A stretch of DNA of 40,734 nucleotides from assembly GCA_934565655.1 (NCBI GenBank), contig CAKTIE010000015.1:1-40734 (forward strand). The letters run 5' to 3'. Source of the DNA: an uncultured Oscillospiraceae bacterium (GTDB lineage Bacteria; Bacillota; Clostridia; Oscillospirales; Oscillospiraceae). Both the position numbers and the translations under genes were made by a program. Under the pieces are notes generated by a model. It was not told the DNA's origin and searched no databases. It was given only the letters and a program-made list of their open reading frames with translations. Below, piece by piece: positions 1 through 40,734 of the stretch (the first letter of the stretch is position 1; each line of letters starts with the position of its first letter).

Positions 1-549
1 AAGCTCCGCGTCTCCATGCGTACCGAGATCCGCCGCATCCAGCAGGAGGTGGGCATCACCGCCATCTACGTCACCCATGACCAGTCCGAGGCGATGGCAC
101 TCTCCGACAACATCATCATCATGAAGAACGGCGTAGTGGAGCAGATGGGCAGCCCTCAGGAAATCTACTACCATCCCGTCAACGAATTCGTGGCGGACTT
201 CATCGGCGAGGCCAACTTCCTGAAGGGCGTCATGACCGGCCGCAGCGGCGCTCACGCCCTGCTGAACATCGAAGGTCATGAGATGGCCGTGGCAGGCCGC
301 GACGACCTGAAGGCGGGCGAAACCTACACCGTGGTGCTGCGTCCCGAGTCCGGCCATCTGGCCGACGAGGGCGGCCTGCCCTGCAAGGTGATCGTGTCCT
401 GCTTCATGGGCAGCTACCAGAACTACCATGTGATGGTGGGCGATACGCTGGTGAAGCTGGCGGAGCACAACCCCAAGAACAAGCGCATCTATCAGGTGGG
501 CGAGGAATGCCGTCTGGTGTTCGACCCGGAGGAGGTACATGTCCTCTGA
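1..549 (+). CDS. ABC transporter ATP-binding protein, C-terminal part (PotA/UgpC/MalK type), 5' truncated by window edge
   Basis: The frame is open from base 1, so the Walker A, Q-loop and signature motifs lie upstream of the window. The visible part starts at the D-loop region and holds the H-switch segment (ITAIYVTHDQSEAMALSD), then the block typical of CUT1, polyamine and iron importer ATPases (GSPQEIYYHPVNEFVADFIGEANF), then a C-terminal TOBE-like beta domain. Such proteins hydrolyse ATP at the inner face of the membrane to drive substrate import with a binding protein and two permeases. The partners are not in view, so the substrate (sugar, polyamine, ferric iron) cannot be told. The stop is followed directly by a short inverted-repeat element. 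Confidence 0.9.
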   Translation, partial: KLRVSMRTEIRRIQQEVGITAIYVTHDQSEAMALSDNIIIMKNGVVEQMGSPQEIYYHPVNEFVADFIGEANFLKGVMTGRSGAHALLNIEGHEMAVAGRDDLKAGETYTVVLRPESGHLADEGGLPCKVIVSCFMGSYQNYHVMVGDTLVKLAEHNPKNKRIYQVGEECRLVFDPEEVHVL

Positions 550-563
550 GCTGGCATGAAATC

Positions 564-667
564 TTGTCATTCCGAGCCAGTGCTCACACTGGCGTGGGAA
601 TCCGTATTCTCATTTATTGAGGAAAGCGGATTGCCGCGTCGGGCTTACGCCCTCCTCGCAATGACAA
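564..667. repeat. Short MITE-like intergenic repeat with 13-bp terminal inverted repeats
   Basis: The 104-bp element starts TTGTCATTCCGAG and ends CTCGCAATGACAA; the ends are inverted repeats matching at 12 of 13 positions. An internal palindrome, GCCAGTG-N4-CACTGGC (576-593), lies near the left end. It sits between the ABC ATPase stop and the next gene. No open frame in it looks real. The terminal repeats suggest a non-autonomous mobile element, but no target-site duplication is obvious. Confidence 0.75.
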
Positions 668-728
668 CGCCATCTATATCCCGGAGCGCCGCCATTCCGG
701 CGGCGCTCCTTTTTCAGGAGGAACTTCT

Positions 729-2423
729 ATGCTTTCTCAATGGTTGCAGCAGGCCAAGTCCGGCCGGAGTGTCTGGCTCAGCGACGTGCGCCGGGACTGC
801 GAAGCGCTGCCGGAGCATGTGGCCGTCACCATGCAGCTGACGCTGACGGACGGCACACGGCGGGACTTCTCCCTGCCCATCCCCCGGTGGGAGGGCGCGG
901 CGCAGCGGCAGCTCGCGGCGCAGTACGTCACCGCCTGCGTGTTCAACACCCTGTCCGCCCTCAGCGGCCGGGAGCTGGCCTTCTACCTAGATCTGCGGGA
1001 GACGGAGGCCGTGGCCCTGCTGGGCGAATTGAACGACATCTTTCAGGTACACGAAACCGTCCGCAGCGGCTATGGCAAGGTAATCAACATTGCCAACCGC
1101 CTGTGCCGGGCCTTCGGCGGCGGGACGTTCTCCTTCGCCGTCCGCGACCGGAGCGGCTACGTTCCCGCCGCGTCGGAGCCGCAGCGCGGCGGCGATCTGC
1201 TGCCCCGGCTGCGGAGGTCGGTGGAGCGGTGCGGCCGCGGCGTATGCTGCGGCATCGACATCGGCGGCACCGACATCAAGGCGGCGCTGGCGGTGGACGG
1301 CCGTCTGGTGTGCGTGAAGGAATACGACTGGAACCCCGCCGCCAGTCCGGTGGCCGAGGGGATCACCGGCCCCATCGTGCTGCTGGTGCAGCTGATGGCC
1401 TGCTGCGCCGCCGGAATGACCCCGGTGCTTCAGGCGGCGCTGGACAAGGATGCCAGCGACGGGGAAATGGCCCGCGCCGTGGCCCAAAGCGCCAGCGTGC
1501 CGCTGGACGTGCTGGGCGTCAGCTTTCCGGATGTGGTGATCCGCGACCGGATCGTGGGCGGCGAAAGCCCCAAGACCAAGGGCATGCGGGAGAATCCCGC
1601 CATCGACTATGAAACGGCCTTCGCCGGTCTGGGCGGCCTTGTGGCGCTGCTGCGGCCCCTTTGCCGGGACGGCGCGGCCATCCACATGACCAACGACGGC
1701 CACATCGCCGCCTTTACGGCGGCGGCGGAGCTGGCCTTCAGCGGCGACGAGCCGGACTTTTCCGGCGGCGTCATCGCCCACGCGCTGGGCACCGATTTCG
1801 GCGTGGGCTATCTGGACAGCGACGGCAGCATCCCGGAGATGCCGGTGGAGCTGTACGACTTCCTGCTGGATCTGGGCAGCTTCCCCCAGCGGGCGCTGCC
1901 GCCGGAGGATCTGCGCTCCACCCGCAACGAGAACTCCGGTCTGCCGGGCGCGCGGCGGTATCTGGGACAGGCGGCGGCCTTCCGGCTGGCCTATGACGCC
2001 GATCCGGCGCTGCTGGAGGGCTTTACCGAGGAGCGGAACGGCGTCCTCGCCATCCGCCAGACACCGGAGGACATGCGCAAGCCCTGCCTGGCCCACCTGA
2101 TGGAGCAGGCGGCAGCGGGAAACGCCGCGGCCCAGTCCGTGTTCTGCCAGATCGGCCGGAGCGTGGGCCAGATCAGCCGGGAAATGCGGTGGCTGATGCA
2201 GCCCCGGACAGATACTCGGTATCTGTTCGGCCGGTTCGTGAAGCACCCGGCCTGCTTCCGCCTTTTGCAGGAGGGCTGCCGGGAGATCGTACCCGACCTC
2301 CGGCTGGAGGCGGCGGACGAGGATCTTATGTGTACGCCCCTGATGCGGCAGCTGCCGGAGCACGGCGTGACGGTGGCCCAGTTCGGGCAGGCCGTGGGCG
2401 CCATGTACTACGCGGCGATATAA
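729..2423 (+). CDS. ROK-like / actin-fold ATPase domain protein
   Basis: The 564-aa protein has a clear phosphate-1 motif of the sugar kinase/Hsp70/actin fold near residues 174-190 (CGIDIGGTDIKAALAVDGR). A second acidic motif (MTNDGHIAAF, from 320) and a phosphate-2-like segment (HALGTDFGVGYL, from 351) follow. The first 170 residues form an extra N-terminal domain that I do not recognise. ROK proteins are sugar kinases or sugar-responsive repressors; I see no N-terminal helix-turn-helix, so a kinase or degenerate kinase is more likely. The start at 729 is set by a GGAGGA site just upstream. It is transcribed away from the ABC gene's repeat and ends at a bidirectional terminator facing the FAD gene. 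Substrate unknown. Confidence 0.7.
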   Translation: MLSQWLQQAKSGRSVWLSDVRRDCEALPEHVAVTMQLTLTDGTRRDFSLPIPRWEGAAQRQLAAQYVTACVFNTLSALSGRELAFYLDLRETEAVALLGELNDIFQVHETVRSGYGKVINIANRLCRAFGGGTFSFAVRDRSGYVPAASEPQRGGDLLPRLRRSVERCGRGVCCGIDIGGTDIKAALAVDGRLVCVKEYDWNPAASPVAEGITGPIVLLVQLMACCAAGMTPVLQAALDKDASDGEMARAVAQSASVPLDVLGVSFPDVVIRDRIVGGESPKTKGMRENPAIDYETAFAGLGGLVALLRPLCRDGAAIHMTNDGHIAAFTAAAELAFSGDEPDFSGGVIAHALGTDFGVGYLDSDGSIPEMPVELYDFLLDLGSFPQRALPPEDLRSTRNENSGLPGARRYLGQAAAFRLAYDADPALLEGFTEERNGVLAIRQTPEDMRKPCLAHLMEQAAAGNAAAQSVFCQIGRSVGQISREMRWLMQPRTDTRYLFGRFVKHPACFRLLQEGCREIVPDLRLEAADEDLMCTPLMRQLPEHGVTVAQFGQAVGAMYYAAI

Positions 2424-2430
2424 CGCAAGA

Positions 2431-2464
2431 AAAAAGAGCCTGTCTTGAGACAGGCTCTTTTTTT
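2431..2464. terminator. Bidirectional intrinsic terminator between convergent genes
   Basis: An 11-bp stem (AGAGCCTGTCT / AGACAGGCTCT) with a very short loop is flanked by A-runs on the left and T-runs on the right. It can therefore end transcripts from both the ROK-like gene (+) and the FAD gene (-). Confidence 0.9.
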
Positions 2465-2474
2465 ATGAACGGAT

Positions 2475-3857
2475 CTATTCCGCTTCGTTCTCCGCCAGAT
2501 AGCGGGCCACGAAGATGCCGCTGGCGCTGGCGTGGGACAGGGAGTGGGTGACGCCGCTGCCGTCGCCGATAACGAACAGGCCCTTGTGAGGCGTCTCCAG
2601 ATGCTCATCCAGCGCAACCTCCATGTTGTAGAACTTCACCTCCACGCCGTACAGCAGCGTATCGTCGCTGGCGGTGCCGGGCGCGATCTTGTCCAGGGCG
2701 TAGATCATCTCGATGATGCCGTCCAGAATTCGCTTGGGCATCACCAGGCTCAGGTCGCCGGGGGTGGCGGCCAGAGTGGGGGTCATGAAGCCCTTTTCGA
2801 TGCGCTTGGGGGTGGAGCGCTGGCCCCGGATCAAATCGCCGAACCGCTGGACGATCACGCCGCCGCCCAGCATATTGGAGAGCCGGGCGATGGACTCGCC
2901 GTAGCCGTTGCTGTCCCGGAAGGGCTCGGTAAAGTGCTTGGACACCAGCAGGGCGAAGTTGGTATTCTCCGTATGCAGGGCCGGATCCTCATAGCTGTGG
3001 CCGTTGACGGTGACGATGCCGTTGGTGTTCTCGTTGACCACCGCGCCCTTGGGGTTCATGCAGAAGGTGCGCACCTTGTCCTGATATTTCTCGGTCTTAT
3101 AGACGATCTTGCTCTCATACAGCTCGTCGGTGATGGGTGCGAACACCTCGGCGGGCAGCTCCACCCGGACGCCGATGTCCACCCGGTTGGACTTGGTGGG
3201 GATGCTGAGATCCTCGCACACGGTCTCCATCCACTTGCTGCCGCTGCGGCCCACGGAGATGATGCACTTGCGGCCCACGAAGGCGCCCTTGTCGGTCTCG
3301 GCCTCATACTGACCGTCATCGGTGATGGTCAGGGCCTTCACCGGGGTCAGGAAGTGGAACTCCACCTTGTCCTTCAGCTGGGCATAGAGGTTTTCGAGCA
3401 CCTTATAGTTGATGTCCGTACCCAGATGACGCACCGAGGCATCCAGCAGGTGGAGGTTATTCTGCAAACACAGCCGCTTGAAGCCGCTGTCTGCGGTGGA
3501 GTACAGCTTGGTGCCTGCGCCGCCGTTGGCCATGTTGATATCGTCCACATAGCGCATCAGATCCATGGCCTGCTGCTTGCCGATGTACTCATACAGGGTG
3601 CCGCCGAAGGCGTTGGTCAGGTTATATTTGCCGTCGGAAAACGCGCCCGCGCCGCCGAAGCCGTTCATAATGGCGCAGGTCTTGCAGTGGATGCAGGACT
3701 TCACCTTCACGCCGTCGATGGGACAGCGGCGCTTTTCCAGCGGGTTGCCCGCCTCCAGCACGGCCACCTTCCACTCCGGCTTGCGCTTGGCCAGCTCATA
3801 GGCGGAGAAAATGCCGCCGGGGCCTGCGCCGATGATGATCACGTCGTATTGATTCAT
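2475..3857 (-). CDS. FAD-dependent dehydrogenase/oxidoreductase (COG2509 type)
   Basis: The 460-aa protein opens with a Rossmann dinucleotide-binding motif (YDVIIIGAGPGGIFSAYELA). A cysteine-containing stretch follows (CPIDG, then KSCIHCKTCAIMNG), then a glycine-rich segment (GFGGAGAFSDGKYNLT) typical of the COG2509 family. It closes with the FAD-binding C-terminal motif GLFVIGDGSGVTHSLSHA. Start at 3857 (ATG) is chosen because the Rossmann motif begins at once and GAGGAGG lies upstream; the longer frame has no homologous sequence. The family is an NAD(P)/FAD oxidoreductase of unsettled substrate. It lies 32 bp downstream of prmA in the same direction as mnmE-prmA and may be their last cotranscribed gene. 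Confidence 0.85.
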   Translation of the reverse strand: MNQYDVIIIGAGPGGIFSAYELAKRKPEWKVAVLEAGNPLEKRRCPIDGVKVKSCIHCKTCAIMNGFGGAGAFSDGKYNLTNAFGGTLYEYIGKQQAMDLMRYVDDINMANGGAGTKLYSTADSGFKRLCLQNNLHLLDASVRHLGTDINYKVLENLYAQLKDKVEFHFLTPVKALTITDDGQYEAETDKGAFVGRKCIISVGRSGSKWMETVCEDLSIPTKSNRVDIGVRVELPAEVFAPITDELYESKIVYKTEKYQDKVRTFCMNPKGAVVNENTNGIVTVNGHSYEDPALHTENTNFALLVSKHFTEPFRDSNGYGESIARLSNMLGGGVIVQRFGDLIRGQRSTPKRIEKGFMTPTLAATPGDLSLVMPKRILDGIIEMIYALDKIAPGTASDDTLLYGVEVKFYNMEVALDEHLETPHKGLFVIGDGSGVTHSLSHASASGIFVARYLAENEAE

Positions 3858-3889
3858 GAGAAATGCCTCCTCTCGTCGGTTGCCGCGTC

Positions 3890-4843
3890 TCAGCGGCAGA
3901 TATAGCAGTACCAGCCCTCGCTGGTGCAGGATTCCACAATGTTCCATCCGGCGGCCACCAGCGCGGCGGCCACCTCGTCGGCCCGGTCGTCGATGATGCC
4001 GGAGGTCAGGAACCAGCCGTCCTCCTTCAGGAAGTGGCGCACCTGGGGGGCCAGAGAGATGATCACGTCCGCCACGATGTTGGCCACCACCACGTCATAG
4101 CCGGTGCCGATGGCGTCGCGCAGCGCCCCTTCCTTTGTGGCGTCGCCCTGCCGCACCGTCAGCTGCTTTTTGCCGATGCCGTTGAGGGCGGCGTTTTCAT
4201 AGGCCACGTCGATGCACTTTTCGTCGATGTCGCAGGCGAAGGCGCTGTCCGCGCCCAGCCGCAGGGCGGCGATGGACAGGATGCCGCTGCCGCAGCCCAA
4301 GTCCAGCACCTTTTCGCCGCCGTGGATGCGGCTCTCCAGCGCCGTCAGGCAAAGGCGGGTGGTGGCATGGCTGCCGGTGCCGAAGGTGAGGCCGGGGTTC
4401 AGCGTCAGGGTCACGCGGCCCTTGGCCTCGGCCTTCTCCCACGCGGGGATCACCAGCAGGCGCTCACCGATCTCCATGGGCTTATAGAACTGCTTCCAGT
4501 TGTTCTCCCAGTCCTCGTCCTTCACGTTCTCCATGGTCAGCAGCAGCGGCGCGTACTCCGGATGCTTCTGCTTCATGGCGTGCATGGCCATGCGGATGGC
4601 GGCGATAGCGCCGTACCCCGCCGGAGAATTCTCCACATAGAAGGTCACCCGGCAGAGGTTCTCCTTCTCCCTCACCAGAGCCTCGTCCACATAGTCCCAG
4701 TAGGCCTGATTGTGGGCCATAAAGTCCTGAAAGTCCCGCTGATCGTCGATGATCACGCCGGTAACGCCATGCTCGGTCAGCATCTCCGTCACCGGGTCGA
4801 TGCCGACGGGCGCGGTGTCGATCTTCAATTCCAGCCAGTCCAT
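3890..4843 (-). CDS. prmA: Ribosomal protein L11 methyltransferase
   Basis: The 317-aa protein carries the PrmA hallmarks in order: WENNWKQFYKP (about 112-122), the NPGLTFGTGSHATT block (149-162) and the SAM-binding motif VLDLGCGSGILS (179-190), followed by DVVVANIVADV. It should trimethylate ribosomal protein L11 in the cytosol using S-adenosylmethionine. Start ATG at 4843 gives the family N-terminus (MDWLELKIDT); longer frames only read mnmE DNA in another phase. The gene starts 8 bp after the mnmE stop and is probably cotranscribed with it, a pairing of tRNA and ribosome modification. Confidence 0.95.
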   Translation of the reverse strand: MDWLELKIDTAPVGIDPVTEMLTEHGVTGVIIDDQRDFQDFMAHNQAYWDYVDEALVREKENLCRVTFYVENSPAGYGAIAAIRMAMHAMKQKHPEYAPLLLTMENVKDEDWENNWKQFYKPMEIGERLLVIPAWEKAEAKGRVTLTLNPGLTFGTGSHATTRLCLTALESRIHGGEKVLDLGCGSGILSIAALRLGADSAFACDIDEKCIDVAYENAALNGIGKKQLTVRQGDATKEGALRDAIGTGYDVVVANIVADVIISLAPQVRHFLKEDGWFLTSGIIDDRADEVAAALVAAGWNIVESCTSEGWYCYICR

Positions 4844-4851
4844 AGCTCTCC

Positions 4852-6219
4852 TCACTTTCCCACGCAGAACCGGGAAAAGATGGTGTCCACCAGATCCTCC
4901 CGGATGTGTTTTCCGTTCAATTCGCCCAGAGCCTCCAGCGCGCCCTCGGCGTCCGTCAGCACCACGTCCGGCGTCATGCCGATCCGCAGGGACGCCCGGG
5001 CGTTCTTCACGCAGTTCAGCGCCCGGCCCACCGCGTCGGCCTGGCGGGCGTTGGTCAGCAGCTCGCCCTGGGTCTCCGTTCCGGCGGGAAACTGCTCGCC
5101 GATGGCCTCGCACAGGGCGGCCATGCCCTCGCCGGTCTTGGCGGAGACGGACAGCACATTGTCGAACCGGTCGGCCAGCGCGCCGATGTCCAGCTGCCGG
5201 GGCAGGTCGCTCTTGTTGACCACCACCAGCAGGTGGGGCGCCTTCTCCGCCACGGCCATGGCCGCCTCGTCCTCCGCGTCCAGCGGCGCGGAGCCATCCA
5301 GCAGCAGCAGCGCCAGCGCCGCACGCTCCGCCGCCCTGCGGCTGCGATCCACGCCCAGCTGCTCCACGGCGTCGCCCGTTTCCCGGATGCCCGCCGTGTC
5401 TGTCAGCCGCAGCAGCACATGGCCCAGCAGCAGCTTCTCCTCCACCGTGTCGCGGGTGGTGCCCGCCACGTCGGTGACGATGGCCCGGTCATAGCCCACC
5501 AGCGCGTTCAGCAGCGAGGATTTGCCCACGTTGGGCTTGCCCAGCAGCACCGTGGGAACCCCCTGCTTCATCAGCTGGCCGCGGGAGAAGGTGGCCAGCA
5601 GCTCCGTCAGCTTGTTTTCGCTTTGGCGCAGGGCGTCCAGCAGCTGCTCCCGCTGCAAGTCCTCGATATCCTCGTCGGGATAGTCCACGATGGCGTAGAA
5701 CCGGCTGGTCACGCCCATCAGCGTGTCGTACACCGCCTGGACGCTGCGGCTCAGCACGCCCTCCAGCTGTCCGGCGGCGTTGCGGGCCGTCTCGGCGGTC
5801 TCGGCATCGATGATGTCCGCCACGGCCTCCGCCTGCAAAAGATCCATGCGGCCGTTGAGAAAGGCCCGCTGGGTGAATTCGCCGCCCTTTGCCTGCCGTG
5901 CGCCGTGGCTCAGCAGCAGCTTCAACCCCTCGTTCAGCACCACGGGCGAGCCATGGCAGTGGAGCTCGGCGCAGTCCTCGCCGGTATAGCTGTCGGGGCC
6001 GGGGAACAGCACGCACAGCGCGCTGTCCACCACGCGGCCCTCGCCGTCCAGCACCCGGCCCAGCACCATGGTGCGGGCGGCCTGCTGTGACATGGGCCTG
6101 CCGTTTCGCGGGAAAAACACCGCGTCCAGCACGGTTTTGGTATCCGGGCCGCTGAGCCGCAGGATGCCGATGGCGCTGGGACTTTGCGCCGTAGCGATGG
6201 CGGCGATGGTATCAGACAT
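4852..6219 (-). CDS. mnmE: tRNA uridine-5-carboxymethylaminomethyl(34) synthesis GTPase
   Basis: The 455-aa length matches MnmE exactly. The N-terminal tetrahydrofolate-binding domain starts DTIAAIATAQSPSAIGILRLSG. The inserted G domain shows G1 GKPNVGKSS (227-235), the TT of G2 (254-255), G3 DTAG (274-277) and G4 NKSD (335-338). The protein ends in the invariant C(x)GK motif, FCVGK, with Cys452. With MnmG it modifies the wobble uridine of several tRNAs; mnmG is not in this window. Start at 6219 is preceded by GGGAGGT. In many Firmicutes mnmE lies beside noc, parA and rsmG near oriC; here those genes are nearby but separated. Confidence 0.97.
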   Translation of the reverse strand: MSDTIAAIATAQSPSAIGILRLSGPDTKTVLDAVFFPRNGRPMSQQAARTMVLGRVLDGEGRVVDSALCVLFPGPDSYTGEDCAELHCHGSPVVLNEGLKLLLSHGARQAKGGEFTQRAFLNGRMDLLQAEAVADIIDAETAETARNAAGQLEGVLSRSVQAVYDTLMGVTSRFYAIVDYPDEDIEDLQREQLLDALRQSENKLTELLATFSRGQLMKQGVPTVLLGKPNVGKSSLLNALVGYDRAIVTDVAGTTRDTVEEKLLLGHVLLRLTDTAGIRETGDAVEQLGVDRSRRAAERAALALLLLDGSAPLDAEDEAAMAVAEKAPHLLVVVNKSDLPRQLDIGALADRFDNVLSVSAKTGEGMAALCEAIGEQFPAGTETQGELLTNARQADAVGRALNCVKNARASLRIGMTPDVVLTDAEGALEALGELNGKHIREDLVDTIFSRFCVGK

Positions 6220-6258
6220 GGAGACAACCTCCCTTTTGCGCATAGTTTTACAAATAGC

Positions 6259-6287
6259 AGTATACCACAAGTGCCGGTAAAAGAAAA
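6259..6287 (-). promoter_or_regulatory. Candidate extended -10 promoter for mnmE-prmA
   Basis: On the minus strand TGTGGTATACT gives an extended -10 about 40 bp upstream of the mnmE start. The -35 region at 17-bp spacing (TTTTCT) is poor, as expected for extended -10 promoters. The same TGTGG-TATAMT context appears before zapA and parA. Confidence 0.45.
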
Positions 6288-6320
6288 GCAGATGTTTCAA
6301 GTGGGAGGTATAAGCAAAAA

Positions 6321-6346
6321 AGAACCGCCCGGGGGCGGTTCTTTTT
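6321..6346. terminator. Intrinsic terminator (bidirectional)
   Basis: A 9-bp stem AGAACCGCC / GGCGGTTCT with a CGGG loop is flanked by A- and T-runs. It lies just after the stop of the 55-aa minus-strand gene and upstream of mnmE, so it should isolate mnmE from its neighbour. Confidence 0.9.
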
Positions 6347-6348
6347 CC

Positions 6349-6516
6349 CTATTCCGTTGTCTGAACATAAATCTCTTCACATTCCTGCATGCCCGTTATC
6401 AGCAGCACCTCCGCATGCAGCGCCTTCTGTCTCCAGTCGCCGTCGCTCTCCAGCAGCTCCAGCGCCTGCTCCGTTTTTGCCGCCAGCAGCAGATACATTT
6501 TTTCATAATCCGCCAT
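6349..6516 (-). CDS. Small conserved-looking protein, 55 aa, unknown function
   Basis: The 55-aa protein is mostly acidic and helical (starts MADYEKMYLLLAAKTEQALE, ends in VQTTE). The start at 6516 is supported by AAGGAGG upstream, and the stop runs directly into an intrinsic terminator, so the gene is bounded on both sides. It is divergent from the Cro/C1-type regulator at 6610 and they share a 93-bp control region. Its size and pairing suggest a product controlled by that regulator. I do not recognise the family and assign no function. Confidence 0.75.
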   Translation of the reverse strand: MADYEKMYLLLAAKTEQALELLESDGDWRQKALHAEVLLITGMQECEEIYVQTTE

Positions 6517-6538
6517 TTTTGTCCCTCCTTTTTCTCTA

Positions 6539-6575
6539 TTACATCTGTATTGCAGATAAATTGCAATATCTGTAA
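6539..6575. promoter_or_regulatory. Operator-like inverted repeat in divergent control region
   Basis: TATTGCA (6548-6554) and TGCAATA (6562-6568) form an inverted repeat with a 7-bp spacer. Outer arms TTACA (6539) and TGTAA (6571) extend it. It is centred between the starts of the 55-aa gene and the HTH regulator and is the obvious candidate binding site of that regulator, acting on both genes. Confidence 0.55.
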
Positions 6576-6609
6576 AAGAGATAAAGCATAATACACGCGA
6601 GGTGATCCT

Positions 6610-6825
6610 ATGCTTTATCCCAATATCCGCGCGCTGCGGGAGGACAAAGACCTGCGGCAGCGACAGCTGGCGGAGCTGCTGAATGTCTCGCAGAACACCT
6701 ATTCCCAGTATGAGACCGGCGTTATCGCATTGACGGCGGAGCATCTGGTAAAGCTGGCGGACTTCTATCACGTCAGCGTGGACTATCTGCTGGGCCGCAC
6801 CAAAAACCCGGAAATGAACAAATGA
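6610..6825 (+). CDS. Cro/C1-type helix-turn-helix transcriptional regulator, 71 aa
   Basis: The whole 71-aa protein is a single HTH_3 domain: NIRALREDKDLRQRQLAELL, then NVSQNTYSQYETGV (recognition helix region) and FYHVSVDYLLGRT. Such single-domain XRE proteins are usually local repressors. The start codon follows a GAGGTGATCCT site. The gene is divergent from the 55-aa gene, with a palindrome between them, and ends only about 30 bp before the repeat that contains the tandem element. Nothing links it to the element by sequence. Confidence 0.85.
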   Translation: MLYPNIRALREDKDLRQRQLAELLNVSQNTYSQYETGVIALTAEHLVKLADFYHVSVDYLLGRTKNPEMNK

Positions 6826-6855
6826 CAGGCTCACGGAGGTGCGGTGGACGCATAT

Positions 6856-6914
6856 CAAAGCCTCCCTTGTGTAAAGGGCGGTGGCAACGCGAAGCGTTGA
6901 CGGAGGGATTGTCG
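6856..6914. repeat. Left part of interrupted 124-bp intergenic repeat (family 1), including first 49-bp core
   Basis: CAAAGCCTCC marks the family-1 end seen also at 18376, 20770, 28520 and 36629. From 6866 the sequence is the first of three copies of a 49-bp core (6866-6914, 8638-8686, 10410-10458). Joining 6856-6865 to 10410-10523 regenerates a 124-bp repeat whose first hairpin CCTCCC / GGGAGG is perfectly paired. Confidence 0.8.
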
Positions 6915-7666
6915 GGTTTCCTTCCGGCCCACCGTGTGGGCCGGTCTTTCCCCGCCCGCCGCAGCGGGCGGAACCCCCCGCGCCCGCAGGCGCGTCCCCC
7001 ACTTGCGCCGGGGCGCTTTGCGTCCCCCTGCCCCGGCGGCGGAGAAAACCGGGGCGAAGCCGCCGACGGAAAGCACCACGCAGCACCACGGCGCGGCGGC
7101 CGGGACGGACGGCGCGGCCCATCTCTCGGCGGGCCCGGCTGGGGGCCCCGCCAGCTGGGACGGGAAAAAGGGCGCGGGGACGCCCACAGGCAGGCAAGGG
7201 CTGCCCACCCCCGCAGGGCGGCCCACAGCCAGCCAAGGGCGGCCCCGTCGACCCCCGTGCGCTGGTGGGGGCTGCCGGGCCCCCGGTTTTCGGGCGGCCC
7301 GCGAACCGGGCGGCACAGGCCCGGAACGGCGCGGCCGCACACCCACCAAGCCACCCCAACACCACACGCCACCACGCGGCCAACGCCGGGGCGGGACAAG
7401 CCGCACGATTCGCATAAAGGGCGCGGCAGTCTGGCGCAGTCTGCGTCAGCAGTCTGCGCCAGTCTGACGCGACCGGGCCGCATACCTTTTAAGTCCCGGC
7501 CGCCGTGCCGGGACAAGCGGCCCCGCACCGGGCCCGGCCCGCAAGGGACGGCCCGCGCAGGAGCCGCCAAGATTCGAGGGAGCGCGGCCACCGGACGCCG
7601 CGCCCCCGGAGCACCACCCCAAGGACACCCCCGGCGGGCGGCCACCGGACGCCGCCCGCCCGTCTG
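6915..7666. other. GC-rich hairpin-dense non-coding region of unit 1
   Basis: All six frames stay open for long stretches, but the translations are low-complexity Arg/Pro/Gly/Ala strings without domains, so I treat the region as non-coding. It holds consecutive strong hairpins at its left end: CCGGCCCAC-CGT-GTGGGCCGG, CCGCCCGC-CGCA-GCGGGCGG, GCGCC-CGCA-GGCGC and others. An iteron-like array follows at 7427-7466. It could be a folded RNA or a region acting as DNA, such as an origin of replication or transfer. Confidence 0.55.
7427..7466. repeat. Iteron-like array: four CAGTCTG repeats (unit 1)
   Basis: CAGTCTG occurs at 7427, 7437, 7450 and 7460, two pairs each spaced 10 bp and separated by 13 bp. 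Overlapping inverted repeats are CTGGCGCAG / CTGCGCCAG and GCGTCAG / CTGACGC. Helical-turn spacing is typical of binding sites for a protein that sits on one DNA face, as in origins of replication or transfer. Confidence 0.7.
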
Positions 7667-7927
7667 TCACTTGTCCTCCCGGCCGAGAACATGGACACGC
7701 ACCAGCCGCCGGAGAAGGGTATATGGTTTAATCCCCCATAGCATACAGATATCCACAAGCGCCGCATATTCCTCCTTCCGTAGTTTCGTTGAGACCGTCC
7801 GGAGGTGCTGTTTGTCCCACTTTTCTTGCCGTTTTCGTGCGATTTTCCGCTGTTTCTGCAATGCATCCGAATCCACCGCATCCCCATGCACAGCCCCGGA
7901 TGCACCAGGAAAGCCCGCATTTTCCAC
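7667..7927 (-). CDS. Small putative DNA-binding protein (ribbon-helix-helix / MobC-like C-terminus), unit 1
   Basis: The 86-aa protein (GTG start at 7927) has a basic linker (QKQRKIARKRQEKWDKQ) followed by a segment patterned like ribbon-helix-helix or relaxosome accessory proteins: LRTVSTKLRKEEYAALVDIC, then a short helix pair ending LLRRLVRVHVLG. The start is chosen because AGGGAGGT lies 7 bp upstream; the longer frame runs through the HNH gene's terminator. It is the second gene on the minus strand, after the HNH gene and a terminator-like hairpin, and its 3' end abuts the GC-rich region. I infer that it binds the nearby iterons; the family call is from pattern only. Confidence 0.6.
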   Translation of the reverse strand: MENAGFPGASGAVHGDAVDSDALQKQRKIARKRQEKWDKQHLRTVSTKLRKEEYAALVDICMLWGIKPYTLLRRLVRVHVLGREDK

Positions 7928-7970
7928 GTTTTCCACCTCCCTTCGTACTGGAATCCCCCATGCGCCGAGG

Positions 7971-7992
7971 AAAAAAGGGGCCGCAGCCCCTT
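7971..7992 (-). terminator. Intrinsic terminator after HNH gene, unit 1
   Basis: Read on the minus strand, a stem AAGGGGC / GCCCCTT with a TGCG-type loop ends in six T residues. It falls 3 bp after the HNH stop and before the Shine-Dalgarno of the next gene, so expression of the second gene would need read-through or its own promoter. Confidence 0.75.
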
Positions 7993-7995
7993 CTA

Positions 7996-8346
7996 TCAGC
8001 CGTCCCAGGGGTACCAAACTTCCCCCTGTTCGGCGTAGTAGTCGGCCACATACCGGACGCATTCCAACTCCATGAAGTACATGACTTCCTGCCGTGTCTG
8101 TTCCGGCGTCCATCCCTTTTCGCACCCGGCAGCCGTGGCGTATTCGTCCCCCATGATGGAGCCATGCACCGCCGCATGACACCGCCAACAGAGCGTAATA
8201 AGATTCATGGGATGGTCTGCACCGCCATGGCCACGGGGCTTGATGTGGTGAATCTGCAAGCCCTCTGTGCTGTCACAGACCGCACACCGGAAGCCGTCCC
8301 GTTCGTATACCTGCCGTCTTATTTGCTTTGTGATTCCTGCCGTCAT
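7996..8346 (-). CDS. Small HNH endonuclease, unit 1
   Basis: The 116-aa protein is a compact HNH (beta-beta-alpha metal) nuclease: VYERDGFRCAVCD, LQIHHIKPRGHGG, then NLITLCWRCHAAVHG. Cys21, Cys24, Cys53 and Cys56 form the structural zinc knuckles; His33/His34, Asn48 and His57 are the HNH residues. A short C-terminal tail ends EVWYPWDG. ATG at 8346 is chosen for the AAAGGA upstream; upstream in-frame ATGs have no ribosome site. The family includes phage, homing and restriction nucleases, so the target is unknown. It is the first gene of the unit and has its own terminator. Confidence 0.9.
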   Translation of the reverse strand: MTAGITKQIRRQVYERDGFRCAVCDSTEGLQIHHIKPRGHGGADHPMNLITLCWRCHAAVHGSIMGDEYATAAGCEKGWTPEQTRQEVMYFMELECVRYVADYYAEQGEVWYPWDG

Positions 8347-8520
8347 TTCTGGCACCGTCCTTTCTGCCGCCTTTCCCGCGGCATCTTCCATGGAGCACAC
8401 GAGGGCAAGGCCAACGTGACCGCAGGTCATGCCAGTGCGCACACTGGCAGCCTTGCGCCGTGTGGTACAATGGGAGAGCCGAGGAAAGCGGCACGCACAG
8501 GCTACGAAAGGCACAGCTAT

Positions 8521-8549
8521 ATGATAGCACAGACGTTCGATGAATACAA
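8521..8549 (-). promoter_or_regulatory. Candidate promoter for HNH gene, unit 1
   Basis: On the minus strand TTGTAT and TATCAT are separated by 17 bp. It lies about 175 bp upstream of the chosen HNH start. The leader contains the palindrome GCCAGTGCGCACACTGGC-type motif at 8431-8448. Confidence 0.4.
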
Positions 8550-8686
8550 GAAGCTTGTTCGATTGTACTGGAATGTTTCAAGCTTTCTGGCACATCATCT
8601 TGTGTTCCCTTCCCGCAGGAAATACCATATCATGTTGCTTGTGTAAAGGGCGGTGGCAACGCGAAGCGTTGACGGAGGGATTGTCG

Positions 8687-9438
8687 GGTTTCCTTCCGGC
8701 CCACCGTGTGGGCCGGTCTTTCCCCGCCCGCCGCAGCGGGCGGAACCCCCCGCGCCCGCAGGCGCGTCCCCCACTTGCGCCGGGGCGCTTTGCGTCCCCC
8801 TGCCCCGGCGGCGGAGAAAACCGGGGCGAAGCCGCCGACGGAAAGCACCACGCAGCACCACGGCGCGGCGGCCGGGACGGACGGCGCGGCCCATCTCTCG
8901 GCGGGCCCGGCTGGGGGCCCCGCCAGCTGGGACGGGAAAAAGGGCGCGGGGACGCCCACAGGCAGGCAAGGGCTGCCCACCCCCGCAGGGCGGCCCACAG
9001 CCAGCCAAGGGCGGCCCCGTCGACCCCCGTGCGCTGGTGGGGGCTGCCGGGCCCCCGGTTTTCGGGCGGCCCGCGAACCGGGCGGCACAGGCCCGGAACG
9101 GCGCGGCCGCACACCCACCAAGCCACCCCAACACCACACGCCACCACGCGGCCAACGCCGGGGCGGGACAAGCCGCACGATTCGCATAAAGGGCGCGGCA
9201 GTCTGGCGCAGTCTGCGTCAGCAGTCTGCGCCAGTCTGACGCGACCGGGCCGCATACCTTTTAAGTCCCGGCCGCCGTGCCGGGACAAGCGGCCCCGCAC
9301 CGGGCCCGGCCCGCAAGGGACGGCCCGCGCAGGAGCCGCCAAGATTCGAGGGAGCGCGGCCACCGGACGCCGCGCCCCCGGAGCACCACCCCAAGGACAC
9401 CCCCGGCGGGCGGCCACCGGACGCCGCCCGCCCGTCTG
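8687..9438. other. GC-rich hairpin-dense non-coding region of unit 2
   Basis: Second copy of the region described at 6915-7666, with the same consecutive hairpins and no convincing gene in any frame. Confidence 0.55.
9199..9238. repeat. Iteron-like array: four CAGTCTG repeats (unit 2)
   Basis: CAGTCTG at 9199, 9209, 9222 and 9232, the same 10-13-10 spacing as in unit 1. Confidence 0.7.
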
Positions 9439-9699
9439 TCACTTGTCCTCCCGGCCGAGAACATGGACACGCACCAGCCGCCGGAGAAGGGTATATGGTT
9501 TAATCCCCCATAGCATACAGATATCCACAAGCGCCGCATATTCCTCCTTCCGTAGTTTCGTTGAGACCGTCCGGAGGTGCTGTTTGTCCCACTTTTCTTG
9601 CCGTTTTCGTGCGATTTTCCGCTGTTTCTGCAATGCATCCGAATCCACCGCATCCCCATGCACAGCCCCGGATGCACCAGGAAAGCCCGCATTTTCCAC
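9439..9699 (-). CDS. Small putative DNA-binding protein, unit 2
   Basis: Identical 86-aa product to the unit 1 copy, with the same GTG start, AGGGAGGT ribosome site and position beside the GC-rich region. Two intact copies argue that neither has begun to decay. Confidence 0.6.
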   Translation of the reverse strand: MENAGFPGASGAVHGDAVDSDALQKQRKIARKRQEKWDKQHLRTVSTKLRKEEYAALVDICMLWGIKPYTLLRRLVRVHVLGREDK

Positions 9700-9742
9700 G
9701 TTTTCCACCTCCCTTCGTACTGGAATCCCCCATGCGCCGAGG

Positions 9743-9764
9743 AAAAAAGGGGCCGCAGCCCCTT
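9743..9764 (-). terminator. Intrinsic terminator after HNH gene, unit 2
   Basis: Same stem and T-run as at 7971-7992. Confidence 0.75.
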
Positions 9765-9767
9765 CTA

Positions 9768-10118
9768 TCAGCCGTCCCAGGGGTACCAAACTTCCCCCTG
9801 TTCGGCGTAGTAGTCGGCCACATACCGGACGCATTCCAACTCCATGAAGTACATGACTTCCTGCCGTGTCTGTTCCGGCGTCCATCCCTTTTCGCACCCG
9901 GCAGCCGTGGCGTATTCGTCCCCCATGATGGAGCCATGCACCGCCGCATGACACCGCCAACAGAGCGTAATAAGATTCATGGGATGGTCTGCACCGCCAT
10001 GGCCACGGGGCTTGATGTGGTGAATCTGCAAGCCCTCTGTGCTGTCACAGACCGCACACCGGAAGCCGTCCCGTTCGTATACCTGCCGTCTTATTTGCTT
10101 TGTGATTCCTGCCGTCAT
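9768..10118 (-). CDS. Small HNH endonuclease, unit 2
   Basis: Identical 116-aa product to the unit 1 copy, with all four zinc cysteines and the HNH residues intact. The ribosome site, leader palindrome (10203-10220) and terminator are also duplicated, so both copies should be expressible. Confidence 0.9.
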   Translation of the reverse strand: MTAGITKQIRRQVYERDGFRCAVCDSTEGLQIHHIKPRGHGGADHPMNLITLCWRCHAAVHGSIMGDEYATAAGCEKGWTPEQTRQEVMYFMELECVRYVADYYAEQGEVWYPWDG

Positions 10119-10292
10119 TTCTGGCACCGTCCTTTCTGCCGCCTTTCCCGCGGCATCTTCCATGGAGCACACGAGGGCAAGGCCAACGTGACCGCAGGTC
10201 ATGCCAGTGCGCACACTGGCAGCCTTGCGCCGTGTGGTACAATGGGAGAGCCGAGGAAAGCGGCACGCACAGGCTACGAAAGGCACAGCTAT

Positions 10293-10321
10293 ATGATAGC
10301 ACAGACGTTCGATGAATACAA
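10293..10321 (-). promoter_or_regulatory. Candidate promoter for HNH gene, unit 2
   Basis: Same TTGTAT-N17-TATCAT arrangement as at 8521-8549. Confidence 0.4.
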
Positions 10322-10409
10322 GAAGCTTGTTCGATTGTACTGGAATGTTTCAAGCTTTCTGGCACATCATCTTGTGTTCCCTTCCCGCAGGAAATACCAT
10401 ATCATGTTG

Positions 10410-10523
10410 CTTGTGTAAAGGGAGGTGGCAACGCGAAGCGTTGACGGAGGGATTGTCGTCAGCGGTCAACCCCTCAGTCACGGCATGCGCCGTGACCGCT
10501 CCCCTTACACAGGGGAGCCTTTG
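10410..10523. repeat. Right part of interrupted family-1 repeat, including third 49-bp core
   Basis: The 49-bp core (10410-10458) differs from the other two by a single base (A at 10423). It runs into the normal right half of the repeat: a CAGTCACGGC / GCCGTGACCG hairpin, then TTACACAGGGGAGCCTTTG. A at 10423 is what pairs with the left arm CCTCCC at 6861-6866, so this half looks like the original chromosomal sequence. Confidence 0.8.
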
Positions 10524-10550
10524 TTCCTTTCCCCCCACCCACGCGCAAAA

Positions 10551-10578
10551 AAGAACCGCCCGTCGGCGGTTCTTTTCG
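10551..10578. terminator. Intrinsic terminator after noc
   Basis: A 10-bp stem AAGAACCGCC / GGCGGTTCTT with loop CGTC is preceded by an A-run, which reads as a T-run on the minus strand. It serves noc and separates it from the repeat. Confidence 0.85.
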
Positions 10579-10600
10579 CATATTCTGCAGGCTGCTCCTC

Positions 10601-11413
10601 CTATGCGCGGACGGTGCGGCCTTTGGGGATGCGGATGGTCAGCAGAATCTCGCTGTCGGTGTCCCGGCGGCCCAGATCCGCGTCCACGCCGCTCTGGCGC
10701 ATCATTTGCAGGCTGCGGTCGATGCTGTTGAGGAACAGCCGCACATCCTTGATGATATAGGTGGCGCTGCGCTGGGGCGCGGGCTTCTCGGCCAGCAGAC
10801 GCTCCACATAACCTTCCGTCTGGGCCACGTTCATCCCTCTGGCGGTGATGGCCGCCAGCGCCGCAAGCTGCGCCGCCTCGTCCGGCAGACGCAGCAGCGC
10901 ACGGGCATGGCGCTCCGTCAGGCCGCCCCGGCGCAGGCCCTCCCGCACCGGCTCCGACAGACGCAGCAGCCGCAGCTTATTGGCCACGGCGGACTGGGAC
11001 TTGCCCAGCTTTTCCGCCGCCTGCTCCTGGCTGAGGGAATAGCGGCTGATGAGGCGGGCGATGGCGGCGGCCTCCTCGAAGCAGTCCAGATCCCGGCGCT
11101 GGAGATTTTCGATCAGGGCCAGCATCCCGGCGTCCTGCTCGTCCACCTGCGCCACAAGGCAGGGCACCTCCCGCAGGCCCGCGATGCGGGCGGCCCGCAT
11201 CCGCCGCTCACCGGCGATGAGCTGATAGCCCTCCCCTGTCCGGCGCACCGTCAGGGGCTGCAATATGCCGTAGGCCCGGATGCTGTCGGCCAGTTCACGC
11301 AGCGCCGCCTCGTCAAAGCTGCGGCGGGGCTGCTGGGGATTGGGGGTCAGTTGGGACAGGGATATGTACTGGACACGGGTGGACAAAAACTCACCCTTCC
11401 GGCGGTTTCTCAT
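10601..11413 (-). CDS. noc: ParB-family nucleoid occlusion protein
   Basis: The 270-aa protein has a ParB N-terminal CTPase/nuclease-like domain (ISLSQLTPNPQQPRRSFDEA, then YQLIAGERRMRAARIAGL) and a HTH (LSQEQAAEKLGKSQSAVANK). It is shorter than and distinct from the parB at 31490. Noc binds its own sites and keeps the division septum off the chromosome. I call it Noc rather than a second Spo0J because there is no adjacent parA and it diverges from the parB copy; the basic tail (RIPKGRTVRA) is not decisive. In Bacillus noc lies by rsmG and parAB; here it is about 20 kb from them, which implies local rearrangement. Confidence 0.75.
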   Translation of the reverse strand: MRNRRKGEFLSTRVQYISLSQLTPNPQQPRRSFDEAALRELADSIRAYGILQPLTVRRTGEGYQLIAGERRMRAARIAGLREVPCLVAQVDEQDAGMLALIENLQRRDLDCFEEAAAIARLISRYSLSQEQAAEKLGKSQSAVANKLRLLRLSEPVREGLRRGGLTERHARALLRLPDEAAQLAALAAITARGMNVAQTEGYVERLLAEKPAPQRSATYIIKDVRLFLNSIDRSLQMMRQSGVDADLGRRDTDSEILLTIRIPKGRTVRA

Positions 11414-11508
11414 GGCAGCTCACTCCTTTTTCTCCATTGTACGCCATGTCCCGCGCGGAAGGCGGCGCTTTCCGTCGGAAAGCTGAAAAAAGCCGGAATG
11501 TGCGCCGG

Positions 11509-12258
11509 TCAAAGCGCCTCAAAATGATACCGCGGCTTCCCCACGCTCTTGGTGCCGTACTCGATGGCCGCCGCGGGACAGTAGCAGATGCAGGCCATGC
11601 AGTGGGTACACGCGCCGCCCCACACGGGCCGCCCCGCCTTCATCTGAATGTTGTTGGTGGGACAGCTCTTCGCACAGCGGCCGCAGCCGGTGCAGGCGTC
11701 CCCCGCCCGAAACGGCCCGGCCTTGACGCAGAAGCGGTAAAACACGGGGTTCACCGGGCCGCTCATGATCCGGTCATAGAGGTTGTTCCGGGGCGGAGCA
11801 AAGGGCTGCCCCGCCTGAAGCCGCTGGATGACCGCCGCGATATCCGGCTGGGCACGGGCCACGATCTCCCTGGCCTCCTCCGGGCCGGGAGCGTCAAACA
11901 TGGCGATGTAGTTCTCCGGCATGACGATCTGCGCCGTGCCCATATCCCGCAGGCCCTTGGCGGCGGCAAGCCGCCGGTTGTACTTGGCGGCATTGCCGAT
12001 CTCGCTGCCGCAGTCCATGACGAACCAGATGCGCTCCGCGCCGGACAGCTCCGTCTCCGCAAGCCACCCGGACACCAGCCGGGGTATACGCCAGGCATAC
12101 GTCGGGGTGACCACGATCACGTCACGCCCCGTCTCCAGCGGGGCATGATCCCCCGCCTTGAGCTTTTCGTTCAGATCCACCACGGTCTCCCCCAGGGCCT
12201 CCGCGATCCGCCCCGCCACATACCGGCTGTTGCCGGTTCCGGAAAAACAGAAGATCAT
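11509..12258 (-). CDS. EFR1-type flavodoxin/ferredoxin fusion protein
   Basis: The 249-aa protein has an N-terminal flavodoxin-like domain starting with the FMN-binding FSGTGNSRYVAGRIAE segment. Its C-terminus is a 2[4Fe-4S] ferredoxin with motifs CTGCGRCAKSCP and CTHCMACICYCP, eight cysteines in all. This is the layout of the EFR1 family, an electron carrier presumed cytosolic and common in anaerobes; the partner is unknown. It is transcribed from a strong promoter at 12323-12351 and appears monocistronic; noc follows 95 bp downstream with its own ribosome site. Confidence 0.9.
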   Translation of the reverse strand: MIFCFSGTGNSRYVAGRIAEALGETVVDLNEKLKAGDHAPLETGRDVIVVTPTYAWRIPRLVSGWLAETELSGAERIWFVMDCGSEIGNAAKYNRRLAAAKGLRDMGTAQIVMPENYIAMFDAPGPEEAREIVARAQPDIAAVIQRLQAGQPFAPPRNNLYDRIMSGPVNPVFYRFCVKAGPFRAGDACTGCGRCAKSCPTNNIQMKAGRPVWGGACTHCMACICYCPAAAIEYGTKSVGKPRYHFEAL

Positions 12259-12322
12259 ACGCTATCCCTCCTGAAAAAAATCGGGCCTTCCGCCGGCGGC
12301 AGGCCCCGTTCCTGTGGGAAGC

Positions 12323-12351
12323 ATTATACCACGGATGGGCCTTTTGCGCAA
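12323..12351 (-). promoter_or_regulatory. Promoter of the EFR1-type gene
   Basis: On the minus strand TTGCGC and TATAAT are separated by 17 bp, and TGG before the -10 gives an extended -10. It lies about 65 bp upstream of the start codon. Confidence 0.7.
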
Positions 12352-12368
12352 TTCCGTGGACTACCCTC

Positions 12369-12397
12369 TTGAAAACGGGGCCGATCCATGCTACAAT
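12369..12397 (+). promoter_or_regulatory. Promoter of the 41-aa ORF and methyltransferase
   Basis: TTGAAA and TACAAT are separated by exactly 17 bp, about 90 bp upstream of the 41-aa ORF. It is back-to-back with the promoter at 12323-12351. Confidence 0.7.
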
Positions 12398-12487
12398 CAG
12401 CCCATACACAGCCGCCCTCCGGCGGCTTTCAAACGGCGCAGCGGTTAGCCGCATCTAACCCGCCGCCGGACAAAGGAGGTCTCCCCT

Positions 12488-12613
12488 ATGGACGCCGCTT
12501 CCCTTTCCCTCAGACGCTTTCGCCGGGACTGCCTGCTGGGCGCGCTCAGCGCGCTGCTGATGCTGGCGTGCAGTCTCTGGGCGGGACGCCAAATACGAAA
12601 TACGGAGGAATGA
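12488..12613 (+). CDS. Small membrane peptide, 41 aa, upstream of methyltransferase
   Basis: A strong AAAGGAGGT site lies a few bases before ATG 12488. The peptide has a basic N-terminus (SLRRFRRD) followed by one hydrophobic helix (CLLGALSALLMLACSLWAG) and a short polar tail, so it should be a single-pass inner-membrane peptide. Its stop (12611-12613) is 4 bp before the methyltransferase ATG, and its last codons (GAGGAA) double as that gene's ribosome site, which suggests translational coupling. No family recognised; the basic-hydrophobic start could also be read as a signal anchor. Confidence 0.65.
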   Translation: MDAASLSLRRFRRDCLLGALSALLMLACSLWAGRQIRNTEE

Positions 12614-12617
12614 CGCT

Positions 12618-13406
12618 ATGAACGAGAAGATCACACTCTCCGGCGTACCGGAGACCATGCTGCAGACCGTCTATGCCCGGGCCAGAGAGAGCGCCGGGCG
12701 CGGCGCCATCCGCGACGAAAGGGCCGAGGAATTGATCGCCCGGCTGGACTACGATTTCTCGCTGGCGGAGAAGGATACCGCCATGCGCAGCGGCGTCATC
12801 GCCCGCACCATTGTGCTGGACCGGCTGGTGGGCGCGTGGCTGGCGGCGCATCCCGGCGCGGTGGTGGTCAACATCGCCTGCGGGCTGGATACCCGGTGCT
12901 TCCGGATGGCGGGCTACCGCCGCTGGTACGACCTTGACCTGCCGGAGACCATGGCCGTGCGGGCGCGGCTGCTGCCGGAGGGCGGCGCGGTCTCCCAGCT
13001 CGCCATGTCGGCCATGGACGACTGGGGCGGCTGCATCACGGAGCGTGACGCGCCGGTGCTGGTCGTGATCGAGGGGCTGACCATGTATCTGTCGGAGGCG
13101 GAGGTGAAGCGCATCTTCGCGGTGATCGCCGGGCGGTTCGACAAAGCCACCGTTTTCTGCGAGACCATGAACCCCACGGTGGCAAAGCGCTTTCAGGAGA
13201 AGTCCATCGAGGGCAGCCACGCGAAATTCACCTGGGGCGTCAGGGGCGGCAAAACCCTTGCCGGGCTTCTGCCGGGCTTCCGGTTTGCGGAGGAGCACTG
13301 CCTGACCGAGGGGATGGCGGCCTTCGTCCCGGTCTACCGGCTGCTGGACAAGCTGCCCTTCGTGCGGAACATCTCCAACCGGATCGTCGTTCTTGAACGG
13401 GAGTGA
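12618..13406 (+). CDS. Class I SAM-dependent methyltransferase (leucine carboxyl methyltransferase-like)
   Basis: The 262-aa protein matches the LCM/PF04072 layout: an N-terminal helical part with RSGVIARTIVLDRLV, the SAM-binding motif VVVNIACGLDTRCFRM with a following acidic DLDLPET, and a downstream VIEGLTMYLSEAEV segment. Members methylate small molecules or polyketide-like intermediates; the substrate here is unknown. ATG 12618 is supported by GGAGGAA overlapping the end of the 41-aa ORF. The gene ends at a GC-rich terminator 17 bp after its stop. Confidence 0.8.
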   Translation: MNEKITLSGVPETMLQTVYARARESAGRGAIRDERAEELIARLDYDFSLAEKDTAMRSGVIARTIVLDRLVGAWLAAHPGAVVVNIACGLDTRCFRMAGYRRWYDLDLPETMAVRARLLPEGGAVSQLAMSAMDDWGGCITERDAPVLVVIEGLTMYLSEAEVKRIFAVIAGRFDKATVFCETMNPTVAKRFQEKSIEGSHAKFTWGVRGGKTLAGLLPGFRFAEEHCLTEGMAAFVPVYRLLDKLPFVRNISNRIVVLERE

Positions 13407-13422
13407 CCGTATTCCATAGAAA

Positions 13423-13456
13423 ACCCCGGCGGGTCAATACCCGCCGGGGTCGTGTT
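13423..13456. terminator. Intrinsic terminator after methyltransferase
   Basis: A 12-bp perfect stem ACCCCGGCGGGT / ACCCGCCGGGGT with a CAAT loop is followed within a few bases by TTTT. It lies between convergent genes. Confidence 0.85.
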
Positions 13457-14224
13457 TTAAAAGTGTCCGCTGCGGCCGGAGCCTCCGCCGCCGGACTCCG
13501 TGCCGTCCTGTTTGTTTTTTCTGCGGCGGGTCTCGGTGGTGTGGGTATACCGGTCGTACCGCTCCGTCAGGTCAAGGCCATCGGCGGTGACGTAGACATC
13601 CGCCTCCGCGCCCTTGCGGACGGACTTCATCTTGGCCTTCAGCAGCAGGCAGATCACCAGCGACACGCCGCAGCCCACCAGCAGGGCGGGCAGGAGCACC
13701 TTGGTCACCGGCCGCTTCACCGGCTGGCCCATATCCGCCAGCGCCATATCGTCACCGCAGGTGGTCAGATAGGCACGGAAGCCGCCATACCAGTCATCGC
13801 TGCTGAAATAGGGCAGGAAGCTGTTCTCCAGCTGCTCCTGGGCGTAATTGCCCACCATGCTCTTGGCGTAGCCGTCCCGGACGTACATGGCGTAGCTTCT
13901 GTCCCACATGCTCAGCAGCAGCAGGATGCCGCTGCGCTCCGCGCCGATGCCGAAGTCCTGGCCGTTGTAGATGTTGGCCGCCGCCTCGTATGCGTCGCCG
14001 CCGTACCTCCCGTAATCGTCCACGGTGACGATATACACCGCGCACCGGTACTGCCATGAAATGGCGTCCGCCGTCTGCTCCAGATCGGCATAGTCTGCCT
14101 CCGACAGCAGTCCGGCCGTGTCGTAAACGAAGGGATCGCCGCTCTGCTGCTCCGCCCACGCGGGCACGGTCAGCGTCAGCGCCGCCAGCAGCGCCAGAAG
14201 AAGGGTCACAAATCTCTGCTTCAT
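13457..14224 (-). CDS. TPM-domain membrane protein (YdjH/YgcG-like)
   Basis: The 255-aa protein starts with a signal peptide (MKQRFVTLLLALLAALTLTV, cleavage likely after PAWA). A TPM_phosphatase domain follows (VYDTAGLLSEADYADLEQTA; WDRSYAMYVRDG), then one transmembrane helix (VTKVLLPALLVGCGVSLVICLLL). The Ser/Gly-rich tail ends GGGGSGRSGHF, a tail common in this family. ATG 14224 fits the signal peptide and has an upstream GGGAGGG-like site. It is the last gene of a four-gene operon with two zinc-ribbon proteins and an SPFH protein, the same combination as Bacillus ydjGHI, implicated in membrane-stress response. Confidence 0.85.
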   Translation of the reverse strand: MKQRFVTLLLALLAALTLTVPAWAEQQSGDPFVYDTAGLLSEADYADLEQTADAISWQYRCAVYIVTVDDYGRYGGDAYEAAANIYNGQDFGIGAERSGILLLLSMWDRSYAMYVRDGYAKSMVGNYAQEQLENSFLPYFSSDDWYGGFRAYLTTCGDDMALADMGQPVKRPVTKVLLPALLVGCGVSLVICLLLKAKMKSVRKGAEADVYVTADGLDLTERYDRYTHTTETRRRKNKQDGTESGGGGSGRSGHF

Positions 14225-14241
14225 CGTTTTCCCCTCCCTCT

Positions 14242-15381
14242 TTACGCCAGCCACATCAGCAGTGCCGCCAGCGCCGTCACCGGCGCGGCGATGGCCGCGA
14301 ATGTTGTCCAGAGCTTGCCCATATCCGTGGGCAGGTCGCCCACCAGCTTACCGGTCTGGCCGTTCATGGCGAACAGGAAGTCCTTCCCGTTCCATTTGGT
14401 GTGCAGCATCCACACCGGCAGCAGGGCATAATGCACCTTGCCCCGCTTCAGGCGGATGTTCTGGTTCAGCGGGATGCAGACATCGTACTGATCCGCCGTG
14501 CGGCGCAGGGCCATCTCCAGCGACGCGGCGCAGCGGCTGTCGGCCCGGTCGCGGCTGCCAGCCACGGAAACATCGTACTTATCCGCCAGAAAGCCCGGTA
14601 AGTACGCGGTGGAGAAGGGCTTCAGGTCGGCGTAATCGTAAGGCTCGATGGAGTCCATGTGGTCGTCGGGCATTTTGCTGGAGGCATCCACCGGCACCTT
14701 CTCAAAGGCGATGGAGCCGCCCCGGCGGACATCAAAGTGCTGGGTCTCCGTCACCTCGGTATCGCCGGTCTCGTAGACGTGGGTGATCAGGCCCTCATAG
14801 TCCGCGCTGCCCTCGGCCATGCCGTCAAACATCCAGAAGGGGACGTATACGCCCTGGATCTCCTGAATGTGGTTGCCGTTGGTGAAGGCTTTCGGCAGGA
14901 AGGGCTTGCCCTTGTAGTGGTTTTTCAGCGCCGCCACCGCGTCCTCCTTGCTGAGCCTGAAGGGGATGACGTAATCCGGCTTCAGCGCGCCGCTGAACTG
15001 CCCCGGTACTACCGTGGGGTTGCCGCAGTAGGGGCAGGAGGTGGCGGCGGTGGTCTCGTCGCAGATCAGCTCCGCGCCGCAGCTGGGGCAGCTGTACGCC
15101 TTCATGCCGTCGGCGTCCTTGCCCCAGTCGCTGTTGAGACCGGAGGTGTCCCATCCGTCCGCCTCCATATCCGCCATCTTTTTGCGGTTCTGCTCCGCTT
15201 TGGCGTCGGCCTGCTTCGCGGCCTCTACGGCCTTGGCCTCCTTGTCGGCGTACAGGGCCTCGATCTCCGCCACATCGTACTTGCTGCCGCAGAAATCGCA
15301 CTCCAGCTTGCCCGACGCCCCGACGAAATGCAGGGGCGCCGTGCAGGCCGGGCATTTATAGTTGGTTACCTGGGATGCCAT
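14242..15381 (-). CDS. Double zinc-ribbon protein with C-terminal membrane segment (YdjG-like)
   Basis: The 379-aa protein begins with a zinc ribbon (YKCPACTAPL ... LECDFCGSKYD), then an alanine/lysine-rich helix likely to coil (about residues 40-75). A second ribbon follows (YSCPSCGAEL ... TSCPYCGNPT), then a beta-rich domain with GVYVPFWMFDG and LLPVWMLHTKWNGKDFLF, and a hydrophobic C-terminus (FAAIAAPVTALAALLMWLA). The layout matches TFIIB-type zinc-ribbon/YdjG proteins, thought to act at the membrane with SPFH and TPM partners. It is 17 bp upstream of the TPM gene and cotranscribed with it. Confidence 0.85.
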   Translation of the reverse strand: MASQVTNYKCPACTAPLHFVGASGKLECDFCGSKYDVAEIEALYADKEAKAVEAAKQADAKAEQNRKKMADMEADGWDTSGLNSDWGKDADGMKAYSCPSCGAELICDETTAATSCPYCGNPTVVPGQFSGALKPDYVIPFRLSKEDAVAALKNHYKGKPFLPKAFTNGNHIQEIQGVYVPFWMFDGMAEGSADYEGLITHVYETGDTEVTETQHFDVRRGGSIAFEKVPVDASSKMPDDHMDSIEPYDYADLKPFSTAYLPGFLADKYDVSVAGSRDRADSRCAASLEMALRRTADQYDVCIPLNQNIRLKRGKVHYALLPVWMLHTKWNGKDFLFAMNGQTGKLVGDLPTDMGKLWTTFAAIAAPVTALAALLMWLA

Positions 15382-15414
15382 ACTGTTCCTCCCGTTTTTC
15401 GCGCTTTTCCCTTC

Positions 15415-15954
15415 TTACAGGGGCTTGCCGCAATTCTCGCAGAACTTGCCGCCGTTGACCTTTGCGCCGCAGTTGGGGCAGAAGGTCACCCGGAACTCCG
15501 GCTCCGGCTGCTGATAGTCGCCGCTGTCGGGGGCGTAGCCCTCCCGCTGCACGCGCCGTCCGCTGCCGGGAACGCCCTGATAGACGGAATCGTCAAAGGC
15601 CAGAATGGGCTCGAACACGTAGGGCAGGAAGATCAGTCCCACGGCGAAGCCGCCGCTCTTGCCGAAGGCCTTGGCCAGCTTGATCTGGGTCTGGATGGCC
15701 AGCACGATGTTATAGAAGGGGATCAGCAGCATCAGAAAGCGCCAGCCGCTGCCCCATGTGATCTCGTACATCGTGTAGATGTTGTAGAAGGGCACGATGG
15801 CGGCCCAGCCGGGCTTACCCGCCTTCTGGAAGATCCGCCACATGGCCACGATCAGCAGCACGCTGATCGCCAGGGAGGCCACGCTGGCCACAGGGCTGGT
15901 GTAGACTGGGGTGCTGTACTCATAATAATAGTCGTAATAGTCAATATACTGCAT
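15415..15954 (-). CDS. DUF5684-like membrane protein with C-terminal zinc ribbon
   Basis: The 179-aa protein has a Tyr-rich N-terminus (MQYIDYYDYYYEY) and three or four hydrophobic helices with the signature KAGKPGWAAIVPFYNIY and LLIPFYNIVLAIQ, typical of small DUF5684 membrane proteins. A zinc ribbon (FCPNCGAKVNGGKFCENCGK) closes it. ATG 15954 is preferred over the longer frame because AGAGAGGAAAAACC is just upstream. It sits between the SPFH gene and the double-ribbon gene in one operon. Its zinc ribbon resembles the three ribbons of the SPFH protein, suggesting a shared interaction module. Confidence 0.8.
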   Translation of the reverse strand: MQYIDYYDYYYEYSTPVYTSPVASVASLAISVLLIVAMWRIFQKAGKPGWAAIVPFYNIYTMYEITWGSGWRFLMLLIPFYNIVLAIQTQIKLAKAFGKSGGFAVGLIFLPYVFEPILAFDDSVYQGVPGSGRRVQREGYAPDSGDYQQPEPEFRVTFCPNCGAKVNGGKFCENCGKPL

Positions 15955-15992
15955 GGTTTTTCCTCTCTTTTCCTTTTGCTTTGTCAGATCAT

Positions 15993-17258
15993 TCAGGGAC
16001 GGGGCTTGCCGCACTCGGCGCAGAACTTGCCCTTGTTGACAGCGCCGCAGGAGCACGTCCATTCGGCGGCGGGACGGGGTGCGCCGCACTCAGAGCAGAA
16101 TTTGCCGGTGTTCACCGCGCCGCAGGCGCACTTCCACTCACCGGCAGGCGCGGGCTTGGGAGCGCCGCATTCGGCACAGAACTTACCGGTGTTGCCGCTG
16201 TGGCCGCAGGCGCAAGTCCAGCCGCCTGCCGCGGGCTGTGCCGCTGCCTGTTGCTGACCCATGGCGAACAGATTCTGGGCGTTCATGCCGCCCGCCTGAC
16301 CGGCCATGTTCATGCCCATGAAGCCCATGGCCGCGCCGCCCTGGTTATTGGCCGCCATCTTCATGGCGTCGCCCTGAGAGCCCACCAGATGGGCCGCCGC
16401 CCGGGTGGGATCCATGAAGGCCGCGTTGCGCTGCAGCTCCTTCAGCATCTTCTCGTCTTCTTCATCGGCGGTAACGCTGGACACGCCGAAGGACACGATC
16501 TCGATGCCGCGCAGGTCGCGCCACTTCTTACTGAGGACCTCGTTCAGGGCGTCGGCCAGCTCCATAGTGTGGCCGGGCAGCTGGGAGTAGCGGATGCCGT
16601 TCTCACCGATGCGGGCGAAGGCGGGCTGCAAAGCGGTCAGCAGCTCGGTTTTCAGCTGATTGTCCAGCTTGTCGCGGGTGTAGGCTTCGGCAACATTGCC
16701 GCACACGTTGGTGTAGAACAGGACCGGGTTGGTGATGTGATAGCTATACTCGCCGAAGCAGCGGATGCCCACGTCGATGTCGATACCGGCCCGCTGATCT
16801 ACCACCCGGAAGGGCACAGGAGACGGCGTGCCGTACTTGTTGCCCATCAGCTCCTTGGTGTTGAAATAGTACACCCGCTGATCCTTGGGGGGCTCGCCGC
16901 CGAAGGTGAAGCGGTTGGTCATATTGTCGATGACGGCGCGGATGCTGCCCTTCAGCTCACCGGTGAACAGGGACGGCTCGGTGGACATATCGTAGGTGAA
17001 CTCGCCCGGCTCGGCGCAGACCTCGATGATGCGGCCCTGATCCACGATCATCATGCACTGGCCGTCGGCCACGGCAATGACGCTGCCGTTGGAGATGATG
17101 TTGTCGCTGCCATGCTTGTTGCTGCTGCGGCCGGAGACGCGCTTCTGGCCCTTGATAGCCAGCACATTTTCCGGCAGGGCTTCACAATAGAAATATTCCT
17201 TCCACTGGTCGGCCATGACGCCGCCCACGCTGCCCAATGCTGCTTTGATCAGTCCCAT
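15993..17258 (-). CDS. SPFH / virion-core-like protein with three C-terminal zinc ribbons (YdjI-like)
   Basis: The 421-aa protein has an SPFH-type domain over about residues 20-290 (IDIDVGIRCFGEYSYHITNP; GIEIVSFGVSSVTADEEDE), then a Met/Gly/Gln-rich linker. Three near-identical zinc ribbons of the form W-x-C-x-CG ... GKFC-x-ECG-x-P end it. SPFH proteins scaffold membrane complexes; B. subtilis YdjI recruits PspA to the membrane. No pspA is in view. It is the first gene of the operon, with promoter TTGACC-N17-TAAAAT upstream and an AAAGGAG site before ATG 17258. Confidence 0.88.
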   Translation of the reverse strand: MGLIKAALGSVGGVMADQWKEYFYCEALPENVLAIKGQKRVSGRSSNKHGSDNIISNGSVIAVADGQCMMIVDQGRIIEVCAEPGEFTYDMSTEPSLFTGELKGSIRAVIDNMTNRFTFGGEPPKDQRVYYFNTKELMGNKYGTPSPVPFRVVDQRAGIDIDVGIRCFGEYSYHITNPVLFYTNVCGNVAEAYTRDKLDNQLKTELLTALQPAFARIGENGIRYSQLPGHTMELADALNEVLSKKWRDLRGIEIVSFGVSSVTADEEDEKMLKELQRNAAFMDPTRAAAHLVGSQGDAMKMAANNQGGAAMGFMGMNMAGQAGGMNAQNLFAMGQQQAAAQPAAGGWTCACGHSGNTGKFCAECGAPKPAPAGEWKCACGAVNTGKFCSECGAPRPAAEWTCSCGAVNKGKFCAECGKPRP

Positions 17259-17316
17259 AATGTTTCTCCTTTATGATATAGTGGTTGTCTCTGTCTCTGC
17301 TTCTGTTGATACACAC

Positions 17317-17345
17317 ATTTTACTATATCCGTCGGGCCGGGTCAA
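17317..17345 (-). promoter_or_regulatory. Promoter of the SPFH/zinc-ribbon operon
   Basis: On the minus strand TTGACC and TAAAAT are separated by 17 bp, about 60 bp upstream of the SPFH start and downstream of the tRNA terminator. It looks like a vegetative promoter rather than a SigW type. Confidence 0.65.
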
Positions 17346-17398
17346 TTCCCTCCGGGCCGCCCGGAGAAAAATTTGCGTTCCCCGGGCAGGCCACGGCA

Positions 17399-17432
17399 AA
17401 AAGAAAAACCACCCAAAGGGTGGTTTTCTTTT
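17399..17432 (-). terminator. Terminator of tRNA-Ala
   Basis: A 10-bp stem AAAACCACCC / GGGTGGTTTT with a 3-nt loop is flanked by A- and T-rich runs, directly after the tRNA 3' end. It also works in the other direction. Confidence 0.9.
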
Positions 17433-17508
17433 TGGTGGACCTGAAGGGATTCGAACCCTCGACCTCTCGGATGCGAACCGAACGCTCTCCCAGCTGAGCT
17501 ACAAGCCC
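17433..17508 (-). tRNA. tRNA-Ala(CGC)
   Basis: The minus strand gives a full cloverleaf: acceptor GGGCTTG / CAGGTCC, D arm GCTC-AGCTGGGA-GAGC, anticodon arm TTCGG-TTCGCAT-CCGAG with anticodon CGC, and T arm GAGGG-TTCGAAT-CCCTT. The discriminator is A and CCA is encoded. The CGC anticodon reads GCG alanine codons, in keeping with the high GC of the genome. It has its own promoter and terminator. Confidence 0.93.
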
Positions 17509-17518
17509 GTACCGTTTC

Positions 17519-17546
17519 ATTATACACACTTTTCTGAAAAATGCAA
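17519..17546 (-). promoter_or_regulatory. Promoter of tRNA-Ala
   Basis: On the minus strand TTGCAT and TATAAT are separated by 16 bp; the -10 lies 10 bp before the mature 5' end of the tRNA. Confidence 0.8.
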
Positions 17547-17627
17547 GAGGATTTGTATTAAGTATCACTTATGCCTGGTATCACATTTTTATGCTTCCGT
17601 TATGCGGCGGAAGTTGTTATAATATTT

Positions 17628-17722
17628 GGCAACGAAGTCGGGAGTGGTTCCGGCTGACGTTGACTCTTTGTGGTTTTATGGTGGAAAAGTACCCGCTCGG
17701 TAGCGGGTATTTTTCTTTTTGT
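17628..17722 (+). ncRNA. Candidate small RNA, about 90 nt
   Basis: A TATAAT box at 17618-17623 is followed about 70 bp later by a clean intrinsic terminator (ACCCGCT-CGGT-AGCGGGT plus T-run, 17691-17720) with no ORF and no good ribosome site between. The -35 is weak. The next gene has its own promoter downstream of the terminator, so this is a separate transcription unit or an orphan leader. No known RNA family recognised. Confidence 0.4.
17690..17722 (+). terminator. Intrinsic terminator of candidate sRNA
   Basis: A 7-bp (extendable) stem ACCCGCT / AGCGGGT with a CGGT loop is followed by ATTTTTCTTTTT. Confidence 0.8.
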
Positions 17723-17767
17723 CGGGAAATGGGAACATTTTCCCTGTTTCTTTCGTCATATTTATAG

Positions 17768-17795
17768 TTGCATTTCACCGGAAATGCGCTATACT
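17768..17795 (+). promoter_or_regulatory. Promoter of the lipoprotein gene
   Basis: TTGCAT and TATACT are separated by 16 bp, about 50 bp upstream of the lipoprotein start. Confidence 0.7.
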
Positions 17796-17844
17796 GTCGT
17801 CGCGCCTGAGAAGGGCGCCATACGAAGGAAAGGAATGATTGCAG

Positions 17845-18351
17845 ATGAAAAAGTTACTTAGTTTGCTGCTGTGCGCCGTGATGGTGCTGTCTCTGGCAGC
17901 CTGCGGCGGCGACAAAACGCCCCAGAACGATAACGACCAGCCCGGCGGCACCGCCCAGAGCGTGGATCTGAAGAAGGTGGCCGAGGATGCCATCGCCTCC
18001 ATCGACAGCGAGGACGTGATCCTGCTGCCGGAGGAGAACCAGGAGACCATCGAGTCCCTGTATCCCGGCCTGACCGCCGTGGCCACCAAGCAGCTGGTGG
18101 TGTATCTGCCGCCGGTGGCGGGCAACGCCTGCGAACTGGTGATGGCGGAGGCCGCCAGCCCCGCTGACGCCGAGACCGTGCGCAGCATCCTGCAGAACCG
18201 GGTGGACAGCGCCGCCAACGACACCGTCTATCCCGACAATGCCGAGGGCTGGAAGAACGGCGCGGTGGTGACCGTCAACGGCAACTATGTGGTGATGGCC
18301 GTGCTGCCCAGCGGCGTGGAGATGCCCGCCGCCTTCAAGGCGCAGTTCTGA
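17845..18351 (+). CDS. Predicted lipoprotein, unknown function
   Basis: The 168-aa precursor has a classic lipoprotein signal (MKKLLSLLLCAVMVLSLAAC; lipobox LAAC with Cys20), then an acidic spacer (GGDKTPQNDNDQPGG) and a small globular domain. It should be tethered to the outer face of the membrane. ATG 17845 is preferred because AAGGAAAGGA lies upstream and the signal begins there. The domain resembles DUF4358-type clostridial lipoproteins only in size and layout; I do not assign a family. It has its own promoter and is followed by a family-1 repeat and a bidirectional terminator. Confidence 0.8.
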   Translation: MKKLLSLLLCAVMVLSLAACGGDKTPQNDNDQPGGTAQSVDLKKVAEDAIASIDSEDVILLPEENQETIESLYPGLTAVATKQLVVYLPPVAGNACELVMAEAASPADAETVRSILQNRVDSAANDTVYPDNAEGWKNGAVVTVNGNYVVMAVLPSGVEMPAAFKAQF

Positions 18352-18375
18352 GGCCGGACACATATGGCACAACTT

Positions 18376-18525
18376 CAAAGGCTCCCCTGTGTAAGGGGAG
18401 CTGTCAGCCGCAAGGCTGACTGAGGGGTTGACCGGTTTACGACAATCCCTCCGGCGCTTCGCGCCACCTCAGCTGTGCACGCCCCAGTGTGCGCACTGGG
18501 GTGCCTTTACACAAGGGAGGCTTTG
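18376..18525. repeat. Family-1 intergenic repeat (150 bp)
   Basis: The repeat runs from CAAAGGCTCCCC to GGGAGGCTTTG, inverted ends. The left half has hairpins CTCCCC / GGGGAG and TCAGCC-GCAA-GGCTGA. The right half carries an insert with the palindrome CCCCAGTGTGCGCACTGGGG (18482-18501), which also occurs in the copy at 36629. Confidence 0.8.
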
Positions 18526-18548
18526 GTGCCTGCGACAATCCGTTGACA

Positions 18549-18580
18549 AAGGGGAGAGGTTTGCCTCTCCCCTTCTTTTT
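18549..18580. terminator. Bidirectional intrinsic terminator
   Basis: An 11-bp stem AAGGGGAGAGG / CCTCTCCCCTT with a TTTG loop and T-run lies between the convergent lipoprotein and helicase-loader genes. Confidence 0.85.
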
Positions 18581-18586
18581 ATCTTT

Positions 18587-19579
18587 TTACATCTGCTTGC
18601 GCCGCAGCTTGCGGATGTCCTCCCCGAAGAAGGGCAGGATGCGGTACTCGCCCTCGAACCGGGACTGCACCTGGGGCGAATAGCGCTCGCCCAGCTGATA
18701 AGGGGTCAGGTTGGTGTTGACCACCGTCTTTTTCCCGCTGATGAGCCGCCCGTTCACCAGCTGGTACAGGGCGCTCTGGACAAAGCTGGTGACCATCTCC
18801 GTGCCCAGATCGTCCACGATCAGCAGGTCGCATTGCAGATAGCGCTGCACATCCTCGCGGGCGGCGGCGGAATCGTCGGGCCGGAACTTCTCCTCCTCCA
18901 TCTGGGAAAAGATGTGCTCCGCCGTGTCGTACACCACGCTGAAGCCCCGCTCGCTGACCACCCGGGCAATGCAGGCGGACAGATACGTCTTGCCCAGACC
19001 CGGCTGGCCCATCAGCAGCAGGTTATCGCTGCGGAGGGAGAACTGCCGGGCGTAATCCCGGCACACGTCATAGTTGCGCTCCATGTTCTCGCGGGGCGAC
19101 AGCTTCCGCTCGCCCCGGTCGGTGCTGTACCAGTCGAAGGAAAAGCGCTCGAAGCTCTGATTGCCCAGATCCAGCATCCGGGACAGCTCGGACAGCTGGG
19201 CCTTTTTATAGTACTCCCGCAGGCAGCGGCACACTTGCCCCTCGTGATAGCCGGTGTCGCCGCACAGGGCGCAGGCGGGCTTCTCCTCCAGATAGTCCTC
19301 CGGATAGCCCATGCCTTTCAGCAGGGTGGCCCGCTCCTTCTGCAGCTCCAGATTCTCGTCCCGCAGCACGCGCACCGCCGGGACAGGGTCGGCGCCCCGC
19401 CGCAGGGCCGAGGCGATCAGCTTGGGCATGGTGGCGCGCAGCTGCTGCTCGATCTCCTTCAGGCGCGGCTCGGCGTCGTAAAGGCGGGCACGCCGCTGGT
19501 TGAATTCCGCGCCGCGGCGCTGCTTGTCCTCCTCGAACCGGGCCAGCGCCTGACGCATGATGCGTCCGTCATATGCCAT
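18587..19579 (-). CDS. DnaC/DnaI-type replicative helicase loader ATPase
   Basis: The 330-aa protein has a helical N-terminal half with a zinc-binding cluster (Cys103, Cys106, Cys117, Cys119: CALCGDTG ... VCRCL). An AAA+ domain follows with Walker A GQPGLGKT (191-198), Walker B LLIVDDLGTE (252-261) and a likely arginine finger region (YSPQVQSRFEGEY). It should load the replicative helicase onto DNA. The gene follows the DnaD-like gene on the same strand, the usual pair in clostridia and functionally equal to B. subtilis DnaB/DnaI/DnaD. A 263-bp repeat-filled gap separates them. ATG 19579 has AAGGAGG upstream. Confidence 0.92.
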   Translation of the reverse strand: MAYDGRIMRQALARFEEDKQRRGAEFNQRRARLYDAEPRLKEIEQQLRATMPKLIASALRRGADPVPAVRVLRDENLELQKERATLLKGMGYPEDYLEEKPACALCGDTGYHEGQVCRCLREYYKKAQLSELSRMLDLGNQSFERFSFDWYSTDRGERKLSPRENMERNYDVCRDYARQFSLRSDNLLLMGQPGLGKTYLSACIARVVSERGFSVVYDTAEHIFSQMEEEKFRPDDSAAAREDVQRYLQCDLLIVDDLGTEMVTSFVQSALYQLVNGRLISGKKTVVNTNLTPYQLGERYSPQVQSRFEGEYRILPFFGEDIRKLRRKQM

Positions 19580-19842
19580 ATGGGTACCTCCTTTTTATCC
19601 TGGCGAAAAATCTTCGATTTTTCTGCCAAAGGGATTGCGGCCGACTGCGCGCGTCCTGCGGACACACTGGCGGCCGAGAAGAATTTTTCTGACGCACATG
19701 TCGTCAGAAAAATGATTTGATTTTTTCGCGGCGTCCGCGCCGCGAACTCTGCGAGGCATTTTGGTCGGCGGGCCACACGGGGCCCGCCACATGGTATGCA
19801 AATAACGTCCGGTGATCGGTCGTAGGGGCGATGCCCACCACG
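19580..19842. repeat. Palindrome-rich intergenic block between helicase-loading genes
   Basis: No gene is visible. It contains several inverted repeats: CGAAAAATC / GATTTTTC, ATTTTTCTGACG / CGTCAGAAAAAT (19683-19713), GCGGCG / CGCCGC and GGCGGGCC / GGCCCGCC. It ends in GTAGGGGCGATGCCC (19832 on), a family-3 repeat motif also present near 20921, 35260 and 38758. Confidence 0.6.
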
Positions 19843-20739
19843 TTACATATACTCGTCCATCCAGTCGGTTTTGCCGGCGGCGGGGACGGCGTCCTTCTTG
19901 GGAGCCTTCCGCTCGCCGGACTCCACCTCCTCCGCCGTGTGCCAGCCCTGCTGGTGCCAGCGGCGCAGGATGCCGTTGAGATACCGCCAGTTCAGCTCCT
20001 TCTTATAAAACACCGTCTTGTCATAGGCCAGCGCCACCGTCTCCGGCGTGAAGCCCATGTCGATCCAGTCCAGGATATACCGCTGCTCGCTGTCCACCGG
20101 CGGACGGCCGCCCAGCCGCAGAGCCTGCATATAGGCGGCGGTCTTTTCCAGCTTGCGGGCATAGTCGCTGAGATACCGGGCGGCGCTGTCCTGATCGCAG
20201 ATGCCCAGCCGCGCCCAGTAGGCGCCCTCCTTCTCGATCTGCCGCAGGGTGGGACGGCGGCCGGGACCGAACCGGCGCTGCGCCCGCTCGATACAGTGGC
20301 ACACCAGCAGATAGATCACATCCACCGGCAGGCCCATATCGTCGTACAGCGCCGCCAGAATTTGCAAATCGGCGGTTTTCAGCCGCTTGCCCAGCTTCTC
20401 CTCCGTCTGGGGCACCAGCATGCGGAAGCCCTCGTCCGTCTCCAGCATGTCGGCCAGCTCATCGGCGGAGTAGGCCCGATGCTCGTCCGACGGGGCGGGC
20501 GGCTGCTGGCTGCGCTGCAAAAATCCCATGTCCTGTAAGGCCGTCTCCGCCGCGGCGCACCGCAGCAGGCTCCAGCCCAGCTTTTCCGCCAGCGCCTCCG
20601 GCGTTACGGGGCCCTCCAGCCGCTGGAGCAGCAGGTACAGCAGCGCCGCGTCGCCGCTGCCGCCGCGCACCAGCGCGTCCACCTGCGAGGCGGAGAGCAC
20701 CACGCTCTTTTCCTGTCCCCGTGTGATATAGCCTGCCAT
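19843..20739 (-). CDS. DnaD-domain replication initiation protein
   Basis: The 298-aa protein has an N-terminal winged-helix-like part (LSASQVDALVRGGSGDAALL) and two DnaD-type C-terminal segments (QILAALYDDMGLPVDVIYLL; YILDWIDMGFTPETVALAYD and the typical LNWRYLNGILRRWHQQG). Such proteins act in primosome assembly at oriC together with the loader encoded downstream. ATG 20739 with GGAGGAG upstream is chosen; the longer frame runs into a repeat. The acidic tail (DWMDEYM) is common in the family. Confidence 0.88.
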   Translation of the reverse strand: MAGYITRGQEKSVVLSASQVDALVRGGSGDAALLYLLLQRLEGPVTPEALAEKLGWSLLRCAAAETALQDMGFLQRSQQPPAPSDEHRAYSADELADMLETDEGFRMLVPQTEEKLGKRLKTADLQILAALYDDMGLPVDVIYLLVCHCIERAQRRFGPGRRPTLRQIEKEGAYWARLGICDQDSAARYLSDYARKLEKTAAYMQALRLGGRPPVDSEQRYILDWIDMGFTPETVALAYDKTVFYKKELNWRYLNGILRRWHQQGWHTAEEVESGERKAPKKDAVPAAGKTDWMDEYM

Positions 20740-20769
20740 GGTGATCTCCTCCTTTCTATTCTGGCGTAT

Positions 20770-20893
20770 CAAAGCCTCCCCTGTGTAAGGGGAGGTGTCG
20801 CGGCGTAAGCCGTGACGGAGGGGTTGTCCGTAATCCGACAATCCCCCAGTCAGCCTTGCGGCTGACAGCCCCCTTTACACAAGGGGGCCTTTG
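20770..20893. repeat. Family-1 intergenic repeat, uninterrupted 124-bp copy
   Basis: Ends CAAAGCCTCCCC and GGGGGCCTTTG. Contains hairpins CCTCCCC / GGGGAGG, CGGCGTAAGCCG and GTCAGCC-TTGC-GGCTGAC. Same length and order as the repeat regenerated by joining 6856-6865 to 10410-10523. Confidence 0.85.
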
Positions 20894-20919
20894 GTACGGC
20901 TTACGATGGCATTTCCGGT

Positions 20920-20957
20920 AGGGGCACGGGCCGTCGAGGACGCCGGCCCCTACACGC
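20920..20957. repeat. Family-3 GTAGGGGC palindromic repeat
   Basis: GTAGGGGCACGGGCCGTC and GACGCCGGCCCCTAC form an imperfect inverted repeat, similar to motifs near 19832, 35320 and 38758-38842. Confidence 0.6.
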
Positions 20958-21051
20958 CTCCCCAGGGCGAAATAATTCCCCCCTATTCTACACGAAAACT
21001 CTTCCTTCGTAAAGCGCCGCGGCGAGATTTTCGGAAATTTACAGAAAGTTC

Positions 21052-21079
21052 TTCCACCATATCGAATTTGTGGTATAAT
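21052..21079 (+). promoter_or_regulatory. Candidate extended -10 promoter for zapA operon
   Basis: TTTGTGGTATAAT gives an extended -10 (TATAAT 21074-21079) about 55 bp upstream of zapA. The -35 (TTCCAC at 16-bp spacing) is weak. Confidence 0.55.
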
Positions 21080-21134
21080 GGATTCTGTATTAGTATGAGT
21101 AAATTCTCAGGAATGGACATAGGAGGACTTTACC

Positions 21135-21461
21135 ATGGCGAACCGTGTGACGATGACGATCTGCGGCCAGGATTACACCCTTGTGGCCGATGAAAGCGCC
21201 GCCTATATGCAGAAGGTGGGCGCACTGGTGGACGAGAAAATGACCGAGCTGATGGAGGGCGCACACTTCAGCCGCAGCGACGCGGCGGTGCTGGCCGCCA
21301 TCAATCTGGCGGACGAGCTGTTCAAGCAGCAGGAGGGCGGCGAGAACCTGCGCCGCCAGCTGAAAACCTATCTGGACGAGGCCACCGCCGCCAAGAACGA
21401 GGTCAGCGACCTGAAGCGCCAGCTGTTCAAGGCGCAGCAGCGCAATAACAACGGCAAATGA
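21135..21461 (+). CDS. zapA: Cell division protein ZapA
   Basis: The 108-aa protein matches ZapA: N-terminal NRVTMTICGQDYTLVADES, the dimerisation helix YMQKVGALVDEKMTELM, the AAVLAAINLADELF segment and a C-terminal coiled coil (LRRQLKTYLDEATAAKNEV). ZapA bundles FtsZ filaments at midcell. ATAGGAGG lies upstream of ATG 21135. Its stop overlaps the start of the U32 gene (ATGA), so the two are translationally coupled, an arrangement often seen in clostridia. Confidence 0.93.
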   Translation: MANRVTMTICGQDYTLVADESAAYMQKVGALVDEKMTELMEGAHFSRSDAAVLAAINLADELFKQQEGGENLRRQLKTYLDEATAAKNEVSDLKRQLFKAQQRNNNGK

Positions 21462-23533
21462 TGGAGCTGCTCTCCCCTGCCGGCTCCCGCGCCGCCCTTG
21501 AGGCGGCGGTGCAGTCCGGCGCGGACGCGGTGTATATGGGCTTCGGTGCCTTCAACGCCCGCCGCAACGCCAAAAATTTTACCGACGAGGAGTTCGCTGA
21601 CGCGGTGGCCTACTGCCATCTGCGGGGCGTGCGGGTGTTCCTGACGCTGAACACCCTGCTGACCGACCGGGAGCTGCCCCAGGCCGCCGAGGTACTGCGG
21701 AAAGCCTCCCAAATGGGGGTGGACGCGGTGCTGGTGCAGGATTGGGGCGTGCTGACGCTGGCGCAGGCGGTGACGCCCGACCTGCCCATCCACGCCAGCA
21801 CACAGATGAGCCTGTTCACCTCCGGCGGCGCGTGCTGGGCGGAGCGCCTTGGCATGGAGCGGGTGGTGCTGGCCCGTGAGCTTTCCCGGGAGGACATCGC
21901 CAACGTGTGCCGCAATTGCGGCGCGGAGATCGAGGTGTTCGTCCACGGGGCGCTGTGCATGTGCTATTCCGGACAGTGTACCATGAGCGCCCTCATCGGC
22001 CAGCGCAGCGGCAACCGGGGCGCCTGCGCCCAGCCCTGCCGCCTGCCCTACGGGGTCAACGGCCCCTGCCGGAACCAGTTCCCCCTGAGCTTGAAGGACG
22101 CCAACCTGTCGGCGTATTTGCAGGAGCTGGAGGCCATGGGCGTGGCCTGCCTGAAGCTGGAGGGCCGCATGAAGCGGCCGGAGTATGTGGCGGTGATCAC
22201 GGCCATCTACCGGCGGCTGATGGACGAAAAGCGGGGCCCCACGGCGGAGGAGTCCCGTGCGCTGGAGCAGGCCTTTTCCCGCAGCGGCTTCACCGACGGG
22301 TACTACCGCCATCGGAAGGGTCCGGCCATGTTCGGCACCCGGCCGGAGAACGCGCCGGAGCCCAGGGAACTGTTCAGTGAGGCCCGGAAATTATATGAAA
22401 ACGGGGAGCACAAACGGATCCCCATCACCATGCAGGCGGCCATTCAGGCGGACAGCCCCGCCGCGCTGACGGTCAGCGACGGCGTGCATACCGTCACCGT
22501 GACCGGCCCCGTTCCCGAAGCGGCCCGGAACCGGGCGCTGACGGCGGCGGACGCGGCGGAGCGGCTGCAAAAGACCGGCGGCACCGTGTTCCGGTGCGAG
22601 ACGGCGGAGGTGGACGTGGGCGACGGCCTGATGCTGACCGCGGCGGCCATCAACGGCCTGCGGCGTGACGCGCTGGAGGCACTGGCGGCGGCACGGACGG
22701 CTGTTCCCCAGCGGCGCAGTCTCCCCACCCCGGCGCTGCCGGAGGGCGAGACCTTCTCCCCCGCCGCGCCCAAATTGACCTGCTCCATCGCCCGGCTGGA
22801 TCAGCTGACGGACGCGCTGGCCCATGGCGCGGAGATGATCTATGTACCCATCGAGCTGCTGCCCGGTCTGAAGGACTATCGCGGCAGGGCGAAGCTCTGC
22901 GCCGTGCTGCCCCGTGTATGGCGGGACGGCGACGAGGCGGGCTTCCGGAAAATTCTGGAAACTACCCCCGCCCTTTCGGCGGTCTCCATCGGCAACGCGG
23001 GCCACATGGCCATCGTGGAGGGCCTGCCGCTGGAAAAGCGGGGCGACTTCGGGTTGAACGTGTTCAACTCCCGTGCTGTGGCCTTCTGGCAAGGGCAGGG
23101 ACTTGACAGCGTGACCGTCTCCTTCGAGCTGCGGCACCAGCAGGTGCGGGAGCTGCGGAAGTACCTGCCCTGCGAGGGCATCGTGTACGGCCGTCTGCCG
23201 CTGATGGTCACGGAGAACTGCATGACCGGCAACGCCGGGAACTGCCATGGCGACAAGCGGCTGTGCGACGGCGAGAACGCCCTCACCGACCGCACCGGGG
23301 CGCGGTTCCCCCTGCTGGGGCAGTACGGCTGCCGGTGCGAGATCGAGAACAGCCGCACGCTGTTTCTGGCGGACAAGCCGGAATGGCGGTCCTGCGGCCT
23401 GACCTGGGCCCGGCTGCGGTTCACCACCGAAAGTCCCGCCCAGTGCGACGCGGTACTGCGCCGCTATCAGGGCGAGGGCGACTGGACGCCGGAGGAATTT
23501 ACAAGAGGACTGTTCTACCGCGGCGTGGAGTGA
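21458..23533 (+). CDS. U32 family protein with DUF3656-like C-terminus (RlhA-type RNA hydroxylase)
   Basis: The 691-aa protein opens ELLSPAGSRAALEAAVQSGADAVYMGF. It has the U32 signature EVFVHGALCMCYSGQC (159-174), then GNRGACAQPCRLPY with Cys190 and Cys194, cysteines expected to bind iron-sulfur. The long C-terminal part fits the DUF3656 extension, which separates RlhA (23S rRNA C2501 hydroxylation, prephenate-linked) from the shorter TrhP (tRNA hydroxyuridine). Despite the peptidase name, these act in RNA modification; the assignment to rRNA rather than tRNA is by length only. Two adjacent ATGs (21458, 21461) are possible starts; the first overlaps the zapA stop. Confidence 0.85.
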   Translation: MMELLSPAGSRAALEAAVQSGADAVYMGFGAFNARRNAKNFTDEEFADAVAYCHLRGVRVFLTLNTLLTDRELPQAAEVLRKASQMGVDAVLVQDWGVLTLAQAVTPDLPIHASTQMSLFTSGGACWAERLGMERVVLARELSREDIANVCRNCGAEIEVFVHGALCMCYSGQCTMSALIGQRSGNRGACAQPCRLPYGVNGPCRNQFPLSLKDANLSAYLQELEAMGVACLKLEGRMKRPEYVAVITAIYRRLMDEKRGPTAEESRALEQAFSRSGFTDGYYRHRKGPAMFGTRPENAPEPRELFSEARKLYENGEHKRIPITMQAAIQADSPAALTVSDGVHTVTVTGPVPEAARNRALTAADAAERLQKTGGTVFRCETAEVDVGDGLMLTAAAINGLRRDALEALAAARTAVPQRRSLPTPALPEGETFSPAAPKLTCSIARLDQLTDALAHGAEMIYVPIELLPGLKDYRGRAKLCAVLPRVWRDGDEAGFRKILETTPALSAVSIGNAGHMAIVEGLPLEKRGDFGLNVFNSRAVAFWQGQGLDSVTVSFELRHQQVRELRKYLPCEGIVYGRLPLMVTENCMTGNAGNCHGDKRLCDGENALTDRTGARFPLLGQYGCRCEIENSRTLFLADKPEWRSCGLTWARLRFTTESPAQCDAVLRRYQGEGDWTPEEFTRGLFYRGVE

Positions 23534-24040
23534 GGGAGAGTTTCGCGCTTCCGAGCGCGAGGTACTTTTGCCCGTGGCGGCAAAAGTACCCAAAAACGCC
23601 ACTTAAACCTGCGGTTTAAGAATCCGCGCACGTTACGCCTTCTACAAATGTGATGCCCTATGCCACGCGTTCGCGGAACATGGATATTGTCGTTGCATAT
23701 AACGAATCGACTTTCGTCTTGCGTCGCTGCCGCTCACAGTTGCAACGGTAGACGCCAAAGCGTTGTTCGTTGTTGGTATTAGCGGCAGCGGCGCAGATGC
23801 AGAGACAATTCGATAACGAAGCGAAAACGGAAATGTCCTGTGAACGCGAGGTATCAGGCCACAAATTTGCAGAAGGAGCAGCGTGCAGGAAGTCCAGAAA
23901 CCTGGGTTTCTGGCTGTCCTTTTGGTCACTTTTGGGACAGCGGCCAAAAGTGACCCGCGCCGGAGCGCGGAACATTCTATCGCGCCAGAAGGCGCGAAAT
24001 CTCTATCCAAATCGTAATATTTATATAGCTTTCTACAATC
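23534..24040. repeat. Intergenic repeat mosaic (family 4), no gene
   Basis: The 530-bp gap starts at the stop codon with GGGAGAGTTTCGCGC, then a 12-bp perfect stem GGTACTTTTGCC / GGCAAAAGTACC (23561-23590). Further in come a second CACTTTTGG / CCAAAAGTG pair and a block (23785-23820) whose reverse complement matches 35176-35220 (GCGCCGCTGCCGCT with flanks). Two overlapping minus-strand frames exist but read through these repeats and have no ribosome site, so I do not call them genes. Confidence 0.65.
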
Positions 24041-24066
24041 CGTAATCAAAAATTAGGAGAAAAACC

Positions 24067-24516
24067 ATGATCTTAAAGATAAAGGCCCTGTCGCCCAAGA
24101 TCGGCGGCACCATCCCCGCGCCCCATTTTGCCACCCCCGGCAGCGCCGCTATGGATCTGTGCGCCTGCCTGGAGAGCGACGTGACGCTGAAGGCCGGGGC
24201 GCGGCAGGTGCTGCCCACCGGCGTGGCCATCGCCCTGCCCAGCGCCGACTATGTGGCGCTGATCTGTGCCCGCAGCGGCCTTGCCTCCAAACACGGCATC
24301 ACCATGGCCAACGGCGTGGGCGTCATCGACAGCGACTACCGCGGCGAGCTGCGGGTGGCCCTTTTCAACGAGTCCGACACCGACTACACCATCCATGACG
24401 GCGACCGCATCGCCCAGCTGATGGTGCTGCCGGTGGTGCAGCCCACGCTGGAATTCGTGGAGGAGCTGGACGAGACGGAGCGGGGCGCAGGCGGCTTCGG
24501 CTCCACAGGAAGGTGA
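24067..24516 (+). CDS. dut: dUTP diphosphatase
   Basis: The 149-aa trimeric dUTPase has all five motifs: ATPGSAAMDLCA, CARSGLASKHGI, NGVGVIDSDYRGEL (catalytic Asp and Tyr), DRIAQLMVLPV and the Phe-lid RGAGGFGSTGR. It hydrolyses dUTP to dUMP and pyrophosphate, keeping uracil out of DNA. AGGAG lies before ATG 24067. It is followed 5 bp after its stop by maf, another house-cleaning nucleotide pyrophosphatase. Confidence 0.95.
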   Translation: MILKIKALSPKIGGTIPAPHFATPGSAAMDLCACLESDVTLKAGARQVLPTGVAIALPSADYVALICARSGLASKHGITMANGVGVIDSDYRGELRVALFNESDTDYTIHDGDRIAQLMVLPVVQPTLEFVEELDETERGAGGFGSTGR

Positions 24517-24521
24517 CACAT

Positions 24522-25091
24522 ATGGCAAGGATCGTATTGGCCTCCGGGTCTCCCCGGCGGCAGGAATTACTGGGCCGCATGGGCATCCGGGACTTTGTGG
24601 TGTCCGTGCCCCAGGTGGAAGAGGTCTGCCCCGAGGGGCTGACCCCGGAGGAGACCGTCTGCCGCATCTCCCGGCAGAAGTCCGCCGCCGTACAGGCGGA
24701 GCCAGACGACATCGTCATCACCGCCGACACCATGGTGTTTCTGGACGGCAAGCGGCTGGGCAAGCCCCGTGACGAGGCGGACGCCCTGCGGATGCTGTCG
24801 GCATTGCAGGGACGGCACCACACCGTCTGCACCGGCGTGACGGTGCGGCAGGGCGACACGGTGCTGACCCGCGCCCAGTCCACACAGGTCTGGTTCCGGG
24901 CGGCCTCCACCGAAGAGCTGAAAAACTATATCCGCAGCGGCGAGCCCATGGACAAGGCGGGCGCTTACGGCGTGCAGGGTCTGGGCGCGCTGCTGGTGGA
25001 GCGCATCGACGGCGACTTCTTCAACGTGATGGGCCTGCCGGTGCTGCTGCTGAGCCGCATGCTGGCCCGGTTCGGCGTCACGCTGCTGTGA
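24522..25091 (+). CDS. maf: Maf-family nucleoside triphosphate pyrophosphatase
   Basis: The 189-aa protein has the Maf motifs IVLASGSPRRQELL (start), DTMVFLDGKRLGKP and the C-terminal EPMDKAGAYGVQGLG. Maf proteins hydrolyse non-canonical or pyrimidine NTPs and are linked to septum control in Bacillus. ATG 24522 is chosen with AGGAAGG 8 bp upstream; an in-frame GTG at 24513 would overlap the dut stop. Placement before mreC is the classic maf-mre order, though mreB is missing here. Confidence 0.93.
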   Translation: MARIVLASGSPRRQELLGRMGIRDFVVSVPQVEEVCPEGLTPEETVCRISRQKSAAVQAEPDDIVITADTMVFLDGKRLGKPRDEADALRMLSALQGRHHTVCTGVTVRQGDTVLTRAQSTQVWFRAASTEELKNYIRSGEPMDKAGAYGVQGLGALLVERIDGDFFNVMGLPVLLLSRMLARFGVTLL

Positions 25092-25123
25092 CACTTCCGA
25101 TTCAATAACAAGGAACTGCTTTT

Positions 25124-25963
25124 ATGAAACGATTTCTCTCAAAATACGGTATCTGGCTGCTGGCCGGTGTGGCGGTGGTCGTGGTGGTGCTGTGCATCAT
25201 CTCCGCCGTGGCCTCCGGCACCCCCTTCCTGCGGAACGCCGCCGGTGTGATCGCCTCCCCTTTCCGGGCGGCGGGCTCCGCCGTGGCAGGCTGGGTGGGC
25301 GGCATCGGCGACCACTTTGACGATGTGGCTTCCTTGCAGCAGGAGAACGACGACCTCCGCGCCCAGGTGGCCGATCTGGAGCAGCAGCTGCGCCAGGCCC
25401 AGAAGGCCCAGGAGGAGAACCAGCGCCTGCGCCGCCTGCTGGAGCTGCAAAGCCAGCGGCAGGATCTGAAAACCGTGTCGGCCCGGGTGGCGGAGCGCTC
25501 CGTGGACAACTGGAGCAGCACGCTGACCCTGAACCAAGGCACCGGCGCCGGTATCGCCATCGGCAACTGCGCCATCGACGAATACGGCGATCTGGTGGGC
25601 GTGGTGACGGACGCGGGCCTGAACTGGTGCACCGTGACCACCGTGCTGGACACCTCCAGCGCCATCGGCGCCAAGGTGTTCCGCACCGAGCAGGTGGCGG
25701 TGGCCCAGGGCCAGCTGAGCCTGATGGGTCAGGGGCAGCTGAGCCTCACCTATCTGGAGAACGCCGGGGATCTCATCAGCGGCGATCTGGTGGTGACCTC
25801 CGGTCTGGGCGGATACTATCCCGCCGGACTGACCATCGGCACCGTCGAGGAGCTGCGCACCGGCGCGGACGGCCTGACCCAGTACGCGGTGGTGACCCCC
25901 AAGGCCGCCGTTACCTCCCTGACTCAGGTGTTCCTGATCACCGATTTCGACGTGGTGGAGTAA
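25124..25963 (+). CDS. mreC: Rod shape-determining protein MreC
   Basis: The 279-aa protein has one N-terminal transmembrane helix (YGIWLLAGVAVVVVVLCIIS), then a coiled coil (about 65-105, DDLRAQVADLEQQLRQAQKA). Two beta-barrel MreC lobes follow (NWSSTLTLNQGTGAGIAIGN; GDLVVTSGLGGYYPAGLTIG). It scaffolds the elongasome outside the membrane, linking MreD and PBP2. It is 33 bp after maf and 4 bp before mreD. Confidence 0.93.
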   Translation: MKRFLSKYGIWLLAGVAVVVVVLCIISAVASGTPFLRNAAGVIASPFRAAGSAVAGWVGGIGDHFDDVASLQQENDDLRAQVADLEQQLRQAQKAQEENQRLRRLLELQSQRQDLKTVSARVAERSVDNWSSTLTLNQGTGAGIAIGNCAIDEYGDLVGVVTDAGLNWCTVTTVLDTSSAIGAKVFRTEQVAVAQGQLSLMGQGQLSLTYLENAGDLISGDLVVTSGLGGYYPAGLTIGTVEELRTGADGLTQYAVVTPKAAVTSLTQVFLITDFDVVE

Positions 25964-25967
25964 GGCC

Positions 25968-26474
25968 ATGACACGACGACTGATCACCATCAAATGGGTT
26001 CTTTACAGCCTGTGGACGCTGCTGTTCCTGCTGGGGCAGCAGCTGGTGCTGCCCTATATCCGGATCTGGGGCGTGCATCCCTTCATCCTTCCGGCGCTGG
26101 CGGCCATCGCCGCCTCCTTCGAGGGACGGCGGGAGGGCCCCATCTTCGGCCTTGTGCTGGGACTGCTGTGCGACCAGCTGTTCCCCGGCGCGTTCCCCTG
26201 CTTCTATGCCGTCACGCTGCTGCTGTCGGCGGTGGCGGCGGGCCTTGCCGCGCGGCGGATCATCATGCCCGGCGCGGTTTGCTCGCTGCTGGTCTCGGCG
26301 GCGGCGCTGACCCTGACGGATCTGCTGAACGCCGTCGCCTTCTCCTACACCTACGGCACGCCCTTCGGCGCGTCGCTGTGGCTGATGGTACGGGAGCTGC
26401 TGATCTCCCTGCCGGTAGCCATGCTGATCCACCCGGCCTTTTCCCACGTCCACCGGCGGTTCGCCGGACGGTAA
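25968..26474 (+). CDS. mreD: Rod shape-determining protein MreD
   Basis: The 168-aa, very hydrophobic protein has five or six helices, with PFILPALAAIAASFEGRREG and the family FGLVLGLLCDQLFPG motif. It is the integral partner of MreC in the elongasome. ATG 25968 is 4 bp after the mreC stop, and GGAG-like sequence (GTGGAGTAAGG) serves as ribosome site. Confidence 0.9.
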   Translation: MTRRLITIKWVLYSLWTLLFLLGQQLVLPYIRIWGVHPFILPALAAIAASFEGRREGPIFGLVLGLLCDQLFPGAFPCFYAVTLLLSAVAAGLAARRIIMPGAVCSLLVSAAALTLTDLLNAVAFSYTYGTPFGASLWLMVRELLISLPVAMLIHPAFSHVHRRFAGR

Positions 26475-26497
26475 GCCCCTGAAAGGAGAGCCTTTCC

Positions 26498-28501
26498 ATG
26501 ATGAAATCCCCCCATCCCGCCCGCAGCCGCCTGCTTGTGCTGGTCGTGGCGCTGGGATTGATGATGCTGCTGTTCCTGATCGCGCTGTATGACGCCCAGA
26601 TCCTCCACGGCAGCGAGAACCGGGCCAAGTCCATCGCCTCCAACGCCACATGGGAGACGGTGGAGGCCAGCCGCGGCATCATTACCGACACCAACGGCAA
26701 GGTGCTGGTGTCCAACCGCCTGGCCTATACCCTGACCTTTGACAAGACCGCCTTTGCCGACGATGACGCCCTGAACGACGCCATCTGGCAGCTGATCCAG
26801 CTGTGTCAGGAGACGGAGACTGTCTGGGTGGACACGCTGCCCATTGCCCAGGACGCGCCGTACCTGTATCTGGCCTCCCGCAATGAGGAGACCTTCTGGA
26901 ACTTTCTGGCGAATAACAAGTTGTCCCCTTCCCTGCCCTCCCGGCGGCTGCTGGGAGAGCTGCGGACGCTGTTCCACATCGACGACAGCTATACCGAGGC
27001 CCAGGCCCGGCTCATCGCCGGTGTCCGCTATGAGCTGCGCAGCCGCGACAGCTATGTGTTTGCCGAGGATGTGTCCACGGAGCTGATCTCCCGGATCACC
27101 GACGGCGATTTCCCCGGCGTCACCACGGGACAGGACTCCCTGCGGGAGTACAACACCACCTACGCCGCCCACATTCTGGGCCGCATCTCCCGCATCTACG
27201 CGGAGAACTGGCCGGAATACCGGGACAAGGGCTATTCCATGGACGCGCTGGTGGGCGAGAGCGGCGTGGAGAAGGCCTTTGAGGAGTGGCTGCGGGGCGA
27301 GGACGGCACCCGCATCGTCACCACCGACAGCAACGGCAAGATCACCGGCGAGTTCTATGTGAACGAGCCGAAGCCCGGCGACACCACGGCGCTGACGCTG
27401 GATCTTGACCTGCAGATGGCCACGGAGGACGCGCTGGCCGCCACCATCGAGAGCATGATCGACAAGGACAGCGACCAGCGGGGCGGCGCCGCCGCCGTGG
27501 TGAAGGTGGGCTCCGGCGCTGTGCTGGCGCTGGCCTCCTATCCCTCCTATGACCCCTCCACCTTTGCCCAGAGCTATAACCAGCTGCTGGCCGACGAGCG
27601 GCTGCCCATGTTCAACCGCGCCGTCAACGGCACCTACGCGCCCGGCTCCACCTTCAAGATGGTGACCGCCGCCGCCGCGCTGGAGTCCGGCATCATCACC
27701 CCCTCCTCCGTCATTCAGGACAGGGGCGTCTATACCTTCTACGAATATCCCCAGCCCTGGTGCTGGGTGTGGCCGCTGGGCTATACCCACGGGCGGGTCA
27801 ACGTCAGCGACGCCATCACCGTGTCCTGCAACTACTTCTTCTACGAGGTGGGCCGTCTGACCGGTATCCAGACCATCAACGACTACGCCAGGCAGTTCGG
27901 CCTGGGCAGCTCCACCGGCATCGAGATCGGCGACAGCACCGGCGCGCTGGCCTCTCCGGAGTACGCCGAGGCCCACGATCTGGAGTGGACCGACGGCCAG
28001 ACCCTGACCGCCGCCATCGGCCAGTCCTATAACCTGTTCACCCCCCTGCAGCTGGCCAACTACATCGCCACGCTGGTGGGCAATGGCGAGCACTATCAGG
28101 CCCACCTGATGAAAAGCGTCAAGAGCTACGACAACAGCAAGCTGCTGTACGTCTATGACGAACCGCCGCTGAATACGGTGGAAATGTCCGAAAGCACCAT
28201 CAACGCCATCACCAAGGGCATGCACGATCTGACCACCGGCTCGCTGGCCGGGGCCTTCGACAAGTGCGTGGTGTCGGCGGGCGCAAAGACCGGCTCGGCC
28301 CAGGTGGGCACCGAGATCGCCAACGGCGTGTTCGTGGCCTACGCCCCCTATGAGAACCCGGAGATCGCCGTGGCCATCGTCATCGAAAAGGGCGGCGCGG
28401 GCGCGGCGCTGGCCTCCACCGCCGTGGAGATCATCAACGCCTACTTTGCCGACCACATGGCCGGCGGCGACGTGATCGGTGAGAACACGCTGCTGAAGTG
28501 A
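26498..28501 (+). CDS. mrdA: Class B penicillin-binding protein 2 (elongation transpeptidase)
   Basis: The 667-aa protein has an N-terminal membrane anchor (RLLVLVVALGLMMLLFLIAL), a PBP dimerisation domain (VEASRGIITDTNGKVLVSN) and a transpeptidase domain. The three active-site motifs are intact: STFK with Ser384, SCN at 443-445 and KTGS from Lys597. It crosslinks peptidoglycan during cell elongation with MreCD and RodA. It follows mreD by 23 bp with GAAAGGAGAG as ribosome site, so maf-mreC-mreD-mrdA form one operon. The 3' end runs into a family-1 repeat. Confidence 0.93.
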   Translation: MMKSPHPARSRLLVLVVALGLMMLLFLIALYDAQILHGSENRAKSIASNATWETVEASRGIITDTNGKVLVSNRLAYTLTFDKTAFADDDALNDAIWQLIQLCQETETVWVDTLPIAQDAPYLYLASRNEETFWNFLANNKLSPSLPSRRLLGELRTLFHIDDSYTEAQARLIAGVRYELRSRDSYVFAEDVSTELISRITDGDFPGVTTGQDSLREYNTTYAAHILGRISRIYAENWPEYRDKGYSMDALVGESGVEKAFEEWLRGEDGTRIVTTDSNGKITGEFYVNEPKPGDTTALTLDLDLQMATEDALAATIESMIDKDSDQRGGAAAVVKVGSGAVLALASYPSYDPSTFAQSYNQLLADERLPMFNRAVNGTYAPGSTFKMVTAAAALESGIITPSSVIQDRGVYTFYEYPQPWCWVWPLGYTHGRVNVSDAITVSCNYFFYEVGRLTGIQTINDYARQFGLGSSTGIEIGDSTGALASPEYAEAHDLEWTDGQTLTAAIGQSYNLFTPLQLANYIATLVGNGEHYQAHLMKSVKSYDNSKLLYVYDEPPLNTVEMSESTINAITKGMHDLTTGSLAGAFDKCVVSAGAKTGSAQVGTEIANGVFVAYAPYENPEIAVAIVIEKGGAGAALASTAVEIINAYFADHMAGGDVIGENTLLK

Positions 28502-28519
28502 GTTCCCCGGCGGAACCAT

Positions 28520-28634
28520 CAAAGGCCCCCTTGTGTAAAGGGGGCTGTCAGCCGCAAGGCTGACTGGGGGATTGACGGTTTACGCGTCAACCCCTCCGGC
28601 GCTTCGCGCCACCTCCCCTTGCACAGGGGAGGCT
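28520..28634. repeat. Family-1 intergenic repeat
   Basis: Starts CAAAGGCCCCCTTGTG and contains the TCAGCC-GCAA-GGCTGA and GGCGCTTCGCGCC hairpins. The right end, AGGGGAGGCTTA, diverges from the usual CTTTG. Its GGGGAGG (28626-28632) sits 6 bp before an in-frame TTG of the glycosidase gene. Confidence 0.8.
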
Positions 28635-28674
28635 TATATTGCCCCTCACCTACACACTCATTCTTACAATTTCT

Positions 28675-30513
28675 ATGACCATTTTCAATTCCCGTGACAC
28701 GAAATACAAATCCCCCTTCGGGGCTGTCAGCTGCGGTACGGCGGTGTCCTTCACCGTCACGCCGGGGCCGGATTACTGCGCCTGTTCACTGGTGACCTAC
28801 GGCGAATTTGCCGATCTCCGCGCCGAAACGCCCCTCTCCCCCTGTCCGGAGGGCTTTACCGGCACGTTCACCGCGCCGGACACGCCGGAGCTGGTGTGGT
28901 ACACCTTCCGCTTCACCCGCACCGACGGCGGCAGCGTCTTTCTGGGCCGCAACGGCCTGGGCGGCGGGGACGACCGCCAGCCCTGGCAGCTGACGGTATA
29001 TGAGGAGCGCCCCACCCCGGCATGGTTCGGGCAGGGCGTTACATACCAGATTTTTCCAGACCGGTTCTGCCGCGACGCCATCCCCGACCCTAAGGGGCTG
29101 CTGGGCCAGCGCACGGTACACGACAATTGGGACGATGTGCCCCGGCTGGGCGCCGACCCCCTGACCGGCCGCTGGAACAGCGATTTCTTCGGCGGCAACC
29201 TACGGGGCATCTGCGGGAAGCTGGACTATCTGCAAAGCCTGTCCGTCACCACCATTTACCTGAACCCCATCTTCTACGCCGCCAGCTGCCACCGGTACGA
29301 CACGGCGGATTACCGCATGATTGACCCCATGCTGGGCACGGAGGACGATCTGCGCACCCTGTGCGAGGAGGCTCGGAAGCGGGGCATCCATGTGATACTG
29401 GACGGCGTGTTCAACCACACCGGCGACGACAGCCGCTACTTCAACCGCCACGGCTTCTTCGACACCCCCGGCGCGTACCAGAGCAAGGAATCCCCCTGGT
29501 ACGACTGGTTCTGCTTCCAGCACTGGCCGGACAAATACGACGCCTGGTGGGGCATCGACACCCTGCCCGCCGTCAACGAGAACGCCGCCGCCTACCGGGA
29601 CTTCATCATCCGGGGCGATGACAGCATCATCCGCCATTGGCTGCGGTGCGGCGCGGACGGCTGGCGGCTGGACGTGGCCGACGAGCTGCCCGACGATTTC
29701 ATCGAGGAGATCCGTGCCGTGATGGAGCAGGAGAAGCCTGACAGCTTCCTGCTGGGTGAGGTGTGGGAGGACGGCAGCAACAAGATCGCCTACTCCCGCC
29801 GCCGCAGGTATCTGCTGGGCCGGGAGACCCACGGCCTGATGAACTATCCCCTGCGGACGGCGGCGCTGGACTACCTTCGCGGCGGCAGCGCTGCGGCCTT
29901 CCGGGACACCATGGAGGAGCAGCGGGAGAACTACCCCCCTGCCGCCTTCCGCAGCGGCCTGAACATTCTGGGCACCCACGACACGCCCCGCATCCTGACG
30001 CTGCTGGGCGCGGACGCCATCCCGGACAGCAAGGAGGCCCGGGCCGCCTATCACCTGTCTCCCGAAAACCGGCGGCTGGCTGTCCGCCGCCTGACGCTGG
30101 CGGCCATGCTGCTGTACACCTTCCCCGGCTCCCCTACCCTGTACTACGGCGACGAGGCGGGCATGGAGGGCTTCGAGGATCCCATGAACCGCCGGGGCTT
30201 CCCCTGGGGCCGGGAGGATCAGCGGCTGCTGGCCCTGTACCGGACGCTGGGCAGGCTGCGGAAGGAGCGCCGCTCCCTGCAGGAGGGCGACATCACCTAT
30301 TTGACCGCCGACGGCGGCTTGCTGGTCTATTGCCGCACGCTGGACGGCGAACGCACCTATACGGCGCTGAACACCGGCGGCACCACCCGGGCGGTGACGC
30401 TGCCGTGGGAGAACGGCTTCGCCACCGACGCCGTGTCCATGCAGCGGTTCTGGGTACGGAACGGCGAACTGCGCATCGACCTGCCGCCCTGCGACGGCGT
30501 GGTGCTGATATGA
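28675..30513 (+). CDS. GH13 alpha-amylase family glycosidase (neopullulanase-like)
   Basis: The 612-aa protein has an N-terminal carbohydrate-binding beta domain (SRDTKYKSPFGAV) and a GH13 barrel. GVTYQIFPDRFCR and GVFNHTGDD lead to the catalytic motifs: GWRLDV with nucleophile Asp333, LGEVWE with acid Glu362 and THDTPR with Asp436. A C-terminal beta domain follows. Without a signal peptide it should act inside the cell on imported maltodextrins or pullulan fragments. ATG 28675 matches the family start (TIFNSRD) but lacks a ribosome site. An in-frame TTG at 28639 has a perfect one, supplied by the repeat, and would add 12 residues. The stop is followed by a terminator that contains a parS site. 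Confidence 0.88.
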   Translation: MTIFNSRDTKYKSPFGAVSCGTAVSFTVTPGPDYCACSLVTYGEFADLRAETPLSPCPEGFTGTFTAPDTPELVWYTFRFTRTDGGSVFLGRNGLGGGDDRQPWQLTVYEERPTPAWFGQGVTYQIFPDRFCRDAIPDPKGLLGQRTVHDNWDDVPRLGADPLTGRWNSDFFGGNLRGICGKLDYLQSLSVTTIYLNPIFYAASCHRYDTADYRMIDPMLGTEDDLRTLCEEARKRGIHVILDGVFNHTGDDSRYFNRHGFFDTPGAYQSKESPWYDWFCFQHWPDKYDAWWGIDTLPAVNENAAAYRDFIIRGDDSIIRHWLRCGADGWRLDVADELPDDFIEEIRAVMEQEKPDSFLLGEVWEDGSNKIAYSRRRRYLLGRETHGLMNYPLRTAALDYLRGGSAAAFRDTMEEQRENYPPAAFRSGLNILGTHDTPRILTLLGADAIPDSKEARAAYHLSPENRRLAVRRLTLAAMLLYTFPGSPTLYYGDEAGMEGFEDPMNRRGFPWGREDQRLLALYRTLGRLRKERRSLQEGDITYLTADGGLLVYCRTLDGERTYTALNTGGTTRAVTLPWENGFATDAVSMQRFWVRNGELRIDLPPCDGVVLI

Positions 30514-30520
30514 CCCTGCG

Positions 30521-30558
30521 GAGAGGGATGTTTCACGTGAAACATCCCTCTCTTTTTT
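30521..30558. terminator. Terminator hairpin of the glycosidase gene with parS site 1 embedded in it
   Basis: The 16-bp parS TGTTTCACGTGAAACA (30529-30544) is the apex of a perfect 32-nt palindrome (30521-30552) whose outer arms are GAGAGGGA / TCCCTCTC. A run of six T follows. The element thus reads both as an intrinsic terminator in RNA and as a ParB-binding site in DNA. Confidence 0.85.
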
Positions 30559-30568
30559 CGTCCCCGCC

Positions 30569-30584
30569 TGTTTCACGTGAAACA
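30569..30584. promoter_or_regulatory. parS site 2 (ParB-binding)
   Basis: TGTTTCACGTGAAACA, a perfect palindrome fitting the bacterial parS consensus, 40 bp from site 1 and upstream of the parA promoter. Confidence 0.93.
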
Positions 30585-30632
30585 TTGGCGTCCGTTTTCT
30601 GCAAAAATTGTCACGCGCCGTTGAAAAAAGTA

Positions 30633-30660
30633 TTGAAACCTATTACTTTTGTGGTATACT
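30633..30660 (+). promoter_or_regulatory. Promoter of parAB
   Basis: TTGAAA and TATACT are separated by 16 bp, with TTGTGG before the -10 (extended -10). It lies about 40 bp upstream of parA and 50 bp downstream of parS site 2, so ParB spreading could repress it. Confidence 0.7.
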
Positions 30661-30698
30661 GTTTCTATTATAGAAATACCAAATGCGAGGGAATAATT

Positions 30699-31454
30699 GT
30701 GGCAAAAATCGTAGCGATCGTGAATCAGAAGGGCGGCGTGGGCAAGACCACCACCTGCGTCAATCTGGCGGCCGCCGTGGCCCAGACGGGCAAGCGGGTG
30801 CTGCTGTGCGACTTTGACCCCCAGGCCAACGCCACCAGTGGCATGGGCGTGGACAAAACCGTCTCCAACGGCGTATATGACGTGATCATCAACGGCGTGG
30901 ACACGGAAAAAGCCATCGTCTCTACCCCGTATGGCGACGTGCTGCCCAGCAGCAAGGCGCTGGCCGGCGCAGGCGTGGAGATGATCAATCTGCCCGACCG
31001 GCAGTTCCTGCTGAAGAAGGCGCTGAGCCGCGTGGCGGATCAGTATGACTTCATCTTCATCGACTGTCCCCCCTCCCTGGAACTGCTGACGCTGAACGCG
31101 CTGTGCGCCGCCCACTCCCTGCTGGTGCCGGTGCAGGGCGAGTATTTCGCGCTGGAGGGTCTCAGCGACCTGATGAACACTGTGCGTCTGGTGCGCCGGG
31201 GCATGAACCCCGAATTGCAGATCGAGGGCGTGCTGCTGACCATGTTCGACGGCCGCACCAACCTGAGCATCCAGGTGGCCCAGGAGATCAAGCGCTTCTT
31301 CCCCGGCAAGGTCTACGCCACCGTCATCCCCCGCAATATCCGTCTCAGCGAAGCGCCCAGCCACGGCAAGCCCATCTGCGGCTATGACCGCACCTGCCGG
31401 GGCGCGGAGGCCTACGCCGCGCTGGCGGTGGAGTTCCTGCGCAAAAACCGCTGA
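30699..31454 (+). CDS. parA: Chromosome partitioning ATPase ParA (Soj)
   Basis: The 251-aa protein has the deviant Walker A motif KGGVGKTTT (residues 11-19), LLCDFDPQANAT (Walker A' region) and FIFIDCPPSL (Walker B). The IPRNIRLSEAPSHGKPI segment is typical of Soj. GTG 30699 is preferred: it gives the family start (AKIVAIVNQKGG), has GAGGG upstream and lies downstream of a good promoter; the frame is open much further but reads glycosidase DNA in another phase. ParA moves ParB-parS complexes and regulates DnaA. Confidence 0.95.
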   Translation: MAKIVAIVNQKGGVGKTTTCVNLAAAVAQTGKRVLLCDFDPQANATSGMGVDKTVSNGVYDVIINGVDTEKAIVSTPYGDVLPSSKALAGAGVEMINLPDRQFLLKKALSRVADQYDFIFIDCPPSLELLTLNALCAAHSLLVPVQGEYFALEGLSDLMNTVRLVRRGMNPELQIEGVLLTMFDGRTNLSIQVAQEIKRFFPGKVYATVIPRNIRLSEAPSHGKPICGYDRTCRGAEAYAALAVEFLRKNR

Positions 31455-31489
31455 GCGGTATCATTTCCAAGGAAAGGAGTACGGGATTT

Positions 31490-32350
31490 ATGGCAAAAAT
31501 GAAGGGTCTCGGCAAGGGTCTTGACGCCCTGCTGGGCGACGATTTTACCAACGAGCCGGAGGTCAAGAGCAGCCTCTTCCTCCCCATCTCTCAGGTGGAG
31601 AGCTGCGCCTCCCAGCCCCGGAAGCAGTTCGATCCCGACGCGCTGGCCGATCTGGCGGACTCCATCCGGCAGCACGGCATCATCCAGCCGCTGACGGTGC
31701 GGAAGCTGCAATCCGGCTATTATCAGATCATCGCCGGTGAACGCCGCTGGCGGGCCGCCCGGATGGCGGGCCTCAGTCAGGTGCCGGTGGTGGTCATCGA
31801 GGCCGACGACCGCAAGGCCATGGAGCTGGCCATGATCGAAAACCTCCAGCGCGAGGACCTGAACCCCATGGAGGAGGCCGAGGGCTATCACACGCTGATG
31901 GAGCAGTACGGCCTGACCCAGGAGGAGACCTCCCAGCGGGTGGGCAAGTCCCGCAGCGCCGTGGCCAACGCGCTGCGGCTGCTGAACCTCTGCAAGGAGG
32001 TGCGCGCGCTGGTGGAGGAGGGCAAGCTGACCGGCGGTCACGCCCGTGCGCTGGTGCCGCTGACGGCTGACATGCAGCAGAAGGCCGCCGCTGTGATCGT
32101 CAAGGACGATCTCTCCGTCCGCCAGACGGAGCTGCTGGTGAAGAAGCTGACGGCGGAGAAGAAGGACAAGCCCGCCAAGGACCCCACCGCCGTGGACTAC
32201 GCCGCTGAGGCCGCCCGTGAGCTGGGCGAGCGTCTGGGCCGTCCCTGCAAGATCGTCACTGGGAAGAAAAAGGGCCGCATCGAGCTGGAGTACTTCGGCA
32301 TGGACGATCTCAACGCCCTGCTGGAGGCCCTGCATCAGATGAAGAAATAA
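31490..32350 (+). CDS. parB: Chromosome partitioning protein ParB (Spo0J)
   Basis: The 286-aa protein has the N-terminal ParA-activating segment (KGLGKGLDALLG) and a ParB CTPase domain (QPRKQFDPDALADLADSIRQ; IIAGERRWRAARMAGLSQVP; MIENLQREDLNPMEEAEGY). A HTH (LTQEETSQRVGKSRSAVANA) and a C-terminal dimerisation domain follow. It binds the parS sites at 30529, 30569 and 32352, slides as a CTP clamp and recruits SMC. AAGGAG lies before ATG 31490, 35 bp after parA. Confidence 0.95.
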   Translation: MAKMKGLGKGLDALLGDDFTNEPEVKSSLFLPISQVESCASQPRKQFDPDALADLADSIRQHGIIQPLTVRKLQSGYYQIIAGERRWRAARMAGLSQVPVVVIEADDRKAMELAMIENLQREDLNPMEEAEGYHTLMEQYGLTQEETSQRVGKSRSAVANALRLLNLCKEVRALVEEGKLTGGHARALVPLTADMQQKAAAVIVKDDLSVRQTELLVKKLTAEKKDKPAKDPTAVDYAAEAARELGERLGRPCKIVTGKKKGRIELEYFGMDDLNALLEALHQMKK

Positions 32351-32351
32351 G

Positions 32352-32367
32352 TGTTTCACGTGAAACA
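32352..32367. promoter_or_regulatory. parS site 3 (ParB-binding)
   Basis: TGTTTCACGTGAAACA, identical to sites 1 and 2, one base after the parB stop codon and 29 bp before serS. Confidence 0.93.
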
Positions 32368-32396
32368 ATTCAAACAACATAAGAGGTAGATCAACC

Positions 32397-33719
32397 ATGC
32401 TTGATATCAAATTTGTCCGGGAAAATCCCGATATCGTCAAGGAAAACATCCGCAAGAAGTTCCAGAACGCCAAGCTGCCCCTGGTGGACGAGGCCATCGC
32501 GCTGGACGCCCAGCGCCGTCAGGCCATCGCTGACGGCGAAGCCCTGAAGGCCGAGCGCAACAAGCTGTCCAAGGCCAACGGCCCGTTGTTCGGCAAGCTG
32601 AAAAAATGCACCGACGAGGCGGAGAAGGCCGCCATTCAGGCCCAGATCGACGCCAACAACGCCGCCGTCAAGGCCGACGCCGACCGCATGGCACAGCTGG
32701 AGGCTCAGAAGGAGCAGGCCGAGGCCGCCCTCAACAAGATCATGCTGGTGATCCCCCAGATCATCGACGACAGCGTCCCCATCGGCCCCGACGACAGCTG
32801 CAACGTGGAGGTGGAGCGGTTCGGCGAGCCCAAGACCCCCGATTTCGAGGTGCCCTACCACACCGACATCATGGAGCGGTTCGACGGCATCGATCTGGAC
32901 GCGGCGGGCCGGGTGTCCGGCAGCGGCTTCTACTACCTGCTGGGCGACATCGCCCGACTCCACGAGGCGGTGCTGGCCTACGCCCGGGACTTCATGATCG
33001 ACAAGGGCTTCACCTACTGCATCCCCCCCTTCATGATCCACGGCAACGTGGTGGAGGGCGTTATGAGCCAGACCGATATGGACGCCATGATGTATAAGAT
33101 CGAGGGCGAGGATCTGTACCTGATCGGCACCAGCGAGCACTCCATGATCGGCAAGTTCATCGACCAGATCCTCCCTGAGGACAAGCTGCCCCAGACCCTG
33201 ACCTCCTACTCTCCCTGCTTCCGCAAGGAGAAGGGCGCTCACGGCATCGAGGAGCGGGGCGTGTACCGCATCCACCAGTTTGAAAAGCAGGAGATGATCG
33301 TGGTCTGCAAGCCCGAGGACTCCAAGGCGTGGTACGAGAAGATGTGGCGTTACAGCGTGGAGCTGTTCCGCAGTCTGGATATCCCCGTGCGGCAGCTGGA
33401 GTGCTGCTCCGGCGATCTGGCCGACCTGAAGTGCAAGTCCTGCGATATCGAGGCATGGTCGCCCCGCCAGCAGAAGTACTTCGAGGTGTGCTCCTGCTCC
33501 AATCTGGGCGACGCCCAGGCCCGCCGCCTGAAAATCCGCTATAAGGACGCCGAGGGCAAAATGCAGCTGTGCCACACCCTGAACAATACCGTGGTGGCTC
33601 CTCCCCGCATGCTGATCGCCTTCCTGGAGAACAATCTGCAGGCTGACGGCAGCGTACTGGTGCCGGAGGTGCTGCGTCCCTACATGGGCGGCAAGGCCGT
33701 GCTGATCCCCAAGCATTAA
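32397..33719 (+). CDS. serS: Seryl-tRNA synthetase
   Basis: The 440-aa protein has the SerRS N-terminal coiled-coil arm (ALDAQRRQAIADGEALKAER and on) and a class II core with motif 2 (CFRKEKG ... GVYRIHQFEKQEM). Motif 3 reads LNNTVVAPPRMLIAFLENN from Leu395, with the class II arginine at 403; most bacterial SerRS have a GSG-type sequence before that arginine, so this is a divergent variant, though the GTSEH loop is present. It charges tRNA-Ser. The AGAGG site is only 46 bp after parB, with no room for a T-box leader. Its place after parAB is common near clostridial origins. Confidence 0.93.
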   Translation: MLDIKFVRENPDIVKENIRKKFQNAKLPLVDEAIALDAQRRQAIADGEALKAERNKLSKANGPLFGKLKKCTDEAEKAAIQAQIDANNAAVKADADRMAQLEAQKEQAEAALNKIMLVIPQIIDDSVPIGPDDSCNVEVERFGEPKTPDFEVPYHTDIMERFDGIDLDAAGRVSGSGFYYLLGDIARLHEAVLAYARDFMIDKGFTYCIPPFMIHGNVVEGVMSQTDMDAMMYKIEGEDLYLIGTSEHSMIGKFIDQILPEDKLPQTLTSYSPCFRKEKGAHGIEERGVYRIHQFEKQEMIVVCKPEDSKAWYEKMWRYSVELFRSLDIPVRQLECCSGDLADLKCKSCDIEAWSPRQQKYFEVCSCSNLGDAQARRLKIRYKDAEGKMQLCHTLNNTVVAPPRMLIAFLENNLQADGSVLVPEVLRPYMGGKAVLIPKH

Positions 33720-33769
33720 CAGTTTGTAATCGCACATATATAACTCTTTGTATATAAGGAGTGTTACCT

Positions 33770-34201
33770 ATGAAAAAGTTTATCGCGGAATTCAAGGAAT
33801 TTGCCATGAAGGGCAACGTGGTGGACATGGCCATCGGCGTTGTCATCGGCGCTGCCTTCGGCAAGATCACCACCTCTCTGGTGAATGACGTGATCATGCC
33901 GCTCATCTCCCGCATTACCGGCGGCGTGGATTTCAGCGCGTGGAAATGGGTGCTGAAGGCCGCTGAAACCGCCGCCGACGGCACCGAGATCCCGGAGATC
34001 GCCGTCAACTACGGCAATTTCATCGCCGTGGTGCTGGACTTCCTCATCATCGCGCTGGTGCTGTTCATGGTGGTCAAGGCCATCAACAAGCTGCGGGCCA
34101 TCGGCAAGAAGCCGGAGGAGCCCGCGGAGGAGGAAGCGCCCGCGCCCACCAGCGAGGAGCTGCTGACAGAGATCCGCGACCTGCTGAAGGATAAGCAGTA
34201 A
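33770..34201 (+). CDS. mscL: Large-conductance mechanosensitive channel MscL
   Basis: The 143-aa protein has the MscL N-terminal amphipathic helix ([20 protein letters not shown]), TM1 with [20 protein letters not shown], the VIMPLI segment and TM2 ([20 protein letters not shown]). A charged C-terminal bundle ([15 protein letters not shown]) ends it. It opens under hypo-osmotic stress as a pentamer. ATG 33770 is chosen with AAGGAG 8 bp upstream. The stop overlaps the rsmG start by one base (TAATG), so the two are coupled. Confidence 0.95.
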
Positions 34202-34899
34202 TGGAGCAGACACTGCGCCAGGGCCTGGCGGCACTGGGTCTCCCCTGCTCCGCCGTGCCCCAGCTGCTGGAGTTCTCCCGGCGGCTGCTGGAAAAAAATC
34301 AGGTGATGAACCTGACGGCCATCACCGCGCCGAAGGACGTGGCCGCCCTGCACCTGCTGGACTGCGCCGCGCTGCTGACGCTGGCGGACTTCCGGGGCAA
34401 GTCGGTGGTGGACGTAGGCACCGGCGCGGGCTTCCCCGGCATGGTGCTGCGGATGCTGGAGCCGGACTTCCACCTGACGCTGCTGGACTCGCTGGGCAAG
34501 CGCATCGACTGGCTGCGGCAGACCTGCGATGAGATGGGCCTTGCCCGCGTGGACTGCGTCCACGCCCGGGCCGAGGAGTTCGCCGCGGCGCACCGGCAGC
34601 GCTATGATATGGCCACCTCCCGAGCGGTGGCGGCGCTGCCGCTGCTGAGCGAGCTGGCGCTGCCGCTGGTGAAGCCGGGCGGCTGCTTCCTGGCCATGAA
34701 GTCCGTGGACAGCGACGCCGAGCTGGACAGCGCACGGGGCGCCATCGGCCAGCTGGGTGGAAAGGTCGAGGCCATCCGGGATTACACCATCCCCGGCACG
34801 GAGGTGACCCACCGCGTGGTGGTCATCCGCAAGGTGAAGGACACCCCGCCCCAGTTCCCCCGCACCTGGGCGAGGATGAAGAAAGCACCGCTGAAGTGA
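34201..34899 (+). CDS. rsmG: 16S rRNA (guanine(527)-N(7))-methyltransferase RsmG
   Basis: The 232-aa protein fits RsmG/GidB: NLTAITAPKDVAALHLLDC, SAM-binding VVDVGTGAGFPGMVL, the LDSLGKRIDWL segment and TSRAVAALPLLSELALPLV. It methylates G527 of 16S rRNA; loss confers low-level streptomycin resistance in several species. Coupled to mscL, and near parAB as in other Firmicutes, but separated from mnmE by about 28 kb. The stop is followed at once by a family-4 repeat. Confidence 0.95.
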   Translation: MEQTLRQGLAALGLPCSAVPQLLEFSRRLLEKNQVMNLTAITAPKDVAALHLLDCAALLTLADFRGKSVVDVGTGAGFPGMVLRMLEPDFHLTLLDSLGKRIDWLRQTCDEMGLARVDCVHARAEEFAAAHRQRYDMATSRAVAALPLLSELALPLVKPGGCFLAMKSVDSDAELDSARGAIGQLGGKVEAIRDYTIPGTEVTHRVVVIRKVKDTPPQFPRTWARMKKAPLK

Positions 34900-35340
34900 G
34901 GGGAGTTTCGCGCCCCGGCGCGACCTACTTTTGAACTGTTGCGGTGCCCAAAATTTTGCTGCGGCATTTTAAGCCGCCAAAATTTTGACCGCTGCCACTC
35001 GCTCACCTCGCTTCATCTGCCACTGGCAGCGCTCGGATCGCTCCCAACAGTGACAAAAGTAGGCAAAAGCACCGGAAGAAACCTCCGGTTTCTTCACTTC
35101 CGGGCGCGCTGCACCTCAAACCAGAATGTAAGTCCCCACCACACGTTTGCATAAGATTTCCTTTTTCGTTTTGATTAAAAGGATCGTCTCTGCTCCTGCG
35201 CCGCTGCCGCTGATGCGCTGCAACGGTAGAAACAACAGCGTTGTTCGGCGGCGCGATGTGGGCATCGCGCCCTACGAAATTCTATCGGCAGTCGGTTGTA
35301 GGGCGGGGTGCCCTCACCCCGCCGCACGATAGACGCACAA
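34900..35340. repeat. Intergenic repeat mosaic (families 3 and 4), no gene
   Basis: The 520-bp gap before minD starts with GGGGAGTTTCGCGCC and a CCTACTTTTG arm at 34929 whose partner CAAAAGTAGG is about 120 bp away (35053). Between them lies an AAAATTTTG / CAAAATTTT pair. A block at 35176-35220 matches 23785-23820 in reverse. Further on are GATGTGGGCATCGCGCCC and TAGGGCGGGGTGCCCTCACC (family 3). No frame here has a ribosome site or recognisable protein. Confidence 0.65.
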
Positions 35341-35422
35341 TGTCATTTTACACACCATGCAGCAGCAATAGAAAAGCAAGGCAAAAAACTCATTACCACA
35401 TTCAACCGAAAGGAGAACCCTC

Positions 35423-36166
35423 ATGGGCAAGATCATCGCCGTGGTGTCCGGCAAGGGCGGCACGGGCAAAACGTCCTTTACCGCCTGCGTGTCGCTGGCG
35501 CTGGCCGCCATGGGCCACACCACCCTGGCGCTGGACTGCGACATCACCCTGCGGAACCTTGACCTGGCGCTGGGTCTGTCCGACAGCGCCGCCATGGATT
35601 TCTCCGACGTGCTGGAGGGCCGCTGCACACTGACCGAGGCCGCCGTCCCCCACCGGAAGTACCCGAAGCTCTCGCTGCTGGCCGCGCCGCTGGCCCCGAT
35701 AGACGCCCGCTTCTCCCTGAGCGCCATGCAGATACTGGCGCAGGAGATACGGCAGCGCTACGACTACTGCCTGATCGACGCGCCGGCGGGACTGGGACAG
35801 GGCTTCCAGCTGGCCACCGCCGTGGCCGACAGCGTGGTGGTGGTCACCACCACCGACCCCGCCGCGCTGCGGGACGCCCAGCGCACCGTTATGGAGCTGC
35901 GGCGCTTCCCCGCCGGGCAGGTGCATCTGGTGGTGAACCGGGTGCAGAAGAAAATGCTCAAGGCCCTGCACACCACCATCGACGACGCCATGGACACGGC
36001 GGGGCTTCCCCTGCTGGGCGTCATTCCCGAGGACGGCGACATCCCGCTGGCGCTGAACCGGGGCATCCCGCTACGGGACGTCAATTACTACGGCCAGCGG
36101 GCCTATGAAAACATTGCCAGACGCATCACCGGACAGCGCGTGCCGCTGCTGCGCGCCCGGTGGTAA
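35423..36166 (+). CDS. minD: MinD-family ATPase, probable septum-site determining protein
   Basis: The 247-aa protein has a deviant Walker A (SGKGGTGKTSFT, 9-20), LDCDITLRNLDLALGL (MinD-type switch I region) and CLIDAPAGLGQGF. IPEDGDIPLALNRGIPL near the end is typical of MinD. MinD positions the division inhibitor MinC. The C-terminus (VPLLRARW) is short and does not show the long amphipathic membrane-targeting helix of MinD in Bacillus or E. coli, and neither minC nor minE is adjacent. Followed 27 bp later by mgsA, a pairing found in clostridia. AAAGGAGAA precedes ATG 35423. Confidence 0.8.
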   Translation: MGKIIAVVSGKGGTGKTSFTACVSLALAAMGHTTLALDCDITLRNLDLALGLSDSAAMDFSDVLEGRCTLTEAAVPHRKYPKLSLLAAPLAPIDARFSLSAMQILAQEIRQRYDYCLIDAPAGLGQGFQLATAVADSVVVVTTTDPAALRDAQRTVMELRRFPAGQVHLVVNRVQKKMLKALHTTIDDAMDTAGLPLLGVIPEDGDIPLALNRGIPLRDVNYYGQRAYENIARRITGQRVPLLRARW

Positions 36167-36193
36167 ACGATACAAGACAAGGAGTGAACCGAT

Positions 36194-36610
36194 ATGAATA
36201 TCGCCCTGATCGCACACGACAACCGTAAAGAGCTGATGGTCCAGTTCTGCACCGCCTACTGCGGTATTCTGGCCCAGCATACCCTGTGCGCCACCGCCAA
36301 TACCGGCAAGCAGGTGCAGGACGCCACCGGTCTGCCCGTACACCGCTTCCTGACCTTCGAGAACGGCGGCGGCCAGCAGATCGCGGCCCGCATCGCCTAT
36401 AACGAGATCGACATGGTGCTGTGCTTCGACGATCCCAACAAGCGCACCACCCACGAGGACATTCTGTATATCGCCAAGCTGTGCGACAAGAACAACATCC
36501 CCTTCGCCAGCAACGTGGCCACCGCCGAAATGCTGGTACTGGGTCTGGCCCGGGGCGATCTGGACTGGCGCGACATCGTCAACCCCAAGACCAAGCCCTT
36601 CACGGCGTAA
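36194..36610 (+). CDS. mgsA: Methylglyoxal synthase
   Basis: The 138-aa protein has the MgsA signature: IALIAHDNRKELMVQF, the phosphate-binding ATANTGKQVQDATGLPVHRF, GGGQQIAARIA, a catalytic segment DPNKRTTHEDI and the NVATAEMLVLG motif. It converts dihydroxyacetone phosphate to methylglyoxal, bypassing lower glycolysis under phosphate limitation. AAGGAG precedes ATG 36194. It is probably cotranscribed with minD, for no obvious functional reason. Confidence 0.93.
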   Translation: MNIALIAHDNRKELMVQFCTAYCGILAQHTLCATANTGKQVQDATGLPVHRFLTFENGGGQQIAARIAYNEIDMVLCFDDPNKRTTHEDILYIAKLCDKNNIPFASNVATAEMLVLGLARGDLDWRDIVNPKTKPFTA

Positions 36611-36628
36611 TCCTTTGGAGCTTGTGCC

Positions 36629-36785
36629 AAAAAGCCTCCCTTGTGTAAAGGCACCCCAGTGCGCACACTGGGGCGTGCACAGCTGAGGTGGCACGGCGAA
36701 GCCGTGACGGAGGGATTGTCCATTATCGTTTTATCCCCTCAGTCACCTTCGGTGACAGCTCCCCTTGCAACAAGGGGAGCCTTTG
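36629..36785. repeat. Family-1 intergenic repeat (long form)
   Basis: Starts AAAAAGCCTCCCTTGTG and ends GGGGAGCCTTTG. The left half carries the insert with CCCCAGTGCGCACACTGGGG (36654-36673); in the copy at 18376 the equivalent insert is in the right half. Hairpins GGCGAAGCC and GTCACCTTCGGTGAC are present. Confidence 0.8.
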
Positions 36786-36852
36786 GAATGTCATCCCCCC
36801 CATCCCCCGCATCCCCCCTGCCCCGGAACAAACAACAAGGAGAGAGAAAACA

Positions 36853-37371
36853 TTGATACAGACTGCACTGAACTGGTTGTACGACAACCTCTATAACTAC
36901 ATGATCCCCGTGTGCGCCCTGTGCGTACTGCGGGTGATCGTCAGCCTTCTGGAGCTGGCTCACATGAAGCGCCTGCGGGACAAGAAGTTCGTGTTCCGCC
37001 GGGTCAGCACCCAGTACCGGGACATCGGCACGTTTACGGGCCTGTTCATCGGCAGCGTGCTGATCTGCCTGTTCCCCAAGCTGGGTCTGCTGTTCGCCGT
37101 TGTGGCGGCGGGGCTGACGGTGCTGGGCTATCAGATCGGCAAGCGCAAGGGCGACGAGGCTGACCGCATCTGGCAGGAGGTGGTCAACGAGCTGTCCCAG
37201 AGCGAGGACGCCCACAAGGTCAACGCCATCAGCGTCGAGAGCAGCATCCACGGTCTCATCGACACGCTGGATGTGTTCGATAAGGAAGAAACGCCGGAGG
37301 AGCCTGCCGAAGCGGCAGCCGCCCCGGAAAGCGAAGAACAAAGAGAGGAAGATACCCCATGGAGAAAATGA
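36853..37371 (+). CDS. Small membrane protein of unknown function upstream of hisS
   Basis: The 172-aa protein has an N-terminal helix (YNYMIPVCALCVLRVIVSLL), a basic loop (MKRLRDKKFVFRR) and one or two further helices (TGLFIGSVLICLFPKLGLLF, VVAAGLTVLGYQIG). A soluble acidic tail rich in Glu, Ala and Pro closes it. TTG 36853 is chosen because AAGGAGAGAG lies 9-14 bp upstream; there is no ATG nearby in frame except inside the first helix. The last 13 bp overlap the hisS start, implying coupling. No family recognised. Confidence 0.65.
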   Translation: MIQTALNWLYDNLYNYMIPVCALCVLRVIVSLLELAHMKRLRDKKFVFRRVSTQYRDIGTFTGLFIGSVLICLFPKLGLLFAVVAAGLTVLGYQIGKRKGDEADRIWQEVVNELSQSEDAHKVNAISVESSIHGLIDTLDVFDKEETPEEPAEAAAAPESEEQREEDTPWRK

Positions 37372-38714
37372 AGCCCCGGACGTTATCCGGGTTTATGGAG
37401 CTGCTGCCCGCGCCCCAGCAGCAGATGGAGCGGATGATGGACATCCTCCGCAGAACGTACAGCCTGTACGGCTTTACCCCGCTGGATACCCCGCTGATCG
37501 AGGCCAGCGAGGTGCTGCTGGCCAAGGGCGGCGGCGAGACCGAGAAGCAGATCTACCGCTTCACCAAGGGCGACGCCGACCTGTCCCTGCGGTTTGACCT
37601 GACGGTGCCGCTGGCCAAGTATGTGGCGCTGCACTATAACGAGCTGAGCTTCCCCTTCCGCCGCTACCAGATCGGCAAGGTCTACCGGGGCGAACGTGCC
37701 CAGCGGGGCCGCTTCCGGGAGTTCTATCAGGCCGACATCGACGTGATCGGCGACGGCAAGCTGGACATCACCAACGAGGCGGAGATCCCCGCCATCATCT
37801 ATCAGACCTTTACCGAGCTGGGCTTGAAGCGGTTCCAGATCCGGGTCAACAACCGCCGCATCCTCAACGGCTTCTACGCCATGCAGGGGCTGACGGAGCG
37901 CTCCGGCGACATCATGCGCACCGTGGACAAGCTGGACAAGATCGGCGCGGAAAAGGTGCGCGTCCTGCTCACGGAGGACGTGGGCCTGTCCGACGAGCAG
38001 GCGGCGGAGATCCTGAAGTTCATCGCCATCACCGGCGACAACGCACAGGTCATCACCGCGCTGGAAGGCTACGCAGGCCGGAACGAGGTCTTTGACGAGG
38101 GTCTTGACCAGCTGAAAACCGTGGTGAAGTACCTCTCCTCCTTCGGCGTACCGGAGGAAAACTTCGCCGTTGACCTGACCATCGCCCGGGGTCTTGACTA
38201 CTACACCGGCACGGTGTACGAGACCACCCTGCTGGATCACCCGGAGATCGGCTCCGTCTGCTCCGGCGGCCGCTACGACAATCTGGCGGAGTACTATACC
38301 GACAAGCAGCTGCCCGGCGTGGGCATCTCCATCGGCCTGACCCGCCTGTTCTATGTGCTGGGCGAGCAGAAGATGCTCAACGACGATCTGCCCACCGCTC
38401 CCTGCGACGTGCTGGTGCTGCCCATGACGGAGGAGCTGTCCCCCGCCATCGACGCGGCCACCGCCCTGCGCCGCGCCGGTATCCGCACCCAGCTGTATAC
38501 CGAGCCGAAAAAGTTCAAGGCCAAGATGAACTACGCCGACAAACTGTCCGTCCCCTACGTCCTGTTCCTGGGCGAGGATGAGATCGCCGCCAATATGGTG
38601 TCCTGCAAGAACATGACCACCGGCGCGCAGACCAAGCTCCCCGTGGCCGACGCCATCGTCATGATCCGCCAGGATCTGGCCGAGCGCAACAAGGGCAAGG
38701 TCATCATGGAGTGA
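37359..38714 (+). CDS. hisS: Histidyl-tRNA synthetase
   Basis: The 451-aa protein is a class II synthetase: motif 1 region (ILRRTYSLYGFTPLDTPLIE), LRFDLTVPLAKYVA, motif 2 (RRYQIGKVYRGERAQRGRFREFYQADID in part), the histidine-specific GLDYYTGTVYE and SGGRYDNL, motif 3 (GISIGLTRLFYVL). A C-terminal anticodon-binding domain (DVLVLPMTEELSPAIDAATA) follows. Its presence and length argue for true HisRS over the regulatory HisZ. It is coupled to the preceding membrane protein and followed by aspS, a standard hisS-aspS pair. Confidence 0.92.
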   Translation: MEKMKPRTLSGFMELLPAPQQQMERMMDILRRTYSLYGFTPLDTPLIEASEVLLAKGGGETEKQIYRFTKGDADLSLRFDLTVPLAKYVALHYNELSFPFRRYQIGKVYRGERAQRGRFREFYQADIDVIGDGKLDITNEAEIPAIIYQTFTELGLKRFQIRVNNRRILNGFYAMQGLTERSGDIMRTVDKLDKIGAEKVRVLLTEDVGLSDEQAAEILKFIAITGDNAQVITALEGYAGRNEVFDEGLDQLKTVVKYLSSFGVPEENFAVDLTIARGLDYYTGTVYETTLLDHPEIGSVCSGGRYDNLAEYYTDKQLPGVGISIGLTRLFYVLGEQKMLNDDLPTAPCDVLVLPMTEELSPAIDAATALRRAGIRTQLYTEPKKFKAKMNYADKLSVPYVLFLGEDEIAANMVSCKNMTTGAQTKLPVADAIVMIRQDLAERNKGKVIME

Positions 38715-38842
38715 GGGGTTTCGCGCCTAGAATAACTCACGCTTTCATGCCTTTTCGTAGGGGGCGATGCCCACATCGCCCCGCACAATATAGAGAAAAT
38801 GTCCGTTAGGCGGCGGGCCGATGTAGGCATCGGCCCCTACAA
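38712..38842. repeat. Intergenic repeats between hisS and aspS (families 3 and 4)
   Basis: TGAGGGGTTTCGCGCC at the hisS stop is a truncated family-4 start. GTAGGGGGCGATGCCCACATC (in part, 38758 on) and GGCCGATGTAGGCATCGGCC followed by CCTAC (to 38840) are family-3 palindromes facing each other. No gene is seen in the 218-bp gap. Confidence 0.65.
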
Positions 38843-38932
38843 AAGCATAACAAGGAGCTTCCCTTCTAACAACACCCCGTAATATCCCATTCGATTTATA
38901 CAAAACATTATCATAAAAGGAGAAAAAACAGT

Positions 38933-40711
38933 ATGATGCAGATGCGTACACATACCTGCAACGAGCTGCGCATGGAGCATGTGGGCCAGCAGGTGAAGAT
39001 CGTGGGCTGGATGGAAAACGTCCGCACGGTGGGCCAGAACTTCGCCTTTGTGGTGCTGCGTGACTTCTACGGCACCACGCAGGTGGTGGTGGAGTCCGAG
39101 GAAATGATGAACATCATCAACGGCCTCAACAAGGAGTCCACCATCTCCGTGGAGGGCGTGGTGCGGGAGCGCGCCAGCAAGAACCCCAAGCAGGACACCG
39201 GCGACGTGGAGGTTGTCCCCAGCAAGATCGAGGTGCTGGGCCGCTGCCGCTACAACTCCCTGCCCTTCGAGATCAACCGCAGCCGCGAGGCCGACGAGAC
39301 CGCCCGTCTCAAGTACCGCTTCCTGGATCTGCGCAACCCCGCCGTGAAGCAGAATATCATCCTGCGCTGCCAGGTGGTGGCCGCCCTCCGCGCCGCCATG
39401 ACCGAGCACGGCTTCCTGGAGATCACCACCCCCATCCTGACGGCCAGCTCCCCCGAGGGCGCCCGCGACTATCTGGTGCCTGCCCGCAAGCACCCCGGCA
39501 AGTTCTACGCCCTGCCCCAGGCTCCCCAGCAATTCAAGCAGCTGCTGATGACCTCCGGCTTTGACCGTTACTTCCAGATCGCACCCTGCTTCCGTGACGA
39601 GGACGCCCGCGGCGACCGCTCCCCCGGCGAGTTCTATCAGCTGGATATGGAGATGGCCTTCGCCACCCAGGACGACGTGTTCGCCGTGCTGGAGGATGTG
39701 CTGCCTCCCATCTTTGCCAAGTTCGGCACCTACAACGTGGCCTCCAGCGCGCCCTTCCGCCGCATCCCCTACACCACCTCCATGGAAACCTACGGCTCCG
39801 ATAAGCCCGACCTGCGCATCGACCTGACCTGCAAGAACGTCACCGACCTGTTCGCTGACAGCGACTTCGAAGCGCTGAAGGGCCAGACCGTGAAGATGGT
39901 GGACATCTCCGACTGCACCCTGACCCGCAAGCAGATTGAAAAGCTGCTGACCGACTGCGAGGTGCAGTCCGGCTCCAAGGCCTACTGGTTCAAGGTGGAC
40001 GAGAACGGCGAGCTGGCCGGCGGTATCGCCAAGTTCGTCGCCCCCATCAAGGAGGAGCTGGCCAAGGTGCTGACGCTGAAGCCCAACACGCTGGTGGTGG
40101 TGGCCGCGGGCCAGTACGCCACCAAGTCCGTGGGCGTGCTGATCAAGACCTTCGGCGCCGCCTGCGAGGGCCACATGGACAAGGAGCGCTATGAGTTCTG
40201 CTGGATCGTGGACTTCCCCATGTACGAGATCGGTGACGAGAGCGGCGAGCTGGAGTTCTGCCACAACCCGTTCTCCATGCCCGCCGGCGGCATGGACGTG
40301 CTGCTGAAGGCCGAGCGGGGCGAGATCGACCCCCTGACCATCACCGCCGACCAGTACGACCTGGTGTGCAACGGCGTGGAGCTCAGCTCCGGCGCTGTCC
40401 GTAACCACGATCCCGAGATCATGATCAAGGCCTTCGAGCTGGTGCGTCTGGGCGAGGAGGACGTGAAGAAGAAGTTCCCCGCCATGTACAACGCCTTCTG
40501 CTACGGTGCGCCTCCCCACGCCGGTATCGCGCCGGGCGTGGACCGCATGGTGATGCTGCTGGCGGGCGAGAGCTCCATCCGCGAGATCATCCCGTTCCCC
40601 ATGAATAAAAACGCACAGGATATCATGATGGGCGCGCCCTCCACGGTGGAGCAGAAACAGCTGGACGAGCTGCACATCGCCATCGTCGGCGAGGTCGAAA
40701 AGGACGACTGA
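38933..40711 (+). CDS. aspS: Aspartyl-tRNA synthetase, bacterial type
   Basis: The 592-aa length is typical of bacterial AspRS. The N-terminal OB-fold anticodon domain includes VKIVGWMENVRTVGQNFAFV. The class II core has RFLDLRNP, ITTPILTASSPEGARDYLVP and motif 2 FRDEDARGDRSPGEFYQLDM. A GAD insertion domain (KAYWFKVDENGELAGGIAKF) and motif 3 (GIAPGVDRMVMLLAGESSIRE) complete it. The GEFYQ form of motif 2 is one of two common bacterial variants. Whether it also charges tRNA-Asn depends on the presence of AsnRS and GatCAB elsewhere. AAAGGAG lies 10 bp before ATG 38933. The stop falls 23 bp before the window end. Confidence 0.94.
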   Translation: MMQMRTHTCNELRMEHVGQQVKIVGWMENVRTVGQNFAFVVLRDFYGTTQVVVESEEMMNIINGLNKESTISVEGVVRERASKNPKQDTGDVEVVPSKIEVLGRCRYNSLPFEINRSREADETARLKYRFLDLRNPAVKQNIILRCQVVAALRAAMTEHGFLEITTPILTASSPEGARDYLVPARKHPGKFYALPQAPQQFKQLLMTSGFDRYFQIAPCFRDEDARGDRSPGEFYQLDMEMAFATQDDVFAVLEDVLPPIFAKFGTYNVASSAPFRRIPYTTSMETYGSDKPDLRIDLTCKNVTDLFADSDFEALKGQTVKMVDISDCTLTRKQIEKLLTDCEVQSGSKAYWFKVDENGELAGGIAKFVAPIKEELAKVLTLKPNTLVVVAAGQYATKSVGVLIKTFGAACEGHMDKERYEFCWIVDFPMYEIGDESGELEFCHNPFSMPAGGMDVLLKAERGEIDPLTITADQYDLVCNGVELSSGAVRNHDPEIMIKAFELVRLGEEDVKKKFPAMYNAFCYGAPPHAGIAPGVDRMVMLLAGESSIREIIPFPMNKNAQDIMMGAPSTVEQKQLDELHIAIVGEVEKDD

Positions 40712-40734
40712 GGTCGTATCATACTTTGTAACCA

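Follow-up and report, generated by a model that had tools for sequence, protein, structure and literature searches.

How did two identical 1,772-bp blocks come to lie in tandem inside a repeat of an Oscillospiraceae genome, and what are they? We analyzed the 40,734-nucleotide stretch of DNA that holds them (the window) together with related loci from other genomes. Each block is one copy of a small mobile element with a gene for an HNH nuclease and no recognised transposase, so that the two form a tandem pair (Table 1). Judged by sequence comparison, the relatives of this element in gut bacteria are located at sites that are unrelated to one another, and a long copy of host DNA flanks each of them.

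The units at 6866-8637 and 8638-10409 match at 1,772 of 1,772 bases and are bounded by three 49-bp cores that read C, C, and A in order at base 14, all as reported in a preliminary description of this locus; the copy number of two is that of the assembly, which is a draft sequence. Base 14 is the single difference of the third core (10410-10458), and the identity stops at 10458. When 6856-6865 is joined to 10410-10523, the resulting 124 bp align end to end with the intact repeat at 20770-20893 (80%, 126 columns), which is the empty-site counterpart within the window and supports the earlier view of a mobile element sitting in a pre-existing repeat. Because the other four repeat copies in that alignment have A or G at base 14, never C, the C is probably the derived base and A the original host base, as had also been proposed. 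On the minus strand, the element was inserted directly behind the G at 10410, with its first base at 10409.

Table 1. Features of the tandem element pair and of the interrupted repeat in the window.
Feature	Position	Strand	Remarks
Interrupted 124-bp palindromic repeat, left part	6856..6865	+	alignment to intact repeat
Target-site duplication copy, C allele	6866..6914	-	outer right copy in element orientation
Element copy 1, 1,723 bp	6915..8637	-	left end 8637, right end 6915
Two G+C-rich hairpins near right end of copy 1	6924..6970	-	by eye
Small putative ribbon-helix-helix protein gene, copy 1	7667..7927	-	homologues and motif; GTG start inferred
HNH nuclease gene, copy 1, 131 aa	7996..8391	-	ATG start picked by homology
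LexA (SOS)-type box, copy 1	8527..8538	-	one mismatch to GAACN4GTTC
Left-end hairpin, copy 1	8605..8622	-	
Target-site duplication copy, C allele	8638..8686	-	between the two elements
Element copy 2	8687..10409	-	identical to copy 1
Small putative ribbon-helix-helix protein gene, copy 2	9439..9699	-	identical to copy 1
HNH nuclease gene, copy 2	9768..10163	-	identical to copy 1
LexA (SOS)-type box, copy 2	10299..10310	-	one mismatch to GAACN4GTTC
Left-end hairpin, copy 2	10377..10394	-	
Target-site duplication copy, A allele	10410..10458	-	outer left copy in element orientation
Interrupted 124-bp palindromic repeat, right part	10459..10523	+	alignment to intact repeat

The HNH nuclease encoded by the unit (Pfam PF01844, E = 5.4e-11) had been overlooked in the preliminary description. 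Its residues H48, N63, and H72 and cysteines 36, 39, 68, and 71 are invariant in 34 aligned HNH proteins, and its sequence matches the maturase endonuclease domain 6me0 (E = 3.9e-6). A structure model of usable quality (mean pLDDT 84.1) gave no Foldseek match at E 0.001 or better, with McrA and IscB on top at 0.005-0.006, and the IscB model scored the protein at 54.8 bits against a cut-off of 175. Pfam recognised the HNH domain and nothing else in the ORFs searched, which were those of the HNH and accessory proteins and ten more from the window unit, together with five ORFs each of L020 and L013; in the unit we found neither an integrase nor a relaxase or replication gene, in agreement with the earlier reading. 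With 952 bp, L020 is the smallest element, and HNH is the sole gene recognised by Pfam among its five ORFs searched. The accessory protein is a putative ribbon-helix-helix protein, a name that was chosen from the look of the sequence and from a sub-threshold Pfam match (E = 0.018) of the L018 accessory protein; the one from the window had no Pfam match, and the confidence of its structure model (mean pLDDT 64.9) was too low to use. We also considered a non-coding RNA in the G+C-rich part of the element: 6200-10700 gave no Rfam match up to E = 1, and folding of this region in six elements gave no consistent signal, most values being near 0 and a single one, in the element of the window, reaching z = -5.0.

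Related loci were collected via the HNH gene, so that all 33 elements contain HNH by construction and members lacking it would be missed. Of 46 related Oscillospirales loci, 32 have long direct repeats on either side of HNH (24/36 in the first set and 8/10 further loci), or 33 of 47 including the window. Thirteen of the 14 related loci without repeats lie less than 1 kb from a contig end; L023 had short decayed matches only and L230 no repeat match. Among 43 generic HNH loci used as controls (34 of which had over 1 kb of sequence to the left and to the right) there was a single direct repeat, which in L059 belongs to a larger duplication of paralogues, and among 78 off-element anchors again a single one, inside the L028 element. 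Across the family the repeats measure 31-162 bp, and the copies at one site are identical or nearly so. Their sequence differs at all sites but one pair, L034 and L036, which occupy the same rplL site. Even close relatives, such as L019 and L020 (94-97% alike, in one genome) or L018 and L022 (86% over 865 columns), are at unrelated sites with different repeats. Tandem copies that share a repeat between units are also present in L017 and L019. Because the units differ at 4 of 1,540 positions in L017 and are only about 95% identical in L019, tandem arrays do occur in this element family.

The perfect identity of the two window units in a draft sequence would fit a chance tandem duplication or an assembly artefact without any mobile element. 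We give this account next to no credence, and as a general explanation it is untenable in view of the many unrelated loci at which one copy is found between long repeats of its own, the arrays with sequence differences, and the empty sites described below. Searches of phages and plasmids gave no nucleotide match to the unit, and viral contigs contained no close member (one locus at 29% identity; in another search 71 loci, best E = 2e-13). In 10 element-bearing genomes there are one to three HNH matches each, some of them split or generic. In the open-access literature, judged from titles and abstract openings, we found no description of such an element family.

An empty site could be read for two loci, L017 and L018, using L170 (90% over 922 columns) and L246 (90% over 838 columns), each with one repeat copy. 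At both, the repeat is the host's own sequence and is present as a single copy; three relatives of L009 gave no clean empty site, since two of them aligned to a single side and the third aligned to both but lacked the middle. The single-copy repeats at these empty sites indicate, on the sequence comparison, that the core is a duplicated piece of the target and not an attachment site carried by a circle. The preliminary description had made the 49-bp core the crossover site of such a circle, a role that the site-to-site variation of the repeats and their host origin at L017 and L018 do not support.

More generally, a circular satellite with its own attachment site could have been integrated twice by host recombination, with lineages differing in the attachment site. 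Such a satellite would explain the repeat shared between tandem units in the window, L017, and L019, and it agrees with the L014 contig, which stops at the last base of the right repeat as if at an element-repeat-element junction in that sample. It would also account for L034 and L036, inserted at the same rplL base, where the right-end hairpin of L034 resembles one inside the L036 repeat, and for the several loci whose repeats stop at, or close to, the 3' end of a gene. However, no integrase gene is present, and the repeat differs everywhere except in this pair, also between close relatives, and equals host sequence at the empty sites. We regard the satellite as improbable, and what stands of the attachment-site view is the shared site and the tendency of repeats to end at gene 3' ends. 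Metagenome contigs of 1-2 kb were discarded as a sign of circles; many HNH homologues are found there, but so are many ParB homologues from the same source.

Where a gene is interrupted, the repeat can restore its end, as for ychF (L013), etfA (L021), and rplL (L034). In the seven loci with an identified restored gene, the repeat extends past the gene 3' end by 0, 0, 1, 1, 7, 24, and 51 nt (L021, L223, L003, L034, L013, L002, and L036, respectively), and in L223 and L003 the gene is a tRNA gene, whose 3' end coincides with the repeat edge in the former and precedes it by one base in the latter. The outer repeat edges are thus nearer to gene ends than a random second cut gives, which selection or an attachment-type mechanism could explain. 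Integrase-dependent integrative elements likewise restore the ends of tRNA and ribosomal protein genes by direct repeats with edges often at the gene end; in contrast to them, the present element lacks an integrase, has a repeat that varies between sites instead of a constant attachment site, and is found at unrelated sites in related copies, L034 and L036 sharing theirs.

Some organelle genes are known to host homing cassettes that carry a copied end of the target gene. A free-standing cassette of this kind would fit an HNH nuclease with conserved active-site residues and insertions near gene ends that the repeat restores. Nevertheless, the targets are unrelated rather than cognate alleles only and include positions upstream of genes (L017 and L018) and the palindromic repeat of the window; between the copies of a repeat there is little or no difference, and where a comparison was made they agree with the host. 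We therefore judge a homing cassette very unlikely. The HNH fold is shared with the group II intron endonuclease as well, but the element has no reverse transcriptase in the searched ORFs and no Rfam intron match, and it duplicates its target.

Insertion occurred after a G at 26 of 33 sites, such that the repeat, as measured, ends in G (binomial p = 4e-8). The left end of the element is precise and the right end loose, and the far repeat edge has no strong motif. A left-end hairpin is present in 23/33 elements (shuffled mean 4.2, maximum 10), among which 16 different stem arms occur, and GG[CT]AT in 24/33 (shuffled mean 4.4, maximum 10). The overall hairpin strength of the left ends is modestly above that of shuffled sequences (8.2 versus 6.8, s.d. 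1.6), and the consensus fold of 24 aligned left ends is weak. A perfect LexA-type box was found in 7/32 elements (shuffled mean 0.2, maximum 2), two of these being L019 and L020, copies of one element, and a box with at most one mismatch in 18/32 (shuffled mean 3.9, maximum 9). Terminal inverted repeats are absent, the two ends of an element being no more alike than ends of different elements. A donor piece was sought in the loose right tail and not found; the 19-base tail of L018 is unique in its own genome and absent from three others. By eye, several targets resemble hairpin loops. As a candidate target feature, hairpin loops were rejected: base pairing across the insertion point was no greater at 29 targets than at 1,160 control G positions, and the targets were less structured.

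IS200/IS605 elements are not known to duplicate their target. Our element differs from them, and from those with IscB, in duplicating its target (repeats at 33 loci), in having no Y1 transposase in the unit, and in encoding a 131-aa HNH protein without the other IscB domains, and resembles them in its subterminal hairpin and fixed flanking base. Long variable direct repeats are shared with IS1549 and IS1634, for which a published account, then without a proposed mechanism, gives target duplications of 8 to 514 bp, and a DDE transposase with terminal inverted repeats for the IS1634 family (PMC2266710); in the searched ORFs of the window unit, L020, and L013 we found no DDE transposase, and terminal inverted repeats are lacking. 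An alternative explanation is that the element is non-autonomous, inserted by a host transposase, reverse transcriptase, or recombinase, with another role for the HNH gene. The lack of a known transposase in the searched ORFs, the low copy number, and the collection of loci via HNH speak for it, as do the long variable duplications reported for two IS1634-family insertion sequences (PMC2266710), whereas inverted repeats of the kind used by DDE transposases are missing, and of 24 element-bearing genomes, 12 gave no Y1 transposase, 14 no reverse transcriptase, and 7 neither of the two, absence from draft genomes being a weak sign. We consider host-driven insertion somewhat unlikely.

We favor, with moderate confidence, a small transposable element with an HNH nuclease gene, which inserts mostly after G with a long target duplication, tandem copies arising later by recombination; our confidence is lowered because the set was gathered via HNH and the repeat edges cluster at gene ends. 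We infer that the HNH enzyme may itself be the insertion enzyme. DNA damage would lift LexA repression of the element, and the enzyme would nick one target strand after G, perhaps guided by the left-end hairpin and, where present, the accessory protein. The 3' end at this G could be joined to the left end of the element or prime copying of the element from there; it may pair with the C opposite the G adjoining the resident copy, which would pass on the G requirement. The second strand would be cut 30-160 nt away, the copy would end loosely near the right-end hairpin, and repair of both gaps would leave the long duplication. As a tentative idea that we consider possible, a single small, SOS-switched HNH nuclease would carry out transposition in a new class of bacterial element, nicking after G and cutting the second strand at a distance so that the duplication restores a gene, operon joint, or tRNA.

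To our knowledge, mobile DNA is inserted in bacteria by DDE, tyrosine, serine, HUH, or Cas1 enzymes or by reverse transcription, and an element of about 1 kb with an HNH nuclease as its sole recognised gene would add a new type of insertion. If transposition is indeed largely target-sparing, the long duplication leaves the interrupted gene, operon joint, or tRNA whole, and the sparing of important genes (rplL and tRNA genes) suggests how an element can persist in a dense genome. For genome engineering, its small size could be of interest. In two insertion sequences, long variable duplications were an earlier, unexplained oddity (PMC2266710). Here, they are found at nearly every complete family locus, and at two of these the empty site is clean, so that the question can be put to the test.

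In the window, the favored transposable element would have inserted once into the 124-bp palindromic repeat, followed by an A to C mutation in one duplication and tandem duplication when the two 49-bp repeats recombined. For the second unit, such recombination after a single insertion is a simpler explanation than two integrations. A circle formed by recombination between the two repeats would yield the same tandem product.

The window holds two identical 1,772-bp tandem units, each a 49-bp core plus a 1,723-bp element, and a third core differing at base 14 alone, which confirms the preliminary description. Its claim that they interrupt a 124-bp repeat was also borne out: merging the flanks over a single core yields a 124-bp palindromic repeat that can be aligned over its full length (80%) with the intact copy at 20770-20893. 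Both units carry two minus-strand genes, one for an HNH nuclease of 131 aa (Pfam HNH, E = 5.4e-11) and a second for an 86-aa protein, putatively of ribbon-helix-helix type, followed by ~700 bp of about 70-80% G+C. No gene was recognised in this G+C-rich stretch (ten more ORFs within or overlapping the unit had no Pfam match), and an Rfam search of the unit gave zero matches. The HNH domain comes nearest to IscB and McrA in sequence and fold; Cas5-HNH, Cas9 and a group II maturase endonuclease are more distant.

Features of the window and of loci in other genomes (L-numbers)
Locus	Feature	Position	Remark
Window	unit 1	6866-8637	identical to unit 2 at 1,772/1,772 positions
Window	unit 2	8638-10409	identical to unit 1 at 1,772/1,772 positions
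Window	third 49-bp core	10410-10458	differs from other cores at base 14 only
Window	terminator-like sequences	6314-6363, 10545-10594	82% similar, one each side of tandem pair
Window	palindromic 124-bp repeat family (MITE-like), further copies or pieces	18376-18530, 20770-20893, 28520-28640, 36631-36790	18460-18524 is 98% complementary to 36631-36695 (65 nt)
L017	tandem pair	8504-11648	
L016	composite	9549-12864	
L013	insertion within ychF		
L021	insertion within etfA		
L034, L036	insertion within rplL		
L002	insertion at operon joint		rsmI / methyltransferase gene
L017	insertion upstream of deaminase gene		
L009	insertion in first codons of cell-wall hydrolase		
L003	insertion in tRNA-Leu gene	11111-11199	repeat starts one base past tRNA 3' end
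L223	insertion in tRNA-Thr gene	5438-5513	repeat starts exactly at tRNA 3' end

Homologues of the HNH protein number at least 150. In a one-genome-per-species scan, the best 80 of 90 matches fell into 79 loci; we took as the family the first 36 (L002-L037; E <= 2e-21; labels mostly Oscillospiraceae, Oscillibacter and kin), while the others, whose matches are shorter and at E >= 3e-13, were classed as generic HNH genes. Direct repeats bracketing the HNH gene (score >= 31) were found at 24/36 family loci, each with its own repeat sequence except for the L034/L036 pair, which shares one. Eleven of the 12 repeat-less loci have <600 bp from the HNH match to the contig end, and the twelfth, L023, has short decayed matches only. 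Repeats were likewise present at 8/10 additional loci, the remaining two lying <1 kb from a contig end. As a control, the search was anchored at the HNH match of each of the 43 generic HNH loci and gave one repeat, in L059, where it is part of a larger paralogue duplication and the two flanks are alike too; a second control, at 78 anchors elsewhere in the family loci, gave one, inside the L028 element itself. Repeat length ranged from 31 to 162 bp (median 56.5, n = 32), and the L019 repeat is longer when mismatches are allowed. What was found exceeds the original observation: mobile elements that encode HNH and duplicate long stretches of their target form a family, and searches of an open-access library listed no description of it.

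A match to the HNH protein at E <= 1e-15 occurred in 22/400 sampled genomes of L017's family, and in 7/32 of the genus that holds the window's nearest relatives among those sampled. The HNH motif is present in 33/33 elements by construction, because the loci were collected via HNH; the accessory-protein motif is present in 13/33. The 952-bp element of L020 has HNH as its sole Pfam-recognised gene (five ORFs searched). ORF searches among the long members covered the window unit and L013, whose five ORFs had no Pfam match.

Empty sites were seen in relatives of two loci. When joined with a single copy of the repeat, the L017 flanks aligned uninterrupted with the related genome L170 (90% over 922 columns), and 7/11 related loci aligned the joint in one piece, the rest partially. 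For L018, the joined flanks matched L246 at 90% over 838 columns, with a single copy of the 39-bp repeat at 92%, and the joint was spanned without the element in 9/9 related loci examined, with gaps in several; the L009 flanks gave no clean empty-site result against relatives. Repeat copies within a locus are identical (two in L018, three in L017) and unlike those of the empty relatives, so the repeat belongs to that host lineage. Judged from these alignments, the repeats are host DNA at the testable sites, L017 and L018.

Related elements also occupy unrelated places: L019 and L020 do so within a single Yanshouia hominis genome, and so do L018 and L022, whose right 865 columns are 86% identical. 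The left parts of the latter two, including the accessory gene, do not align, a pattern that by sequence indicates modular exchange. L034 and L036, related elements from different hosts, are inserted at one and the same rplL base; in one of them the repeat contains a palindromic, terminator-like hairpin, which in the other lies at the right end of the element. At the tabulated target loci the repeat rebuilds the interrupted sequence: restored ychF and rplL encode proteins whose terminal domains are complete, and the two tRNA genes are called intact at the right-hand repeat. At seven of these loci the gene 3' end lies inside the repeat, which overshoots it by 0, 0, 1, 1, 7, 24 and 51 nt. Repeat edges are nearer to gene 3' ends than a randomly placed second cut predicts, which selection, an attachment-type step or a gene-end joining step could explain.

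The left end of the elements is precise. G is the last base of the repeat at 26/33 sites (p = 4e-8), and at 31/33 when the element is credited with the bases it shares with the repeat (up to 4 nt), a reassignment biased towards G; the element's first base is then C in 25/33. A GGYA-stem-loop-stem hairpin lies near the start in 23/33 elements, among which 16 different stem arms occur; under the same rule, shuffled ends give a mean of 4.2 and at most 10. General hairpin strength alone is raised only modestly there, and the consensus fold of 24 aligned left ends is weak. Within their first 450 nt, 7/32 elements have a perfect LexA-type box, two of the seven being copies of one element (shuffled mean 0.2), and 18/32 have a box with no more than one mismatch (shuffled mean 3.9); that of the window element has one mismatch. 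The right end has G+C-rich hairpins and no fixed last base, and L018 and L022 share a stretch there and then have different tails. At L020, the element end and repeat start have GGCGGCCTG in common with the L019 element end, possibly a microhomology.

A mechanism has to explain the fixed left end, mostly after G, the loose right end, and the long, variable duplications. All three would follow if the target were nicked after a G, the element joined on or copied by priming from its left end, and the opposite strand cut far away. Each of these steps is our inference, and so is the role given to the HNH enzyme; the chief alternative is that a helper enzyme other than the element's HNH makes the insertion. 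Long repeats at insertions (8-514 bp) are also described for IS1549 and IS1634 in PMC2266710, their mechanism being not known at the time of that paper. That IS family has a DDE transposase and inverted repeats, whereas the HNH elements have no terminal inverted repeats.

Tandem arrays recur elsewhere. L017 has two 1,540-bp units with a common 65-bp repeat; the units differ at four positions, three of them transitions, and none of the four is more than 116 nt beyond that repeat (chance ~4e-5). L019 has two older units, ~95% alike. The window array had been read as a small circle integrated twice, with a crossover inside the first 13 bp of the core, and this interpretation is partly supported. 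Two independent insertions would give varying repeat lengths, so the equal lengths within the window and L017 arrays speak against them and favour recombination between the duplications. The confined crossover agrees with our data: in element orientation the middle core has C at base 14, as in the outer right core, which places the crossover in the last 13 bp of the core, gene conversion afterwards being the alternative.

The composite L016 has two different consecutive repeats left of one element, with one partner directly right of the element and the other 1.5 kb beyond; the element may have moved along with a flanking piece holding promoter-like sequence. The L014 contig breaks off precisely where its right repeat ends, which is what an element-repeat-element junction in the assembly graph would produce, and a second left-end hairpin lies near the right end.
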